Below are positions 1-64,000 of a stretch of DNA of 64,000 nt, piece by piece. The DNA lies in contig NZ_JAVFVR010000003.1 in assembly GCF_030929595.1 (NCBI RefSeq), positions 1 through 64,000 of the forward strand, read 5' to 3'. Position 1 is the first letter of the stretch. Each line of letters starts with the position of its first letter. The notes below the pieces were generated by a model that ran no database searches, was not told where the DNA came from, and worked only from the letters and a program-made list of their open reading frames with translations. A program made the position numbers and the translations under genes. Source of the DNA: Flavobacterium sp. LHD-85. Lineage in GTDB: Bacteria > Bacteroidota > Bacteroidia > Flavobacteriales > Flavobacteriaceae.

Positions 1-3000
1 GAAATCTACAGTCAGATTCAATACTTGATCTGCCGTGCATTCGTCATTTGTTATTTTTAGACCTGTTTGCGATGTAGAATAGATGATTCCATTAGCAGGC
101 CATGTATAAGTCTGTCCAGAACATATCGATTCTGCAGTTACGATATCGGCGGGTTTAGAACCTACGGTCAGATTCAATACTTGATCTGCCGTGCATCCGT
201 CATTTGTTATTTTTAGACCTGTTTGTGATGTAGAATAAGTGATTCCGTTTGCTGGCCATGTGAAGGTCTGTCCAGAACATATCGATTCTGTAGTTACAAT
301 ATCGGCAGGTTTAGAACCTACAGTCAGATTCAGAACTTGATCTGCCGTACATCCGTCATTAACTATTTTTAATGCATTTTGTGATGTAGAGTAAGTGATT
401 CCATTAGCAGGCCATGTGAAGGTCTGTCCAGAACATATCGATTCTGTAGTTACAATATCGGCAGGCTTAGGAGTTACAGTTAGATTCAGAACTTGATCAG
501 CCGTGCATCCGTCATTTGTTATTTTTAAACCTGTTTGCGATGTAGAATAAGTGATTCCATTAGCAGGCCATTTGAAGGTCTGTTCAGAGCATATCGATTC
601 TGAAGTTACAATATCGGCGGGTTTAGAACCTACGGTCAGATTCAATACTTGATCAGCTGTGCAACCGTCATTTGTTATTTTTAGACCTGTTTGCGATGTA
701 GAATAAGTGATTCCGTTAGCTGGCCATGTATAAGTCTGTCCAGAACATATCGATTCTGTAGTTACAATATTGGCAGGTTTTGGAATCATAACATATTCAT
801 ATACAATATCAGCAGTACATCCGTCATTTATATCTTTATGCAGACTATAATGGAATTCTCCTTCACAATATGTTATTGTCTCAATAATATCTGCTGGTTT
901 AGGAGTTATGGTCAAATTCAATATTTGATCCGCCGTACATCCGTCATTGTTTTTAGTATATGTTCCAGTTGCATTATAGTCTAGTCCAGTAACATTCCAA
1001 TGGAAGGTTTCACCAGAACACCTTGTTTCGTTAGTTGTGATATCAGCTGGCTTATTTTTGATGGTCAATTTTAAAACCTGATTAGCCGTACACCCGTCAT
1101 TCGTTTTGGTGTATGTTCCAGACGAGCTGTAATCCATTCCGGTCACATCCCAATGGAAAATTGTTCCTGAACAGATTGATTCTGTTGTCACAACATCAGC
1201 AGGTTTAGAACCTACAGTCAGATTCAGAACTTGATCTGCCGTGCATCCGTCATTAACTATTTTTAATGCATTTTGTGATGTAGAGTAAGTAGTTCCGTTA
1301 GCCGGCCATGTATAAGTCTGTCCAGAACATATAGACTCTGTAGTCACAACGTCAGCATCTTTAATAGGCAGACTATTAATTTTTGCATATGCTGAAATAA
1401 TTGATCTGCAAGATCCTGATTTTGCTGCTATAGTATATGTTCCCGATGAAACAGTTATCTGATTTCCTATTATTGTCCCAGTTGGTGGACTCATTTCGTA
1501 CGTATACGCAGGATTATAATTGGTAATCGTAAAACGTCCTATTTGATTTGTGCATGTAGGCTGCGTTATGGCGCTTAAAATTGGAGTGGCAGGTGTTTCG
1601 GGCTGCGCGTTTATTGAAATTGTTGCTTCGCTAGATACACAGGTTCCTGATTTTGCAACTAAAGTGTAATTTCCTTCTGGTGCAGTTACTTGATTTCCAA
1701 TAATAGTAGTTCCAGCCGCAGGATTCATTTCATAAGTATACGCAATGTTATAATTAGTAATGGTAAGGCTTCCCATTACTTTTGAGCAAGTTGGTTGTAT
1801 TATAGTGCTTATAGTTGGAACTGGTGGCAATGAAGATTGTGTGCTAATTTGAATAGGCAATGAAGTACTAGAGATGCAATTTTCTACTTTAGCTACAACA
1901 GTATAATTTCCTGCCGGAGCATTTATTGTTTCTCCGTTTTGTACCACTCCTGTGTTTGGCAGTATTTCATAAGTAAACAGAGGATCATAATTGATAATGG
2001 TAAAAGATCCTTTGGCATTAGTACAGGTTGGTTGAATTACATTGTTTAATATGGGTTGTTCTATTGAACTTTTTGAAATTATTGACACAACATTACTGAT
2101 ACTAGTGCATGTTCCAGAAGTAACTTTTCTTCTGAAATAAGTAGTAACGTTAAAAGGATTTGGAGCATAATTTCTGGTAATGCCATCCGTTGATTTAAAA
2201 GTTATATTGTCTGTACTGCTTTCCCAGAGATAGTTTACGGATGATGCATCTAAATTTGAACCCATAATCATAACTCCATTTCCAGAATCATTATTGCAAA
2301 AAAAAGGAAGTGACTGTAGCGTAATCGTGTTGTCTGCAATTGTCGTACAAGTAGGTGTATAGGTTATTGTTGAAGTATTGGATGTTTTTCCGTAGGAATC
2401 GTTAAAATTATAATAAATGGTTACAGGAGTAATTACCTTATTGTCGACGGGTGTGAATGTAACTTTTCCTGTTACGGAGTCATATGTAAATGTTCCTTTT
2501 TCAGCAATAGTTGTAGTAGTTTGAATTCCTGGAATAGAAGGATCTAAATCTATAGTTTGCTTATTTACAGTGCCAAACTTATTTACGGCGCCATTATCGT
2601 TCGCAGTTATATCGCTGGAAATTGCGATTTGACCAGCAGGTCCTGAAAAAGCATCAGGATTTGCAATTGGATTAAGTAGTGTCGTTAAATCGGTAGTAAT
2701 TTGTAAATTACGGATCTCATGGTAACTTGTTAACGCTCCAGTTGAAGACGTAATTGCCATTTTCAATGAAGGAGGAGGAGGTGTTGTATAAGCATAGTTA
2801 TTAATTACTAAAGTCTTAATTTTGTTGTGCGTTATGTATACGTTAATAAAAAAGCCTCCAGTAGGACGTGGTGTTAAAACTATTTCGGCCTTTCTAAACC
2901 CGTTCAAGTCGCTAGAAACAGTTACATCTCTTATGTTACCTTTAACAAAAAAACCGCCTGGAAGTGAGGTAGTTTGGATTGAGGTTAAATAAGGATAACC

Positions 3001-3603
3001 GGTAAGCCCTGTTCCAGCACCTCTTAAAGTAATTCTATCGTATTCTAAACTCACACCACCAGTTTTACCGTCAGAAGTAGTAGAAAAATTACCAGATTCA
3101 TCTAATCCAATTCCTAAATATCCTTTCGAAAATCCGTTTTGTTTAGGATTAGAGCTTGTATTTTGCGCATAACCTAATCCAGAACCGTAGGCACCTGGGG
3201 TTATGGGACTCGCTGTAGCATCAAACAAAACGAAAGCGATTCCATCAGCAGCACGTGTTCCAGGATAATTTCCTCCAAAACTGTAATATTCAAATGAAAT
3301 GGTCATTCCATTGCCAGATGGAAAAGCAAGTTGATCCCACCAGACAAAGCCTTTTTGGTCTTCTTTATAATTGGTTAACCTTAGGTATCCTTCACCTTCA
3401 GCATCATTATAATTGTCTTTTAAACCTGCTCCTGCAGTTAAAAAGGCGGTTGGGGAACCGCCAAATTGTGTGCTAGGAGCAGTTGAGTTTTTAAAGCTTT
3501 CAAAAAAAGGAAATTGTGCCTTTGCCTGAAAAGACAATAAAAACGTCCATAAAAAAAATACAAGTTTATAGCCTGTCAGATTGTTTATAGTAATTTTATG
3601 CAT
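1..3603 (-). CDS. Giant secreted repeat adhesin, C-terminus outside window
   Basis: The reading frame is open from an ATG at 3603 to the left edge (1201 codons seen, no stop). It starts with a signal peptide ending near FQAKAQ (residues ~1-31). A lectin-like beta-sandwich follows (~32-305), with motifs such as GIAFVLFD and GYLGIGLDESG. A CshA-type fibril repeat comes next (~330-415, DLDPSIPGIQ and GKVTFTP), then an Ig-like segment and three ~78-residue Ig-like repeats (~505-743, core QPTCTNAKGSFTI). The visible end is nine tandem ~52-residue repeats with core CSGQTFTWPANG and NDGCTADQVLNLTV, two cysteines each. The likely role is a cell-surface or released adhesin. A type IX secretion C-terminal signal would lie outside the window and is only inferred. 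Lectin and CshA assignments are by eye; that it is a large surface protein is much firmer. Confidence 0.88.
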   Translation of the reverse strand, partial: MHKITINNLTGYKLVFFLWTFLLSFQAKAQFPFFESFKNSTAPSTQFGGSPTAFLTAGAGLKDNYNDAEGEGYLRLTNYKEDQKGFVWWDQLAFPSGNGMTISFEYYSFGGNYPGTRAADGIAFVLFDATASPITPGAYGSGLGYAQNTSSNPKQNGFSKGYLGIGLDESGNFSTTSDGKTGGVSLEYDRITLRGAGTGLTGYPYLTSIQTTSLPGGFFVKGNIRDVTVSSDLNGFRKAEIVLTPRPTGGFFINVYITHNKIKTLVINNYAYTTPPPPSLKMAITSSTGALTSYHEIRNLQITTDLTTLLNPIANPDAFSGPAGQIAISSDITANDNGAVNKFGTVNKQTIDLDPSIPGIQTTTTIAEKGTFTYDSVTGKVTFTPVDNKVITPVTIYYNFNDSYGKTSNTSTITYTPTCTTIADNTITLQSLPFFCNNDSGNGVMIMGSNLDASSVNYLWESSTDNITFKSTDGITRNYAPNPFNVTTYFRRKVTSGTCTSISNVVSIISKSSIEQPILNNVIQPTCTNAKGSFTIINYDPLFTYEILPNTGVVQNGETINAPAGNYTVVAKVENCISSTSLPIQISTQSSLPPVPTISTIIQPTCSKVMGSLTITNYNIAYTYEMNPAAGTTIIGNQVTAPEGNYTLVAKSGTCVSSEATISINAQPETPATPILSAITQPTCTNQIGRFTITNYNPAYTYEMSPPTGTIIGNQITVSSGTYTIAAKSGSCRSIISAYAKINSLPIKDADVVTTESICSGQTYTWPANGTTYSTSQNALKIVNDGCTADQVLNLTVGSKPADVVTTESICSGTIFHWDVTGMDYSSSGTYTKTNDGCTANQVLKLTIKNKPADITTNETRCSGETFHWNVTGLDYNATGTYTKNNDGCTADQILNLTITPKPADIIETITYCEGEFHYSLHKDINDGCTADIVYEYVMIPKPANIVTTESICSGQTYTWPANGITYSTSQTGLKITNDGCTADQVLNLTVGSKPADIVTSESICSEQTFKWPANGITYSTSQTGLKITNDGCTADQVLNLTVTPKPADIVTTESICSGQTFTWPANGITYSTSQNALKIVNDGCTADQVLNLTVGSKPADIVTTESICSGQTFTWPANGITYSTSQTGLKITNDGCTADQVLNLTVGSKPADIVTAESICSGQTYTWPANGIIYSTSQTGLKITNDECTADQVLNLTVDF
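24..1375 (-). repeat. Nine tandem ~156-bp coding repeats in the adhesin gene
   Basis: The same point of the repeat (CTTGATCTGCCGTGCA on the plus strand) recurs at 24, 180, 336, 492, 648, 804, 924, 1077 and 1230. The period is 156 bp (52 codons) for the first six, then 120 for one shortened copy, then 153. Copies at 24-700 are nearly identical at the nucleotide level, while the 804, 924 and 1077 copies are diverged. The pattern suggests recent duplication or gene conversion at the C-terminal side of the array. Confidence 0.93.
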
Positions 3604-3992
3604 AATGAAAATTATTATAGAGATTAGGAATATTATTAATTGCAAAACATGAGATCAACTTATGCGTTGACATATAGATGTTTTATTTCAAGTAATTCGA
3701 AAAGGGTAAGCGGAGAAATTTGTTAGTGGAGAGGTAATTTTTTTCTTGGTTAAGAAAAAGATAAAGTCACAAATATCAAACTTTTTTGTAGTTATTAACC
3801 TACATATAAAGTCATAAAAGTATTAGAATAAGCCAAGTTTTTTTTAAACCAGTAAATGGTTTATTGCATTGGTTATATTATCCAATTGTCTGTGTGTAAT
3901 AATCGATTAAATAGAAAATAAAAAAATACTATCTTTACCGATCAAACGTTTATGAACTTAAGCTGCATTTTGGCAGCACTACATATATAATT
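3604..3992. other. Divergent intergenic region between adhesin and ricT
   Basis: 389 bp of AT-rich sequence separate the divergent adhesin and ricT starts. No coding potential or RNA gene is seen. A TAnnTTTG-like box lies at 3930-3937 for ricT. No clear equivalent was found for the adhesin on the minus strand. Confidence 0.6.
3930..3937 (+). promoter_or_regulatory. Putative -7 box for ricT-gldH-PBP1A
   Basis: TATCTTTA matches 7 of 8 positions of the Bacteroidota TAnnTTTG box, 55 bp before the ricT ATG. No convincing TTG -33 element is seen at the usual distance. Confidence 0.4.
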
Positions 3993-5393
3993 ATGGCATG
4001 TACAAGTTGTTCAACCTCAGACGGTGGCGCACCAAAAGGTTGTAAAAATAATGGGACTTGCGGCACCGATAGCTGCAATAAATTGACGGTTTTTGACTGG
4101 CTTTCTAACATGAGTCCGTCTAATGGAGAGGCGATTTTTGATTGTGTTGAGGTTCGTTTTAAAAACGGACGCAAGGAATTTTTTAGAAATTCAGAGAAAT
4201 TAACTTTAAGTATTGGTGATATTGTAGCAACTGTTGCTTCGCCAGGACATGATATTGGAATTGTGACTCTTACAGGAGAATTAGTAAAGATTCAAATGAA
4301 GAAAAAGGGAGTGAATTACGAAAGTAACGATGTTCCAAAAATTTACAGAAAAGCATCTCAAAAAGATATCGATATTTGGTCTGTTGCCCGTGATCGTGAA
4401 GAACCAATGAAGGTTCGTGCGCGTGAATTGGCGATTCAGCACAAATTGGAAATGAAAATTTCGGATATCGAATTTCAAGGAGATGGATCTAAAGCGACTT
4501 TTTACTACACAGCAAATGATCGTGTCGATTTTAGAATGCTGATTAAAGATTTTGCGAAAGAGTTCAGCACCAGAGTAGAAATGAAACAAGTTGGTTTCCG
4601 TCAGGAAGCGGCTCGTTTGGGTGGAGTTGGTTCTTGCGGACGTGAGCTTTGCTGTTCGACTTGGCTTACAGATTTCAGAAGTGTAAATACCTCTGCAGCT
4701 CGTTATCAGCAGTTATCATTGAATCCGCAGAAATTAGCGGGACAATGCGGTAAATTAAAATGCTGTCTAAACTATGAGTTAGACACTTACATGGACGCAC
4801 TAAAAGATTTTCCTGATTACGATACAAAATTGATTACGGAAAAAGGCGATGCTGTCTGTCAAAAACAAGATATTTTTAAAGGATTAATGTGGTTTGCGTA
4901 TACAAATAATTTTGCAAATTGGCACGTTTTAAAAATCGATCAGGTAAAGGAAATCATTGCTGAAAATAAGCAAAAGAATAAAGTTTCTTCTTTAGAAGAT
5001 TTTGCTGTTGAGGTAGTTGCAGAGCCAGAAAAAGATTTCAATAACGCAATGGGACAAGAGAGCTTGACTCGTTTTGACCAGCCAAAAAGAAAGAAAAAAC
5101 CAAATCGCAAACGTAAACAAAATGCAGAAGCGGCAGGTGTTGCGACTCCAGTAAAACCACAACAAGAGAAAAATGTAAACAGCGCTAAACCAGCAGGGAA
5201 TAATAATCCAAACAACGCTGGAAATGCGAATAATGGTAATTCTGGAACTAAACCAAACAATCCAAACAAGCCAAATCATAAGAAAAAGCATAATTCGAAT
5301 AAAAATAATCCGAATAAGCAAAATTCAAATGAAAATAAACCTGCTGAACCTAGAAAACCAATAACGAATACTAAAAATGAGAATAAAAAATAG
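3993..5393 (+). CDS. ricT: PSP1/RicT-family iron-sulfur protein
   Basis: 466 residues. The central PSP1 domain contains the Cys signatures CGRELCC and GQCGKLKCCLNYE typical of RicT (YaaT), which in Bacillus subtilis forms a [4Fe-4S]-carrying complex with RicA and RicF that affects RNase Y. The N-terminus adds a Cys-rich stretch (C3, C6, C17, C23, C28). From about residue 370 the protein becomes a disordered Lys/Asn/Pro-rich tail, a plausible nucleic-acid or membrane contact. The ATG at 3993 starts directly at the conserved Cys-rich segment. The 3' end overlaps gldH by 17 bp, so the two are probably translationally coupled. Partner functions in Bacteroidota are not visible here. Family assignment is confident, exact role inferred. 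Confidence 0.88.
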   Translation: MACTSCSTSDGGAPKGCKNNGTCGTDSCNKLTVFDWLSNMSPSNGEAIFDCVEVRFKNGRKEFFRNSEKLTLSIGDIVATVASPGHDIGIVTLTGELVKIQMKKKGVNYESNDVPKIYRKASQKDIDIWSVARDREEPMKVRARELAIQHKLEMKISDIEFQGDGSKATFYYTANDRVDFRMLIKDFAKEFSTRVEMKQVGFRQEAARLGGVGSCGRELCCSTWLTDFRSVNTSAARYQQLSLNPQKLAGQCGKLKCCLNYELDTYMDALKDFPDYDTKLITEKGDAVCQKQDIFKGLMWFAYTNNFANWHVLKIDQVKEIIAENKQKNKVSSLEDFAVEVVAEPEKDFNNAMGQESLTRFDQPKRKKKPNRKRKQNAEAAGVATPVKPQQEKNVNSAKPAGNNNPNNAGNANNGNSGTKPNNPNKPNHKKKHNSNKNNPNKQNSNENKPAEPRKPITNTKNENKK

Positions 5394-5856
5394 CGGAATT
5401 CTTCTCTTGGCAGCAATACTTCTTTTTTCTTGTGATAAAAAAAGAGTATTTGATGAGTATAAATCTGTTGGAAGTGCGTGGCATAAAGACAGTATTATAA
5501 GCTTTGATCTGCCGGTTTTAGATTCTACAAAAAAATACAATGCCTTTGTAAACATACGAGATAACAACAATTATCCGTTTAATAATTTGTTTTTGATTGT
5601 GGCTTTAGAAACTCCAAGCGGTTTCACAAAAGTAGATACGTTAGAATATCAAATGGCAGCACCCGACGGGACTTTATTAGGAAACGGATTTTCTGATATA
5701 AAAGAAAGTAAGCTCTTTTATAAAGAAGATGTAAAATTTACAGGAAAATACAAAGTTCACATCAAACAAGCTGTTAGACAGTCAGGTAAAATTCCTGGGG
5801 TTGAAGCTTTGCAAGGAATTACAGACGTTGGTTTTAGAATAGAACAAAAAGATTAG
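5377..5856 (+). CDS. gldH: Gliding motility lipoprotein GldH
   Basis: 159 residues, the usual GldH size. It has a lipoprotein signal peptide with lipobox LFSC (C19), then the GldH body with FDEYKSVGSAWHKD and PFNNLFLIV. In Flavobacterium johnsoniae GldH is one of the lipoproteins required for gliding and the associated type IX secretion; it would be anchored in the envelope. The start lies inside the ricT 3' end (17-bp overlap), and the PBP1A gene begins 10 bp after its stop, so the three form one operon. The lipobox makes this start secure. Confidence 0.93.
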   Translation: MRIKNSGILLLAAILLFSCDKKRVFDEYKSVGSAWHKDSIISFDLPVLDSTKKYNAFVNIRDNNNYPFNNLFLIVALETPSGFTKVDTLEYQMAAPDGTLLGNGFSDIKESKLFYKEDVKFTGKYKVHIKQAVRQSGKIPGVEALQGITDVGFRIEQKD

Positions 5857-5866
5857 AAAAATAGTT

Positions 5867-8173
5867 ATGGCTGCTAAAAAAAACAATCCATCAAATAAAA
5901 CTAAGGATATTAATTATTACAAGAAGAAATTCTGGAGAGTATTTGCTTACTCTTTATTAGGAGTTTTAGCTTTCTTCTTATTTGCTTCATGGGGTTTATT
6001 CGGATCTATGCCTTCATTTGAAGATTTAGAAAATCCAGATTCTAACCTTGCTACAGAAATTATTTCTTCTGACGGAGTAGTATTGGGTAAATATTTCAAA
6101 ACCAATAGATCTCAGCTTAAATATTCAGATTTGCCAAAAAATTTGGTAGAAGCACTTGTTGCTACTGAAGATGCGCGTTTCTACGAGCATTCAGGAATTG
6201 ACGGACGAGGAACTTTAAGAGCCGTTTTTAGTTTAGGAACAAATGGTGGTGCAAGTACATTAACACAACAGCTTGCAAAACAATTGTTTCACGGTGAAGG
6301 ATCTAAGTTTTTACCATTTAGAATTGTTCAAAAAATTAAAGAATGGATTATCGCCATTCGTTTAGAAAGGCAATATACTAAGAATGAAATCTTAGCGATG
6401 TACTGCAACGTTTATGACTTCGGAAATTATTCTGTTGGAGTAAGTTCTGCGGCTCAGACTTATTTTTCTAAAGATCCAAAAGACTTGACAATTGATGAAT
6501 CGGCTATTTTGGTTGGAATGTTCAAAAACTCAGGTTTATACAATCCAGTTAGAAATCCAGAAGGAGTAAAGAATCGTCGTAATGTGGTTTTATCTCAAAT
6601 GGCAAAAGCAAAAATGATTTCAGAAGCGGAGAAAGAAAGACTTCAAGCTTTGCCAATTACTTTGAAATTTAAGCTAGAAAGCCACCGTGAAGGTATTGCA
6701 ACATATTTTAGAGAGTATCTTCGTGATTACATGAAGAAATGGGTTGCAGAAAATAAAAAACCTGATGGCTCTGACTACGATATTTACAAGGACGGTCTTA
6801 AAATCTATACTACGATAGATTCTAGAATGCAAACTTATGCTGAAGAGGCTGTTGCAGCACACATGCAAAATCTTCAACAACAGTTTTATATTGATCAAAA
6901 AAACAATAAAAATGCTCCTTTTGTAAACATTACACAAGCTGAGACAGATAGAATCATGATGCAGGCGATGAAGAATTCTGTTCGCTGGGCTCAGATGAAA
7001 GAAATGGATAAAAGTGAAGATGATATTATTGCTTCATTTAAAGTAAAAACAAAAATGCGTGTCTTTACTTGGAAAGGAGAAAGAGATACTGTAATGACTC
7101 CGCTGGATTCTATTCGTTACTACAAGCACTTTTTACAATCTGGTTTAATGTCGATGGAGCCTCAAACAGGAGCAATTAAAGCTTGGGTTGGAGGAATCAA
7201 CTATAAATATTTCCAATACGATCACGTAGGACAGGGAGCAAGACAAGTAGGTTCTACTTTCAAACCTTTCGTTTATGCAACAGCAATCGAAGAATTGAAT
7301 ATGTCTCCTTGTGATTCTATTTTGGACGGACCGTTTATGATTCATAAAGGGCGTCACCACGTAACAGAAGATTGGGAGCCAAGAAACTCAAACCATACTT
7401 ACCGTGGTATGGTAACTTTAAAACAAGCTTTGGCTGGTTCTATTAATACAGTTTCGGCTAAATTAATTGACAGAACAAGCCCTGAAGCAGTTGTAGAATT
7501 GACGAAGAAATTAGGAGTTAAAACAGAAATTCCGGTACAGCCATCTATCGCACTAGGAGCTGTAGATATTACGGTTGAAGACATGGTTGCGGCGTATAGC
7601 ACATTTGCAAACCAAGGAGTTTATGTAAAACCACAGTTTTTAAGCAGAATTGAGAATAAAAGCGGTGAGGTTATTTATGAGCCGATTCCAGAGTCTCATG
7701 ACGTTTTAAATAAAGATATTGCTTTTGCAGTAATCAAATTGCTTCAAGGGGTTACAGAAAGTGGTTCTGGTGTGCGTTTACGTACGCAAGGCGGTGGAAG
7801 TGGAGATAACCGTTGGACAGGATATCCATACATGTTTACAAATCCAATTGCAGGTAAAACTGGAACAACGCAAAACCAGTCTGATGGTTGGTTTATGGGA
7901 ATGGTTCCGAATTTAGTGACTGGAGTTTGGGTTGGATGTGAGGATCGTTCAGCACGTTTCAAAAGTTTGACTTACGGACAAGGAGCTACGGCAGCTTTAC
8001 CAGTTTGGGGTTATTATATGAAAAAGTGCTACGCCGATAAAGATCTTCAGATTTCAAAATCTGAATTTGAACGCCCAGCGAACCTTTCTATTAAAGTAGA
8101 TTGCTATCAAAGACCAGCTGTCGTGAAAGACACTACGCAAACTGAACAAAATACTGACGAGTTTGAATTGTAA
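5867..8173 (+). CDS. Class A penicillin-binding protein 1A (transglycosylase/transpeptidase)
   Basis: 768 residues, typical for PBP1A. A cytosolic basic N-terminus and one TM helix (~24-45) are followed by a GT51 transglycosylase domain with catalytic E101 in EDARFYEHSG and the GASTLTQQLAKQLF motif. The transpeptidase domain has all three motifs: SxxK at S463-K466 (STFK), SxN at S525-N527 (SIN) and KTG at K664-G666. It polymerises and cross-links peptidoglycan in the periplasm. It is the last gene of the ricT-gldH operon and is followed by a strong terminator. No key residue is missing. Confidence 0.96.
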   Translation: MAAKKNNPSNKTKDINYYKKKFWRVFAYSLLGVLAFFLFASWGLFGSMPSFEDLENPDSNLATEIISSDGVVLGKYFKTNRSQLKYSDLPKNLVEALVATEDARFYEHSGIDGRGTLRAVFSLGTNGGASTLTQQLAKQLFHGEGSKFLPFRIVQKIKEWIIAIRLERQYTKNEILAMYCNVYDFGNYSVGVSSAAQTYFSKDPKDLTIDESAILVGMFKNSGLYNPVRNPEGVKNRRNVVLSQMAKAKMISEAEKERLQALPITLKFKLESHREGIATYFREYLRDYMKKWVAENKKPDGSDYDIYKDGLKIYTTIDSRMQTYAEEAVAAHMQNLQQQFYIDQKNNKNAPFVNITQAETDRIMMQAMKNSVRWAQMKEMDKSEDDIIASFKVKTKMRVFTWKGERDTVMTPLDSIRYYKHFLQSGLMSMEPQTGAIKAWVGGINYKYFQYDHVGQGARQVGSTFKPFVYATAIEELNMSPCDSILDGPFMIHKGRHHVTEDWEPRNSNHTYRGMVTLKQALAGSINTVSAKLIDRTSPEAVVELTKKLGVKTEIPVQPSIALGAVDITVEDMVAAYSTFANQGVYVKPQFLSRIENKSGEVIYEPIPESHDVLNKDIAFAVIKLLQGVTESGSGVRLRTQGGGSGDNRWTGYPYMFTNPIAGKTGTTQNQSDGWFMGMVPNLVTGVWVGCEDRSARFKSLTYGQGATAALPVWGYYMKKCYADKDLQISKSEFERPANLSIKVDCYQRPAVVKDTTQTEQNTDEFEL

Positions 8174-8208
8174 CATTGTTGCAATAATGCTTATCTAATT
8201 ATATGTCA

Positions 8209-8253
8209 ATCCCTTTACTAGTCTTTTGAAAGATTTGTAAAGGGATTTTTCTT
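8209..8253 (+). terminator. Terminator after PBP1A gene
   Basis: Perfect 11-bp stem AATCCCTTTAC / GTAAAGGGATT (8209-8219 and 8237-8247) followed by a T-run, 35 bp after the stop codon. Confidence 0.88.
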
Positions 8254-8338
8254 TTGGTTTTATTTTTACGAAATCGTTATAATTTAATCTAAAAATCTTA
8301 TTTTTATCAAAAATATTCAGCAATAAAGATAGTTTGTT

Positions 8339-9040
8339 ATGATAACAAAAAAAGTAAATAGTGTTCAGGAAGCTATTGAAGGAATTGAAAACGGTATGAC
8401 CATCATGTTTGGCGGTTTCGGATTATGCGGCATTCCTGAAAATACAATTGCAGCGTTGGTAAACACATCAATTTCAGATTTAACCTGTATTTCTAATAAT
8501 GCAGGTGTAGATGATTTTGGTTTAGGATTATTGTTGCAGAAAAAACAGATCAAAAAAATGATTTCTTCGTATGTGGGAGAAAATGCAGAATTCGAACGTC
8601 AGATGCTTTCAGGAGAATTGGAAGTTGAATTGACACCACAAGGAACTCTTGCAGAACGCTGTCGTGCGGCTCAAGCAGGAATTCCAGCATTCTTTACACC
8701 AGCAGGTTATGGAACTGAAGTGGCGGAAGGAAAAGAAGCAAGAGAGTTCAACGGAAAAATGCACATCATGGAAGAAGCTTTCAAAGCCGACTTTGCCATT
8801 GTGAAAGCTTGGAAAGGTGATGAAGCGGGAAATCTGATTTTCAAGGGAACAGCCAGAAACTTCAATGCTTGTATGGCGGGTGCAGGAAAAATAACAATTG
8901 CAGAAGTTGAAGAACTGGTTCCAGTTGGGACTTTAGATCCAAATCAGATTCATATTCCGGGAATTATGGTGCAACGTATTTTTCAAGGAGAAAAATTTGA
9001 GAAACGAATTGAACAACGTACTGTAAGAGCTAGAAATTAG
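8339..9040 (+). CDS. scoA: 3-oxoacid CoA-transferase subunit A
   Basis: 233 residues with the family I CoA-transferase alpha-subunit signature [13 protein letters not shown] and the downstream GVDDFGLG and [15 protein letters not shown] segments. With subunit B it moves CoA from succinyl-CoA to acetoacetate or a related 3-oxoacid in the cytoplasm, for ketone-body or branched-chain catabolism. Subunit B is normally the next gene, but here a beta-lactamase gene lies between (9133-10014), putting subunit B 1.1 kb away. Each gene looks intact. Confidence 0.93.
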
Positions 9041-9054
9041 AAAATGAGAAAATG

Positions 9055-9131
9055 TGGCAATTAGATAATTAATTCAGGATTGTGTATGGAATTATCTTAT
9101 TATCAAATTGACTAATTGGCAAATTAAAAAA
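9055..9131. repeat. Direct repeat copy 1 flanking the beta-lactamase gene
   Basis: The segment opens with CAATTAGATAATTAATT and ends with ATCAAATTGACTAATTGGCA, in the gap before the beta-lactamase gene. A closely similar block lies after that gene at 10025-10115. Each copy is also an imperfect inverted repeat. Confidence 0.88.
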
Positions 9132-9132
9132 T

Positions 9133-10014
9133 ATGACTAAATTTAGTATAGCTCTTTTTTCGTTTTTATCGTTTCAGGTTTTTTCTCAAGGCACGAATGA
9201 ACTTCGAGATCAATTGCAACAAATTATTTCGAGTAAAAGTGCAACTTTAGGTGTTTCTATTAAAAGTATTGAAGATAAGGATACTTTAAGCATTAACGGA
9301 CATTTAAAAATGCCGATGATGAGTGTATTTAAATTTCATATTGCTTTGGCGGTTCTGCATAAAGTTGATGAAGGAAAACTTAATCTTGCTCAGGAAATCT
9401 TTGTGAAAAAGAAAGATTTGAAGGAAGATACATGGAGTCCGATGAAAGTAGATTATCCAGAGGGAAATGTAAATTTGACTTTAGATAAAATACTTCGCTA
9501 CACGGTTTCGCATAGTGACAATAACGGATGTGACATTTTGATCGATTTAGTCGGAGGTACAAAGTACATTCAAAAGTTTATAAGTGATCAGGGTATCAAG
9601 GATTTCGTTATTAAAATGAACGAAGACCAAATGAAGACGTGGAAAAATCTTTATGTCAATACCACAACCCCAATGGCAACAACAGAATTGCTGGAGAAGT
9701 TTTTTAAAGGTGAGGTTTTAAAAGAAGAAACAACAAAGTATTTATATCAAATAATGGTTGAAACTTCAAGAGGTCTTACTTGGATGAAAGCTGGACTTCC
9801 TGAAAACACTGAACTAGCACACAGAACTGGAATTTCGGGAACAAATGATAATAATCTGAGAGTTGCAATGAATGATGTTGGAATTGTAAAACTTCCAAAT
9901 GGAAAACATTTTATTCTTTCTGTTTATTTGAAAGATATTACAGAGAAAAAAGAGGACACAGAAAAAATAATAGCGGACGTAACAAAAGCAGTTTGGGATT
10001 ATTTTATTAGATAA
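9133..10014 (+). CDS. Class A beta-lactamase (A2-like)
   Basis: 293 residues with a signal peptide ending near VFSQG. The active-site motifs are SxxK at S64-K67 (SVFK), SDN at S128-N130, omega-loop glutamate in NEDQM (E164), and RTG at R231-G233 in place of the usual KTG. It hydrolyses beta-lactams in the periplasm by the serine mechanism. The length and the NEDQM loop resemble subclass A2 enzymes of Bacteroidota (PER/CGA-type), but substrate range cannot be read from sequence. It sits between scoA and scoB in the same direction, flanked by direct repeats, and has no regulator beside it. It may be expressed from the scoA promoter. Confidence 0.93.
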   Translation: MTKFSIALFSFLSFQVFSQGTNELRDQLQQIISSKSATLGVSIKSIEDKDTLSINGHLKMPMMSVFKFHIALAVLHKVDEGKLNLAQEIFVKKKDLKEDTWSPMKVDYPEGNVNLTLDKILRYTVSHSDNNGCDILIDLVGGTKYIQKFISDQGIKDFVIKMNEDQMKTWKNLYVNTTTPMATTELLEKFFKGEVLKEETTKYLYQIMVETSRGLTWMKAGLPENTELAHRTGISGTNDNNLRVAMNDVGIVKLPNGKHFILSVYLKDITEKKEDTEKIIADVTKAVWDYFIR

Positions 10015-10024
10015 TTAGACAATA

Positions 10025-10115
10025 TGTCAATTAGATAATTAATTTAGATTGTGTTAAGCATTTTCTAATTATCAAATTGACTAATTGGCACATTAAAAAG
10101 ACACATTAAAAAATT
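10025..10115. repeat. Direct repeat copy 2 flanking the beta-lactamase gene
   Basis: Near-copy of 9055-9131: CAATTAGATAATTAATT, GATTGTGT and ATCAAATTGACTAATTGGCA are shared. The block ends directly at the scoB start and carries a short extra duplication of ACACATTAAAAA. Confidence 0.88.
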
Positions 10116-10772
10116 ATGGCACTTAGTAAAGAAGATATAGCAAAGCGAATTGCAAAAGAGGTAAAAGACCGTTATTTCGTGAATCTTGGAATTGGAATTC
10201 CAACTTTGGTAGCGAATTATGTTAGGGAAGATATAGCAGTAGAGTTCCAAAGTGAAAATGGAGTTCTTGGAATGGGGCCTTTTCCTTTTGAAGGAGAAGA
10301 AGATGCCGATGTTATTAATGCAGGAAAACAAACTATTACGACGCTTCCAGGAGCAAGTTTCTTTGATTCGGCTTTTAGTTTCGGAATGATTCGCAGCCAA
10401 AAAGTAGATTTGACAATTCTAGGAGCAATGGAAGTTTCTGAAAACGGAGACATTGCCAACTGGAAAATTCCTGGCAAAATGGTAAAAGGAATGGGAGGCG
10501 CAATGGATTTGGTAGCTTCTGCTGAAAATATCATCGTTGCCATGATGCACGTAAACAAAGCAGGAGAGCCAAAAATCTTAAAAAGATGCACTTTGCCATT
10601 AACAGGCGTAGGATGCGTTAAAAAGGTTGTAACCGAGCTTGCAGTTCTCGAAGTAACAGAAAAAGGTTTTAAGCTCTTAGAACGAGCGCCAGGTATCTCA
10701 GTTGAGCACATCGTTGCTTCAACTGAAGCTGATTTGATCATTGAAGGAGAAATTCCTGAGATGTCAATTTAG
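10116..10772 (+). CDS. scoB: 3-oxoacid CoA-transferase subunit B
   Basis: 218 residues. The SENG motif carries the catalytic glutamate (E47 in EFQSENGVLGMG) that forms the enzyme-CoA thioester. NLGIGIPTLV and GAMDLV segments match family I beta subunits. It pairs with ScoA at 8339-9040. The stop is followed by a repeat-wrapped terminator. The gene is intact despite the insertion upstream. Confidence 0.94.
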   Translation: MALSKEDIAKRIAKEVKDRYFVNLGIGIPTLVANYVREDIAVEFQSENGVLGMGPFPFEGEEDADVINAGKQTITTLPGASFFDSAFSFGMIRSQKVDLTILGAMEVSENGDIANWKIPGKMVKGMGGAMDLVASAENIIVAMMHVNKAGEPKILKRCTLPLTGVGCVKKVVTELAVLEVTEKGFKLLERAPGISVEHIVASTEADLIIEGEIPEMSI

Positions 10773-10778
10773 AGGGAA

Positions 10779-10887
10779 TTGCCGCAAAGGTACAAAGACT
10801 CAAAGTTTATTAAATAAAAAAACCGTCCAAAAGGGCGGTTTTTATTTTTACTTAAAAAATCTTTGAGTCTTTGTGCCTTTGCGGCAA
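10779..10887. repeat. Inverted repeat wrapped around a terminator (CAAAG family)
   Basis: The left arm 10779-10808 (TTGCCGCAAAGG, CAAAGACTCAAAG) and right arm 10858-10887 are reverse complements at about 28 of 30 positions. They enclose the terminator at 10816-10846. Related arms recur at 14039-14156, 42306-42466, 54370-54408 and 59287-59371. Confidence 0.9.
10816..10846. terminator. Bidirectional terminator between scoB and outer membrane protein gene
   Basis: Stem AAAAACCGtCC / GGgCGGTTTTT with A-rich and T-rich flanks, between converging genes. Confidence 0.85.
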
Positions 10888-10895
10888 AAAAAATA

Positions 10896-11423
10896 TTATA
10901 AATTAAATGAAGCTCCTAAACTAAAAGTCGCTTGATTATTTAAATGATAGAAAGGATCATTATTTGAACCGTATTTTGCGATTGGGAATCCGATTTCTGT
11001 GAAAACACCAAATCCGTCAGTAAAGAAGTAACGACCTCCAACATGACCTCCAAAATTATGTAAACCTAAGCTTAATCCAGGGTAAACGTCTAATTCTTTT
11101 ACACCAATCACACTAGATAAGTTAGCATTGATTCTTGCTTTTGCATCAAAACGATCTGAGAAATCTGGCTCAGCATCATAGTAAGCATCAGAACTACCGT
11201 GGTAGAAACCATTAAAATTATCAAATCCTAGGATGTAGTTAGCCACAAAACCAAAAGAGAAATTTTCTCCTAAACCAAAATCAACAGAACCTTGAATTCC
11301 AGAACCACCATCTTGTAAATTAGCTCCTACGTTTACTTTAATATCTCCCTTTCCTTTGAAAGCTTCTTGAGCATTAACAAATCCGAATGTCACTAAAAAC
11401 AAAAGTGTAATAACCTTTTTCAT
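10896..11423 (-). CDS. Outer membrane beta-barrel protein, DUF6646-like
   Basis: 175 residues with a signal peptide (cleavage after VNAQ), then alternating hydrophobic/polar strands rich in Gly and aromatics, such as NFSFGFVANYILGF, ending in FSLGASFNL with a terminal hydrophobic residue typical of outer membrane barrels. The size and the opening FKGKGDIKVNVGAN fit the small Bacteroidota family DUF6646, recalled from memory. No enzymatic motif is seen. It is probably a small outer membrane protein of unknown role. It stands alone, converging on scoB. Confidence 0.82.
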   Translation of the reverse strand: MKKVITLLFLVTFGFVNAQEAFKGKGDIKVNVGANLQDGGSGIQGSVDFGLGENFSFGFVANYILGFDNFNGFYHGSSDAYYDAEPDFSDRFDAKARINANLSSVIGVKELDVYPGLSLGLHNFGGHVGGRYFFTDGFGVFTEIGFPIAKYGSNNDPFYHLNNQATFSLGASFNL

Positions 11424-11451
11424 AAAAATTTAATATTAATTATTGTGGCAG

Positions 11452-11459
11452 CAAATGTA
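11452..11459 (-). promoter_or_regulatory. Putative -7 box for the small outer membrane protein
   Basis: TACATTTG on the minus strand, 28 bp before the ATG at 11423, matches TAnnTTTG exactly. No TTG element was found at the expected distance. Confidence 0.45.
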
Positions 11460-11472
11460 ATTTTTAAATAAA

Positions 11473-12207
11473 TTAATTCCTACCTTTTTCGTTAAAATAG
11501 AGTTCGTTTAATGGCTCGCTTTGCCAGTATTCCTTGGTATCGATGTCTAGAATAGTAAGCGGACCTCTAAATGCAGCGCCTGTATCTACATTCCATACAC
11601 AAGCTCTATTTACAGGAACCGTTTCGCCGATTCGGGTAACTGGAGTATGGCCAATATAAACTTCCTTATAAACGGTAAATCTTTTAGGATAGTGTAAGTC
11701 GTCTTCCTTTAATTTTGGGTCTAATGAAAGAGCTGTTTCCCAAAGCGTTCTGTCCCAGTAAAATAGCTTTGAAAAATATTCCCATTTTATGCCATTTAAA
11801 TTAGTGAATCCAGCGTGTACAAACAAACGATTCTGCTCATCAAGATAATAATCCTGAAGACTTTCTAGGAATTCGATATGAACTTTCTTTTTCTCTTCCG
11901 AAATCTTGGCATAACCTTCAACAGTCGCTTTTCCGCCATGTTTAAACCATGTTTCTTCGTCTAGATCATCGTGTCTGTTTTCTAGCCACTCTAAAGCAAG
12001 CTGGTCGTGATTTCCTCTTATGCAGATGCAGTTTTGTTTGCTTTTTAAATCAATCAAATAGTCAATTACTTCAACAGACTGACTCCAGCCGTCAACATAA
12101 TCGCCCAAAAAAATTAGAGTATCTTCTGTAGTAACTTTGGCTCTCTCGAGTACTTGTTCAAGTGCAAGTAATCCGCCATGAATGTCACCTATAACAAATG
12201 TTCGCAT
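11473..12207 (-). CDS. PPP-family metallophosphatase
   Basis: 244 residues. The metal-binding motifs of the phosphoprotein phosphatase superfamily are in order: GDIHG near the N-terminus, GDYVDGW (variant of GDxVDRG), GNHDQ, then VHAG and a late IGHTP. It is likely a Mn-dependent serine/threonine or small-molecule phosphatase in the cytoplasm. The D-G-W replacement of D-R-G is common in the bacterial PrpA/ApaH-like branch. It is divergent from dinB. The substrate is not readable. Confidence 0.9.
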   Translation of the reverse strand: MRTFVIGDIHGGLLALEQVLERAKVTTEDTLIFLGDYVDGWSQSVEVIDYLIDLKSKQNCICIRGNHDQLALEWLENRHDDLDEETWFKHGGKATVEGYAKISEEKKKVHIEFLESLQDYYLDEQNRLFVHAGFTNLNGIKWEYFSKLFYWDRTLWETALSLDPKLKEDDLHYPKRFTVYKEVYIGHTPVTRIGETVPVNRACVWNVDTGAAFRGPLTILDIDTKEYWQSEPLNELYFNEKGRN

Positions 12208-12231
12208 TATTTAATTTTTCGAGTAGAAGAA

Positions 12232-12239
12232 CAAAAATA
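12232..12239 (-). promoter_or_regulatory. Putative -7 box for the metallophosphatase
   Basis: TATTTTTG on the minus strand, 24 bp before the ATG. No TTG partner was seen. Confidence 0.4.
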
Positions 12240-12335
12240 GAAAGAATAATTGGTTTGAACTCATCGAATTCAGATTCTTTAAAAATTGATATGATTTATA
12301 ACTGTTTACAGTACTTTTTTATTGTTTTTCCTCAG

Positions 12336-12343
12336 TAAATTTG
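12336..12343 (+). promoter_or_regulatory. Putative -7 box for dinB, implying a very short leader
   Basis: TAAATTTG matches TAnnTTTG exactly and ends 4 bp before the dinB ATG, so transcription would begin at or next to the start codon. No TTG is seen at the usual spacing. Confidence 0.5.
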
Positions 12344-12347
12344 CAAA

Positions 12348-13430
12348 ATGTCTGACACACCAACATATCGCAAAATCATTCACATCGATATGGATGCTTT
12401 TTATGCATCGGTAGAGCAGATGGACAATCCAGAATTAAGAGGAAAACCTGTTGCTGTTGGTGGTTCTGAGAATCGAGGCGTGGTTTCGGCAGCAAGTTAC
12501 GAAGCTAGAAAGTTTGGCGTGCGAAGCGCTCTTAGTGGGGTTTTGGCCAAAAAGTACTGTCCTGAAATTATATTTGTTAGACCAAGATTTGATCGATACA
12601 AAGAGATTTCATCCAAAATCCATAAGATCTTTCATGATTACACTGATTTAGTCGAGCCACTTTCGCTTGACGAAGCTTATTTGGATGTTACCAAAAACAA
12701 AAAAGGAAATCCAAGCGCTAGTCTTTTGGCTCAGGAAATTAGACAAAGGATTTTTAATGAAGTGGGGCTTACTGCTTCTGCCGGCATTTCAATCAATAAA
12801 TTTGTTGCCAAAATTGCCAGCGATTATAATAAGCCAAACGGACAAAAAACAGTAAATCCAGATGAAGTAGAAGCTTTTCTGGAAGATCTGCCTATTCGTA
12901 AGTTTTATGGAGTTGGGAAAGTCACGACAGAAAAAATGTATCAGCTCGGAATTTTTACTGGAACCGATTTGAAAAGCAAATCTCTAGAGTTTTTAGAGAA
13001 GCACTTCGGAAAATCTGGAACCTTTTATTATCATGTTGTTCGCGGGATTCATAATAGCGAAGTGAAATCTTCTCGAATCACTAAATCAGTAGCGGCAGAA
13101 CATACTTTTGATGTGAATTTGTCTTCTGAGATTTTTATGATGCAACAGTTGGAGCGTATTGCAACTTCGTTAGAAAAACGCCTGCAAAGACATAATATTT
13201 CGGGAAAAACCATTACGCTCAAAATCAAATACAGCGATTTTTCGCAACAGACAAGAAGCAAAACTCTGCCTTATTTTATTTCTGATAAGAGTTTGATCAT
13301 GGAAAACGTTGAGGAATTATTATATCAGGAAAAGATGAAAGATTCTGTGCGATTGCTCGGAATTTCGTTGAGCAATTTGAATAACGAGGTGAAAAAAGCA
13401 GTTGTAGTGCAGTTAAAGTTTACTTTTTAA
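12348..13430 (+). CDS. dinB: DNA polymerase IV
   Basis: 360 residues, usual Pol IV length. The Y-family palm carries the metal ligands in HIDMDAFYASVEQ and SLDEAYLDV, with the VAVGG and AASYEARKFGV fingers segments, a helix-hairpin-helix thumb (KFYGVGKVT) and a little-finger domain. The C-terminus QLKFTF resembles a beta-clamp binding peptide. It performs translesion DNA synthesis. No LexA-like operator was recognised upstream. The -7 box next to the ATG suggests a leaderless or nearly leaderless mRNA. Confidence 0.95.
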   Translation: MSDTPTYRKIIHIDMDAFYASVEQMDNPELRGKPVAVGGSENRGVVSAASYEARKFGVRSALSGVLAKKYCPEIIFVRPRFDRYKEISSKIHKIFHDYTDLVEPLSLDEAYLDVTKNKKGNPSASLLAQEIRQRIFNEVGLTASAGISINKFVAKIASDYNKPNGQKTVNPDEVEAFLEDLPIRKFYGVGKVTTEKMYQLGIFTGTDLKSKSLEFLEKHFGKSGTFYYHVVRGIHNSEVKSSRITKSVAAEHTFDVNLSSEIFMMQQLERIATSLEKRLQRHNISGKTITLKIKYSDFSQQTRSKTLPYFISDKSLIMENVEELLYQEKMKDSVRLLGISLSNLNNEVKKAVVVQLKFTF

Positions 13431-13488
13431 TAACAATTTTGAAAAGTTCAAAAAAAGGTTTTAGATATGAATAACAAGATTTTTCTGC

Positions 13489-13496
13489 TATCTTTG
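13489..13496 (+). promoter_or_regulatory. Putative -7 box for the PAS protein gene
   Basis: TATCTTTG, an exact TAnnTTTG match, 38 bp before the ATG at 13535. Confidence 0.5.
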
Positions 13497-13534
13497 AGTA
13501 AAAAGATTTTATCTGTCTTCTGAATTGATTTTGT

Positions 13535-14035
13535 ATGAAAAATAGAAATTCCGATGATCCGCTACAGCGAAATTCAGTTCCAATTCTTTCTTGGGATTTT
13601 CACTACGAATATCTGAACGAGCTAAAAGCATTAAATACTGATTTAAAAAGGGTAAGCCAAATCTCTAATGAATTTATCTGGGACGAAAATGAGCTTAACA
13701 TTCAGGAAAGAATCAAAAATGAAGTGGTTTTAATAACCGACTTAGATTTGAAAATAGTTTTCGCGTCAAGCGGAATAAAAAAAATGACGGGCTATAAGGA
13801 AGAAGAAATCTTAGGAAAAACGCCAAAGATGTTTCAAGGCCCAGCAACTTCGCAAAAAGATTTAAAGGAAATTAGAGAAGCGGTAAAAAAGCAAATTCCT
13901 TTTGCCAAAACCCTCGAAAATTATAGAAAAAACGGCCAAACGTATAAGTGCAAAATTGATGCTTTGCCAGTTTATAACTTGAAAGGCGAAATATCACATT
14001 TTATAGCCTTTGAAAAACAGGATTTAAGCTCGTAG
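13535..14035 (+). CDS. Stand-alone LOV-like PAS domain protein without the photoactive Cys
   Basis: 166 residues: a helical N-terminus (~1-60) and one PAS domain (~62-162). The segment GKTPKMFQG (94-102) aligns with the LOV core GxNCRFLQG, but the flavin-adduct Cys is Pro97. The following DLKEIREAV and NYRKNGQTYKCKIDALPV also look LOV-like. No output domain is attached. It could bind a ligand or partner, or be a flavin-binding redox or light sensor that does not form the adduct; sequence cannot decide. It is followed by a convergent terminator shared with fumarase. Confidence 0.85.
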   Translation: MKNRNSDDPLQRNSVPILSWDFHYEYLNELKALNTDLKRVSQISNEFIWDENELNIQERIKNEVVLITDLDLKIVFASSGIKKMTGYKEEEILGKTPKMFQGPATSQKDLKEIREAVKKQIPFAKTLENYRKNGQTYKCKIDALPVYNLKGEISHFIAFEKQDLSS

Positions 14036-14038
14036 TTA

Positions 14039-14156
14039 TTTTGCAACAAAGGCACTAAGACGCGAAGATTTTTTTTAAAGAAGGGAAAAAGAAAGCCACC
14101 TATTGGTGGCTTTTATTATAAAAAACTTTGTGTCTTAGTGCCTTTGTGGCAAAACA
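14039..14156. repeat. Inverted repeat wrapped around a terminator (CAAAG family)
   Basis: The left arm (14039-14075, ACAAAGGCACTAAGAC) and right arm (14120-14156, GTCTTAGTGCCTTTGT) are near-perfect reverse complements. Between them lies a terminator at 14090-14118. The architecture is the same as at 10779-10887. Confidence 0.9.
14090..14118. terminator. Terminator between converging PAS and fumarase genes
   Basis: Stem AAAGCCACC / GGTGGCTTT with loop TATT, flanked by A-rich and T-rich sequence. Confidence 0.85.
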
Positions 14157-14159
14157 CTT

Positions 14160-15764
14160 TTATAAGTTAGCAAAGAAGTCATTTCCTTTATCATCAGTGA
14201 TAATAAAAGCAGGGAAATCTTTAACCGTGATTTTACGTACAGCTTCCATTCCTAATTCTTCAAAGTCAACCACTTCCACTTTTAAGATATTATCTTGAGC
14301 TAGAATCGCAGCAGGCCCTCCAATAGAACCTAAATAGAATCCGCCGTATTTGTTGCAGGCATCAGTAACTTGTTTAGTACGGTTTCCTTTTGCCAGCATA
14401 ATCATACTTCCGCCATTTTTCTGGAATTCATCTACATAAACGTCCATACGTCCAGCAGTTGTTGGTCCGAAACTTCCAGAAGCCATTCCGTCTGGAGTTT
14501 TTGCTGGACCAGCGTAATACACTGGGTGATTTTTGAAATAGTCAGGCATTGGTTTTCCAGCGTCTAACAATTCTTTGATTTTTGCGTGCGCAATATCTCG
14601 AGCTACAATTACAGTTCCGTTAAGTTTTAAACGAGTTTTAACTGGATATTGAGACAATTTTGCTAGAATATCTGCCATTGGCTGATCTAAATCAATTTCT
14701 ACTGGAGCCTCCAAATGTGGAGCCGTTTCTGGTAAAAACTGTTTTGGGTTTACTTCTAATTGCTCAACGAAGATTCCATCTTTCGTAATTTTTCCTTTAA
14801 TGTTTCTGTCTGCAGAACAAGAAACCCCTAATCCAACCGGACAAGAAGCCGCGTGACGAGGCAAACGGATTACACGAACGTCATGTGTGAAATATTTTCC
14901 TCCAAATTGTGCTCCAATGGCACTTTCTTGGCAGATTTTCTGAACTCTTTCTTCCCATTCGTGATCACGGAAAGCTTGACCAGCCATGTTTCCTGAAGTA
15001 GGCAAGTGATCATAATATCCAGCAGAAGCTTTTTTAACAGCGCTTAAGTTGGCTTCAGCAGAAGTTCCACCAATTACTAATGCTAAGTGGTATGGAGGAC
15101 AAGCAGAAGTTCCTAAATCTTTGATTTTTGTGCGAATGAATTCGTCAAGCGATTTTTCATTCAACAAAGATTTAGTTTGCTGATATAAATATGTTTTGTT
15201 TGCAGATCCTCCTCCTTTTGCCATAAACAAAAAGTCGTAAGAAGTTCCTTTTTTAGCATAAATATCAATTTGCGCCGGAAGATTTGATCCTGAGTTTTTC
15301 TCTTCAAACATCGAAATCGGAACAATCTGCGAATAACGTAAGTTTCTTTTTTGATAAGTATTAAAAATACCGCGGCTTAACCATTCTGCATCATCAACAC
15401 CCGTAAAAATGCTTTCGCCTTTTTTAGCCATTACGATAGCAGTTCCCGTATCTTGACAGCTTGGTAATTGGCCTTCGGCAGCTACAGAAGCATTTTGAAG
15501 CAAATTGTAAGCTACAAAACGATCGTTGTCTGTTGCTTCTGGATCGTCAAGAATTTTTCTTAGTTTTTGCAAGTGAGTCGTTCTCAACATAAACGAAACA
15601 TCTGTCAAAGCTTCTTCAGCTAATAATTCTAAACCTTTTGGGTCAACGGTTAAAACTTCACGTTCTCCAAATTGTTCTACTTTCACAAAATCAGAAGTGA
15701 TTTTGCGGTACTGCGTATCATCCTTTAAGATCGGATAAGGATCTTGGTATATAAAATCGATCAT
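14160..15764 (-). CDS. fumA: Class I fumarate hydratase ([4Fe-4S])
   Basis: 534 residues. The three cluster cysteines are C103 (LPSCQDTG), C222 (GTSACPPYH) and C316 (GVSCSADR). Their spacing of 119 and 94 residues equals that of characterised class I fumarases as I recall it. The C-terminal half carries the beta domain with GPTTAGRMD and MIMLAKGN. It interconverts fumarate and malate in the TCA cycle and is oxygen-sensitive. It is a single-gene unit with its own -7 box and shares a terminator with the PAS gene. Confidence 0.95.
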
Positions 15765-15779
15765 TGTTTTGTTTTTTTA

Positions 15780-15787
15780 CAAATTTA
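15780..15787 (-). promoter_or_regulatory. Putative -7 box for fumarase
   Basis: TAAATTTG on the minus strand, 15 bp before the fumarase ATG, an exact TAnnTTTG match. Confidence 0.5.
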
Positions 15788-15839
15788 GAAATTATTTACC
15801 TAAGAAAGAATTTGAATTAGAACTCTTCTGCAGATGTTT

Positions 15840-16589
15840 TTATTCTGAAGCATTAAATTGATCAAACGTCATCTTTTTTTCAAAGTACGGTTTGTCTCTG
15901 GCTGACAATAACATCTTTTTCCATTTTTTGTCTTTAAGTTCAAAAGATATTGAGTCTGAGTGAGAAAGGATTCCCATGTCAAGGTTCTCGTCTTCGTCTG
16001 CAGGTACAAATGCAACAGTTTTGCAATAAAAGGATTTTGGGTCAGAATCGGTAGAAGGGTTTATTATTTCAACCCAGCTTCCCCAGCCGCTGTCAGACAT
16101 AGAGCTCCATTGGTGAACCAATTGTAATCCGTTATTTTTTAGATAAAACAAGTAGTTGTCATGCGAATAACCGCAAGCAGGATATCCAAATGTGATCTGT
16201 ATAAACGGAGAATTTTTAGAAGTTTCAGATGTTAAACCATAAGAGGCTGTCCACTCAGAACCTTTTTGAACACTTTTTATCGCAACTTTAGAAGATGCGG
16301 TTTTGGTTTTATTCTGATAAAAGTCTAAGCGGTATTTTGCAGTAACAATACTGTCTTTATCAGCTTGCTGATCTACCAAATGTGCTAGGATAAAATCTGT
16401 AGAAGATTCTGTTTCGCCAGTAAAAATGGCCACAGTGTCTGTTTTAATAATTTTGTCATCAGCTGAAACTTCTAGGGTCTCTTGAGGTTCAATGATTTCT
16501 GCTGTTGTTGGTGGTGCAGCATCTGTAGGTTTTGTTTTTTGGCATCCGATAAAAATAAGTAGAGAGAAAAAAAGAATGTGGCTTTTCAT
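15840..16589 (-). CDS. Lipoprotein of unknown function
   Basis: 249 residues with a lipoprotein signal peptide and lipobox FIGC (C16), followed by a Pro/Thr/Glu-rich linker to about residue 45 and a globular beta-rich domain. I do not recognise the family. Acidic runs (PADEDENLDMG) and paired Cys (YPACGY, FYCKTV) are visible. It sits upstream of fumarase in the same direction but 75 bp away, so co-transcription is uncertain. Confidence 0.82.
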   Translation of the reverse strand: MKSHILFFSLLIFIGCQKTKPTDAAPPTTAEIIEPQETLEVSADDKIIKTDTVAIFTGETESSTDFILAHLVDQQADKDSIVTAKYRLDFYQNKTKTASSKVAIKSVQKGSEWTASYGLTSETSKNSPFIQITFGYPACGYSHDNYLFYLKNNGLQLVHQWSSMSDSGWGSWVEIINPSTDSDPKSFYCKTVAFVPADEDENLDMGILSHSDSISFELKDKKWKKMLLSARDKPYFEKKMTFDQFNASE

Positions 16590-16802
16590 TTTTTGGGGAT
16601 ATTTTAATTGTTTTTTTATTTCTAGAGAAACCTCTAAAATATAAAATTATCGGAATTTTTTGAAGAAAAAATCAAAAAGAAGCACATGAATAATTTGTAT
16701 AATTACATTCATGGCTTCTTTTAAAACTTTAATTAATTGCTCTTTATTCTTTGTAATAAAGATATTTATAGGGATTTTTTTAGTGAAAGAAATTATTCTT
16801 TT

Positions 16803-18242
16803 TTAAAAAAACCAAGTCGCTACAAAAATCGCTGTAATAACGCAGATCAAATCTACCAAAAGCATTGTGCCAAGGGCGTAACGTGTGTTTTTGATATTTA
16901 CAGATCCAAAATAAACTGCAATTACATAAAAAGTACTTTCAGCACTGCATTGGAAAATACTGCTCAGTCTTGCTGTTAAAGAATCGGCTCCAAAAGTATT
17001 CATCGAATCAATTAAGAAACCTCTTGAACCTGCAGAACTAAACGGACGAAGCATGGCAACAGGAAGCGCATTTGTAATTTCTTTGCTTACACCAAGATTC
17101 GAAAAGATAAATCCGATTGCATCACTGATGATTTCAAATAAACCGCTGTTTCTAAACAATGAGATTGCAACTAACATTCCTAAAACATAAGGGAAAATTG
17201 TAACTCCAGTTTTAACTCCGTTATTAGCGCCCACTACAAAAGTGTCAAAAACTGTAGTGTCTGCTTCTCTGAATTTTTTCTCATGTCTGAAAGAAAAAAT
17301 CAGTGTAAAGACAATAATAGCCAATAATATTAATCCGGAAAGGTTAGAAGTGAAATAGTTTTTTCCAATTAAATCTAAATGATTTACATACATCAGCAAT
17401 CCAACAATTGCCGCAATTAACCCCATTAACCCTATTAGAAGTGAAGCGCTTTTGAAATTGATTTTCTGTTTGACTCCAACAATTAAGAAAGCGGCAATGG
17501 TTCCGATAAATGAAGTAATAATACATGGCAACATCACATCGGCAGGATTACTTGCATTTGCAGCCGCACGATAACCGATAATTGAAGTTGCGATTAAAGT
17601 TAAACCAGAAGCATGAAGACACATAAACATAATTTGTGCATCGCTGGCTTTATCTTTTTCGGGGTTTATTTCCTGTAAACTTTCCATGGCTTTCAATCCA
17701 AATGGTGTTGCAGCCGAATCCAATCCCAAGAAATTGGCAGCAAAGTTTAAGGTCATGTAGGATATCGAAGGATGGTTTTTAGGAATACTTGGAAATACTT
17801 TTACAAATACCGGACTTAAAGCTTTTGCCAAGTTTCCAGAAGCTCCAGAAACGATTAAAAGTTCCATTAATCCGCAGAAAAAAGCTAGGTAAGCAATAAG
17901 AGGCAAAATTAAATCGACTAAAGTGCTTTTGCAAGTTGGCAATAAACCATCAGATTTCTGAAGACCGCTGTAAATTTTTACGGTTTTGTTTTTGTAAACA
18001 TAAGTCGTGTCGGCATTTAGCGTATCACGATTGATGATCATGGTTTGATCTGGCGCTTTTTTTATACTGTCTTTTAAGAAGGCGGGAAGCTCTTCAATGT
18101 ATTTTTCAGAAACTAAAACAGGATCGTCTTTTTTTCCATTTAAGACAGAATCAATGGTATAAGTATTGGCAGTAAATAAACTGACTACAATAAAAAGAAT
18201 CGAAGAAATAAAAATAACTAACCAAAATCTGCTCAATACCAT
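16803..18242 (-). CDS. SpmA-SpmB fusion (nucleoside recognition/GATE domain membrane protein)
   Basis: 479 residues with many membrane helices. The N-terminal half matches spore maturation protein A, with a periplasmic-like insert (~30-105) and NFAANFLGLDSAATPFGLKAM. The C-terminal half matches SpmB, with GANNGVKTGVTIFPYVLGML and PFSSAGSRGF. In Bacillus these are separate genes. Here they are fused in a non-sporulating lineage, so the role is some membrane transport or envelope process, not spore formation. The substrate is unknown. Confidence 0.9.
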   Translation of the reverse strand: MVLSRFWLVIFISSILFIVVSLFTANTYTIDSVLNGKKDDPVLVSEKYIEELPAFLKDSIKKAPDQTMIINRDTLNADTTYVYKNKTVKIYSGLQKSDGLLPTCKSTLVDLILPLIAYLAFFCGLMELLIVSGASGNLAKALSPVFVKVFPSIPKNHPSISYMTLNFAANFLGLDSAATPFGLKAMESLQEINPEKDKASDAQIMFMCLHASGLTLIATSIIGYRAAANASNPADVMLPCIITSFIGTIAAFLIVGVKQKINFKSASLLIGLMGLIAAIVGLLMYVNHLDLIGKNYFTSNLSGLILLAIIVFTLIFSFRHEKKFREADTTVFDTFVVGANNGVKTGVTIFPYVLGMLVAISLFRNSGLFEIISDAIGFIFSNLGVSKEITNALPVAMLRPFSSAGSRGFLIDSMNTFGADSLTARLSSIFQCSAESTFYVIAVYFGSVNIKNTRYALGTMLLVDLICVITAIFVATWFF

Positions 18243-18581
18243 AATTACAATTTTTTGTAAATGTAATTATTTAGCAATAAAATGCATAAATATTTTGTTT
18301 AATGAGCGGTATTTGATGGTTATAAAAGATATAAATGTTTGCGAATTTGTATTTTTAGGAAAACTCAAAATGTTTATATATCGCTCCGCTGGAGCTTTTG
18401 TATACTGTGAAAATTAGATTTTCTATAAATATTTCGCTCTTCCAGAGCTATTAAACTTTATAAAATAAAATTATATGCAAATGAAAAAGCTCTGGAAGAG
18501 CGAAATATTTATAGAAACCATTCAAGCTATAATTAAAGAGCCCCAGCGGGGCGAAATCTACGGATCTATTTTTGAAATTGA
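18243..18581. other. Repeat-rich intergenic region
   Basis: 339 bp without coding potential. Most of it is the nested inverted repeat described separately at 18381-18553. The rest (18243-18380) is AT-rich and featureless. Confidence 0.75.
18381..18553. repeat. Nested palindromic (REP-like) element
   Basis: The inner arms 18420-18449 and 18488-18517 are a perfect 30-bp inverted repeat with a 38-bp spacer. The outer arms 18381-18396 and 18538-18553 are an imperfect inverted repeat around them. Every arm contains its own small hairpin of the form GCTCT-GGA-AGAGC or GCCCC-AGC-GGGGC followed by GAAAT. Confidence 0.93.
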
Positions 18582-19655
18582 TTATTCAATTACAACTTTG
18601 GTTTCCAAATAAGTTTCAAAAGCTTTAATTCCTTCAAAGAGAATTTCCTTTTTTGAATTTTCAGTTTCATTAAAAAACTCCGTTTCAATTTTCACATGAT
18701 CTTTTTTAATGGTTCGTTTCCAGATTCCAATCACTTTTCCATTTTCTAAAATGATAGGTTTAAAAATGCCATTATTGGTAAAAGTTTTAGATTGGTGATC
18801 TCCTGAAAATGAAACTTCACGCGTTTTGTATGAAATCAAAATTTCGTCGAATGCTGGCAGAAAATGAACGCTTTCGCGAAAGTGATCTTCTAAAGAACGA
18901 TCTTTAGCAAACCAATAAGTCTGATTATCAATGGTAACAGAACTTAATTGCAACTCAATTGCGTTAACTGCTTTTTGGCATATTGTTGGTGCAAAACCTG
19001 ACCACCACGAGAAATCAAGTACGGTGGCTGGGCCATGACTCTCAAAATAGCGCTGAGCGAGTTTTGCTATTCCTTCTTCTTTTGATAATTTAGTTTTTGG
19101 TTTAGAAACTCTTTCTTCGAGCAAAGCATAAGTAATTTGTTTGCCTTTCATTCTTCCATTACAGACCAAACCATCCAACTCTGCATTCATCATAATGGCC
19201 GCACCTAGAAAATCTTCTTTCGATGTTTTTTTGATGTTAAGCTCTTGCATAATTTCATCCCGAGTCAAATGATTGTTTCCCGATAACAGCTTTTCAATTG
19301 TATTGTTGATCTGAGTGAGCTTTTTTTCATCAACACCAAATTTTTTAGCGCCAGAAATAGCAAGCTTTTTTATTTGCGGAGCAGAGACTTCTAGCATCCA
19401 ATAAATATCATTGGCAGAAACAAAATGCCAAGTTGGTCGCAGAATATGAGTTCGGATAATTTGAGCTGAATTTATTGCTTCCTCAATTTCTTTTTCGCTT
19501 GAATTGCAACGAGAACCAATTGCCCATTTTGCCATAGCATAATCCTGAGCCTGCATAGCGCCAAAATGATACACGATTTGCTCAGGAGAACATCGGTTTT
19601 CCTGATAAAGCTTCTGAGAAGCCATACGATGATGTGAAATTTCGGAATGAATCAT
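18582..19655 (-). CDS. AlkZ-like winged-helix DNA-binding protein (HTH_42)
   Basis: 357 residues of the HTH_42/YcaQ superfamily. Near the N-terminus GAMQAQDYAMAKWAI contains a QxQ pair (Q35, Q37), the signature of AlkZ-type DNA glycosylases; the AlkX/YcaQ branch has QxD. Further features are the TWHFVSANDI segment and a C-terminal WWSGFAP/FLPAFDEI region typical of the family. AlkZ enzymes remove bulky or cross-linked adducts from DNA. The next two genes on the same strand are a PolB-like exonuclease and MGMT, which supports a repair role. Glycosylase activity is inferred. Confidence 0.85.
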   Translation of the reverse strand: MIHSEISHHRMASQKLYQENRCSPEQIVYHFGAMQAQDYAMAKWAIGSRCNSSEKEIEEAINSAQIIRTHILRPTWHFVSANDIYWMLEVSAPQIKKLAISGAKKFGVDEKKLTQINNTIEKLLSGNNHLTRDEIMQELNIKKTSKEDFLGAAIMMNAELDGLVCNGRMKGKQITYALLEERVSKPKTKLSKEEGIAKLAQRYFESHGPATVLDFSWWSGFAPTICQKAVNAIELQLSSVTIDNQTYWFAKDRSLEDHFRESVHFLPAFDEILISYKTREVSFSGDHQSKTFTNNGIFKPIILENGKVIGIWKRTIKKDHVKIETEFFNETENSKKEILFEGIKAFETYLETKVVIE

Positions 19656-19694
19656 TTTTTTAAACCATATAAGTTATGTGAGTTCATGCAAAAG

Positions 19695-19735
19695 GATCTT
19701 AGAATCTTAGTAACTCAGAATCTTAGCATCTAAAG
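19695..19735. repeat. CTTAGAATCTTAG-type intergenic repeat
   Basis: Short iterated CTTAGAATCTTAG / CTCAGAATCTTAGCATCT sequence between two minus-strand genes. A close relative in the same orientation lies at 53915-53955. Confidence 0.75.
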
Positions 19736-19738
19736 AAG

Positions 19739-20452
19739 TTACACATGAATGATTTCATCATCAATTAGCAAATCTTCTCGACGTAAACGCAAGAAAATCT
19801 GAGCTACAGCAATTGTATCTTTTTCGCAATAGGTAATGATTCGGTCAATATCTTTTTCGACATAATAGACATGAGCAACCTGACTTCCGTCAATATCGCC
19901 TTTTGGCGATGGAACGCCAAGAATTTTGGTTAGCAATTTTAAAGAAGTATAATGTTTATAATCGCCAAACTTCCATAATTCTAAAGTGTCTAGATGTGGA
20001 ATTTCCCAAGGTTTTTTTCCAAATAAATTCAATTTGTCGGGAATTGGCATTTGATTGATGATCATTCTTCGGGCAATAAACGGAATATCAAATTCTTTAG
20101 AATTATGCCCGCACAGCAAATGTTGGGGTTGATTGAAATGATTGTTGACTAGATTAGAAAAGTCTTTTAGGATTTTCTTTTCTTCACCAAAAAACGAAGT
20201 CACTCTAAAATTGCGTACATCTCCTTTGATGGTAAAAAAACCGACAGAAATGCAGATTATTTTTCCGAATTCGGCCCAAATTCCGGCGCGTTCGTAAAAT
20301 TCTTCTGGAGAGAATTCGTCTTTTCTTTGATATTGTGTTTTCAAATCCCAAAGCGATTGCATTTCCGCGTCAAGCGAATTGAAGTTTTCTTCTTCGGGAA
20401 CAGTTTCTATATCTAGAAAGAGAATGTTATTTAGGTTTATCTTTTCAATCAT
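19739..20452 (-). CDS. PolB-like 3'-5' exonuclease
   Basis: 237 residues with a DnaQ-fold DEDD active site: DIET (Exo I, FLDIETVPEEE), GHNSKEFDIPFI (Exo II) and YCEKDTIAVAQIF (Exo III, DEDDy type). This is the stand-alone PolB-like exonuclease family PF10108, without a polymerase domain. It would degrade single-stranded DNA or proofread in the cytoplasm. It lies between the AlkZ-like gene and MGMT on the same strand, with gaps of 83 and 124 bp. Confidence 0.9.
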   Translation of the reverse strand: MIEKINLNNILFLDIETVPEEENFNSLDAEMQSLWDLKTQYQRKDEFSPEEFYERAGIWAEFGKIICISVGFFTIKGDVRNFRVTSFFGEEKKILKDFSNLVNNHFNQPQHLLCGHNSKEFDIPFIARRMIINQMPIPDKLNLFGKKPWEIPHLDTLELWKFGDYKHYTSLKLLTKILGVPSPKGDIDGSQVAHVYYVEKDIDRIITYCEKDTIAVAQIFLRLRREDLLIDDEIIHV

Positions 20453-20576
20453 ATTTTATTGGCCACGAATTCACGAATTGAACTAATTTTTTATTCTGTA
20501 TAAATGTACACAAATTTAAATTTTTAATCTATCGTAAATAAAAACTGAATGAATTATCCTTCTTTTCAGGTGAAAT

Positions 20577-21053
20577 TTAGAATAAACTTTGTTGTAAAGA
20601 CGGGCTTTCATGTTCCAAAAGCCATTTTTTGCGGGATAAACCTCCCGCGTAACCGGTCAAAGATCCATTTGTGCCAATAACGCGATGGCAAGGAACTACA
20701 ATCCAAAGCGGATTCTTGCCATTTGCCGAAGCTACAGCACGAATAGCTTTTACATCTCCGAGTTTTTTGGTCTGATCCATGTAGCTTACCGTTTTTCCGT
20801 ACGGAATTTCAAGAAGAGATTTCCAGACTTTCTGCTGGAATTCGGTTCCTTGCGGATTCAGTTTGAGATCAAAATCGGTTCTTTTGCCTTCAAAATATTC
20901 ATTCAACTGCAAAACGGCTTCTTTTAAAACTTCTGGAATTTCCTTAGAAACTTCATTCGTGCCAACATCAGAAACAGAAATTACGGCAATACCATTTTCA
21001 TCTCCAATTATTTTGGTGATTCCTAGAGGCGAATTGATATAGACTGTTTCCAT
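20577..21053 (-). CDS. ogt: Methylated-DNA-protein-cysteine methyltransferase (MGMT/Ogt)
   Basis: 158 residues from the ATG at 21053; a TTG five codons upstream is possible but reads into a repeat and is less likely. The active site PCHRVIG carries the acceptor C122, preceded by the RAVASANGKNP helix-turn-helix and arginine finger. It removes methyl groups from O6-methylguanine by suicidal transfer. It forms a possible repair group with the exonuclease and AlkZ-like protein downstream. Confidence 0.94.
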   Translation of the reverse strand: METVYINSPLGITKIIGDENGIAVISVSDVGTNEVSKEIPEVLKEAVLQLNEYFEGKRTDFDLKLNPQGTEFQQKVWKSLLEIPYGKTVSYMDQTKKLGDVKAIRAVASANGKNPLWIVVPCHRVIGTNGSLTGYAGGLSRKKWLLEHESPSLQQSLF

Positions 21054-21059
21054 GATTTT

Positions 21060-21107
21060 TAACCGCAAAGGCGCAAAAGTTTATCGCGAAGTTCGCAAAG
21101 TTTTTTT
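21060..21107. repeat. CAAAG-family intergenic repeat fragment
   Basis: AACCGCAAAGGCGCAAAAG and GCGAAGTTCGCAAAGTTTT, related to the arms at 10779-10887, in the gap between the DUF2207 gene and ogt. Confidence 0.65.
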
Positions 21108-21145
21108 AAATCGATAAATTATATAAGTTAAATCTGGGAAGGATT

Positions 21146-23014
21146 TTACCAGCCACCACCGCCTCCGCCTCCGCTACCACCGCCAGAGCTTCCTCCTCCT
21201 GAGCTTCCACAGCTGGAAGATGTCGAATAAGTAGTGTACGAGGTGCGAAAACTCATAAAAAACGCTGGAGAAGAAACATAGTTGCTACTATCCGTTTTAA
21301 TCCATTTATTGGTATAATTTAGTTTTTTAAGAATATCAATAAATTTTAGATTCCATTCATCTTCAATTCCTAATGCAAAGGCGTAAGGTAGATTTTCTTC
21401 GTAAACACTAATTGCGGAACTTTCTTCTGGTTTATAGTTTAATAGATATTCTTTCAGCTTTTCGATTTCAGTTTTTGTTTCAAGTCCAAGTTCTGTGTAA
21501 GCTCCTATTAGACTTAAATAGATGCTAAATCCGATAATTATTAAAAAAAGCACTAGCAAAGTTAGAACCGAATAACTTTTGTCAACATTGCTCGCAAGAT
21601 ACCAGCTAGAAGAAAAAATACCTGTAAATAGGGATAAGAAAAGACAAAAAGCAGTTGATTTATAATCTTTTTGAACAAATGTTTGTACAGCGCCTTTAAG
21701 CAATAAATAAGTAAATACGAGCATTGTAAATCCGAAAATAACAGCCCAATAAATAGTACCTTTTGAATATTGGCAATAACCCAATAAAGCACCAATTGTA
21801 ATTACAAAACCAATTGACATTTGTTTAAAATTAATAGAATGATAATCTTCTAAATTATACTGCTCTTGCAATGGTTTTTCAAGTGCCATTTTTGCTTCAT
21901 TAAAGATCTTATACGTTTCTTTATCTAATTCAAAAGAATCTTTTTCGCTAAATAAAGTATTTAGAACTGCATTTTCTTCTTTGGAAAGACCGTCTGTTTT
22001 ATTTCCAATTTTAAGTGAATATTTAAAATCATCTGCCCAAGTTTCTTTTCCATTATCTGAAATTTCGAGAGCGCCTTTTAAGGAAAGGTTGATTATGGTA
22101 ACTAAAAGGGTTTGAGAATTAATGCTTTGATTGTGGATGTATTGTAAAGACGTTGCCGAATAGAGGCTTTTTAAATCAATAGTTCTGCTTTCGCTTTTTA
22201 ACTTCGGATCTTTGCCATATCTCTTCCATGAAAAAAAGTAAAATGCAAAGCAGGCGAAAACGACAGCAATTGCAAACCCTATTTTATCAGCTTCTAAAAA
22301 TTCTTCCATTTTATAGTGAGGCCTAAAAAACGGCTGATTAACAATACCTTTAGGAAAACCTGCCGCAATGGTAAAACCTTCTTCTTTTTTTAGATTTTTA
22401 GAAGTGAAATAGACAGTATTATCTATGGTTTTTGAATCGCATTCGTGCGCTTTCGAACCCAAAATGCCAGTATAACAAGCTGTTTGGAATGCTTTTGCAG
22501 ATTTTGGTAAGGTTAGTTTTGCTGTAACATTGTCAATTTCAAAATCCCAATAATTTCCGGTTACATTCCAGTAAACTTCATCAAAGTCATTGTAAGAATG
22601 TATTTGGGCTTCTACTTCGTAAGTTATTTTGTAAGTGTGATTTCCTTTTGCAATAGAATATTTTTTGTCACCAATATAGATTTCAAAATTTTCAAATCCT
22701 GAAGATACGCGATATGGCTCATTAAAGCCATTTCGGGTAACATTTAAAACCGTGTAGTAATTGTTTTGGGATGCTTTTGGAGAAGTGCTCTTTATGGGAA
22801 GTTCCCTAAAGATGCCACGGTGTATTTGTGTGCCATTAGCATAAACTTTAATAGTTTCGGTAACAATTAGATTTCCATTTTCTTTAACAACGATATCGGC
22901 GTGAAATTGTTTTATTTTTTCTACTTCCTCGGGAATAGAATCGTTTTGGGAGTAACATTGGAAAAAAGTAAACAGTAAAATACTGATTGAAAATAGAAAC
23001 CTGAATTTTTTCAT
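21146..23014 (-). CDS. DUF2207 membrane protein with glycine-rich tail
   Basis: About 622 residues from the ATG at 23014; a GTG four codons upstream is also open. A signal peptide is followed by the extracytoplasmic DUF2207 domain (~25-230, with GIFRELPIKS and YWNVTGNYWDFEID), a TM helix near 240-260 and a cytoplasmic segment. Further TM helices lie near 410-500, and the C-terminus is dominated by Ser/Gly ending in GGGGGGGW. Such Gly-rich tails are normal for DUF2207 proteins. The function is unknown, probably envelope-related. The gene stands alone. Confidence 0.88.
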   Translation of the reverse strand: MKKFRFLFSISILLFTFFQCYSQNDSIPEEVEKIKQFHADIVVKENGNLIVTETIKVYANGTQIHRGIFRELPIKSTSPKASQNNYYTVLNVTRNGFNEPYRVSSGFENFEIYIGDKKYSIAKGNHTYKITYEVEAQIHSYNDFDEVYWNVTGNYWDFEIDNVTAKLTLPKSAKAFQTACYTGILGSKAHECDSKTIDNTVYFTSKNLKKEEGFTIAAGFPKGIVNQPFFRPHYKMEEFLEADKIGFAIAVVFACFAFYFFSWKRYGKDPKLKSESRTIDLKSLYSATSLQYIHNQSINSQTLLVTIINLSLKGALEISDNGKETWADDFKYSLKIGNKTDGLSKEENAVLNTLFSEKDSFELDKETYKIFNEAKMALEKPLQEQYNLEDYHSINFKQMSIGFVITIGALLGYCQYSKGTIYWAVIFGFTMLVFTYLLLKGAVQTFVQKDYKSTAFCLFLSLFTGIFSSSWYLASNVDKSYSVLTLLVLFLIIIGFSIYLSLIGAYTELGLETKTEIEKLKEYLLNYKPEESSAISVYEENLPYAFALGIEDEWNLKFIDILKKLNYTNKWIKTDSSNYVSSPAFFMSFRTSYTTYSTSSSCGSSGGGSSGGGSGGGGGGGW

Positions 23015-23080
23015 CTGGGAAAACACTTATTTTTTTATGAAGGAAAAATAGTGTTTTTATTTAATCTTTATTTGAAAGTT

Positions 23081-23896
23081 TTAATATTCTTCTAAGATAA
23101 ATTTATACTGTAATGTGCGTTCTATCTTTTCACTCGAAATCACCTTTTTAATATTAGATTGCCGAGAACTGAATTTCGGTAAAGCCAAATCCATTTTAAT
23201 AGCTTTTGAAGTGTAATATTCTTCTCTTGTTGGATGAAAAGGAGCAACGGCATTAAATACTTCGTTCCATTTAGATTGATTTATGATGGCTTCAATAACG
23301 CCAATGGAATCTTTCTGATGAATAAGATTAACGGGAGCATCTGGATTTTCTATGTTTTCTTTTCCTGCTAAAAACTTAATAGGATGACGATCCTCGCCAA
23401 TTAATCCACCAAAGCGTAAAATTGTGGTTTCGAAGTTTTGATTTTCAAGAAGAAGATTTTCTGCTAAAAGTAATTGTTTGCCGCTTTCAGTATCAGGATT
23501 CGGAATGGTTTCTTCTGTTATAAAGCCATTATCATCACCATAAACAGAAGTAGAACTTACAAAAAGGACCTTTTTAATGGTTGATTTTTCGATAAAAGGA
23601 ATCAGATTTTTGATTTTTTCTACAAATTTTTTTTTCTCAGACTTTGGATCGACTGCTCTTAATTTTGGGGGAATGTCTATAATTAAGATTTCGCTTTCAG
23701 CTAAAAAATCAGTAATGTTTTCAGAAACACTTTCGCTTTCAACAGTCACTAAAAACGGATTTATTCCCGCATCTTTTAAAATTAGAAGTTTGTTCTCCGA
23801 AGTTGTTGATCCGTTTACCGAATTTCCTTTTGCAATTAATGCTTTAGCTAAAGGAAGTCCTAACCAACCACAGCCAAGTATACTTATTTCTGTCAT
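23081..23896 (-). CDS. Atypical short-chain dehydrogenase/NAD(P)-dependent epimerase (YeeZ-like)
   Basis: 271 residues. The Rossmann dinucleotide loop is GCGWLGLPLA, with the beta-4 segment VLFVSSTSVYGD and the later ILRFGGLIGEDRHP typical of YeeZ-like atypical extended SDRs. The Tyr-x3-Lys catalytic pair is not clear (YGDDNG), so enzymatic activity is doubtful or atypical. It reads away from the GNAT/LysR pair, after a repeat-containing gap. Confidence 0.83.
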   Translation of the reverse strand: MTEISILGCGWLGLPLAKALIAKGNSVNGSTTSENKLLILKDAGINPFLVTVESESVSENITDFLAESEILIIDIPPKLRAVDPKSEKKKFVEKIKNLIPFIEKSTIKKVLFVSSTSVYGDDNGFITEETIPNPDTESGKQLLLAENLLLENQNFETTILRFGGLIGEDRHPIKFLAGKENIENPDAPVNLIHQKDSIGVIEAIINQSKWNEVFNAVAPFHPTREEYYTSKAIKMDLALPKFSSRQSNIKKVISSEKIERTLQYKFILEEY

Positions 23897-23947
23897 TTTT
23901 CTCTTTTAAGGTGCAAAGTTACAAAGTTGCAAAGGTTCAAAGGTTTT

Positions 23948-24037
23948 GTTTCACGCAGATTTAAAAGATTTAAGCTGATATCCGCAGATAATTATTTGCA
24001 AATTGAATCTGCAAAAATCTGCCGAATCTGCGTGAAA
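23948..24037. repeat. CACGCAGATT inverted repeat
   Basis: Arms GTTTCACGCAGATT (23948-23961) and AATCTGCGTGAAA (24025-24037) enclose a diverged middle. Related sequence occurs at 37125-37160 and 56618-56645. The preceding 23906-23940 holds iterated GCAAAGTTACAAAGTTGCAAAG. Confidence 0.75.
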
Positions 24038-24047
24038 AAAAAAAGAT

Positions 24048-24497
24048 TTATAAAGTTAACGTAAATCTCACTTTGTCTTTTCCTTTTGCGCCCATTCTGT
24101 TATAGAATTTAATGGCTCTTGTATTGAATTCGGGTGTTTGCCATTGAATATTGACGCAGTTATTTTCGGTTCCGATTTCTTTTAGCTTTTCTATTAACTT
24201 TTCGCCAATTCCTAAACCTCTCGTTTCTTCTTCCAAAAACAGGCAGTCCATATAGAGAAATGTTTGTGCGTTCCAAGTAGAAAAATCAAAAGTGTAGGAC
24301 GCGTAACCAACGATAGTTTCTTCTGTGGCAACAACCAAGCAGAATAATTTTGGATTCTGGCCAAATATAGCATTCTTTAAACCTTCTTCTTTTCCTTCTG
24401 GAGAAAATTCAGCTTTTTCAAATTCGGCGTGTTTTTGACATAAAATAACCAATTTAGGGAGGTCGGAGACTTTACAGTTTCTTATTGAATATTCCAT
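24048..24497 (-). CDS. GNAT-family N-acetyltransferase
   Basis: 149 residues. The acetyl-CoA binding loop lies in ETRGLGIGEKLIEKL (Q/R-x-x-G-x-G variant), with the preceding strand FLYMDCLFLEE and the following NNCVNIQWQTPEFNTRAIKFYNRMGA typical of diamine or aminoglycoside-type GNATs. Substrate unknown. It overlaps the LysR gene by a few codons (its start lies at the LysR 3' end), suggesting one transcript. Confidence 0.88.
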   Translation of the reverse strand: MEYSIRNCKVSDLPKLVILCQKHAEFEKAEFSPEGKEEGLKNAIFGQNPKLFCLVVATEETIVGYASYTFDFSTWNAQTFLYMDCLFLEEETRGLGIGEKLIEKLKEIGTENNCVNIQWQTPEFNTRAIKFYNRMGAKGKDKVRFTLTL

Positions 24498-25384
24498 TGT
24501 AAATTGATTTCGTTTTGTAAAAAGCTGATGAAGTGATGAAAATAATCGGGGTAATTTTCATTGGCACGCGTAGCAATAAAGTGTTTTCGCTTCAAACCAT
24601 TTTTTCCAATTTTGATTGCTTTAATCGGATTGTTTTTTAAATGTGGCTGCAGTGCCCATTTTGCCATAGACATAACGCCCATATCTGCTTTTACCATTTC
24701 TAGAGAAGCTTCTGTTAAAGGCATTGGAGTTATTTTCTTCGGATTTACTTTGGCTGGAGCCAAAAGAAACTGATAAATGGTAACGGTTTCCAGCGGAAGT
24801 GAATGGATAATCAAATGTTCGCTGATGAAATCCTCAGCAATTACATATTTTTTGTCTGCCCAAGAATGATTTTCGGAAACGACCATTACCATTTCGTCTT
24901 GAAAAAGTTCGGTGTATTTGATATGGTTGTCTTTAATGGTATCGCTTACAATGGCAATATCAATGGTGTTTTCTAATAATTTCTGTAGCGGAATGTGTGT
25001 TGCTTCGGCTACAATTTTTAATTCTACATTGGGATATAAAAGATGAAATTGCTTTAAAACCGATGGAAGCCAGTGATAACTCGAGAAACATTCGGTACTA
25101 ATCCTGATTTCGCCAGATTCGCCAAAAACCATTTGTTTGATCTGAGTTTCAGTTTCAGCAAGCTTCGTAAGGATTTCATTGGCTACGTCATAAACTTTCT
25201 CGCCCGCTTTTGTGAGAACCAATTTTTTATTGACTCTCAAAAAAATAGCAGTGCCCAATTGATATTCGGCCTCTTTGAGCTGATGACTTAAAGCCGATTG
25301 CGTTAAATGGAGTTTATCGATCGCTTTCGTGATGCTTCCTTCTTCTACGATTGCTTTTATCAACTTTAAGTGGCGGATTTCCAT
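24482..25384 (-). CDS. LysR-type transcriptional regulator
   Basis: 300 residues from the ATG at 25384, which begins at the conserved MEIRHLKLIKAI; an upstream in-frame start would add ten unconserved residues. The N-terminal winged HTH carries GSITKAIDKLHLTQSALSHQ. The C-terminal inducer-binding domain (~90-300) begins with GEIRISTECFSSYHWLP. A MetR-like placement is possible. It is divergent from the rhodanese at 25532-25927, the usual arrangement for a LysR regulator and its target, and overlaps the downstream GNAT. Confidence 0.91.
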   Translation of the reverse strand: MEIRHLKLIKAIVEEGSITKAIDKLHLTQSALSHQLKEAEYQLGTAIFLRVNKKLVLTKAGEKVYDVANEILTKLAETETQIKQMVFGESGEIRISTECFSSYHWLPSVLKQFHLLYPNVELKIVAEATHIPLQKLLENTIDIAIVSDTIKDNHIKYTELFQDEMVMVVSENHSWADKKYVIAEDFISEHLIIHSLPLETVTIYQFLLAPAKVNPKKITPMPLTEASLEMVKADMGVMSMAKWALQPHLKNNPIKAIKIGKNGLKRKHFIATRANENYPDYFHHFISFLQNEINLQWNIQ

Positions 25385-25494
25385 TTTTTGACGAATTAAT
25401 ACACAAAGAAACAAAATTTTAGATTGGCTTTTGTATGAAAAAAAGTAATGCTTTTGATGAATTCTTTTCGTTTTTATGGCATGAAATCATCTGC

Positions 25495-25502
25495 TACTTT
25501 TG
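25495..25502 (+). promoter_or_regulatory. Putative -7 box for the rhodanese gene
   Basis: TACTTTTG, an exact TAnnTTTG match, 29 bp before the ATG and within the LysR-rhodanese divergent region. Confidence 0.45.
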
Positions 25503-25531
25503 GAAAACAAAATCAATAAAACACAATCAAA

Positions 25532-25927
25532 ATGGAAGCACAAATTAAACATTACGAAAACAAGTTAGCTTATGAAATGGATCCTTCAGATTTATTTGAA
25601 GCTTTAAACGATGGTGAAAAAATTATTGTAATCGATGCTAGAAGAGCTTTTGGTTACGATGAAGAACATATTCCTAATGCGATTAATATTCCGCACCGCG
25701 AAATGAATGCAGAAACCACTAAACATTTAGATAAAGAGGTGTTGTATGTAACGTATTGCACCGGAATTGGCTGCAATGCTTCAACAAAAGGCGCTTTGAA
25801 TATGACAAAACTAGGATTTAAGGTAAAAGAATTAATTGGTGGTCTAGAATGGTGGAAAATTGATGGTTTTGCAACTGAAGGCACAAAAGGAGAAAAACAA
25901 GGCTTAAAAATAGAATGCGCTTGCTAA
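25532..25927 (+). CDS. Rhodanese-domain sulfurtransferase
   Basis: 131 residues, a single rhodanese domain. The active-site loop CTGIGCNAS has catalytic C76. IDARRAFGYDEEHIPNAINIP and LIGGLEWWKIDG are the flanking family motifs. The C-terminus ends in IECAC (C129, C131), an unusual extra thiol pair that could act in persulfide relay. It is cytoplasmic with no signal. It is likely controlled by the divergent LysR regulator. Confidence 0.92.
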   Translation: MEAQIKHYENKLAYEMDPSDLFEALNDGEKIIVIDARRAFGYDEEHIPNAINIPHREMNAETTKHLDKEVLYVTYCTGIGCNASTKGALNMTKLGFKVKELIGGLEWWKIDGFATEGTKGEKQGLKIECAC

Positions 25928-25932
25928 AAAAG

Positions 25933-25970
25933 AAAAAGGCAGACTTTATAATTACAAGTCTGCCTTTTTT
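25933..25970 (+). terminator. Terminator after rhodanese gene
   Basis: Stem AAAAAGGCAGACTT / AAGTCTGCCTTTTT with a T-run. It also faces the converging peptidase gene. Confidence 0.88.
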
Positions 25971-26040
25971 ATTTGTGATTATATATGGCTTTAAAAGTAT
26001 TGCAGAAAATTTGTTGCCATAACATAAGTTTTAGCTTTTA

Positions 26041-28434
26041 TTAAGGTTGCGGTTGCGTAACGGGCTTGATGCTGTCTTTTGGAACAGCCAAGCTATCTGC
26101 CGGAACTACAGGCTCAATTGGTTTTACAGGTGGTGTGTATCGTTTGATTTTCTGCTGAATCATAACAGCATCATTTAATACAAACGGTGTTGGCATCATC
26201 CAATTTTCTCTTGGCTTAACATTTAATAACGGATTGCTCATTAAATCAAAAGAGCTTTCAATTAAATCCATATCAAAAATAGCCAATTTGTTGATGTAGA
26301 AATCCATTTCAAGCGGTTCGTTGCCTACAACATAATAGCATAAAATTTTGCTGCCTTCTCTTTCAAAACGATTTCCTTTTTCGCCAGAAGTTGACACTCC
26401 ATTTGCTTTAAAGTTATAGAACGTCATTTTTGGATTTGCATAAATATCGTAACGGTTTACTTTTCTGTTTGGAGTAATTCGGATTTTTAAATATCTATTA
26501 TTTCCAATAACGCTGTCTCTCAGAAACTGAATTGTTGGTTTTGGCAGATTAACAACAGGGGCAAAAGCGCTGTACGTAAATGTTGTATTGTATTTGCTTG
26601 ATAGCGGAAGTGTATTTAAACCCACTGCTTTTTGGTTTTTCTCACCTAGATAAGATCTGGTCCAATCGTCCAAATTCGTATCATAAGTCGTCCAAACAGC
26701 AGAATTATTGTCGGCATTATAAACATAAAGTAAGCTGTTTGATTTGGCTTTGCCGTATTCGTAACCTGAGTTGTATCCTGCGTAAGCGAAAAATGCGATA
26801 GAAGTAAGGAAGAATACAATGATCCAAGCTCCTTTTTTAGCAAAATCTCCAAATATTGGAAGTAATAATCCGAACAATAGAACGGTTAAAATAGCACTTC
26901 CATACAATATTTTAAGACCTAAACCAATTGGAAACATTACAATAAAAGGTGCTACAATGGCTAAAGCAGGAATAGAGAATATTAAATTCATTGCTAAACT
27001 ATAATGTTGCGTGAAGACAAAAATTCCGAATAGCAATATTCCGAAATAAACAGGAATAATTAAGAAACCAGCCCCCGTTAAGCTGTTGGCTAAAAAGGCG
27101 TTAATGATAATCCAAAGCAATAAAGGAGCCACAAAATGGTTCATGGTAGTTTTAGCTTCAGAGAAATGATGGTAGAAAGCAAAACAAATCGCAATGCTTA
27201 AAGTAACAAAAGCACCAATATAAGCATGACCATTATAGGTAAATCCGTTTAAAAGATCAGAGTACTGCGGATAAATTTCAAGAATAAGTTTCCATCCTAG
27301 AAATGTGACCAATCCTGCAATTATAATGGATCCTAAAAGCGGAACAAAACCTTTGAATATTTCGGTGAAAGTGATGATTCTTTTTACTCTTCCGACAAAA
27401 ATGAATAGAACCAATAGTCCAAAAGCAATCAGCGTCATTGGCATTACCCAAGTAAACGGATAACTAATGAATGAAAAAGGCGCACTGAAATAAACATTAT
27501 CTTCTGTAGATTCTGTTTGGTTCAAATCAATGTTTGTAAAGTATTTTAGCAAAGGCATGATGTAAGTGCCTTGATGCGCTAAGGTAGTTTTGTTTAAATG
27601 TTGAATATCATCTTGCTGTGTATGATAGTTGAAATGTCCATCAATAAAAGCAAAATTGAATCCCTGAATATTTCCTTGTTCTCTAAAAACAGTTAAATCA
27701 GTATCATTTGGAAGCATTTTATAAATGCTGTACATCAAAGAATTTGAAACAGGATGAGAAGGCTTTGCTTTAGTAAATTCCTCAACCAGAGCCTGATTTC
27801 CTTTGTTGGTTTCCATCAGCATATAACTTGGACCTGAAGTTCCTCTTGCTTCAAAGTTTAAAACCAAACCAACGTCTTTTGCCCAAGGATGTTTGTTTAC
27901 AAATAAAGCAGCACCGTTTAATCCTAATTCTTCGGCATCAGAGAACAATATGATAATATCGTTTTTTTGAGGATGTTTGGAGTATAAAAAGGCACGTACA
28001 CCTTCTAAAATTGTTGCAACACCAGAAGCATCATCGCTAGCACCTTTTGAGAAAGAATGCGGTGCACTGTCATAATGAGAAAGAAGTAAAAGTGCTTTTG
28101 TATTGTTTGTTCCTTTAATACGAGCCAAAATATTTTTTGACTTTACCAAAAGACCTTTATCATTTAGAGTAAAACCTTCCTGAACACTCGTTTCTAATCC
28201 AATTCTGTTTAATTCTAGTGTAAGATAATTAGCAACAAGTTCGTGATTAGTAGATCCAACATAGTGTGGTTTCTGTGCTATAATCCCAACCTGGTTAAAA
28301 GCTCTTTCGGTCGAAAATTCGGCAAGCGCTTCGTCGTCCTTAGAGATTCCTTGCGGCATCATCGTGGCGTATATAATGCCAAGTAAAGCTAAAACGCAGA
28401 CTATGGCTAGAATTGAGGTGGGGTTTTTTCTCAT
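26041..28434 (-). CDS. Membrane-anchored M28 peptidase
   Basis: 797 residues. One N-terminal TM helix (~8-28) is followed by an M28 zinc-peptidase domain: H120 and D122 in SHYDSAP, the DDASGVAT loop (D134/D135) and E168/E169 in FSDAEELG. About nine TM helices occupy ~330-560, and a C-terminal extracytoplasmic domain (~570-760) ends in a Pro-rich tail. This layout resembles ER metallopeptidase 1 homologues of Bacteroidota. It is an aminopeptidase with the catalytic domain outside the membrane. It is downstream of the zinc-ribbon gene in the same direction. Confidence 0.92.
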   Translation of the reverse strand: MRKNPTSILAIVCVLALLGIIYATMMPQGISKDDEALAEFSTERAFNQVGIIAQKPHYVGSTNHELVANYLTLELNRIGLETSVQEGFTLNDKGLLVKSKNILARIKGTNNTKALLLLSHYDSAPHSFSKGASDDASGVATILEGVRAFLYSKHPQKNDIIILFSDAEELGLNGAALFVNKHPWAKDVGLVLNFEARGTSGPSYMLMETNKGNQALVEEFTKAKPSHPVSNSLMYSIYKMLPNDTDLTVFREQGNIQGFNFAFIDGHFNYHTQQDDIQHLNKTTLAHQGTYIMPLLKYFTNIDLNQTESTEDNVYFSAPFSFISYPFTWVMPMTLIAFGLLVLFIFVGRVKRIITFTEIFKGFVPLLGSIIIAGLVTFLGWKLILEIYPQYSDLLNGFTYNGHAYIGAFVTLSIAICFAFYHHFSEAKTTMNHFVAPLLLWIIINAFLANSLTGAGFLIIPVYFGILLFGIFVFTQHYSLAMNLIFSIPALAIVAPFIVMFPIGLGLKILYGSAILTVLLFGLLLPIFGDFAKKGAWIIVFFLTSIAFFAYAGYNSGYEYGKAKSNSLLYVYNADNNSAVWTTYDTNLDDWTRSYLGEKNQKAVGLNTLPLSSKYNTTFTYSAFAPVVNLPKPTIQFLRDSVIGNNRYLKIRITPNRKVNRYDIYANPKMTFYNFKANGVSTSGEKGNRFEREGSKILCYYVVGNEPLEMDFYINKLAIFDMDLIESSFDLMSNPLLNVKPRENWMMPTPFVLNDAVMIQQKIKRYTPPVKPIEPVVPADSLAVPKDSIKPVTQPQP

Positions 28435-28450
28435 GGTAAATTAATACTAA

Positions 28451-28798
28451 CTATATTTCTTTTTTAACAAGCATAAAATAATCATTGTCCAAGGAACGGT
28501 AGCCTTGGTCATACAAGAAATAATATGTATTTCCTGTCTTGGTCTGTAAGATGTTTGTAAAGAACTCAAAATCAAATCCTTTTGTTAATAGTTTGTCTCG
28601 AGAAGCTTTAGATTTTCCATCTACATTTAACTCTGCCAAAATACGGTAATTTTTGCGTAACTTGTTGTTTATATTTCGCATGAAATTCGTGCTATCTTTA
28701 TTTATTTTGTTATTGTAGGCATTTCGACAACTATCAGAACAGAATTTCTTGTCTTCTCGGCCGAAAATTTTGGTAGAACATTCGAGGCATGTTTTCAT
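28451..28798 (-). CDS. Small zinc-ribbon protein
   Basis: 115 residues. An N-terminal treble-clef-like site has C4, C7, C20 and C24 (CLEC and CSDSC), followed by a basic helical segment and a C-terminal part with FYFLYDQGYRSL-like aromatic residues. I do not recognise a named family. The start overlaps the stop of the GNAT-nitrilase gene by ATGA, so the two are translationally coupled. It may act on the same substrate or bind nucleic acid. Confidence 0.85.
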   Translation of the reverse strand: MKTCLECSTKIFGREDKKFCSDSCRNAYNNKINKDSTNFMRNINNKLRKNYRILAELNVDGKSKASRDKLLTKGFDFEFFTNILQTKTGNTYYFLYDQGYRSLDNDYFMLVKKEI

Positions 28799-30324
28799 GA
28801 ATTCATTTTTTTAATTTCGTAAAGATCTGTTCTTCGGTCTTTTAATGTTTTTACGCTACCATGTTCGTGAAGTTCTTTCAATAAATTTAAATCAACATCA
28901 ACAATAAGCGTCATTTCTGTGTTTGGAGTAGCTTCAGCTTTGATTCCATTACTTGGAAAAGCAAAATCAGATGGCGTAAATACAGAAGATTGCGCATATT
29001 GAATATCCATATTGTTCACTTTCGGAAGATTTCCAACGCAACCTGCTATGGCTACATAACACTCATTTTCGATGGCGCGTGCTTGCGAACAATGTTTTAC
29101 ACGGGTATAACCATTTTGAGTATCGGTCAAAAATGGTACAAAGAGAATATCCATTCCTTCATCTGCCAAAAGTCTCGAAAGTTCTGGAAACTCGACATCA
29201 TAGCAAATTAGAATTCCGATTTTTCCACAATCGGTATCAAAGGTTTTAAATTGAGATCCACCTTTCATTCCCCAATGTATAACTTCGTTGGGTGTGATAT
29301 GAATTTTGGTATACATTTCTGAAGTTCCGTCTCTTTTGCATAAAAAGCCAACATTATAGAGATTTCCGCCTTCTAAATAAGGCATACTTCCTGTAATAAT
29401 ATTGATGTTGTATGAAATGGCAAATTCCTGAAACTTTTTTCTAATAGGATCAGAGTGGCGAGCCAATTCTCGAATGGCTTCTGCTTCAGATAAGTGATTA
29501 TAATCGGCCATTAAAGGCGCAATAAACAATTCCGGAAATAAAGCAAAGTCAGAACCATAACCCGAAACAGCATCAATAAAAAATTCTGCTTGTTCAAAAA
29601 GTGCTTCAACATTATTAAGCGGACGCATCTGCCATTGAATTAATCCTAAACGGATAATGTTTTTCTTTAAATTAATCAGTTTCGGACTATCATCATAGTA
29701 AATATTGTTCCACTCTAATAAAACTGCAAATTCTTTCGATTCTTCGTCACCTTCCAAATAATTTTTGATGACTCTCAAAACGTGAAAATCATTGCTCAAT
29801 TGAAAAGAAAGAACAGGATCATACAATTCTTTGTTGCGCACTTTTTCTATATACGCTTTTGGAGACAGTTTTTTGGCGTGTTCTCTGTAATTTGGAATTC
29901 TTCCCGCAAAGACAATTGCTTTTAAATTCAGCTGTTCGCAAAGCTCCTTTCTTGCATCGTACAATCGGCGTCCTAAACGTAAGCCTCTATAATTTGGGTG
30001 AATAAAAACATCTATTCCGTATAAAATTTCCGCATTTGGATTATGGGTCGAGAAGGTATAGTTACCGCTAATCTGCTGATAATTATGTCTTTTTTCTACC
30101 AATTTTTCATCAACAATAAGAGATAGGGCAGAGCCAACTACTTTTCCATCAACCAAAATAACCAGCTGTCCTTCTGGAAAAATAGAAAGCAGTCTTTCTA
30201 TGTCGTCAGATCCCCAATAAGAATCTGCCATTTCTGGATATGATTCAATCATCGATTTCTTTAATTGTCTATAGTCCTCAATTTCAAGGTTTCGTAACTC
30301 TACTTTTTTAATTTTTGCCTGCAT
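28795..30324 (-). CDS. GNAT-nitrilase fusion (N-acetyltransferase/carbon-nitrogen hydrolase)
   Basis: 509 residues. The N-terminal GNAT domain (~8-160) contains HPNYRGLRLGRRLYDAR, a typical acetyl-CoA loop. The C-terminal nitrilase domain (~222-505) has the E-K-C triad E265 (FPELF), K340 (YTKIHITP) and C374 (LICYDVEFP). The fusion is a known Bacteroidota architecture, probably an amidohydrolase acting on an acylated amine. No signal peptide, so cytoplasmic. It has a well-formed promoter and is coupled to the zinc-ribbon gene. Confidence 0.93.
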   Translation of the reverse strand: MQAKIKKVELRNLEIEDYRQLKKSMIESYPEMADSYWGSDDIERLLSIFPEGQLVILVDGKVVGSALSLIVDEKLVEKRHNYQQISGNYTFSTHNPNAEILYGIDVFIHPNYRGLRLGRRLYDARKELCEQLNLKAIVFAGRIPNYREHAKKLSPKAYIEKVRNKELYDPVLSFQLSNDFHVLRVIKNYLEGDEESKEFAVLLEWNNIYYDDSPKLINLKKNIIRLGLIQWQMRPLNNVEALFEQAEFFIDAVSGYGSDFALFPELFIAPLMADYNHLSEAEAIRELARHSDPIRKKFQEFAISYNINIITGSMPYLEGGNLYNVGFLCKRDGTSEMYTKIHITPNEVIHWGMKGGSQFKTFDTDCGKIGILICYDVEFPELSRLLADEGMDILFVPFLTDTQNGYTRVKHCSQARAIENECYVAIAGCVGNLPKVNNMDIQYAQSSVFTPSDFAFPSNGIKAEATPNTEMTLIVDVDLNLLKELHEHGSVKTLKDRRTDLYEIKKMNS

Positions 30325-30340
30325 ATCGTAAGATTTATCT

Positions 30341-30371
30341 CAAATATACAAAAAACAAATTCCATTTACAA
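30341..30371 (-). promoter_or_regulatory. Promoter for GNAT-nitrilase operon
   Basis: On the minus strand TTG (30371-30369), 20 bp, then TATATTTG (30348-30341), 16 bp before the ATG at 30324. This fits the Bacteroidota TTG / TAnnTTTG pattern. Confidence 0.65.
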
Positions 30372-30501
30372 ACGGTTACAAATAGTTACAGTCGATAGTA
30401 AATAGTTAATAACCGACTGCCAGTATTGAGGTTTGCCATCTTTGCAGTGTTGAATTCGATAATCGATTCAAATTAATAGTAACATTAAAATAGTATACGC
30501 C

Positions 30502-30834
30502 ATGAGTGCAATTAGAAACAAAGTACAATTAATCGGGAATGTTGGTAATGACCCAGAAATTAAAACATTAGAAAGTGGTAGAAAACTTGCTCATCTTACG
30601 ATCGCAACAAATGAGATTTATAGAAACGATAAAGGCGAAAAAGTAGAACAAACAGAATGGCACCGAATAACAGCGTGGGGTAAAACGGCTGAGATAATTG
30701 AAAAGTATGTTGTAAAAGGGAAAGAAATAGCTGTTGAAGGGAAACTAACACACAGAAGCTATGATGATAAAAACGGAGAAAAGCGTTATATAACCGAAGT
30801 GGTTGTAAATGAAATTCTACTATTGAGTAAATAA
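30502..30834 (+). CDS. ssb: Single-stranded DNA-binding protein lacking the acidic tail
   Basis: 110 residues, only the OB-fold: NKVQLIGNVGNDPEIK, TIATNEIYRNDKGE, TEWHRITAWGKTAE and VEGKLTHRSYDDKNG. It ends in NEILLLSK, so the disordered linker and the conserved acidic DDDIPF-like tip used to recruit partners are absent. It binds single-stranded DNA as an oligomer. This may be a second, specialised SSB of the cell. It stands alone after a weak CATCTTTG box. Confidence 0.92.
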   Translation: MSAIRNKVQLIGNVGNDPEIKTLESGRKLAHLTIATNEIYRNDKGEKVEQTEWHRITAWGKTAEIIEKYVVKGKEIAVEGKLTHRSYDDKNGEKRYITEVVVNEILLLSK

Positions 30835-30858
30835 CGCTTTTGCTATATAAATTTTAAA

Positions 30859-31031
30859 ATATTCCATTAGGAATATCTCATCGGTAGAAAAAAAAGGTTT
30901 TGTTTACGTTGTGTCCTGTAGGGACACCTGATTTATGGAATAACAGATCTTTTTCACCAATCAAACGTTCCTACGGAACGTAAAACCGCAATTTAAATTG
31001 AATTCTACCAATGAGACATTCCTACGGAATG
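30859..31031. repeat. Four regularly spaced hairpins
   Basis: Hairpins ATATTCC/GGAATAT (30859-30876), GTGTCC/GGACAC (30911-30927), CGTTCC/GGAACG (30966-30980) and CATTCC/GGAATG (31017-31031) begin 51 to 55 bp apart. Most have a short TAC-like loop, and the linkers resemble each other in part. Confidence 0.88.
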
Positions 31032-31084
31032 ATTTTTTAGAAGTAGAAAATGATTTGCTAAATCGGAAAGTCCCAAAGTTCGAA

Positions 31085-31121
31085 TTAAACCCGACAGGTT
31101 TTAAAAACCTGTCGGGTTTAA
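31085..31121. repeat. AAACCCGACAGG inverted repeat
   Basis: Perfect palindrome TTAAACCCGACAGGTTTT with its complement (17-bp arms), just after the DUF2461 stop. A relative (AAACCTAACAGG) follows serS at 51041-51076. There is little T-run, so it is uncertain as a terminator. Confidence 0.8.
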
Positions 31122-31140
31122 TATTTTAAAGAAATTTTTT

Positions 31141-31833
31141 TTATAAAATTGAAACGCCATTAGCATCGGTTGTAAGCACTTCGCTCATATAATCAAAAAA
31201 AGGCCTCATATTTTTGAATGCGTCCAAAGCCATTTCTAAAAATTGCGGACTGAATACTTCATCATCAGTAAAACGTTTTATGACTAAGAATTGTTTGAAA
31301 CGTAGTAAATCAATAGCTGGATGATCAACATCAAAACCTTTTGGTTTTGTTTTGAGCTGTTCTCCTTGCAGAGTGCCAAAATTGCTTTTGAAAGAATCTG
31401 AATTCAGGATTTCCTGAAAGGTTTCGGGATCGTGGGCAAATTCAGTTCTTATTCGTTTTAAATCTGCAGCATTTGGCCCCCAAAATCCACCAGCGAAAAA
31501 ATTGTTCCCTTTTTCCAGATGGAAATAGTAACCGCCGCGTCTCGCTGCAGTTGCTCGAGTATAACTTCCGCCCCAAAATGTTTTGAAAGGAGTTTTGTCT
31601 TTAGAAAAACGTATGTCTCGATAAATTCTATAAACACTTTTTTTGCCCGAAGCATTTTCTAGAACATCACTTTTGGAAAGTTCTTTAAGTAGTGCGCCAG
31701 CAAAATTTTCAATATGATTGAGTTCTATCAAATATTGTGGTTTATGCTCTTCAAACCATGGTTTATTGTTGTTCATTTTCAGCTCAGCCAAAAAATCAAG
31801 ACTGGATTTGGGAATTGTAATATCGTTTTCCAT
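31141..31833 (-). CDS. DUF2461 family protein
   Basis: 230 residues from the ATG at 31833; upstream codons to 31866 are open but unconserved. Features: SSLDFLAELKMNNNKPWFEEHKPQY, DIRFSKDKTPFKTFWGG and GGYYFHLEKGNNFFAGGFW. This is the TIGR02453/DUF2461 family. Its molecular function is not established. Cytoplasmic. It follows the Cys-rich small gene with a terminator between them. Confidence 0.9.
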   Translation of the reverse strand: MENDITIPKSSLDFLAELKMNNNKPWFEEHKPQYLIELNHIENFAGALLKELSKSDVLENASGKKSVYRIYRDIRFSKDKTPFKTFWGGSYTRATAARRGGYYFHLEKGNNFFAGGFWGPNAADLKRIRTEFAHDPETFQEILNSDSFKSNFGTLQGEQLKTKPKGFDVDHPAIDLLRFKQFLVIKRFTDDEVFSPQFLEMALDAFKNMRPFFDYMSEVLTTDANGVSIL

Positions 31834-31875
31834 AATTGAATTTAAAAATCGAAAAATAAACTGCAATTTAAAACT

Positions 31876-31908
31876 AAAAAACCCACCAGAGAAATCTGAT
31901 GGGTTTTT
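31876..31908 (-). terminator. Terminator after the small Cys-rich gene
   Basis: Stem AAAAACCCAcCAGA / TCTGaTGGGTTTTT with a GAAA loop, reading on the minus strand just after the stop at 31919. Confidence 0.85.
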
Positions 31909-31918
31909 CTATATCGCG

Positions 31919-32098
31919 TTAAGCAGTTTTTTTGAATAAGTCAAACATAGGACAGCGCGAGCAGCGTTTCTTTTCGCTCTTTTTATATTTCTCACAGCAA
32001 GAAGATTTACAGTTTTCAATCTTCTTAATTTTATCAAGGATATCTTTCTTTTTCTTTTTATCCTTTTTTTTGTCCTTGTCTTTTTCTTTCTTGCTCAC
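31919..32098 (-). CDS. Small Lys-rich protein with Cys cluster
   Basis: 59 codons from a GTG at 32098 to a TAA at 31919, with a good ribosome-binding site (AGAGGA, ending 5 bp before the GTG on the minus strand). The N-terminal half is almost only Lys, Asp and Glu (KKEKDKDKKKDKKKKK). The C-terminal half reads ENCKSSCCEKYK and KRCSRCPMFDLFKKTA, five Cys in C-x3-CC and C-x2-C spacing that suggests a metal or Fe-S site. It has its own terminator. A plus-strand open frame overlaps it (31932-32117), but composition, RBS and Cys spacing favour the minus frame. Function unknown. Confidence 0.75.
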   Translation of the reverse strand: MSKKEKDKDKKKDKKKKKDILDKIKKIENCKSSCCEKYKKSEKKRCSRCPMFDLFKKTA

Positions 32099-32181
32099 TT
32101 TTTCCTCTGAATTTTAAAAACAGAGACAAATATAAATCAAAAAAGTTATTTTTAAACATTCTAAATAAACTTTAACTTTTT

Positions 32182-32700
32182 TTATTTAGGATTGATAGCA
32201 ATTGAACTTGTAACTGTTAATTGCTGAATATCACGATCAAACAAATAAAGTCCACCTTTGTCATCGCCAATTAAGTTGATTTTATCCAAAATAGATTTAG
32301 CTGTAGCCTCTTCCTCAATTTGTTCAGAAACGTACCATTGCAAGAAATTGTGTGTCGCATAATCTCTTTCTTCAAAAGTAATGTGCACTAATTCGTTGAT
32401 AGATTTCGAAACAAAAAGTTCGTGATTGTAAAGCTCCTCAAACATCTCTTTAAAAGTAGTATAAGTTGTTTTTGGCGCTTTAAGATCTGTTACCTGAGCG
32501 TGTCCTCCGCGTTCGTTTACATACTTAACTAGTTTAAGCATATGTGCGCGCTCTTCATCTGACTGTGTATACATAAATTGAGAGATTCCCTCTAATCCTT
32601 GTACTTCAGCCCAACAAGCCATAGAAAGATACGTTTGCGAAGATTCTGCTTCTATGCGGATTTGCTTGTTTAAAGCCGATTCAATATTTTTTGCTAACAT
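32182..32700 (-). CDS. ftnA: Ferritin
   Basis: 172 residues, usual bacterial ferritin length. Four-helix bundle with ferroxidase ligands in QIRIEAESSQTYLSMACW, YTQSDEERAHMLKLVKYV and the late YVSEQIEEEATAKSILDKI. It stores iron as a 24-mer in the cytoplasm. Single gene; neither a haem-binding motif nor a Fur-like operator was recognised. Confidence 0.95.
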   Translation of the reverse strand: MLAKNIESALNKQIRIEAESSQTYLSMACWAEVQGLEGISQFMYTQSDEERAHMLKLVKYVNERGGHAQVTDLKAPKTTYTTFKEMFEELYNHELFVSKSINELVHITFEERDYATHNFLQWYVSEQIEEEATAKSILDKINLIGDDKGGLYLFDRDIQQLTVTSSIAINPK

Positions 32701-32835
32701 AATAAGTGTCTTTTTTGTAAAATTAAGAAAAATTATTCATTTCATTTTTTAGAAACCTTTAAAACATTAGACTTTTGGGTTAACTCTCAATAAAATTTTG
32801 CTAATGAGACAATTTCTGGAATTATTTCTTAAACC

Positions 32836-32871
32836 AAAAAAGCCCTTAAGAGAATATCTTAAGGACTTTTT
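32836..32871 (-). terminator. Terminator after the OmpA-family gene
   Basis: Stem AAAAAGCCCTTAAG / CTTAAGGaCTTTTT downstream of the OmpA stop on the minus strand. Confidence 0.85.
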
Positions 32872-32891
32872 AATTCAAATCTAAAAATGAA

Positions 32892-34028
32892 CTATTTTAC
32901 AATAAAAGTAACTCTTCTAGCTAATCTTCTAGCTTCATCAGAATCTTTTTGAATAGATGTATCTGCGCCATTCGCAATAACATTTAAACGAGAAGAAGCG
33001 ATTCCAGCTTTTTCAAAAATAGTTTTTACGTTTGTCGCTCTCGTGTTAGATAGTTTTTCATTGTACTCCGCTTTTCCAACTTGGTCTGCATAACCAATAA
33101 GATCAAGAGAAGCAGAAGGGTTTTTTCTTAAGTAATTTAAAACCACATCAATAGCAGCAGTTGAGTTCTCGATTGGAGTTGTTTTGTTGAAATCGAAATA
33201 AACGCTGTAATACTTGTCATTAATCATTCTTCTGATTAATTCATTATCACTTGGTTGAGGTGTTCCTACTTGTTTTTCAATAACTACTTCTTTTTGCGTA
33301 GGTCTGTTTTTGATTTGTGTTTCAAGATCAGCTATTTTGCTTTCTAGAGCAGAAATATCGGCATTGTTGCCCTCACTTGCGATTACAGTCCAGTCAGCAT
33401 GTTTTGTGTTTTTACCTAAGTAAACATTTAAGCCAACAGTTCCGTTAAAAATCAATCCAGAAAAACCTCTGTTTTGAGCAACATACGCTCCATTAAAAGT
33501 ATGGTCTTGTGTTGAATTTAGAATAGTTGAGAAATCTCCAGTTAAAGCTATTCTGTCTGATAATCTTATCTGCCCAGTTACACCAGCAATAAAGTTACCT
33601 ACTTCGTCTGCTCCTTTAAAATTATCATTTCTTAACTGACCATAGCCAAAACCAGCATGTCCTAATAAACCAATGGTATTTGTCCAAGTTTCAAAATTCA
33701 TGATGCGTCCTAAGTTGGCAACAGCTTGTAAATCTACTCTATAGTATTTTGAGTCAAAATCAATAGAGCTTCCTTTTGCAGTAAAACTGTTGTATCCAAA
33801 ATCTGCTTTCAAACCAAATTTGTTGTTAAACATATAGCGAACTCCTAAATCTCCTGTCCATGGACTCACAGTGTTAGTTGTATAACCGTTATTAAATGGT
33901 CGTTGCGGTTTGTTAAAACCTGCGCCTAAATCTACAGACCATTTATTATAATTGCTATTGCTTTCTGTTTGTGCATGTACTCCAGTTAACGCTAGTGCAA
34001 ATGCAAGAGTCATTACAATTTTTTTCAT
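32892..34028 (-). CDS. OmpA-family outer membrane protein
   Basis: 378 residues. A signal peptide (cleavage after GVHAQ) is followed by an eight-strand-like barrel (~20-215), a short coiled segment (ALESKIADLETQIK, ~228-245) and a C-terminal OmpA domain. That domain has YYSVYFDFNKTTP, the peptidoglycan-binding IGYADQVGKAEYNEKLS, and LARRVTFIVK. It links the outer membrane to peptidoglycan. Single gene, probably abundant, with a strong terminator. Confidence 0.93.
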   Translation of the reverse strand: MKKIVMTLAFALALTGVHAQTESNSNYNKWSVDLGAGFNKPQRPFNNGYTTNTVSPWTGDLGVRYMFNNKFGLKADFGYNSFTAKGSSIDFDSKYYRVDLQAVANLGRIMNFETWTNTIGLLGHAGFGYGQLRNDNFKGADEVGNFIAGVTGQIRLSDRIALTGDFSTILNSTQDHTFNGAYVAQNRGFSGLIFNGTVGLNVYLGKNTKHADWTVIASEGNNADISALESKIADLETQIKNRPTQKEVVIEKQVGTPQPSDNELIRRMINDKYYSVYFDFNKTTPIENSTAAIDVVLNYLRKNPSASLDLIGYADQVGKAEYNEKLSNTRATNVKTIFEKAGIASSRLNVIANGADTSIQKDSDEARRLARRVTFIVK

Positions 34029-34203
34029 TATTTTTTGCTTTTAAATTTTCGTTCAAAACAACAACAAATTGTAAGTAAAAACTTTCTCTAAAAGTCAAAA
34101 AAGTATTAAAATAGGACAATAGCTTAAAGTTAACGACTTGAAATAAGGAGAATATTAAAAATAAACAGGAACTAGATGTTTTAAATTACTGATAAACAAT
34201 AGT

Positions 34204-35598
34204 TTAATTTAGTTTGTCATCAAATTTGCGTAGAACCAGTTGTTTCGCAATAATGTTGTAATAACTTAAAATGGTATAATTACTAAGTTTGAGGGTATAA
34301 GGAAGAACAGCTTCTTTGTGCGAATCTAGAAAATAATAGATTTTATCAGCAGCAAAAGGCTCTTGTTTTTCTTGGGTTAATTCTAATTTTTTGGTCCAGA
34401 TGCTCTCGAAAAAAGCAGAGTAGTTTGTTTCAATATTGTAATAACTGTTGGAAGGGAAATCTCCAAAAGGGTCATTAAAATTGAAACCATTGAGAGAAAC
34501 TGATTTTAAATCGCTACCCGATCCTCCTAAGGTGATAAATAGATTTTTCTGGTTTTTATACACCGAAAGACCGGCATCAAGAGAAGATAAGACTTTTAAA
34601 AATTTTGCAGTATTTTTTAACTGCTTAGGTTCATGATCTTCAATCTGCATGAGTAGAGGCGAATTACTAAAACGAATAGTGTCGTTTTTTGAAACTGTAA
34701 AAGTTTTTATAGAGGCGCCAGATGCATAATCTTTAATATCAAACAAAAGTTCGTCACCATTAACATTGATTTGATACAATTTGTTTTCGTGGTAAAAAGA
34801 ATTAGTCGTTTTTGGATTTTTATTTCCAATAGGTTTCATAAACGTTTTTTCTTTTATTTCCAGACTTTCCAAATCGATATCAAATAATTGGGTTTTTCTA
34901 AAACTTTGGTCCAAAGTTAGAATCAAACGGTTTGGAAGCGTATAAATTTTGCTTTTTGCACTTACTTTATATAACGGATTATACTCGCCAGAATCCATTT
35001 TTTCAATCGGGTTTTCATTCAAAATTTGGTTGAATGTTCTCGGTTGGGTTTTTCTATCTATAAATTTGAAAGAGCTGAAATCGAAAAATCTTTCCTCTGC
35101 CATTCCGTTTTTAAAAACAAAAGCAGTCAATGCCTGTTTTGTTTTGCTTTGCATCAATAAATAAAAATTGTTGTCTTTTTGATATTGCGTTAAAAGATAA
35201 TTGTCTTCAAGCGGAATTTGAAACTTTAATGCTCTGGAAGTTTTATTTTCCAGATAATATTTAATCAAAATGATTGTTTTTTCTTCTTTCGAAAACCAAT
35301 ACAAAGTCGGATTTCCGTCTTCGCTAAAGCTGTATCCCATCAAAGATCTGTTTTTTATGTATTGGCGGGAAGTGACAAATTTATCTCTTAAGAATAAAGC
35401 GCTATTGTATTTTAATATGGAAAGGCTGTCTGCACTTGCGGCAAAAACAAATACATCGTGAGTAGCTGTATTTTCGCCAGTTATGATTTCAGATTGTCCT
35501 ATTTCGTTTTTTAAATCGATGGTATAAGAGGTCAGCACTGTTTGACTTAGCAAAGCAGTACTGGAGATTAAAAACAAAAAAAGGAAAATTCGTTTCAT
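34204..35598 (-). CDS. Secreted protein of unknown function
   Basis: 464 residues with a signal peptide (MKRIFLFLFLISS, cleavage after LLSQ). The rest is beta-rich with repeated short hydrophobic strands, perhaps a propeller-like fold, judging by eye. I do not recognise a family. No lipobox, TM helix or catalytic motif is evident. It stands between the OmpA and CAT-like genes without overlap. Confidence 0.82.
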   Translation of the reverse strand: MKRIFLFLFLISSTALLSQTVLTSYTIDLKNEIGQSEIITGENTATHDVFVFAASADSLSILKYNSALFLRDKFVTSRQYIKNRSLMGYSFSEDGNPTLYWFSKEEKTIILIKYYLENKTSRALKFQIPLEDNYLLTQYQKDNNFYLLMQSKTKQALTAFVFKNGMAEERFFDFSSFKFIDRKTQPRTFNQILNENPIEKMDSGEYNPLYKVSAKSKIYTLPNRLILTLDQSFRKTQLFDIDLESLEIKEKTFMKPIGNKNPKTTNSFYHENKLYQINVNGDELLFDIKDYASGASIKTFTVSKNDTIRFSNSPLLMQIEDHEPKQLKNTAKFLKVLSSLDAGLSVYKNQKNLFITLGGSGSDLKSVSLNGFNFNDPFGDFPSNSYYNIETNYSAFFESIWTKKLELTQEKQEPFAADKIYYFLDSHKEAVLPYTLKLSNYTILSYYNIIAKQLVLRKFDDKLN

Positions 35599-35629
35599 AT
35601 GCTTTTAGGCGCAAAAATCATTCCGATTA

Positions 35630-36259
35630 TTATTGATTCATAAGCTCTTGAAAAAGATCTACAAATTGACCCACATGCATTCCGTCCATTAAACCGTGAT
35701 GCACATAAACAGCCATAGACATGGTTCTTTTTCCCGTTTCGGAAACCATCATTTTGCCAAACGAAATTTTTGGACAGCTGTCAGGATATGTAAAACTGCG
35801 TGCATGTGTGATTGAACTAAAATTCAACCACGGAATTGCCGAAAAATGAATTAGATTATCATCATCAAAAGATCTTGTGAAAAGTCCAGTTGTGTTTTGA
35901 ATGCGCTCGATTTCGGTTAATGCAATTTGTTCGAATGTTTTAAAATCTGGGTGATATTCAATTAAAGAAAACCCAAAAGTGCCATCTTCACGACCAATTG
36001 TTGCCGAAGCATCGATCTGGTCATTGATATATATTTTATTTTCTGAAATTCGATATCTAAAATTTTCGATTGCGTTTACCGCAGTCAAAGTTTTATGCAA
36101 ATAGAAAATGAAGAAAGAAGCATTTATATTTTTTGCAGTTTGATACGCTTTCGTACAATCGATTTCTACAGTGGCACCAAAAAAAGGTTCTTCCATTTGT
36201 TTAAAATGGGCAAAATGCTCTTTTCTATTCCAATTTTCTAGGTCTAAAAGTGTTTTCAT
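35630..36259 (-). CDS. Chloramphenicol acetyltransferase-like protein
   Basis: 209 residues. The CAT active site is HHGLMDGMH, with catalytic H188 and structural D192. Family segments NWNRKEHFAHF, PWLNFSSITHA and FGKMM are present. CAT enzymes work as trimers and acetylate chloramphenicol with acetyl-CoA. In environmental Bacteroidota such genes are often chromosomal and may act on other substrates. It begins at the stop of the HAD gene, so the two are likely co-translated. Confidence 0.9.
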   Translation of the reverse strand: MKTLLDLENWNRKEHFAHFKQMEEPFFGATVEIDCTKAYQTAKNINASFFIFYLHKTLTAVNAIENFRYRISENKIYINDQIDASATIGREDGTFGFSLIEYHPDFKTFEQIALTEIERIQNTTGLFTRSFDDDNLIHFSAIPWLNFSSITHARSFTYPDSCPKISFGKMMVSETGKRTMSMAVYVHHGLMDGMHVGQFVDLFQELMNQ

Positions 36260-36966
36260 TATAATAAATTCGGAACCACTTCTGCAATAGTTTCAAATGA
36301 ACTAAAATGCTCGTGTTCTATAGTGTGATTAATTTTTTCGTGTTCCCAGGTAGTATGAAACGGAATATGAACGGCGTAACCGCCGATTCCTAAAACTGGC
36401 AGAACATCTGATTTTAATGAATTTCCGATCATTAAAAATTCGTGCGCCTGAATGTCTAAACGTCCTAAAAGTTTCTGGTAATCGATTTCTTGTTTGTCTG
36501 ACATTACTTCGATATGGTGAAAATAATGTCCCAAACCAGAACGATGCAATTTACTGTGCTGATCTTTTAAATCGCCTTTTGTAGCAACGACCAATTTATA
36601 TTTTCCTTTTAAAGCAGCGAGAGTTTCTTCAATTCCGTCTAGAAGCTCGATTGGTTTTTCTAGTAATTCTTTTCCGTATTGGATAATCTTTTCAATGACT
36701 TCCATCGGAATAGTATTGTTCGAAATGTTCATTGCCGCTTCAATCATCGAAAGGATATAACCTTTGATTCCGTAACCGTACAGAGGCAGATTGGCAATTT
36801 CTATTTTAAATAATTCTTGCGAAATGCCTTGATGCGAAAGATAATCTTCCATCAAAGCGCAAAATTTATGTTCGGTTTCCTGAAAATAAGGTTCGTTTAC
36901 AAACAAAGTATCATCAGCATCAAATGCGATTACTTTTAGGTTTGGTATTTTAGTTTTATGTAACAT
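36259..36966 (-). CDS. HAD-superfamily hydrolase
   Basis: 235 residues from the ATG at 36966; a TTG start at 36990 would begin inside a CAAGTTTC repeat and is unlikely. HAD motif I is FDADDTLFV (nucleophile Asp), motif II VVATKGDLKDQ, and motif III/IV MIGNSLKSDVLPV. It has a helical cap (~25-105), so it is a phosphoglycolate phosphatase-like enzyme of unknown substrate. Coupled with the downstream CAT-like gene. Confidence 0.9.
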   Translation of the reverse strand: MLHKTKIPNLKVIAFDADDTLFVNEPYFQETEHKFCALMEDYLSHQGISQELFKIEIANLPLYGYGIKGYILSMIEAAMNISNNTIPMEVIEKIIQYGKELLEKPIELLDGIEETLAALKGKYKLVVATKGDLKDQHSKLHRSGLGHYFHHIEVMSDKQEIDYQKLLGRLDIQAHEFLMIGNSLKSDVLPVLGIGGYAVHIPFHTTWEHEKINHTIEHEHFSSFETIAEVVPNLL

Positions 36967-37014
36967 AATGTTTTTTGTTTCAAGTTTCAAGTTTTCTTTG
37001 TTTCAAGTTTTTTT

Positions 37015-37160
37015 AGTCACGAATTCACTAATTTTTTGACTGCTTCTGACAATTGAATCGTGAATTACACTAATTTTTTGCCACTCCCGATAGCTATTGG
37101 GATATTAAGATTAGAATGATTTTTTAAAATCTGCTCAAATCTGCTGAATCTGCGTGAAAC
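37015..37160. repeat. Intergenic repeats upstream of HAD gene
   Basis: This stretch holds GTCACGAATTCACTAATTTTTTG and GAATCGTGAATTACACTAA, the palindrome CCCGATAGCTATTGGG, and ATCTGCTGAATCTGCGTGAAAC. The last resembles the arm at 24025-24037, and the palindrome resembles 40436-40451. Confidence 0.7.
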
Positions 37161-37167
37161 CTTTTTC

Positions 37168-38055
37168 TTAATCCTTAGAAAAAAGCCCTTTCAAAGAAAT
37201 TGTTTTATCGTAAAAAGTAATTCGGATTCCGAAAAGCAGAATAATTCCGCCGAAAACCATTTGTAAAGTTATTTGTTCTTCCAAAAACAACCAAGCTAAA
37301 ATTGAGGTAATTACAGCTTGACTCAATAAACTTAGCGAAACTCTCGTTGCACGCATGTGCTGAGTCGCATAACTGATCGAAAGCCATGCACACAATTGAC
37401 AAATTACTGCTTGAAGAACAAGTACAAACCAACCTGCATTTGAAAATCCGGTGAAAGGTTCGCCTAATGCGTAACATAAAATTCCTAAATAGATGCTTGA
37501 AGCGAATAAACTAATGGTCATAAACGAAAGAACATCGACTTCTGAAAGAACATTTTTGCTGACCAAAAGATAAATGGAATACAGAATTCCAGATAAAACG
37601 GCAAATAGAAATGCTTTATCGAAGTTTAAATCGATAAAAAACTCAAAACCGACCAAAGTTACCATTCCGAATAAAGCGACTAATGTTCCGATCCAGAAAT
37701 TTGTTGCGGGTTTTGCTTTCAGAAAAAAGAAAGAGCCAACTCCAACCCAAACTGGAGATAAATTGGTTAACAATGAAGCCTGAGTCGCACTTGATTCCTG
37801 AATGGCGATATTCCAAACGGCAACATCAGACGAAAATAAAACACCGCATAGTATTGCCAAAAGAGCAAATTTTAATTTTGGAAGTTTGAAATTACGGCTG
37901 AAAATGACATAAGGTAAAAGCAGCAGTACAGCAAAAAACATTCGGTAAAATGCCGAAATCAATCCTGGTGTTAAACGTAATTTTACCAATATCGGAAAAA
38001 TAGATATGCAGAGTATACCGCAGATTAGGGCTAATCTTGGTTTTGTGAGTTTCAT
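37168..38055 (-). CDS. EamA/DMT-family transporter
   Basis: 295 residues with about ten TM helices in two EamA repeats (~1-140 and ~150-290), including AFYRMFFAVLLLLPYVIF, ATQASLLTNLSPVWVGVGSF and the second-repeat ATRVSLSLLSQAVITSILAWLF. It probably exports or imports a small metabolite across the inner membrane. Substrate unknown. Single gene. Confidence 0.92.
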   Translation of the reverse strand: MKLTKPRLALICGILCISIFPILVKLRLTPGLISAFYRMFFAVLLLLPYVIFSRNFKLPKLKFALLAILCGVLFSSDVAVWNIAIQESSATQASLLTNLSPVWVGVGSFFFLKAKPATNFWIGTLVALFGMVTLVGFEFFIDLNFDKAFLFAVLSGILYSIYLLVSKNVLSEVDVLSFMTISLFASSIYLGILCYALGEPFTGFSNAGWFVLVLQAVICQLCAWLSISYATQHMRATRVSLSLLSQAVITSILAWLFLEEQITLQMVFGGIILLFGIRITFYDKTISLKGLFSKD

Positions 38056-38160
38056 TTTTAGTTTATTTTTTCAAGTTTTTTTGGTGCATAGTTTAAAAAG
38101 AAAATTGCGTGAATCAATTAAATTTTAATCGACTCACGCAATTTATAAATATACAAATAT

Positions 38161-40296
38161 TTAGTTTACAGTCGCTCCATTTGGCGCATCAGCATCTGGA
38201 TTTACAAAAACCAGTTTCCCTTCAGCATTTGTTGTCATCAAGATCATTCCTTGGCTTTCAACGCCACGTAAAGCTCTTGGAGCAAGGTTTGCTAATACAG
38301 AAACACGTTTTCCGATAATTTCTTCTGGCGAAAAACTCTCTGCAATTCCCGAAACAATCGTACGAACATCAATTCCTGTATCTACTTTAAGAACCAAAAG
38401 TTTGTTTGCTTTTGGCATTTTTTCAGCTTCTAAAATAGTTCCAATACGAATATCCATCTTTGCAAAATCCTCAAACTGAATTAAATCTTTTTGCGGATCT
38501 GGTTGTTTGCTTTCAGCTAAATTAGCTGTTTTTGTTGCTTCCAATTTATCTATTTGCTTTTGTATTTCTTCATCTTCGATTTTAGCGAAAAGCAATTCTG
38601 CTTCACCAATTTTATGTCCTGCTGGCAACAAATCTGAGTTTTCAGAAATATCATTCCAACCTAATGTTTTATCAAGAATAACATCTGTAGCTCCAGGATG
38701 ATTTTCTTTTAAGAATTTACTAAATCCTTTAAAGTGTTCTTTAAGATCATTAAGATTTAAGATTCTTGACAATTTAGCAGCTGTAAACGGTAAAAATGGT
38801 TCTGCTAAAACGCTTAACGCAGCAGCAATTTGCAAGGCCACATACATTTGAGTTTTTACTCGCTCTGGATTGTCTTTCATAACTTTCCAAGGCTCTTCGT
38901 CAGCAAGATATTTATTTCCTAAACGAGCTACATTCATCAATTCGCCTAAAGCTTCACGGAATCTATAACGTTCAACCGAACTTGCAATTACAGCAGGATA
39001 CGCTTTTAATTCGTTTAAAGTAGCTTCGTCAATTTCAGTTAATTCATTTGGAGTTGGAATAACGCCATCATAATACTTATTTGTTAAAACCACAACGCGA
39101 TTCACGAAGTTTCCGAAAACGGCAACCAATTCGTTATTATTTCTAGCTTGGAAATCTTTCCAAGTAAAATCGTTATCTTTTGTTTCAGGAGCGTTTGATG
39201 TTAAGGCATAACGCAAAACATCTTGCTTGTCTGGAAACTCTTCTAAATATTCGTGTAGCCAAACTGCCCAGTTTTTAGAAGTCGAAAGTTTGTTTCCTTC
39301 CAAGTTCAAGAATTCATTTGCTGGAACATTATCTGGTAAAATATAACTTCCTTCAGCTTTAAGCATTGCTGGGAAAATGATACAGTGAAAAACAATATTG
39401 TCTTTCCCGATAAAGTGAACCAATTTAGTTTCTTCATCTTTCCAATACGGTTCCCAATCTTTTCCTTCGCGCGCTGCCCATTCTTTCGTAGAAGAAATGT
39501 AACCAATTGGCGCATCAAACCAAACATAAAGTTTTTTGCCTTCGGCACCTTCAACAGGAACATCAATTCCCCAATCCAAATCACGTGTTACGGCACGAGG
39601 TTCTAAACCTGCGTCGATCCAAGATTTTACTTGTCCGTAAACATTAGTTTTCCAGTCGTTTTTATGACCAACTAAAATCCATTCGGTTAAGAAATCAGAA
39701 TAACGGTCTAAAGGTAAAAACCAGTGTTTTGTTTCTTTAAGAATTGGAGTTTCGCCCGTAATAGTCGATTTTGGATTGATCAAATCTGTGGCGTTCAAAG
39801 TAGATCCGCATTTTTCGCACTGATCTCCGTAAGCTTCTGGATTATCACATTTTGGGCAAGTTCCAACTACAAAACGATCTGCTAAAAACTGATTTGCTTT
39901 CGCATCGTATAATTGTTCTGTTACTTCCTCAATAAAATCTCCTTTATCATACAATGTTCTAAAGAATTCTGAAGCAGTATCGTGATGAATTTTTGCTGAA
40001 GTTCTTGAATAATTGTTGAATGAAATTCCGAAATCTTCAAATGACTTGCGAATAATTCCATCATATTTATCAATAACTTGTTGTGGTGTAACTCCTTCTT
40101 TTTTGGCTTTCATAGAGATTGCAACCCCATGTTCATCGCTTCCGCAGATAAATGCTACATCTTTTCCTTGTAATCTTAAATATCTCGAATATATATCCGC
40201 AGGAACATAAACTCCCGCCAAGTGGCCAATATGTATAGGTCCGTTGGTGTAAGGTAATGCCGCCGTGATAGTATATCTCTTAGGATCTTGTATCAT
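38161..40296 (-). CDS. metG: Methionine-tRNA ligase
   Basis: 711 residues. Class I synthetase motif [13 protein letters not shown] (HIGH), zinc knuckle [22 protein letters not shown] variant KLSTSKNW, anticodon-binding helical domain (~400-560), and a C-terminal EMAP-II/tRNA-binding domain (~605-711, [20 protein letters not shown]). It charges initiator and elongator tRNA-Met. The long form with fused tRNA-binding domain is usual for Bacteroidota. Single gene. Confidence 0.96.
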
Positions 40297-40315
40297 AATT
40301 CAATTTTATTGAGTG

Positions 40316-40323
40316 CAAAAATA
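40316..40323 (-). promoter_or_regulatory. Putative -7 box for metG
   Basis: TATTTTTG on the minus strand, 19 bp before the metG ATG, an exact TAnnTTTG match. Confidence 0.45.
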
Positions 40324-40392
40324 AGCAATAGAATTGAGATTTTAATATTACGCTTGAATTCGCTAGAGTTTTTAATGGGAATTATGATTTTT

Positions 40393-40660
40393 TTATCTCG
40401 CAAAGACTCAAAGTCGCAGAGTTTTTTATAGCCACTCCCGATAGCTATCGGGATAAGAGGATTAAAAAGATTTTAATTTTAGACATGAATTGCCTCCAGC
40501 TTTAGCTGGAGGGTTTGTAATTATAAGGTGATTCGGCTTTAGCCAAACCCACGCATTAAGCTAAAGCCATTTTGTAGAATCCTTATTATTACATCCAGCT
40601 AAAGCTGGACGCAATTCAAAAAAAACTTTGCGATCTTGCGTCTTTGCGAGATTATTTGAC
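40393..40660. repeat. Nested composite inverted repeat
   Basis: The outermost arms are CAAAG-family (left near ATCTCGCAAAGACTCAAAG, right near GTCTTTGCGAGATTAT). Inside is the palindrome CCCGATAGCTATCGGG (40436-40451). Then come 24-bp arms 40487-40510 and 40594-40617 (one mismatch), each holding its own hairpin (CCTCCAGCT-TT-AGCTGGAGG and CCAGCT-AA-AGCTGG). In the centre GGCTTTAGC / GCTAAAGCC forms a last hairpin. Confidence 0.9.
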
Positions 40661-40803
40661 GCCAATAAATAAAGTGCTTTGAGAGGACTCTGACTTCGCT
40701 CAGTCTGAAAAATAGTAGAAAAGAAGCTTTCTAATCCTTTTAATCTGTAGCCAAAATACATCTTATAGTCTTTTTGACTATATTTGAAAAAAAATATCAA
40801 AAC

Positions 40804-42303
40804 ATGAATAAAATATATATAACCTTTTTAATGCTGTTTTCGTTTTATGGTTATTCTCAATCACAATCAGAAAAGAATTTAAAGCAGGGGCAATATTCAA
40901 ACCCAATTTTTGCGGGAGATTATCCAGATCCGAGTTTGTTGAGAGACGGAAAAGATTATTATGTTGTGCATTCTTCATTCGATTACTATCCCGGACTTTT
41001 AATTTGGCATTCGACCGATTTAATGAATTGGGAACCGATAACCAATGCGCTTCATAAATATGTTGGAGCTGTTTGGGCGCCAGATCTAATTAAGTACAAT
41101 AACAAATACTACATTTATTTTCCAGCGAATAATACCAATTTTGTAGTTACGGCAGATTCTATAAACGGTCCGTGGAGTGAGCCTGTAGATTTGAAAATTG
41201 GAAATATTGATCCAGGACATGTGACAGATGACAAAGGAAATCGATTTTTGTATTTTAGTAATGGAGGCTATGTGGCTTTATCAAAAGACGGACTTTCGGT
41301 AACAAGCGAATTAAAGCATGTGTATGACGGTTGGAAAATTCCGCGCGAATGGAGTATTGAATGTTTCTGTATGGAAGGCCCAAAACTTTTCAAGCGAGGA
41401 GAATATTACTACTTAACTGTTGCCGAAGGAGGAACCGCTGGTCCGGCGACAAGTCATATGGTGATTTCGGCAAGATCAAAATCGCCTTTAGGGCCTTGGG
41501 AAAATTCGCCTCATAACCCGATTGTGAGAACGAACAGCAGTTCTGAAACTTGGTGGTCAAAAGGGCATAGTACCATTTTTGAAGATATAAACGGAAAATG
41601 GTGGATGATTTTTCATGGCTATGAAAAGGATTATTACAACTTAGGGCGTCAGACTTTGCTTCAGCCAGTAGAATGGACAAAAGATAATTGGTATAAAATT
41701 CCAGATAATATAGAGACTGATAAACCAATTGCAAAACCGCAAGGAAAAACACTTCCTGAATTTTCTTTAAGTGATAATTTTGAAGGTTCAGCTCTTAAAC
41801 CGCAATGGAAATTTTATAGTGGGGTAGAAGCTTCAAGATTTAAAGTTGCTAATAACACTTTAACTATTGAAGGAAAAGGCGACGGAGTAGGAAACAGTTC
41901 TCCTTTAGTAGTTGTTCCAGGCGGACATTCGTATACGGCTGAAGTTGAAATGGAAATCGAAGGCAATGCAGTAGGCGGATTAACGCTTTTTTATGATAAT
42001 AAATATTACTCTGGAATACTAGCAGATCAGAATAATATTTTGGCAAACTTGAGAGGATGGCAGTTTCCAACAGAAAAGAATACACATAATCGAAAAGTCT
42101 TTCTTCGTTTGAGGAATATCAAAAACACCGTAGATATGTTTTACAGTATTGATGGAAAAGACTGGAAGAAAATCGAGAATTCAGTTGAGGTTTCAGGATA
42201 CAATCATAATGTTTTAAGCGGATTTTTGGGATTAAGAATTGGTCTTTGTTCAATAGGAAAAGGAAGTGTGAAGTTTAAGAATTTTGTTTACAATACACTA
42301 TAG
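40804..42303 (+). CDS. Glycoside hydrolase family 43 (beta-xylosidase/arabinofuranosidase type)
   Basis: 499 residues from the ATG at 40804, chosen because it begins the signal peptide (cleavage after YGYSQ). The five-bladed propeller has catalytic base D42 (AGDYPDPSLL), pKa-modulating D136 (NIDPGHV) and general acid E191 (CMEGPKLF). A C-terminal beta-sandwich (~320-499) matches the xylosidase C-terminal domain. It would release xylose or arabinose from hemicellulose side chains outside the inner membrane. It is not next to a SusCD pair or other CAZymes here. Confidence 0.93.
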   Translation: MNKIYITFLMLFSFYGYSQSQSEKNLKQGQYSNPIFAGDYPDPSLLRDGKDYYVVHSSFDYYPGLLIWHSTDLMNWEPITNALHKYVGAVWAPDLIKYNNKYYIYFPANNTNFVVTADSINGPWSEPVDLKIGNIDPGHVTDDKGNRFLYFSNGGYVALSKDGLSVTSELKHVYDGWKIPREWSIECFCMEGPKLFKRGEYYYLTVAEGGTAGPATSHMVISARSKSPLGPWENSPHNPIVRTNSSSETWWSKGHSTIFEDINGKWWMIFHGYEKDYYNLGRQTLLQPVEWTKDNWYKIPDNIETDKPIAKPQGKTLPEFSLSDNFEGSALKPQWKFYSGVEASRFKVANNTLTIEGKGDGVGNSSPLVVVPGGHSYTAEVEMEIEGNAVGGLTLFYDNKYYSGILADQNNILANLRGWQFPTEKNTHNRKVFLRLRNIKNTVDMFYSIDGKDWKKIENSVEVSGYNHNVLSGFLGLRIGLCSIGKGSVKFKNFVYNTL

Positions 42304-42305
42304 GT

Positions 42306-42466
42306 TTTTTGCCGCTAAGGCACAAAGTAGCTAAGATTTTTTATTAAGAATCTAAGTTTTTTAAGTTAGTTATCTGTGTTAATCTGCTTAAATTTTTTAA
42401 TCTCGATAGTTTTCGGGAGCGTAAAACAATAATACTTTGTGCCTTCGCGTCTATGTGGCAAAAACC
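42306..42466. repeat. CAAAG-family inverted repeat after GH43 gene
   Basis: Left arm TTTTGCCGCTAAGGCACAAAG (42306-42345 region) and right arm ACTTTGTGCCTTCGCG ... GTGGCAAAAA (42433-42466) are imperfect reverse complements. CTCGATAGTTTTCGGGAG lies between. It is the main content of the gap before the CDGSH gene. Confidence 0.8.
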
Positions 42467-42553
42467 AATAAAATAGAACCAGTTTAAACTACGATTGACG
42501 TTTATAAATGACAATATATTTCGCAATCTTTGCATCCGAAAAAAACAAAATTT

Positions 42554-42781
42554 ATGAGCAAGACTAAATTAATCATCAATAAAAACGGATCAATCAAAAT
42601 TGAAGGAGATTTTGAAATCATGGATCCAGAAGGAACACTTTACGGTTTACAAGGAAGATCTGCATTAGGTCTTTGCCGTTGCGGACATTCAGCCAACAAA
42701 CCATTTTGCGATGGAGCACACAGAAACAACTTCGAACACGATTCAAAGGCTTTCGATTTGCCGCCAATGAAAACGAACTAA
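42554..42781 (+). CDS. CDGSH iron-sulfur protein
   Basis: 75 residues from the ATG at 42554 (MSKTKLIINKNG); upstream codons in frame are not conserved. The [2Fe-2S] motif is CRCGHSANKPFCDGAH, i.e. C-x-C-x2-S-x3-P-x-C-D-G-x2-H, giving the 3Cys-1His ligation of CDGSH/mitoNEET proteins. Probably a cytoplasmic redox or Fe-S transfer protein. Preceded by CAATCTTTG, a weak -7 box, and followed by a terminator. Confidence 0.93.
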   Translation: MSKTKLIINKNGSIKIEGDFEIMDPEGTLYGLQGRSALGLCRCGHSANKPFCDGAHRNNFEHDSKAFDLPPMKTN

Positions 42782-42805
42782 GAAGTTCCATAGTTTTAAA
42801 TATGT

Positions 42806-42838
42806 AAACCGCATTCTGCCAGATGCGGTTTTTTTTAT
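42806..42838 (+). terminator. Terminator after CDGSH gene
   Basis: Stem AAACCGCAT / ATGCGGTTT with a T-run. Confidence 0.85.
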
Positions 42839-42912
42839 GTAATTTTTTATAAAAGTAAGGTATTACTTAGAAAAAACAATATTACATTTACTGCAACATT
42901 AATTTCCTAAAA

Positions 42913-44040
42913 ATGAAAAAACTAATAATACCACTACTATTTTTATTTTTTAGCATGAGTCAGGCTCAAACTGTAAAAACGGTTTCTACAGATTGGACAT
43001 CTATAAGCCAGACCATTGCTATTCAGACTTCTGTGAAGAAAAAATTTAAAGTAACTGCTTATGTAAAAGTAGAAACTACAGAACCAAAATCATGGGCAGG
43101 AGTTTGGGCTCGTGTTGATACCAAAAACGATGAAGATGGCTTTTTTGATAATATGAGAGACAGACCGGTAAAATCTAAAGAATGGAATTCATACACTGTT
43201 GAAGGAACTGTCGATAAGAATAGTAAATCATTAAGTTTTGGAGGTTTATGTCTATTTGATGGGAAGTTTTATTTTGACAAGTTTGAACTTTTTATCGAAA
43301 ATGATAAAGGTGTTTACGAACCTGTGACTGTTTTAAATTCAAGTTTTGAAAGTCCGATAAGTAATGGAGATGTGCCAAAATGGATTCAAGGAATAAGTAA
43401 CGATGCTATTGTTAAAGTAAAAGAATATAAAATTACTTCGGACAAATCGAGTGTTGATGGAAAAAGCTGTTTGCTTATAGAAGGAAAAGGAATAAAACCG
43501 AGGTTAGAAGCTAAAATTGGAAATGTAGAAGGAGCGTCTCCAAAAATTGGTGATATGATTTCGATGTTGGAAGATCTTAAAGCCCGTGTTGAAAGAACAG
43601 TTAAAAACATGAGCCAATATGAAATCGATTATCTTCATGATGCAGAAGCAAACCGAATTGGAGCTTTGGTAATGCATTTGGCTGCAGCCGAAAAATATTA
43701 TCAGGTCTTTACTTTTGAAAATAGAGATTTTAATGAAGAAGAAAAGAAAAAATGGGGGCCAGCATTAGATCTTGATCAGGCAGGAAGAGAAATAAAAGGA
43801 CATGATATTCAGTATTATTTGGATATTTATAATGAAGTACGAGCAAAAACAATCGAAGAATTAAAGAAAAGAGACGACGCTTGGTTTGCAGAAGTACAAA
43901 CAAGATACGATTGGACAAACCAATATTGCTGGTTTCATGTTATGGAACATCAATCGAGTCATTTAGGCCAGATTTTGTTCTTGAAAAAAAGAATTCCGCT
44001 AGAACAGAAAAAAACGTTACCGCAAGAGATTAAGAAATAA
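42913..44040 (+). CDS. Secreted beta-sandwich plus DinB-like domain protein
   Basis: 375 residues with a signal peptide (cleavage after MSQAQ). The N-terminal part (~20-190) looks like a CBM4/9-type beta-sandwich: TAYVKVETTEPKSWAGVWAR, KFYFDKFELFIEN and VLNSSFESP. The C-terminal part (~205-365) resembles the DinB/YfiT four-helix metal-binding fold, with His in LVMHLAAAEKYYQ and FHVMEHQSSHLGQILFL. DinB-fold enzymes include thiol transferases, normally cytoplasmic, so the secretion signal is unusual. The function is unknown; the domain assignment is by eye. Confidence 0.85.
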   Translation: MKKLIIPLLFLFFSMSQAQTVKTVSTDWTSISQTIAIQTSVKKKFKVTAYVKVETTEPKSWAGVWARVDTKNDEDGFFDNMRDRPVKSKEWNSYTVEGTVDKNSKSLSFGGLCLFDGKFYFDKFELFIENDKGVYEPVTVLNSSFESPISNGDVPKWIQGISNDAIVKVKEYKITSDKSSVDGKSCLLIEGKGIKPRLEAKIGNVEGASPKIGDMISMLEDLKARVERTVKNMSQYEIDYLHDAEANRIGALVMHLAAAEKYYQVFTFENRDFNEEEKKKWGPALDLDQAGREIKGHDIQYYLDIYNEVRAKTIEELKKRDDAWFAEVQTRYDWTNQYCWFHVMEHQSSHLGQILFLKKRIPLEQKKTLPQEIKK

Positions 44041-44043
44041 AAG

Positions 44044-44076
44044 AAAAGCTGCATTTTTTAAGATGCAGCTTTTTTA
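44044..44076. terminator. Terminator between converging DinB-fusion and phzF genes
   Basis: Stem AAAAGCTGCAT / ATGCAGCTTTT with flanking A and T runs. Confidence 0.87.
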
Positions 44077-44078
44077 AT

Positions 44079-44981
44079 TTATATATAAAGTTCTCCTTTC
44101 ATGGTAATAATCGAAGAACCGCCTACTAAAATATCTTCTTCACGATTCATAACTTCAATCATTGAAGGCTGTTTTAATTTTACACCTTGAAGAATTTTAT
44201 ATTCTTGATCGGATTTAGTGAATTTCTTTTGCGTCAAAAAGCCAATTAACGGACCTGCTGCGGTTCCTGTTGCCGGGTCTTCATTTATTCCGATTATGGG
44301 ATTAAAAAATCTTGTTTCTATTATGTGATCTAGACCTTCTTCAGCTGGAGTGAAACAATAAAATCCTTCAAAATCGTATTCTTTTGAAATTTCAATTAAA
44401 AGCTGATTGTCGGGAACAAAACTGTTAAGTATTTGACTGTTTTTTATAGGAACCATTGTATGTGCAACTTCTGTTTTAACTATTGTTGGCACAAAAGCAT
44501 TTACATCTAGATCTTCAATCTTTAAGCCCAGCGCTACTGCAATTTTATAGGTTGGAATTTCTTGTTTGATAACCGCCGATTTTTGATGCATTTGGACAAT
44601 TGGGTAAAGAGCCGTCAAATCAAAACTTACTGTTACCGGAATTGCCGAATGTTTCATAATTACAAAAGGCTCACTTTCATTTTGCTCCTCAAAAATAGGC
44701 ATTCCTTTTAGCAGAGCGCCGCAAACTGCGCCTAATAAATTATGTCCTGCACCGTCGATTTCGATTCCGGTTGGAGTAAATGAACGCACTACAAGTGCTT
44801 TTTCTCTTGTAGAATAATAGACAAAAGAAGTTTCAGAATAGCGAAATTCTCTAGAAATATCCTGATAGGTTTCTAAGTCTAGATTTCCATCTGTAAAAAC
44901 CACAGAAAGCGGATTCCCTTTGTAGCTTTCGTTTGAGAATACGTCTAAAACGTAGTATTCTAATGCCTTTCTTTTCCCCAT
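44079..44981 (-). CDS. PhzF-family isomerase-like protein
   Basis: 300 residues. Two-fold epimerase-like domain with the N-terminal DVFSNESYKGNPLSVVF, the catalytic glutamate in RYSETSF (E50), DGAGHNLLGA and the C-terminal EDPATGTAAGPL. PhzF enzymes isomerise phenazine precursors, but most family members in other genomes have unknown substrates. There are no phenazine genes nearby. Single gene. Confidence 0.93.
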   Translation of the reverse strand: MGKRKALEYYVLDVFSNESYKGNPLSVVFTDGNLDLETYQDISREFRYSETSFVYYSTREKALVVRSFTPTGIEIDGAGHNLLGAVCGALLKGMPIFEEQNESEPFVIMKHSAIPVTVSFDLTALYPIVQMHQKSAVIKQEIPTYKIAVALGLKIEDLDVNAFVPTIVKTEVAHTMVPIKNSQILNSFVPDNQLLIEISKEYDFEGFYCFTPAEEGLDHIIETRFFNPIIGINEDPATGTAAGPLIGFLTQKKFTKSDQEYKILQGVKLKQPSMIEVMNREEDILVGGSSIITMKGELYI

Positions 44982-45209
44982 ATTTTTGTGTTTTGAAGCT
45001 AAACTAATTCTGAATGCAATAAAATTACGTTTTATTCTTGTATTTCATAGACACGTTTTGTTTTCAAGGCTGTTTTAAGTTTGCTTTTAGATTGAAATTT
45101 TACTTTCTGAACCAAAAAATGAAATTAGAAGAAGTTAAAAATCAATGAACAAGCATCTTATTTTGAATTAATTCGATTAATTTTAATTCGTTGTAAATAA
45201 TATCTATTT

Positions 45210-45776
45210 ATGGAGGAACTTACACATGTCAAATCAATTATCGGAATCATTTTAGGTTTGAGCTTAACTCATCTCATAAAAGGTTCGGTAATTTTTATTC
45301 AGCATCCTGGGCGCAAGAAGTTTTATTTTGTACATGCTTTATGGGTGTTTTACGTATTCCTGATGCTTATTCATTTTTGGTGGTGGGAGTTTAATCTAAA
45401 ATTAATTCATAAGTGGTATTTTGCAGATTATTTCTTCATTATCTGTTATATCTTAATCTATTATTTGCTATGCGCGATTCTTTATCCCGACGATTTAGTA
45501 GATTATACAGGATATGAAGATTATTTTTACTCCCGAAAAAAATGGTTTTTCTCGGTTTTGGCAATAAGTTTTGGAGCCGATATAATCGATACGGCAATTA
45601 AAGGAGGCGACTATTTTTTATACAACCAAAACGAATATTTTGTTCGGGTTATAAGTCATATTGTTTTATGTTTATTGGCAATAAAAATAAATAATAAAAA
45701 GTTTCATACTATTTTAGCACTACTTTTTATTGCTTACGAACTCTCGTATATATTGAGATTATTTAATGTTGAATAG
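45210..45776 (+). CDS. Membrane protein of unknown function next to patatin gene
   Basis: 188 residues with five or six predicted TM helices, for example IIGIILGLSLTHLIKG, HALWVFYVFLMLIHFWWW and IICYILIYYLLCAIL. Tyr- and Trp-rich, with a charged loop YTGYEDYFYSRKKW. No family recognised. The patatin-like gene begins only 11-23 bp after its stop, so they probably form an operon. Confidence 0.82.
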   Translation: MEELTHVKSIIGIILGLSLTHLIKGSVIFIQHPGRKKFYFVHALWVFYVFLMLIHFWWWEFNLKLIHKWYFADYFFIICYILIYYLLCAILYPDDLVDYTGYEDYFYSRKKWFFSVLAISFGADIIDTAIKGGDYFLYNQNEYFVRVISHIVLCLLAIKINNKKFHTILALLFIAYELSYILRLFNVE

Positions 45777-45799
45777 ATAATAATTAAATGGAATTTAAG

Positions 45800-47356
45800 A
45801 TGAAAATTAAAAGTCTTTCTCTAGGATTCTTTTTTCTTGTTTTAATAAATGAAGGAATTGCTCAAAATAAGATTAATCTTTTTTCTGAGATTAACTATAA
45901 TTCGATTCCGTCAGTCAATTTAAACGAATACAAATCGGTTCAAGATCGCGATAGCCGACTTCAAAATCCTAATATTGCTTTGGGGGTTGCCATTTCTGGC
46001 GGCGGATCGAGAGCACAGTTTTTTAGTATGGGTGTTCTTTTAGGTTTGGAAGAAATTCAAGAAGAAAATTCGAACCGTAATTTTCTTAATGAAATTGATT
46101 ATTTCTCGACGGTTTCAGGAGGATGTTATTCGGCTGGATATTATTTGACGATCTTGAAAAACAAACTGCAATATGACAACTGCAGTTTTAACGAATTTTA
46201 CTTTTCAAAAGCCGATGCTTTCAAATCGGATGTCAATAAATCAGCTAACATTTTTTCTCTTTTGAATAATAGCAGAAACGAAAAAGGAGAAAAAATCTCT
46301 ATGGCTCAACGTTTGGATTTCGAAGTTTTGCAGTATGACAGCGGCAATCCGGAGAATCAGAATAAGTTTAAAACTCAAATGCTTTTGTCTGATTTTTTTA
46401 TTCCGAGAGAGAGCAAACTCAATCCGCAATTGCCCATTATGGTGGCCAACGGAACGGCTTACAACAATGGCGAGCGTTTTCCGTTCATGCCGCATATTAT
46501 TCGCGCCTTAAAAATTAATTCATCTCTAGCTCCAAATAAAGCATCACTTTCGCTTGACGAAAATAACATCAATAACGGTTACGATTTTCCGCTCACTTAT
46601 GCAATAACGGCGAGTTCGGCTTTTCCAGGAGTTCTTCCTAAAACTAAATTCGGAATCAAAAATCAAGATAAAATTTTATGTGTGATTGATGGCGGTGCGT
46701 CTGATAATATGGGTTACGAAACTTTGATAGAACTGCTTCACAATGATTCTAAAGTCAAAGACAAAAACAAAAAAGCGCTTTTTATTGATTGCTTGGGGCA
46801 AGGAAAGAAAGCGCCTTTTATAAATGATGGTAAAATTGGATTGCTTTCTTTATTGGAAACAGCTTCTTTATATACGGTTCAGACAAGATACATGACTTTT
46901 GAAAAAGATGTCGAAAATGTGTTGGATAAATACAGAATTCCGACTTCAAATTATCAAGTTATTGGTTTTACCACTTTAAGGGATTATTTGTTAACTCTGA
47001 AAAAAGATCAGAAATATGAAAATTTAGTTGCGCAACTCAAAGAAACCGATGATGAAGCTGCAAATTGGCTGAAACTTCATGACGATTTTAAGACAGAATT
47101 GATTGCAAAGTTTGGAACAGATAGTTTTAAGAAAGACAAATACGGCGAACCGCTACTTTCTAGTTTAGATAAAGGAAAATTTAAAGATTTTGATGCAAGC
47201 GAACTTTTAATGCTTTACGAATATGCTTCGCATGTTGAAACCAAACTAAAAACAACTCCAGAAGAAAAAGAGATGTTGTTGCTATCTGGACGTTTTGCGG
47301 CGTATTTAAAAACGAATGAATTGAAAGCTTTACTGATAGAAAATAAAGGGATTTAG
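45800..47356 (+). CDS. Patatin-like phospholipase, secreted
   Basis: 518 residues from the ATG at 45800, where the signal peptide begins (MKIKSLSLGFFFL, cleavage after GIAQ); an ATG at 45788 is also possible. Oxyanion loop ISGGGSRAQ, nucleophile S106 in TVSGGCYSAG, and the catalytic Asp in IDGGASDNMG. The nucleophile elbow lacks the first Gly of GxSxG, as in some cPLA2-like members. It is probably an esterase or phospholipase in the periplasm or outside. Paired with the upstream membrane protein, convergent with the PrcB-like lipoprotein. Confidence 0.9.
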   Translation: MKIKSLSLGFFFLVLINEGIAQNKINLFSEINYNSIPSVNLNEYKSVQDRDSRLQNPNIALGVAISGGGSRAQFFSMGVLLGLEEIQEENSNRNFLNEIDYFSTVSGGCYSAGYYLTILKNKLQYDNCSFNEFYFSKADAFKSDVNKSANIFSLLNNSRNEKGEKISMAQRLDFEVLQYDSGNPENQNKFKTQMLLSDFFIPRESKLNPQLPIMVANGTAYNNGERFPFMPHIIRALKINSSLAPNKASLSLDENNINNGYDFPLTYAITASSAFPGVLPKTKFGIKNQDKILCVIDGGASDNMGYETLIELLHNDSKVKDKNKKALFIDCLGQGKKAPFINDGKIGLLSLLETASLYTVQTRYMTFEKDVENVLDKYRIPTSNYQVIGFTTLRDYLLTLKKDQKYENLVAQLKETDDEAANWLKLHDDFKTELIAKFGTDSFKKDKYGEPLLSSLDKGKFKDFDASELLMLYEYASHVETKLKTTPEEKEMLLLSGRFAAYLKTNELKALLIENKGI

Positions 47357-47806
47357 TTATTGCTCAAAAATAACTTTTTTGTCTGTTTTATCAGTTTTGA
47401 TAATGTCGTAAGGTCTTGATAATTTTAAAGTGCTATTTCCGTTTTGTAGTTTTTCGACTTTTACGATAATGGTATTTCGATTTTCGGTAATTTCAACAAT
47501 ATCAATAGAATGCCCTGCTGTGTTTTGGGTTTTATCGATTACTGCAATGACTTGATATTTACTGAAATCAATATTGATTTCAGTAAAATCTTTGGACAAA
47601 TCGTTAGAAACATTCATTTCTGTAATTAATTTATCCCAAGCTTTTTGATCCTTAATAATTAGATGTCTTGGCGCAAGACTTTCATCATTAGGAAAAGAAT
47701 CTCCTTTAGCTATTAACGAATATTGCACATCAGAATTTGGTAAATCATCATTCTCGCAACTTGTTAAAGCTAGCAATATGCTAAATATTAGGATAATCCT
47801 TTTCAT
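47357..47806 (-). CDS. PrcB_C-like lipoprotein
   Basis: 149 residues from the ATG at 47806, which starts a lipoprotein signal peptide with lipobox LTSC (C17); an upstream open extension has no signal character. The body (DKLITEMN, FSKYQVIAVIDKTQNTAGHSI, VEKLQNG) resembles the PrcB C-terminal domain (PF14343). The family is named from a treponemal protease complex; the role here is unknown. Its stop directly abuts the patatin stop. Confidence 0.85.
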   Translation of the reverse strand: MKRIILIFSILLALTSCENDDLPNSDVQYSLIAKGDSFPNDESLAPRHLIIKDQKAWDKLITEMNVSNDLSKDFTEINIDFSKYQVIAVIDKTQNTAGHSIDIVEITENRNTIIVKVEKLQNGNSTLKLSRPYDIIKTDKTDKKVIFEQ

Positions 47807-48049
47807 GATTTTGGTTTTGGTTTTAAAACTTTTGCATAAAGTTTTGTCTATATAAACAGATGCATTTGTATCCAAATAGTTGCGTCAAAGGTGTTTAGTT
47901 TTATTGGCATCTTTATATTAGATAAAGATAACGCTAATTTTGATTAAAGATTGTGATGACTTAATGAAATATGCCAAAAACTTTATTTTCTTCCAAATTG
48001 TATTATTATTTCCCAACTTTGCACTAAAATCCTTTAAATAAAAACTAAA

Positions 48050-48589
48050 ATGGAATTCGGTAAAATCATTATTTCAGAAACGGCGGCAAATAGCGAAAAT
48101 CCTCAAGACATTGTTAATTCGAATATTTCGGTAATCAATTTAATGCGCGAAGAAAAAATAGACGACGATTTAATTCACGAAGATGCTTTAATGAGTTATT
48201 ATTTAGATTTTTATGCGTCAAAATATGCTGAAGGAAATTTTTCGAAATTCGTTCATGATTCTGGCTGGAATAAAGAACTTAATGAATTAATCGAAGAAGG
48301 TTTGGCTTTAATTGGTGCCGAAAAGCATTTGGAATTATTTAAAGAACAAAGCCGCAAATTGCGTTTGCAGAGTAATATTAAATTAGGTAAATTTCTAAAA
48401 GAAAAATACGATGCTCCAAATGCTTTTAAAGATTTGCTGAATAACAATGCTTATTTTGAATTGGACGAAAATTTGGCCGAATTGAATGCTGCATTTTTAA
48501 AATCGCATCCCGATACAGAAGTTCTTTCGGTTGAAGAAATGTTTAAAACACTGGAAGAGTTTGTAGGCCACGAAATTAAGAGAGATTAA
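48050..48589 (+). CDS. Acidic helical protein, DMP19/DUF4375-like
   Basis: 179 residues, acidic and helical. SYYLDFYASKYAEGNFSKFVHDSGW resembles the DMP19 family signature YYVDYxxxxVxNGGFxQFxYNSG. DMP19 from Neisseria is a DNA mimic that binds a repressor, but most relatives are uncharacterised, and the identification here is from memory. Preceded by CAACTTTG, a partial -7 box. No partner gene is evident. Confidence 0.85.
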   Translation: MEFGKIIISETAANSENPQDIVNSNISVINLMREEKIDDDLIHEDALMSYYLDFYASKYAEGNFSKFVHDSGWNKELNELIEEGLALIGAEKHLELFKEQSRKLRLQSNIKLGKFLKEKYDAPNAFKDLLNNNAYFELDENLAELNAAFLKSHPDTEVLSVEEMFKTLEEFVGHEIKRD

Positions 48590-48625
48590 ATTTTAATTTT
48601 TCTGCCGAGGTTTGTAAGAAAATTA

Positions 48626-48633
48626 TATATTTG
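48626..48633 (+). promoter_or_regulatory. Putative -7 box for lipoprotein at 48666
   Basis: TATATTTG, an exact TAnnTTTG match, 32 bp before the ATG. Confidence 0.45.
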
Positions 48634-48665
48634 AAATGCCCTAAATTTCTAACAAATCAAAGCCT

Positions 48666-49586
48666 ATGAAAAAAACGATTCTTTTAAGTGCCGTTTTGAT
48701 GTTTTTATTTTCCTGCGGGAAGAATGAAAAAGCTAAAAACGATGCGGAAGTTCAGTATCAGGAACTGCTTTCAGAAACAAAAGCACATCTTGGTCATAAT
48801 AAAAAGCCATTAAGAAAACTCATTTTTAAAAATCTGGATGAGATAGAAGATTCTAAAGAGATGAATCTTAATCTGCTCTCAAAAGTGGCATTAAACTTAA
48901 AAATTAAATATTCAGATATTAAAATTGCCGAATCAAGTTCGATTAATTATGATGATCAAATCACTTTTTTTGTTCTGACAACGGTATCACACGATAAAAA
49001 AGCATTCCGATCAGATGATGATGAAGAATTGGGAGATTATTTTCAGAGAAAATATCTCTTTGTAAATCGAGAAAATGGAAGCATAATTGCCGAAGAATTT
49101 GATGAAAATCTAGGTTATTACGATAATGAAGCCATTCAGTTTTCGAAATCGCATATTTTGAAAGATCTGTTTTTTTTAAACGAAAATACTCCTGCAATTG
49201 CTTTTTATACCGAAGCCAATGCCAGCAGCCGAATTGTTTTGTATTCGGAGAAGAAATTTACACTGGTTACTTTGGTTGACAACGAAATTAGAAAGGTTTT
49301 ATATGAATACCCGGTTCGATTGACCAATGGTGATTCTAACGGAAGCGGCACTTTTCAAATTGAAACTTTAGAAACAGGTATGAGTATTTCTGATGATAAA
49401 ACAAATGGTTATTTTGATTTGATCATATCTAAAAACTTTTCTTATGAAGAAGCCGTAGAAAATGATTTAGAAAATGGTATCGAAGAAAAAAGCGACCTAA
49501 AAATTAAAAAAGAATTAGAAAAGCTAAAGTATAACGGACGAGAATATGCTTTTCATAGAGATGACAGACACCGTTTTCTAGAATAA
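48666..49586 (+). CDS. Lipoprotein of unknown function
   Basis: 306 residues with a signal peptide and lipobox LFSC (C17). The body is mixed alpha/beta with a strongly acidic stretch (RSDDDEELGDYF, ENDLENGIEEKSDLKIKKE). No family recognised. It is probably anchored to the inner leaflet of the outer membrane. It has its own box and a weak terminator. Confidence 0.85.
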   Translation: MKKTILLSAVLMFLFSCGKNEKAKNDAEVQYQELLSETKAHLGHNKKPLRKLIFKNLDEIEDSKEMNLNLLSKVALNLKIKYSDIKIAESSSINYDDQITFFVLTTVSHDKKAFRSDDDEELGDYFQRKYLFVNRENGSIIAEEFDENLGYYDNEAIQFSKSHILKDLFFLNENTPAIAFYTEANASSRIVLYSEKKFTLVTLVDNEIRKVLYEYPVRLTNGDSNGSGTFQIETLETGMSISDDKTNGYFDLIISKNFSYEEAVENDLENGIEEKSDLKIKKELEKLKYNGREYAFHRDDRHRFLE

Positions 49587-49612
49587 AATTCGAAAAAAAT
49601 CAAATAACATCA

Positions 49613-49635
49613 AGAGCACTTTTACAGTGCTTTTG
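49613..49635 (+). terminator. Weak terminator after lipoprotein gene
   Basis: Short stem AGCACT / AGTGCT followed by TTT, 27 bp after the stop. Confidence 0.5.
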
Positions 49636-49670
49636 CTGTTTATAGGAGATTTCGGTTTTACTGCAAAACT

Positions 49671-49705
49671 TTGACCTAATGTTAACAAACATTTCCTTAA
49701 ATTTG
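49671..49705 (+). promoter_or_regulatory. Promoter for serS
   Basis: TTG at 49671-49673 and TAAATTTG at 49698-49705, 24 bp apart, slightly long for the pair, 40 bp before the serS ATG. Confidence 0.5.
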
Positions 49706-49745
49706 CTTCCGTTATAAAAAATACAATAGTTATAAAAATCAAGCT

Positions 49746-51017
49746 ATGTTACAAATTGCATTTATTAGAGAAAATCAAGAGAAAGTAATCAAAGCTTTAG
49801 CAAAACGAAATATCGATGCTAAAAGCGTTGTTGAAGAGGTGGTTCAATTAGACGAAAATCGTCGTGCTGCACAGGTGGAATTAGACAATACTTTATCAGA
49901 ATCTAATAAATTGTCCAAAGATATTGGTGAATTGATGAAAGCTGGAGAGAAAGCGAAAGCGGCAATCTTAAAAGAAAAAACAGTTTCACTAAAAGAAAAA
50001 AGCAAAGAACTGAGCGAAAAAGCTGAAGCTTTGGCTGTTGAGTTAACCAATAAATTATACACTTTGCCAAACCTTCCGGCAGATATTGTTCCTGAAGGAA
50101 AAACGCCAGATGACAATTTGAATGTTTTTCAAGAAGGTGATATTCCTGCTTTACACGAAGGCGCACAACCTCACTGGGAATTGGTAAAGAAATACGATAT
50201 CATCGATTTTGAATTGGGTGTAAAAATTACTGGAGCAGGATTCCCTGTTTATAAAGGAAAAGGAGCAAAGCTTCAACGTGCTTTGATCAACTATTTCTTA
50301 GACAAAAACACCGCTGCAGGATACAATGAAGTTCAAGTTCCTCATTTAGTAAACGAAGCTTCTGGTTACGGAACTGGACAATTGCCAGACAAAGAAGGCC
50401 AGATGTACCACGCTGGAATTGACGATTTATATTTGATTCCAACGGCTGAGGTTCCAGTAACCAATTTATTTCGCGATGTCATTTTAAACGAAAGCGAATT
50501 GCCAGTTTTACAAACTGCGTATACGCCATGTTTCCGTCGTGAAGCAGGTTCTTACGGAGCACACGTTCGCGGATTAAATCGTTTGCACCAATTTGATAAA
50601 GTAGAAATCGTTCGTATCGAGCATCCAGATAATTCTTATGCAGCTTTAGACGGAATGGTAGAGCATGTAAAAGGTATTTTGAAAGAATTGAAATTACCTT
50701 ACAGAGTTTTACGTCTTTGCGGTGGGGATATGGGATTCACATCTGCTTTGACTTATGATTTTGAGGTGTTTTCTACTGCGCAAGATCGTTGGTTAGAAAT
50801 CAGTTCTGTTTCTAACTTTGAAACGTTCCAGGCAAACCGCTTGAAATTACGTTTTAAAGATAAAGACGGAAAAAATCAGCTGGCACACACGCTAAACGGA
50901 AGTTCATTAGCGCTTCCACGTGTTTTGGCTGGAATTATTGAAAATTACCAAACTCCAGAAGGAATCGTAATACCAGAAGTTTTACGTCCTTACTGTGGAT
51001 TTGATATTATAAACTAA
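49746..51017 (+). CDS. serS: Serine-tRNA ligase
   Basis: 423 residues. An N-terminal antiparallel coiled coil (~30-105) for tRNA contact, then the class II core: motif 2 loop CFRREAGSYGAHVRGLNRLHQF and motif 3 NGSSLALPRVLAGIIENYQ. It charges tRNA-Ser. Stand-alone, with a terminator-like repeat after it. Confidence 0.97.
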   Translation: MLQIAFIRENQEKVIKALAKRNIDAKSVVEEVVQLDENRRAAQVELDNTLSESNKLSKDIGELMKAGEKAKAAILKEKTVSLKEKSKELSEKAEALAVELTNKLYTLPNLPADIVPEGKTPDDNLNVFQEGDIPALHEGAQPHWELVKKYDIIDFELGVKITGAGFPVYKGKGAKLQRALINYFLDKNTAAGYNEVQVPHLVNEASGYGTGQLPDKEGQMYHAGIDDLYLIPTAEVPVTNLFRDVILNESELPVLQTAYTPCFRREAGSYGAHVRGLNRLHQFDKVEIVRIEHPDNSYAALDGMVEHVKGILKELKLPYRVLRLCGGDMGFTSALTYDFEVFSTAQDRWLEISSVSNFETFQANRLKLRFKDKDGKNQLAHTLNGSSLALPRVLAGIIENYQTPEGIVIPEVLRPYCGFDIIN

Positions 51018-51040
51018 AAAAAGTATAGTTTTTAAGATAC

Positions 51041-51076
51041 AAACCTAACAGGCTTTTAAAACCTGTTAGGTTTTCT
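51041..51076 (+). terminator. Terminator-like inverted repeat after serS
   Basis: AAACCTAACAGG / CCTGTTAGGTTT arms with TTTTAAA loop and following TTCTT. Same family as the palindrome at 31085-31121. Confidence 0.75.
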
Positions 51077-51103
51077 TAATTTATAGAAATTAAAAAACGG
51101 AGC

Positions 51104-51937
51104 ATGATGAATGGAATTTTAAACTGGAACGTAGATCCTGTTATTTTCTGGATTACAGATAGTTTTCCCTTAAAATATTACGGAGCTCTTTTTGCCTGCG
51201 GACTTCTTTTGGGCTTTTATATTGTTAGAAATATTTATAAAAAAGAAAATCTTTCGCTAGATAATCTCGATACTTTATTGATTTATGTAATTGTCGGAAC
51301 CGTTTTAGGTGCCAGACTTGGACATTGTTTCTTTTATGAACCGGAGTATTTCTTAAAACATCCGATAGAAATTCTTTTGCCAATTCAGAAAATAAAAGGC
51401 GTTTATCAATTTGTGGGGTACCAAGGTTTGGCAAGTCACGGAGGTTCTATTGGAGTACTTACGGCAATGATTTTATACTGCCGAAAATACAAAGTGCAAT
51501 TTTTAGGACTTTTGGATAAAATGGCTGTTGCGGTTCCTGTAACGGGCACATTTATTAGATTAGGGAATTTTATGAATTCTGAAATCTATGGAAAACCAAC
51601 CAACGGAAATTGGGGAGTAGTTTTTGAAAGAGATGATTTAATTCCGAGGCATCCAACACAATTGTATGAAGCATTTGCTTATTTACTGATTTTCGGAATA
51701 CTGTTTTATATGTACAAATCAGAAAAAATTAGAAATGCACAAGGATTAATCTTTGGAACTTTCTTAACTTTATTATTTACAGCTCGTTTTATAATTGAAT
51801 TTTTCAAGGAAAACCAGGAAGCTTTTGAAAACAGTATGCTGATTAATATGGGACAGATTTTAAGTGTTCCGTTTATTTTAATCGGTTTAGTTCTGATTTT
51901 TTGGAAAACTAGGAAAGTCTCAGTTTACAGTAACTAA
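51104..51937 (+). CDS. lgt: Prolipoprotein diacylglyceryl transferase
   Basis: 277 residues, seven TM helices. Lgt signature around YQGLASHGGSIGVLTAM (HGGSIG) and RLGNFMNSEIYGKPT, plus IPRHPTQLYEA. It transfers diacylglycerol from phosphatidylglycerol to the lipobox Cys of prolipoproteins in the inner membrane, the first maturation step for the lipoproteins of this window such as GldH. Two adjacent ATGs (51104, 51107) could serve as start. Confidence 0.95.
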   Translation: MMNGILNWNVDPVIFWITDSFPLKYYGALFACGLLLGFYIVRNIYKKENLSLDNLDTLLIYVIVGTVLGARLGHCFFYEPEYFLKHPIEILLPIQKIKGVYQFVGYQGLASHGGSIGVLTAMILYCRKYKVQFLGLLDKMAVAVPVTGTFIRLGNFMNSEIYGKPTNGNWGVVFERDDLIPRHPTQLYEAFAYLLIFGILFYMYKSEKIRNAQGLIFGTFLTLLFTARFIIEFFKENQEAFENSMLINMGQILSVPFILIGLVLIFWKTRKVSVYSN

Positions 51938-52049
51938 AAAAGTCTCAGTATACAGTGACAGTTTACAGTTGCTGAAGACTAAAAATTTTCCAGTTTGCAA
52001 TTTCAGGTATTGACTGAAAACTGCGACTGCGACTGAAAACTTAAAAAAT
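51921..52049. repeat. CAGTTTACAGT / CTGAAAACTGCGACTG repeats
   Basis: Iterated AGTCTCAGTTTACAGT sequence starts at the lgt 3' end and runs on to ACTGAAAACTGCGACTGCGACTGAAAAC. A reverse-complementary version (GTTTTCAGTCGCAGTCACAG) lies at 54276-54308. Confidence 0.75.
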
Positions 52050-53831
52050 ATGAGAAACATATTGATTTGTATCGTTTTGTTATGTTCTGGTTTTGCGTTT
52101 GCACAAAACGAGCAGCTGGCGCAATATTATTACGATAAAGGAGACTTTGATAAAGCTAAAATCAGTTATGAAGAGCTTTTAAGAGGTGCGCCATCCAATA
52201 CGCAGTATTTTTTAAGAACGGTTGACTGTTATCAGCAATTGCAACAGTTTGCCAATGCAGAAAAAGCAATTCAAGATCGTTACAACCGATACAAACAAGG
52301 CGTTTTCTTGGTAGAGTTAGGATATAATTTTCAGTTGCAGAAAAACGATTCGAAAGCCAAAAATTACTACGAACAGGCAATAGAAAAAATAAAGGTCAAT
52401 CCGAATGATGTTTACGGAATTGCAAGTTCATTTGAGAAAAAAGTATTGTTAGAATATGCTTTAAAAGCGTATCAGACTGCAATGGAGGTTCAGCCAAATT
52501 TCAATTTCAATTTTCAAATCGGAATGCTTTACGGGCAGTTAGGAAAAACGGATCTTATGATTGATTTGCTATTGACTGAGTCTTTCACAAATCCGCAAAA
52601 CACTAATCTGATTCAGACACAATTATCTCGATTCATGAATGGCGAAACGGATAATACGGCTTTTAAAGATGCAATGCGAAAAGCATTAATCTTAAGAACC
52701 CAAAAAGATCAGGACGTTTTCTGGAATCATTATTTAAGCTGGTTTTATGTACAGCAGAAAGAATTCGGAAAAGCATTCATTCAAGAAAAAGCTATTTACA
52801 AACGAGAACCAGAATCGTTGATGAGTATTGTCAATTTGAGTCAGTTTGCTATGAATGAAGGGGACAATGATACAGCTGAAGAAATTCTGAATTTTATTCT
52901 CCAAAACACCAAAGATTTAGGTTTGCTGATTCAGTCGAACGCGTATTTGATGCAGATTAAAATTGATAAAGCTCAGGAAAAAGATTATCCAGTTATCGAT
53001 CAGGAATTGAAGCAATTGTTAGCGACTTACGAAATCAGTCCTTTTACCTTATCTTTGCAAATCATTCAGGCGCATTTTCTGGCCTTTAATTTGAAAAAGA
53101 CAGAAGAAGGAAAGGCAGTAATCAAAAAGGCTTTAGAATTAAATTTAAACGAATATCAAAAAGCCGATGCTAAAATGGAATTGGCAGATATTCTGCTTTT
53201 AGAAGAAAAATACAATCAGGCGCTGATTTACTATTCGCAAATTCAATTGGATTTAAAGAATGATGTGATGGCGCACGAAGCAAGTTTGAAAGCAGCCAAA
53301 ACAAGTTATTACAAAGGCGATTTTGAATGGGCAAATAAACAATTCAAAGAATTAAAAGCGGCAAATACGCAATTAATAGCTAATGATGCTTTAGAATATT
53401 TTCTTTTGATTAATGATAACACCGCTGCAGACTCAACCCAAGTGGCTTTGAAGCAATTTGCAAAAGGAGATTTTTTAATTTATCAGAATAAAAAACAAGA
53501 AGCGATTACACAGTTTCAGAATATTTTAAAGACTTATAAAGGTCAGGAAATAGAAGCCGTAACGTTATTGCGTTTGGGAAAAGTTTACGAAAGCCAGAAA
53601 GATTTTGCTTCGGCTTTAAGTCAATACCAGCAGATTATTGACAATCACAGCGACGGAATTTATGTTGATGAAGCACTATTTTTCTCAGCAGAAATTTACA
53701 ATGATGAGCTGAAAGACGTAGAAAAAGCAAAACCGCTATATGAAAAGGTAATTTTTAATCATCAAGACAGTATTTACTTTGTTGATGCCAGAAAAAAATA
53801 CCGCGAGTTAAGAGGGGATAAGAATTTATAA
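52050..53831 (+). CDS. Secreted tetratricopeptide repeat protein
   Basis: 593 residues with a signal peptide (cleavage after FAFAQ) and TPR-type helical hairpins through most of the length, for example YYDKGDFDKAKISYEELL, ALIYYSQIQLDLKN and ASALSQYQQIIDNHSDG. Such proteins scaffold envelope complexes. No catalytic domain. Located after lgt with a repeat-filled gap. Confidence 0.91.
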   Translation: MRNILICIVLLCSGFAFAQNEQLAQYYYDKGDFDKAKISYEELLRGAPSNTQYFLRTVDCYQQLQQFANAEKAIQDRYNRYKQGVFLVELGYNFQLQKNDSKAKNYYEQAIEKIKVNPNDVYGIASSFEKKVLLEYALKAYQTAMEVQPNFNFNFQIGMLYGQLGKTDLMIDLLLTESFTNPQNTNLIQTQLSRFMNGETDNTAFKDAMRKALILRTQKDQDVFWNHYLSWFYVQQKEFGKAFIQEKAIYKREPESLMSIVNLSQFAMNEGDNDTAEEILNFILQNTKDLGLLIQSNAYLMQIKIDKAQEKDYPVIDQELKQLLATYEISPFTLSLQIIQAHFLAFNLKKTEEGKAVIKKALELNLNEYQKADAKMELADILLLEEKYNQALIYYSQIQLDLKNDVMAHEASLKAAKTSYYKGDFEWANKQFKELKAANTQLIANDALEYFLLINDNTAADSTQVALKQFAKGDFLIYQNKKQEAITQFQNILKTYKGQEIEAVTLLRLGKVYESQKDFASALSQYQQIIDNHSDGIYVDEALFFSAEIYNDELKDVEKAKPLYEKVIFNHQDSIYFVDARKKYRELRGDKNL

Positions 53832-53914
53832 ATTCCAATTTATAAATTCCAAATTCCAAAGAATAAAAATTAATAAAATGATGATTTGAAAAGATTTAAG
53901 AGTCAAGAGGAAAA

Positions 53915-53955
53915 ACTTAGAACCTTAGAATTTTAGCATCTCAGAACCTTAGAAA
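53915..53955. repeat. CTTAGAACCTTAG-type intergenic repeat
   Basis: CTTAGAACCTTAGAATTTTAGCATCTCAGAACCTTAG, in the leader of the DUF4286 gene. Related to 19695-19735. Confidence 0.75.
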
Positions 53956-53957
53956 GA

Positions 53958-54269
53958 ATGATTATTTACAACGTTACCACAAACATACACGAAAGCGTTC
54001 ATGACCAATGGTTAAAATGGATGCAGGAAAAACATATACCAGAAATACTGGCTACGAATAAATTTTCTTCGGCAAGAATTGTAAAAGTTTTGGTTGAAGA
54101 AGAAATGGGTGGAGTTACTTATTCGGTACAGTATATAACAGACAGCAAGGAAACGCTGGAGAAATTTTATATTGAAGACGAGCCCGAATTTCACAGAGAA
54201 GCATTAGGTTTATTTGCCGATAAGATGCTTTCTTTTAGAACAGAATTGGAGGTTATTTCTGAGCACTAA
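53958..54269 (+). CDS. DUF4286 family protein
   Basis: 103 residues of the small Bacteroidota family DUF4286: YNVTTNIHESVHDQWLKWM and HIPEILATNKFSSARIVKV. Ferredoxin-like dimeric alpha/beta barrel fold expected from size and pattern. No established function. Upstream of rsmA in the same direction but separated by repeats and a strong rsmA promoter. Confidence 0.91.
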   Translation: MIIYNVTTNIHESVHDQWLKWMQEKHIPEILATNKFSSARIVKVLVEEEMGGVTYSVQYITDSKETLEKFYIEDEPEFHREALGLFADKMLSFRTELEVISEH

Positions 54270-54275
54270 TTTTTT

Positions 54276-54308
54276 TAGTTTTCAGTCGCAGTCACAGTTT
54301 TCAGTTTT
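54276..54308. repeat. GTTTTCAGTCGCAGTC repeat
   Basis: GTTTTCAGTCGCAGTCACAGTTTTCAG is the reverse complement of the repeat at the 3' side of 51921-52049. Confidence 0.7.
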
Positions 54309-54369
54309 GTAATTGATAAAAAGGACTAGAAATTTGGCGTCTTTGAACCTTTATGGAAAGAAACAAAAA

Positions 54370-54408
54370 ATAAAACTTTGTGTCTTCGAGTCTTAGTGGC
54401 AAAAAAAT
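54370..54408. repeat. CAAAG-family repeat arm before the rsmA promoter
   Basis: AAAACTTTGTGTCTTCGAG and TCTTAGTGGCAAAA, one arm only, ending where the TTG of the rsmA promoter begins. Confidence 0.7.
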
Positions 54409-54439
54409 TTGAGCCTTCAGGTTAAAAAGAATACTTTTG
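54409..54439 (+). promoter_or_regulatory. Promoter for rsmA-mgtE
   Basis: TTG (54409-54411), 20 bp, TACTTTTG (54432-54439): an exact Bacteroidota consensus with standard spacing, 26 bp before the rsmA ATG. Confidence 0.7.
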
Positions 54440-54465
54440 CAGCCTGGTGGCAAACAAGAAATGAA

Positions 54466-55251
54466 ATGGAAAAAGTAAAAGCAAAAAAACATTTAGGACA
54501 GCACTTTCTTAAAGACGAAAGCGTCGCAAAAGCTATTGCGGATACTTTGACTCTTAAAGGATATGATGAGGTTTTAGAAATAGGACCAGGGATGGGTGTG
54601 CTTACTAAATATTTACTTGAAAAGCCAATTACTACACACGTTATTGAGATCGATACTGAATCGGTAGCGTATTTGGATGCACATTATCCAAAATTAAAAG
54701 ACAAGATTATTTCTCAGGATTTCCTGAAGTATAATATAAATGAAGTTTACCAAAATAAACAGTTTGCCATAATAGGCAACTTTCCGTACAATATTTCTTC
54801 GCAGATTGTTTTTAGGACATTAGAACTTAGAGACCAGATTCCTGAATTTTCGGGAATGTTTCAAAAAGAAGTTGCCGAGCGCATCTGCGAAAAGAAAGGC
54901 TCAAAAACCTACGGAATACTATCAGTTTTAGCTCAGGCTTTCTATGATACAGAGTATCTGTTTACGGTTAATGAAAACGTTTTTATTCCTCCGCCCAAGG
55001 TGAAATCGGGTGTGATGAGAATGACCCGAAAGGAAGATTATAGTCTTCCTTGCAGTGAAAAGTTATTTTTTACAGTTGTAAAAACAGCTTTTCAACAGAG
55101 ACGAAAAACATTACGTAACAGTTTGAAAACATTAAATTTATCAGACAATTTGCGAGAAGACACTATCTTTGATAAACGTCCAGAGCAACTTAGCGTTGAT
55201 GAATTTATTGAACTAACTCTAAAAATAGAAACCGATGGAGTTCAAAGTTAG
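54466..55251 (+). CDS. rsmA: 16S rRNA dimethyladenosine transferase
   Basis: 261 residues from the ATG at 54466, directly before the conserved [13 protein letters not shown]; an upstream TTG would start inside the promoter. SAM motif [10 protein letters not shown], catalytic IGNFPYNIS (NxPY), and the C-terminal [15 protein letters not shown]. It dimethylates two adenines at the 3' end of 16S rRNA. Its end overlaps mgtE by 17 bp. Confidence 0.96.
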
Positions 55252-56584
55252 TAAAGAATTTATACACCAGCTTGAGGAGCTGATTAATAAGAAAAACGAC
55301 AACGAATTAGAAGTTTTACTTAATGATCTGCACCACGCTGATATTGCCGAAATTTTAGACGAATTAGATTTCGACGAGGCAACTTATATCTTTAAGGTTT
55401 TAGATAGTGATAAAACAGCCGAAATTCTTCTGGAATTGGAAGAAGATCTGCGTGAAAACATCTTAAGCCGACTTTCGCCAAAGGAAATCGCAGAAGAGCT
55501 TGATGAGCTTGAAACCAATGATGCCGCTGATATCATCGCCGAACTTTCGCAGGAAATTAAAGCGGAAGTTATCTCAGAGCTAGTTGACGTTGAACACGCC
55601 AAAGACATTGTTGATCTTTTGCGTTATGACGAAAACACGGCCGGTGGTTTGATGGGAAAAGAGCTTGTAAAAGTGAATGAAAATTGGAACGTTTTGACCT
55701 GCGTTAAAGAAATGCGAATTCAGGCAGAGAATGTTTCTAGAGTACATTCTATTTATGTAGTTGATGATGAAAACCGACTAAAAGGAAGACTTTCCCTTAA
55801 AGATTTATTGACTTCTTCGACCAAAACTCAAATTGGTGACGTTTATATCCGAAAATTAAATTTTGTAAAAGTAGATACCGAGGATGTTGAGGTTGCTCGT
55901 ATCATGCAGAAGTATGACTTAGAGGCAATTCCTGTTGTTGATGAGTTAGGACGATTAGTTGGGAGAATTACCATCGACGACATCGTAGACGTAATCAAGG
56001 AAGAAGCTGATAAGGATTACCAGTTGGCTGCCGGTATTACACAAGACGTTGAATCGAATGACAGCGTTTATGAGTTAACCAAAGCGCGTCTGCCTTGGCT
56101 TTTGATCGGAATGGTGATTGAAATTGTTGCGTCTTTTGTCTTGAAAGGTAACGAAGCCACTTTTCAAAAATATTCTACACTAATCATATTTGTGCCTTTG
56201 CTTTCTGCAACAGCAGGAAATATTGGAGTTCAGGCTTCGGCAATCGTAGTACAAGGTTTAGCAAATGGAACGCTGAAAGATTTCAGCCGCGGTTATTTTA
56301 CTAAAGAAATTACCGTTTCTATGATTTCGGGAAGTATCATTTCATTTCTTTTATTGTGTTATCATTCTATCATGTACCAGCAGTATTTAGTGGGATTTGC
56401 CATATCGATTTCGATGATTGTTGTAATTCTTTTTGCTGCCACTTTAGGGACTTTAGTACCACTTTTCTTGAACAAAAACAAAATTGACCCCGCAATTGCG
56501 ACTGGTCCGTTTATCACAACGACCAATGACGTATTCGGAATCATGTTATACTTTGGAGTAGCAAATTTGATTCTCGGATTCTAG
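55235..56584 (+). CDS. mgtE: Magnesium transporter MgtE
   Basis: 449 residues. Acidic MgtE N-domain with repeated [17 protein letters not shown]-type helices (~1-125), CBS pair (~130-255), and a C-terminal membrane domain with five helices including [20 protein letters not shown] and [18 protein letters not shown]. It mediates Mg2+ uptake gated by cytosolic Mg2+. Translated from the rsmA transcript by overlap. Confidence 0.95.
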
Positions 56585-56695
56585 ATTTTTGCCACAAATT
56601 ACCTTTTTACAGTGATTTAAAATCTCTAAAATCTGCGTAATTTGCAGGCGGAAAATGCTGTTTACCAATCAGAAATAAATTAAAGCCAAACCAAA
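56585..56695. repeat. Repeat remnants between mgtE and proC
   Basis: TTTTGCCACAAATTACC and AAAATCTGCGTAATTTGCAGG resemble arms of the CAAAG and CACGCAGATT families. No other feature is seen. Confidence 0.5.
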
Positions 56696-57472
56696 ATGAA
56701 AGTACACATTATTGGAGGAGGAAACCTAGGAGTTTCTATTGCCTTGGGAATTGCTAAATTCTCGAAAAACAACCAAGTTACTGTCACAAGAAGAAACACT
56801 GCAAGTATTCAATATTTATCAGAATACGGAATCACGGTTTCTAACGATAATAAACATAACATCCAGGAAGCTGATGTTGTAATCTTAACCATAAAACCGT
56901 ATCAGGTTGATACGGTATTGGCTGAAATCCTGCCAGTTGTCCAAAATAAAACAATTGCTTCTGCTGTAAGCGGATTGTCTTTGGATATGCTTCAAACCAA
57001 AACAAACTACGAATACCCAGTTGTACGTATCATGCCAAATATTGCGGCGCAGTTTGGAGAATCGGCAACCTGTATTTCTTTTCCAGAAAAGTATGGGGCA
57101 AATGCTTCGCCAGTTGTTGACTTATTTCAGGATTTGGGAACTGCTCCTGTAATCGATGAAAAACTAATGGATGCTGCAACTGTTTTAGGTGCTTGCGGAA
57201 CTGCGTATGCATTGCGTTACATTCGTGCGTCTATGCAAGCAGGAATCGAAATTGGTTTTGATTCTAATACTGCTCTTGCAATTGCCGCTCAAACGGTAAA
57301 AGGAGCTGCTAAAATGCTTCTGGAAGAACGAGTGCACCCAGAACAATTGATCGACCGTGTAACAACGCCACAAGGCTGTACAATTGTTGGTTTAAATGAA
57401 ATGGAACATAATGGTTTCAGTTCGTCATTAATCAAAGGAATCAAAACTTCTTTAAAACAAATTAAAGGTTAG
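56696..57472 (+). CDS. proC: Pyrroline-5-carboxylate reductase
   Basis: 258 residues. Rossmann loop HIIGGGNLGVSIA, the TIKPY motif, PNIAAQFGESATCIS, and the C-terminal dimerisation helix with ALRYIRASMQAGIEIGFDSN and HPEQLIDRVTTPQGCTIVGLNEME. It performs the last step of proline synthesis with NAD(P)H. Single gene. Confidence 0.95.
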   Translation: MKVHIIGGGNLGVSIALGIAKFSKNNQVTVTRRNTASIQYLSEYGITVSNDNKHNIQEADVVILTIKPYQVDTVLAEILPVVQNKTIASAVSGLSLDMLQTKTNYEYPVVRIMPNIAAQFGESATCISFPEKYGANASPVVDLFQDLGTAPVIDEKLMDAATVLGACGTAYALRYIRASMQAGIEIGFDSNTALAIAAQTVKGAAKMLLEERVHPEQLIDRVTTPQGCTIVGLNEMEHNGFSSSLIKGIKTSLKQIKG

Positions 57473-57494
57473 GTTTTAAAGAAATTCTAATATT

Positions 57495-57540
57495 AAAAAT
57501 TCCAAATTCCAATTTTAAAAGTGGAGTTTGGAATTTTTTT
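57495..57540 (+). terminator. Terminator after proC
   Basis: Stem AAAAATTCCAAA / TTTGGAATTTTT with an interrupted loop and T-run. Confidence 0.75.
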
Positions 57541-57572
57541 GTTTTAATATTCTCGTTTGATTGAGCAGTAAT

Positions 57573-57959
57573 CTATATTAAAGCTAGTTCCTTTTCTTTT
57601 ATGTCTTCTGTAAATTTTGTCCTGTGGAAATCCAACCCAAATTTTTCAATCTTTGCGCTATCTATTTTGTGATTTTTATTAGTCATCCATTTTACAAAAA
57701 CGAGTGAGTCGACACTACGTAATGCTGGTCCAGTACATCTAGCATCTAACTTATGACAAGCGGCACAGTTCGAATTGAATATTTTTCTTCCTTTTTCTTG
57801 AGTTTCTGATAAGTTTGGCGTACCACAGAAGTTTGGAACTGGAGTATTGCAATACCAGTTTGTAGGAGGTTCGTATGTTTTTATTTCATATAAAATTACT
57901 CCAACTAAGACAATTATTAAAGAAATTGAGTAAAGCAGTATTTGACGAATTCTTTTCAT
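57573..57959 (-). CDS. Membrane-anchored c-type cytochrome
   Basis: 128 residues. One N-terminal TM helix (~8-26, uncleaved or signal anchor), then a short cytochrome c domain with haem motif CAACH (C65-H69). The sixth ligand is not certain, perhaps the Met of VKWMTN. Extra Cys at 37, 45 and 75 are unusual and may form disulfides. Periplasmic electron carrier. Stands alone next to nhaA on the same strand. Confidence 0.88.
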   Translation of the reverse strand: MKRIRQILLYSISLIIVLVGVILYEIKTYEPPTNWYCNTPVPNFCGTPNLSETQEKGRKIFNSNCAACHKLDARCTGPALRSVDSLVFVKWMTNKNHKIDSAKIEKFGLDFHRTKFTEDIKEKELALI

Positions 57960-58053
57960 TTAAAGAATTTAAAGTTGGAATTTTTACTTTTTTGAAATTT
58001 GCTTTACTCAGATTAATAAAATAGACGGTTCAATTTTTTATAATTTATCAAAC

Positions 58054-59196
58054 CTAACTGGCTTTTTTATTCAAAATATATTTCAAGTATAAGAAACCTG
58101 CTAAACCTGCTACGAAGGAAGCTATAAGAATGGCTATTTTAGAAAAAACTATAACTTCAGGATTTTTAAAGGCAAGAACGGTAATGAAAATCGACATTGT
58201 AAAACCAATTCCGCCAAGCATTCCTGCACCTAAAATATGAGCCCATTTTAAGTTTTTAGGGAGCATGCACAAGCCAGAAGTTACGCCGACAGAAGAGAAG
58301 AGTAAAATTCCGAGAGGTTTGCCCACTACAAGCCCGAGAATAATCCCGTATGTGTTAACATGATCAAGACCTTCGTGCCAGTTTTCTGTAATTGTTAAAG
58401 CTGTATTGGCAATTGCAAACAACGGAAGAATAAAAAATGCAACCGGCTGATGTAAAAAATGCTGTAATCGGTAGGATAAGGTTTTTTCTCCACCATCACC
58501 AAACGGAATTACAAATGCTAAAATAACTCCCGTAATGGTTGCGTGAACGCCTGAATTAAGCATAAAATACCACATAATAACTCCACCAATAAGATAAGGA
58601 ATCAGATTATGGACTTTCATTCGGTTTAAGACAAATAAAAGGCACCAGATTCCAAGAGCGATTCCGAGATTCAAAAAGGAGATCGAAGTAGTATAAAAAA
58701 TAGCAATAACGATAATGGCTCCCAAATCGTCGATAACAGCTAAAGCAGTTAAAAATACTTTTAACGAAGTAGGAACTTTGTTTCCTAAAAGCGATAAAAT
58801 TCCGATTGCAAAAGCAATATCGGTCGCCATAGGAATCCCGGCTCCATTTTGTGTAGTTGTTCCGTAATTTAAAACTAAAAAGATTGCTGCGGGAACCAGC
58901 ATTCCTCCAAAAGCGGCCATTATTGGCAAAGAAGCATTCTTAATATTTGACAATTCACCGTGATAAATCTCCCGTTCCAGTTCTAAACCGATTAAAAGAA
59001 AGAATATGGTCATTAGTCCATCGTTAATCCAATGTGTAATAGAATGCCCTGCTAATTCTTTCTCCCAAAAAGCAACATACGGAATTTGAATAGAAGAGTT
59101 GGCAAGGGCAAGGGATAAAATCGTGACTAAGAGCAAGATAATTCCCCCCGATTTTTCGTTTTCAAAAAAGGCTTTAAAAGTCTTGGTAAGTTTCAT
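58054..59196 (-). CDS. nhaA: Na+/H+ antiporter NhaA
   Basis: 380 residues, about 12 TM helices. The two ion-binding aspartates lie in ALAVIDDLGAIIVIAIFYT, with FFLLIGLELEREIYHGELS and the MATDIAFAIGILSLLG motif. It exchanges Na+ for H+ across the inner membrane. CAAAGTTA at 59250-59257 on the plus strand (TAACTTTG on minus) could be its -7 box. Confidence 0.96.
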   Translation of the reverse strand: MKLTKTFKAFFENEKSGGIILLLVTILSLALANSSIQIPYVAFWEKELAGHSITHWINDGLMTIFFLLIGLELEREIYHGELSNIKNASLPIMAAFGGMLVPAAIFLVLNYGTTTQNGAGIPMATDIAFAIGILSLLGNKVPTSLKVFLTALAVIDDLGAIIVIAIFYTTSISFLNLGIALGIWCLLFVLNRMKVHNLIPYLIGGVIMWYFMLNSGVHATITGVILAFVIPFGDGGEKTLSYRLQHFLHQPVAFFILPLFAIANTALTITENWHEGLDHVNTYGIILGLVVGKPLGILLFSSVGVTSGLCMLPKNLKWAHILGAGMLGGIGFTMSIFITVLAFKNPEVIVFSKIAILIASFVAGLAGFLYLKYILNKKAS

Positions 59197-59286
59197 TAGG
59201 GAAGATTTTCTGAAGATTTATATGATGGATTGTGAAATCCTTATTCTTTCAAAGTTAAAAAAAAATCTGAGCAATAAAAAGACATT

Positions 59287-59371
59287 TGCCACGAAGGCGC
59301 AAAGGCACGAAGTTTTTTATGTTGTTTGGTGTTGAATTATTTCTTTGTGACTTTCTGACTTTGCGAGATTA
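59287..59371. repeat. CAAAG-family imperfect inverted repeat
   Basis: TTTGCCACGAAGGCGCAAAGGCACGAAG and CTTTGTGACTTTCTGACTTTGCGAG in the divergent gap between nhaA and the dehydrogenase gene. Confidence 0.75.
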
Positions 59372-59409
59372 AAATATATGGCTTAAAATGAAATCTTAAA
59401 CATTTCCCG

Positions 59410-59417
59410 TATTTTTG
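59410..59417 (+). promoter_or_regulatory. Putative -7 box for the 2-hydroxyacid dehydrogenase
   Basis: TATTTTTG, an exact TAnnTTTG match, 22 bp before the ATG at 59440. Confidence 0.45.
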
Positions 59418-59439
59418 TGTTTCTAAAAATTCTAAATAA

Positions 59440-60390
59440 ATGAGTGTAAAAATTCTTCATATCGACAGCAATAATCCAATTCTTTGGAATCAATTGGAGG
59501 AAGCTGGTTTCGAAAATCACGCCGATTTTAAATCTTCAAAAGAAGAAATAGAAGCAAAAATTCAGGATTATAATGGAATCGTAATTAGAAGCCGATTCAA
59601 GATTGATAAAACTTTTTTAGATAAAGCAACAAAGTTGCAATTTATTGCAAGAGTTGGCGCAGGTCTAGAAAGTATTGATTGTGAGTATGCATCTGCAAGA
59701 GAAATTCATCTTATTGCTGCTCCAGAAGGAAATCGCAACGCTGTTGCAGAACATTCGCTAGGAATGATTTTGTCATTATTTAATAATTTAAATCAAGCTG
59801 ATGAGGAAGTGAAAGCGGGTCACTGGAATCGTGAAAGCAATCGCGGACATGAACTGGATTTAAAAACAGTTGGAATTATCGGTTACGGAAACATGGGAAA
59901 AGCTTTCGCTAAAAAATTAAGAGGTTTTGATACTGAAGTTTTATGTTACGATATTTTGGATAATGTTGGGGATGAAAATGCCAAACAAGTTTCTTTAGAA
60001 GAATTGCGTGAAAAAACAGATGTTTTAAGCCTTCACCTTCCTTGGACACCGGAAACTGATAAAATGGTGAACAGCGCCTTTATAAATGCGTTTAAAAAGC
60101 CTTTTTGGATCGTTAATACTTCTCGCGGTAAAAACATTGTGACAGCAGATTTAGTTGAAGCGATGAAAGAGAAAAAAATACTAGGTGCAGGTTTGGATGT
60201 TTTGGAGTATGAGAAACTTTCTTTTGAAACCTTATTCCAAGAGAATAATACCCCCGAAGCACTTCAATATCTTATGGAAGCAAAAAATGTCTTACTGACG
60301 CCTCATATTGCGGGTTGGACTTTTGAAAGTCACGAGCGTTTGGCGCAGGTAATTGTTGACAAAATTAAAGCTGTTTACGGTAAAAACTAG
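59440..60390 (+). CDS. D-isomer 2-hydroxyacid dehydrogenase
   Basis: 316 residues. N-terminal catalytic part with IVIRSRFKIDKTFLDKA and ARVGAGLESIDCEYA, NAD-binding loop GIIGYGNMGKAFAKKL, substrate Arg in WIVNTSRGKNIV, and catalytic His in LLTPHIAGWTFES. No ACT domain, so shorter than long SerA forms. It could be a phosphoglycerate or other 2-hydroxyacid dehydrogenase. No serine-synthesis genes nearby. Confidence 0.92.
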   Translation: MSVKILHIDSNNPILWNQLEEAGFENHADFKSSKEEIEAKIQDYNGIVIRSRFKIDKTFLDKATKLQFIARVGAGLESIDCEYASAREIHLIAAPEGNRNAVAEHSLGMILSLFNNLNQADEEVKAGHWNRESNRGHELDLKTVGIIGYGNMGKAFAKKLRGFDTEVLCYDILDNVGDENAKQVSLEELREKTDVLSLHLPWTPETDKMVNSAFINAFKKPFWIVNTSRGKNIVTADLVEAMKEKKILGAGLDVLEYEKLSFETLFQENNTPEALQYLMEAKNVLLTPHIAGWTFESHERLAQVIVDKIKAVYGKN

Positions 60391-60580
60391 CCTACAGCCT
60401 TTAGAATTTAATAACGAGTTTTTTCTTGTAAATTTTATTTAGTGAGATTAGTTTTATTTGTTAATTTTTAATAATATTGTTTCCGAATTTTAAAAGAATG
60501 AATCTAAATAGGCTCTTTTTTGAAGTTTGGAGAAAACCGAAAATCCCAAGAGTAGGAATTAATAAATTTTTTAAGCAAAG

Positions 60581-60958
60581 ATGGAATTAAAAGAAACATC
60601 GAATAATTTTGAAGAACAAATCCCAGTATTTAAAGTAGATCCTGTTATGGTTTTACTATTTGGATTTTTAACTTGCGGATTGTATTTAATTTATTGGAAT
60701 ATTAAAGTAGCTGAGGTTTTTAATGCTGTAGCAAAAAGAGAAGTTATTTCGCAGCCAATTGCAATTTTTGCTGGATGTTGTATGCCAGTTAATATTTACT
60801 TTTACTACTTAGCTGGTAAAGATGCATTGCCAAAAGTATATGAGAAAACTGGTGAGCTTCAAAAAGACCAATCTACTTTATTAATTGTTTTAGGATTCTT
60901 TTTTCCTATTGCTGCGGCAATGATTGTACAAGGTGATATCAACAGATTATATAAATAA
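60581..60958 (+). CDS. Small membrane protein, DUF4234-like
   Basis: 125 residues with three or four TM helices (MVLLFGFLTCGLYLIYW, IAIFAGCCMPVNIYFYYL, LLIVLGFFFPIAAAMIV) and a C-terminal QGDINRLYK. CGLYLIYW resembles DUF4234-type membrane proteins. Function unknown. The DUF2752 gene overlaps its 3' end, and a TM2 gene follows, forming a cluster of small membrane proteins. Confidence 0.85.
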   Translation: MELKETSNNFEEQIPVFKVDPVMVLLFGFLTCGLYLIYWNIKVAEVFNAVAKREVISQPIAIFAGCCMPVNIYFYYLAGKDALPKVYEKTGELQKDQSTLLIVLGFFFPIAAAMIVQGDINRLYK

Positions 60959-61397
60959 TACGCAAACAAGACGTAAAATTTACGGAATTATCGGTGCAGC
61001 AATTACACTGATAGTTCCGTTTTTTTTAATGCTTCACAATCATAATGATCATCTTGAAACAGATCAGTCATTATGTCCTTTTAAGATGCTGACAGGTTTT
61101 CCGTGCCCAGGATGCGGAATTACAAAGTCTCTAGTTTATTTCTATCAGGGAGATTTATACAAATCAATTTCTTATCATATTCTAGGTCCTTTTGTTATTG
61201 CTTTTTGTGCCGTAACGATTGTTGTTTTGGTTAGAGAATTAATTACCAAAAAAGAATACTTTACAGCACTTTTATATAACAGGAAATTGGCTTACGGATT
61301 GGCTATTTTTCTAGGTGTTTATCATCTTATAAGATTGATTTTATTTGTGAGAAACAACTCTTTTGATGCTATCTTGCATCAGTCAATTTGGTTTTAA
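60933..61397 (+). CDS. DUF2752 membrane protein
   Basis: About 154 residues from a GTG at 60933; a TTG at 60924 is an alternative, and no ATG exists near the start. DUF2752 signature CPFKMLTGFPCPGCGITKS followed by TM helices. Members are small membrane proteins of unknown function. The start lies within the preceding gene, so they are translationally coupled. Confidence 0.88.
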   Translation: MISTDYINNTQTRRKIYGIIGAAITLIVPFFLMLHNHNDHLETDQSLCPFKMLTGFPCPGCGITKSLVYFYQGDLYKSISYHILGPFVIAFCAVTIVVLVRELITKKEYFTALLYNRKLAYGLAIFLGVYHLIRLILFVRNNSFDAILHQSIWF

Positions 61398-61476
61398 TAA
61401 ATCTATTAATCTGATTTTGTAACAATCAGATTTTTTTGTTTAAATACAGTTTTAAGAATAGTAAAAAATTAAGATT

Positions 61477-61749
61477 ATGGAAAATACAAAGAGAGAAGAT
61501 TGGAATAATCCCCGTTATGGACAGGAAAATAAAAAAGTGTTAGCAGGAATTCTAGCTATTTTATTAGGATATCTAGGAATCCATAAGTTTTATTTAGGTT
61601 ATACTAAAGAAGGAATAATTCAGCTTCTTCTAGGTTTGGCCTTTGGAATTGGCGGTATAATTGGCGTTATTGAAGGAATCATATATTTGACCAGAGATGA
61701 TGAAGAGTTTTATCAGACGTACCAAATTGGCTATAAAGGCTGGTTTTAA
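61477..61749 (+). CDS. TM2 domain protein
   Basis: 90 residues. Two TM helices with the TM2 motif LGYLGIHKFYLGYTKEG and GIGGIIGVIEGIIYLTRDDE. Bacterial TM2 proteins often flank DUF2752 genes. Function unknown. Last gene of the cluster; ends in a strong terminator. Confidence 0.9.
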   Translation: MENTKREDWNNPRYGQENKKVLAGILAILLGYLGIHKFYLGYTKEGIIQLLLGLAFGIGGIIGVIEGIIYLTRDDEEFYQTYQIGYKGWF

Positions 61750-61756
61750 AAGAAAA

Positions 61757-61799
61757 CAAAAAATCCCATTTACTTGAATTGAGCAAATGGGATTTTTTA
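61757..61799. terminator. Terminator between TM2 gene and the OlsF-like gene
   Basis: Stem AAAAAATCCCATTT / AAATGGGATTTTTT with flanking A and T runs; probably used from both sides. Confidence 0.88.
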
Positions 61800-61821
61800 T
61801 TTTTATATCTCAAAAGAAAAC

Positions 61822-63624
61822 TTAATCTTCTTTTTCAGACAACTTCTTTTCTAATTCAATCTGAAACTCTTCGATAACGGGTTTCATAGTGCTTTCTGGA
61901 ATATCTGCGATTCTAATGTACATTAAACCGTCAATTGCATTGTTGAATAAAGGGTCAACATTAAATGCTACTACGCGAGCATTTTGTTTGATATATTTCT
62001 TAATTAAAACTGGCAAACGTAAGTTTCCTGGTTCCAATTCGTCAATGATTTTATCAAACTTGTTCAAATCAGATTCGGCTTCGTCGAAAATGAAATCTTT
62101 ATCAGCGTCTTTCAGTTTTACTTTGTATGCCTTTTTCGGATGAATGTATTGCGCAATATATGGGTCGTAATAGTTAGACTTCATAAACTCAATCATTAAT
62201 GATTTAGAGAAATCTGAAAACTGATTGCTGATACTTACACCTCCAACCAAATATTTATGTTCCGGATGACGCAAAGTAGTATGGATAATACCTTTCCATA
62301 GCAGGAATAAAGGCATTGGTTTTTGCTGATATTCTTTTACGATAAACGCGCGTCCCATTTCGATAGACTTATGCATCATATCATGTAATTCTGGCTCGAA
62401 TCTGAAAAGATCAGTTAGGTAAAAACCTTCTATTCCATATTTTGGATAGATTTCAGAACCTAATCCCATACGATATGCACCTGCAATTTTTTTGGTTTCA
62501 TCATCCCACAAAAACATATGGTGATAATATTGGTCGTATTCGTCTATGTCGATAGATTCATTTGTTCCTTCACCAACTTCACGGAAAGTGATTTCGCGCA
62601 AGCGGCCAATTTCGTGCAAGATGTTCGGAATTTCTTTCGCGCTTGCAAAGAAAACCTCGTAGTTTTTGCTTTGTAAAAATCTGCTGTCGCTATCACGCAA
62701 TGCCTGAACTTCATCAATCAATTTTGATTCACTTGCAGCTGTTACAATTTTTTTAGGCGCTTTAGGTATTTTAAGGCTTGCCGTGTCAATCAGTTTGGTG
62801 TCTTTCTCAAACGGATTAGCCAGCATATAGGTTTTCTTTCTCAAGAATTCTGAGTATTCTTCAAAAGATTGGATTTCGTTTTGCTCGCTTACAGAAATTG
62901 GTTTTCCAATACGAACTTTAATTACGCGGTCTTTTTGCGTAAGCAATTCAGAAGGCAATTTTGCAGTTCTTAAAGTATCGTCAATTTTAGAAAGCCAGTA
63001 AAATAATTTGCTGTTTTTGGCGTGAAAGTAAATCGGAACAACCGGAACTTTAGCTTTTCTGATTAGTTTTATAGCACCTTCTTCCCAAGGTTTGTCTACT
63101 ACTAATTTTCCGTCTTTGTAAGTTGAAACTTCACCTGCTGGAAAAATACCCAAAGGCTTTCCGTCGCTCAAATGGCGCAAAGTTTCTTTAATGCCAATTA
63201 CGCTCGATTTTGCATCCTTGTGATTCTCAAAAGGATTAACCGGCATAATGTATTTTTTCATCGGAACAATTCTATGTAATAAGAAATTGGCAATGATTTT
63301 GAAATTTGGTTCTCTTTCAAGCATCAATTTCAAAAGCAAAATTCCGTCAATTCCTCCAAGCGGATGATTAGAAATGGTTATATACGCACCATCTTTCGGC
63401 AGACGTTTTAAATCTTCTTCAGGGATTTCAAACTTAATTTCCATTTCGTCCAAAATTCCATTCAAAAAGTCAAGGTCTTCCAAATGTTTATTACGATCGT
63501 AAATTTTATTAAGGGTCGAGATCTTAAGAACCTTCATAAGAATCCAGCCAGAAAAGGTACCGAAAACTCCGTACTTTTCAACATTTATTGCCTTTGCAAC
63601 TTCTTTCGCGGTAACTAAACCCAT
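61822..63624 (-). CDS. olsF: OlsF-like bifunctional O-/N-acyltransferase
   Basis: 600 residues in two halves. The N-terminal PlsC-type acyltransferase (~60-290) carries SNHPLGGIDG (H87, D93, an Hx5D variant) and the IFPAGEVSTY motif. The C-terminal half (~310-600) is an OlsB-like GNAT: FREVGEGTNESIDIDEYDQ, KKIAGAYRMGLG and EMGRAFIVKEYQ. This fusion matches OlsF of Serratia and Flavobacterium, which makes ornithine lipid by N- and then O-acylation. Its lipid could include other amino acids, so the exact head group is inferred. Membrane-associated. It has its own -7 box. Confidence 0.85.
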   Translation of the reverse strand: MGLVTAKEVAKAINVEKYGVFGTFSGWILMKVLKISTLNKIYDRNKHLEDLDFLNGILDEMEIKFEIPEEDLKRLPKDGAYITISNHPLGGIDGILLLKLMLEREPNFKIIANFLLHRIVPMKKYIMPVNPFENHKDAKSSVIGIKETLRHLSDGKPLGIFPAGEVSTYKDGKLVVDKPWEEGAIKLIRKAKVPVVPIYFHAKNSKLFYWLSKIDDTLRTAKLPSELLTQKDRVIKVRIGKPISVSEQNEIQSFEEYSEFLRKKTYMLANPFEKDTKLIDTASLKIPKAPKKIVTAASESKLIDEVQALRDSDSRFLQSKNYEVFFASAKEIPNILHEIGRLREITFREVGEGTNESIDIDEYDQYYHHMFLWDDETKKIAGAYRMGLGSEIYPKYGIEGFYLTDLFRFEPELHDMMHKSIEMGRAFIVKEYQQKPMPLFLLWKGIIHTTLRHPEHKYLVGGVSISNQFSDFSKSLMIEFMKSNYYDPYIAQYIHPKKAYKVKLKDADKDFIFDEAESDLNKFDKIIDELEPGNLRLPVLIKKYIKQNARVVAFNVDPLFNNAIDGLMYIRIADIPESTMKPVIEEFQIELEKKLSEKED

Positions 63625-63654
63625 GTAGTACTTTTAATTTATTAGAACAGCGAA

Positions 63655-63662
63655 CAAAGATA
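63655..63662 (-). promoter_or_regulatory. Putative -7 box for olsF-like gene
   Basis: TATCTTTG on the minus strand, 30 bp before the ATG, an exact TAnnTTTG match. Confidence 0.45.
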
Positions 63663-63714
63663 ACAAAAAAGTCTACTTTTCGCTGTTTCCAAGACAAACT
63701 TTGCACTTTTTTAT

Positions 63715-63722
63715 TACATTTG
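63715..63722 (+). promoter_or_regulatory. Putative -7 box for exonuclease III gene
   Basis: TACATTTG, an exact TAnnTTTG match, 20 bp before the ATG at 63743. Confidence 0.45.
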
Positions 63723-63742
63723 AAATCCTAAAAAAATCACTG

Positions 63743-64000
63743 ATGAAAATTATTTCTTATAATGTAAACGGAATTAGAGCGGCAATAAACAAAGGGTTTA
63801 TCGAGTGGCTGCAACAAGCAAATCCTGATGTAATATGCCTTCAGGAAATAAAAGCAACACAAGACCAAATTCCAGTTGATGATATTACAGCGGCAGGCTA
63901 TCCGTTTCAATATTACTATCCTGCTACCAAAAAAGGGTACAGCGGAGTGGCGATTCTTTCTAAAACAAAGCCGAACAATATTGTTTATGGAACAGGAATT
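63743..64000 (+). CDS. xth: Exodeoxyribonuclease III, C-terminus outside window
   Basis: The first 86 codons are present. ISYNVNGIRAAINKGF and PDVICLQEIKATQDQIP (Mg-binding Glu) are the N-terminal signature of the exonuclease III/AP endonuclease family, followed by GYSGVAILSK. It cleaves DNA at abasic sites. The reading frame runs off the right edge. Confidence 0.95.
   Translation, partial: MKIISYNVNGIRAAINKGFIEWLQQANPDVICLQEIKATQDQIPVDDITAAGYPFQYYYPATKKGYSGVAILSKTKPNNIVYGTGI

Follow-up and report, generated by a model that had tools for sequence, protein, structure and literature searches.

A conserved small gene with an FhuF-type cysteine motif beside non-haem ferritin in Flavobacteriaceae: a possible partner in iron release

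Introduction

What does a very small, strongly basic and cysteine-rich protein do when its gene directly follows that of a ferritin? We know of no dedicated electron partner for an FtnA-type ferritin. The release of iron from ferritins is generally poorly understood, and bacterioferritin with its partner Bfd is described as a notable exception in the available text of PMC12363616. Such a gene pair lies on the minus strand of the stretch of DNA analysed here, the first 64,000 nucleotides of contig NZ_JAVFVR010000003.1 from Flavobacterium sp. LHD-85 (the window). A preliminary description, made from the letters of the window alone, had drawn attention to the small open reading frame (ORF). We examined its conservation, its neighbours, its upstream region and its likeness to known iron-sulphur proteins.

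Results

The small gene and its product

The small gene (Table 1) starts with GTG at 32098-32096, the sole possible start in its open frame, and ends with a stop codon at 31921-31919. Its product contains 23 Lys residues, with a calculated net charge of +15 and a pI of 9.8, and five Cys residues arranged as C-x3-CC and C-x2-C, which combine into CC-x10-C-x2-C at residues 34-49. These features agree with the preliminary description of a strongly charged, Lys-rich protein of 59 codons that begins at a GTG with a ribosome-binding site (AGAGG lies just 5' of the GTG), has a terminator of its own and overlaps an opposite frame; an ORF is indeed present on the other strand at 31932-32117. The terminator (31909-31876) folds into a 13-pair hairpin of -17.6 kcal/mol (z -5.5), and none of 200 shuffled sequences was as stable. 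A search of the source genome (5.64 Mb, 39 contigs) returned a single match to the product.

Table 1. Features of the small gene and its surroundings in the window
Feature	Position	Strand	Basis
Ferritin of FtnA type, 172 aa, directly upstream of the small gene	32182..32700	-	Pfam Ferritin 1.4e-39; ferroxidase residues
Fur-like box TTATTTAGAATGTTTAAAAATAA	32146..32168	-	match to the Riemerella Fur consensus in the available text of PMC5609570
TATATTTG, fits the TAnnTTTG promoter element	32127..32134	-	TAnnTTTG after the box in 73/77 loci
AGAGG, ribosome-binding-like stretch 5' of the GTG	32104..32108	-	sequence; kept in most close relatives
Small gene, 59 codons, 59 aa	31919..32098	-	ORF list, pN/pS, relatives; Cys core after a Lys-rich N-terminus
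CC-x10-C-x2-C core, residues 34-49, followed by Pro	31952..31999	-	in 81/81 loci; FhuF motif in the available text of PMC8068687
Intrinsic terminator of the small gene	31876..31909	-	terminator scan and folding

Relatives were collected as 81 fetched loci. Two of these, L001 and L003, represent the locus in the window itself, and a third, L002, very probably duplicates L036. Removing L001 and L002 gave the 79 loci used for pN/pS, and removing L053 as well gave a set of 78. The fetched loci are mostly from Flavobacterium and therefore non-independent; the sample of 199 genomes from the same family, covering 198 genera, is independent. In L053 (3980-4120), a stop in the Lys-rich stretch breaks the frame just upstream of the core, where a sequencing error in an A-rich run and a true loss are indistinguishable. 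The start codons at the 78 loci, assigned by a simple rule, are TTG in 43, GTG in 24 and ATG in 11. Because TTG and GTG are commoner than ATG across these loci, the unusual start of the window gene is the norm for its family, and the non-ATG start in 67 of the 78 members points to a long-standing bias towards weak start codons.

Conservation as a coding gene

Within the 25-codon core at the 79 loci, pN/pS is 0.19 in the frame of the small gene and 1.13-2.02 in four of the five other frames. The fifth frame (0.28) belongs to the opposite-strand ORF; the ratio is no guide there, because its third codon positions coincide with those of the small gene. In 66 of the 78 loci no stop interrupts this opposite frame anywhere in the gene, and in 75 none interrupts it within the core; the minus-strand frame is open in all 78 by virtue of how the loci were selected. 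By itself, the Cys spacing is not rare, as CC-x10-C-x2-C occurs in open frame twice among the six frames of the window; it is by conservation (pN/pS 0.19) that the motif in the small gene exceeds chance. From these comparisons, the small ORF is evidently a real, conserved gene whose core evolves as a protein. At the level of sequence, the relatives thus display both a conserved Cys pattern and protein-like evolution, in line with the preliminary description. That the ORF arose by chance, which codon conservation rules out, or that the true gene is the opposite-strand ORF, to which the ratio of 0.28 lends no support given the shared third codon positions, is hardly credible, despite the short ORF, the non-ATG start, the low complexity and the frequent lack of stops in the opposite frame, since length, stop and Cys residues are also conserved across genera, and the promoter-like region and terminator indicate the minus strand.

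Cysteine pattern and taxonomic range

The CC-x10-C-x2-C spacing is found at all 81 fetched loci. In an alignment of 40 diverse members, hand-picked from 45 sequences, the invariant residues are Met1, K31, C34, C35, K37, K40, K44, R45, C46, C49, P50, D53 and L54 (window numbering). The preliminary description had treated the five Cys residues as one cluster. One part of it, CC...C-x2-C-P, is invariant, with 8-11 residues in between in distant members, whereas C-x3-CC is present in just 22 of the 40, which rules it out as a functional unit; judged from the alignment, its first Cys is dispensable. Members without C-x3-CC often have a Cys after the CP. Divergent members, which have a less similar ferritin upstream, read, for example, KKKKCCKKYKKKGKSNCKRCPKL; their N-terminal part is not Lys-rich, 15 of 18 retain x10, and variants from x8 to x11 occur further away. 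The net charge ranges from 12 to 20 in 78 family members.

Fifty close relatives in named genomes come from Flavobacterium (49) and one Flavobacteriaceae bacterium. Searching the 199 family genomes with the 32-residue core gave matches in 108 at E<=1, many of them marginal, and a profile gave matches in 80 at E<=0.01. A broader profile matched 28 of 296 genomes of the phylum at E<=0.01, 19 from the same family and nine from other families of the class; with this profile, five of the 18 same-genus genomes in the phylum sample had no match. Seven of the nine other-family genomes have the motif; a ferritin occurs within 2.5 kb in one of the nine (L264), encoded on the opposite strand. In one further family, the small gene lies behind a 71% identical ferritin in two genomes (L200, L201), and in one genome from another family of the order (L202, L269) there is a strong match with no ferritin nearby.

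Association with ferritin

The window ferritin is 38% identical to E. coli FtnA, carries a net charge of -10 and keeps all of Glu17, Tyr24, Glu50, His53, Glu94 and Glu130, the residues named for FtnA in the available text of PMC7762939; by its sequence, it is assigned to the non-haem FtnA type. In 75 of the 81 fetched loci, a few of which are duplicates, a ferritin gene precedes the small gene on the same strand. Homologues of the small gene therefore do adjoin the same gene, as the preliminary description had proposed to check.

In the 199 family genomes, a ferritin lies 0-600 bp upstream on the same strand for 55 of 81 profile matches, and 0-600 bp upstream for 11 of 49 sub-threshold matches, all 11 of which carry the Cys motif. 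Counted from the ferritins, the small gene follows 53 of 69 with at least 66% identity, 13 of 25 with 47-65% and none of 29 below 47%; no neighbour had been detected for 28 of the close ferritins, and inspection of 21 of these revealed three more copies. With profile matches only, and with ferritin taken as at least 47% identity, 63 genomes have both genes, 17 the small gene only, 31 the ferritin only and 88 neither (n=199; Fisher p 1.4e-13, for genomes that are not fully independent). The small gene thus occurs without a ferritin of at least 47% identity in 17 of 80 genomes. Conversely, the profile finds nothing in 31 of the 94 genomes that possess such a ferritin; a divergent copy stands beside the ferritin in 14 of these, and 17 remain. 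This last count draws on matches accepted for lying next to a ferritin, which makes it a biased test of co-occurrence. A second ferritin of the source genome (G000:C3:250169-250651), 34% identical, has no small gene behind it. In E. coli K-12 (L293, 2717-3491), ftnA is followed by a small convergent gene, yecH (DUF2492).

The small gene is not wholly bound to ferritin, because other neighbourhoods recur in the 199 genomes where the ferritin is missing. We take the neighbours there to be metG, tex, a histone-deacetylase-like gene or recQ. At three loci (L158, L159 and L165, from genomes G031, G007 and G100), the small gene is beside a presumed acyl-CoA dehydrogenase gene, with what we take to be ferredoxin reductase and 2Fe-2S ferredoxin genes within about 1.3 kb, a possible source of electrons.

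On the other side, DUF2461 lies downstream in only 36 of the 81 loci and was ruled out as a functional partner. Beyond DUF2461 in the window, the intergenic region 30956-31031 contains short repeats with TTCCTACGGAA, one copy of which is a small hairpin, and a 509-aa ORF (28795-30324, minus strand) looks to us like a fusion of an acetyltransferase with a nitrilase-type hydrolase.

A promoter-like region with a Fur-like box

Between the ferritin and the small gene, the window reads TTATTTAGAWTNNNTAAAAATAA. The segment TTATTT[AG]GA is present in 77 of the 78 loci, and TAnnTTTG, a promoter element of Bacteroidota, then follows in 73 of these 77, 24-26 or 34-36 bases from the start of the segment. 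For Riemerella anatipestifer, the available text of PMC5609570 gives the predicted Fur consensus ATTTAGAATTATTCTAAAT and reports that Fur bound selected promoters in EMSA. The box of the window gene matches 15 of the 19 positions of this consensus. When the best match within 110 bp upstream was scored, at least 14 of 19 positions agreed for 76 of 78 small genes, compared with 140 of 1560 Markov controls and 28 of 72 ferritin upstream regions. The six loci of the 81 that have no ferritin upstream also have the box, with 14 to 16 of 19.

The box derived from the family, with one mismatch, is found at 11 places in the source genome, against one match for the reversed control. Four of the ten other places are at genes for TonB-dependent receptors, one of which shares its box with a divergent PepSY_TM gene, and one is before an ECF sigma gene. 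The remaining ones lie before a DUF4198 gene, near ankyrin and ribonucleotide reductase genes (two places), before a small protein with no Pfam hit and, in the last case, between the 3' ends of two genes. The exact Riemerella consensus was found at 10 places (each counted on both strands) versus 2+2 control matches, with few clearly iron-related neighbours, and is a weaker guide than the family-derived box. The small gene thus possesses a promoter-like region of its own with a Fur-like box, separate from the ferritin, and is likely to be regulated by iron.

Comparison with FhuF and other domains

E. coli FhuF, a ferric-siderophore reductase, has the same CC-x10-C-x2-C in its C-terminal part (FhuF_C) as the small gene product, and the available text of PMC8068687 describes its 2Fe-2S cluster as bound by this C-C-x10-C-x2-C in an unprecedented manner. 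The 40 members gave weak matches to the models TIGR03950 (39), TIGR03951 (10) and PRK10647 (2), with a best E of 0.0014; none of the three was matched at its cut-off, and the N-terminal enzyme domain is absent from the protein of 59 aa. The window protein scored 15 bits against TIGR03950, where 137.9 are required, over the last 28 positions only. FhuF_C (PF11575, 21 positions) had three matches at E<=10 in the source genome, none at the small gene, and did not appear among the Pfam matches of the 40 members. FhuF itself (TIGR03951) was found in none of the 99 genomes of the phylum sample, the source genome included.

Ten tails were taken from 12 FhuF genes (L213 and L216 were left out). Like the small-gene family, they have CC-x-[RK]-[YFH] and mostly C-P; the final Pro is missing in two of them, that of E. 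coli included, and C-x3-C replaces C-x2-C in five. The signature CC-x-[RK]-[YFH]...C-x2-C-P, chosen after the FhuF tails were known, is present in 40/40 and 18/18 members versus 37 of 80000 shuffles. With an HMM of the ten tails, Cys-fixed shuffles reached the family median in 944 of 2000 cases with composition correction and in 524 of 2000 without it; for the divergent members, also without the correction, the count was 234 of 1800. The HMM thus failed to separate the family from the shuffles, and homology to FhuF by profile was rejected. Because the motif is shared, a [2Fe-2S] cluster of the FhuF type in the small protein is a fair prediction, though the tail HMM did no better than shuffles; descent from a common ancestor with FhuF is unproven.

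No Fer2_BFD (PF04324) match was found among the 40 members. In the 199 family genomes, Fer2_BFD (E<=0.001) occurs in 49, always in ORFs of at least 220 aa and mostly of 838-1210 aa, taken for nitrite/nitrate reductases by size alone, and no stand-alone Bfd was detected. Pfam searches with the window protein and the 40 members returned chance-level matches only, no nucleic-acid-binding domain was recognised in Pfam/NCBIfam scans of the 40, and no sequence relative was found in the PDB at E<=10. AlphaFold gave no usable model of the small protein (mean pLDDT 65.5, pTM 0.32).

Discussion

Position, co-occurrence and a starvation-type box link this widespread gene to FtnA-type ferritin, and the Cys motif of its product makes a direct chemical prediction. 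We consider it quite conceivable, if somewhat short of probable, that this product is an iron-starvation-induced mini iron-sulphur protein, which frees iron from the non-haem ferritin as Bfd does from bacterioferritin. At low iron, Fur would leave the box, and the small protein would be made independently of the ferritin. Its four core Cys residues would bind a [2Fe-2S] cluster as in FhuF, while the positive tail might dock on the acidic ferritin shell, as the charges of the small protein (+15) and the window ferritin (-10) would allow. A reductase could then supply electrons, which the cluster would relay to the ferric core, so that iron would exit as Fe2+. A wider claim, which we hold more loosely, is that the non-haem ferritins of this large bacterial family have a dedicated, starvation-induced release protein, consisting of an FhuF-type [2Fe-2S] micro-domain of about 25 residues and a cationic tail and unrelated to Bfd.

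The protein might instead be a stand-alone FhuF-like domain that reduces ferric siderophores or chelates arriving through co-regulated TonB receptors, the ferritin merely buffering the freed iron. The identical Cys motif, the box in common with TonB-receptor genes and the persistence of the gene without a close ferritin in 17 of 80 genomes would all suit this role. We think it unlikely, as the siderophore-binding FhuF domain is absent, none of the 99 genomes in the phylum sample matches TIGR03951, and most loci adjoin a ferritin rather than siderophore genes. CC and C-x2-C can bind Zn, and for a small, Cys-rich and very basic protein, these pairs could make it a metallochaperone or buffer that binds Zn or Fe(II), has no redox cluster and passes metal to or from the ferritin. 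Such a protein would also fit the position and the box, which point to iron handling; however, 81 of 81 loci show precisely the spacing of a known [2Fe-2S] protein, with the x8 to x11 variants occurring further away, so that we regard this role as similarly improbable. The Lys-rich tail, with a net charge of 12 to 20 in 78 members, together with the separate Fur-like box, might also suggest an iron- or redox-responsive nucleic-acid binder, the tail of which holds RNA or DNA (for example, the ferritin mRNA) while the cluster senses iron. This is very unlikely, given that no known domain of this kind was recognised in the scans of 40 members and that the N-terminal part of the divergent members is not Lys-rich.

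If the small protein does release iron from ferritin, a redox cluster would need no more than the CC-x10-C-x2-C segment and could do without the FhuF enzyme domain, a result that would also shed light on the odd cluster of FhuF, and a dedicated electron partner of an FtnA-type ferritin would be at hand that is at the same time a very small [2Fe-2S] protein. In the open-licence PMC literature, beyond which most subscription papers lie, we recognised no description of the small protein and nothing on a ferritin-associated ferredoxin of Bacteroidetes, and the motif appeared only in the contexts of FhuF and of a Shewanella siderophore protein. Both the FhuF-type motif and the Bfd-like logic are thus already known, whereas a free-standing micro-domain with a non-haem ferritin was not found in that literature.

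The three known systems to which the small gene can be compared each share a part of its design. FhuF is repressed by Fur, and the Fur-like box suggests the same for the small gene; yet FhuF is a protein of 262 aa with a siderophore-binding helical domain, whereas the small protein carries the motif on a Lys-rich tail and is encoded beside ferritin. In the IMEF encapsulin operons, to which the small gene can be likened, the gene of a [2Fe-2S] ferredoxin accompanies that of an iron store distinct from bacterioferritin; these ferredoxins are described as Bfd homologues in the available text of PMC8346489, while the small-gene family has no Fer2_BFD match. Bfd itself is likewise small and rich in Cys, and its gene adjoins that of an iron-storage protein; according to the available text of PMC7762939, it is expressed differently from bfr though the two are adjacent on many genomes, a logic that we propose for the small gene as well. 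The partner of Bfd is haem bacterioferritin, whereas that of the small protein, which has no Fer2_BFD domain, would be a non-haem ferritin of the FtnA type. The task that Bfd performs on haem bacterioferritin might thus be carried out here, on a non-haem ferritin, by an unrelated mini-protein.
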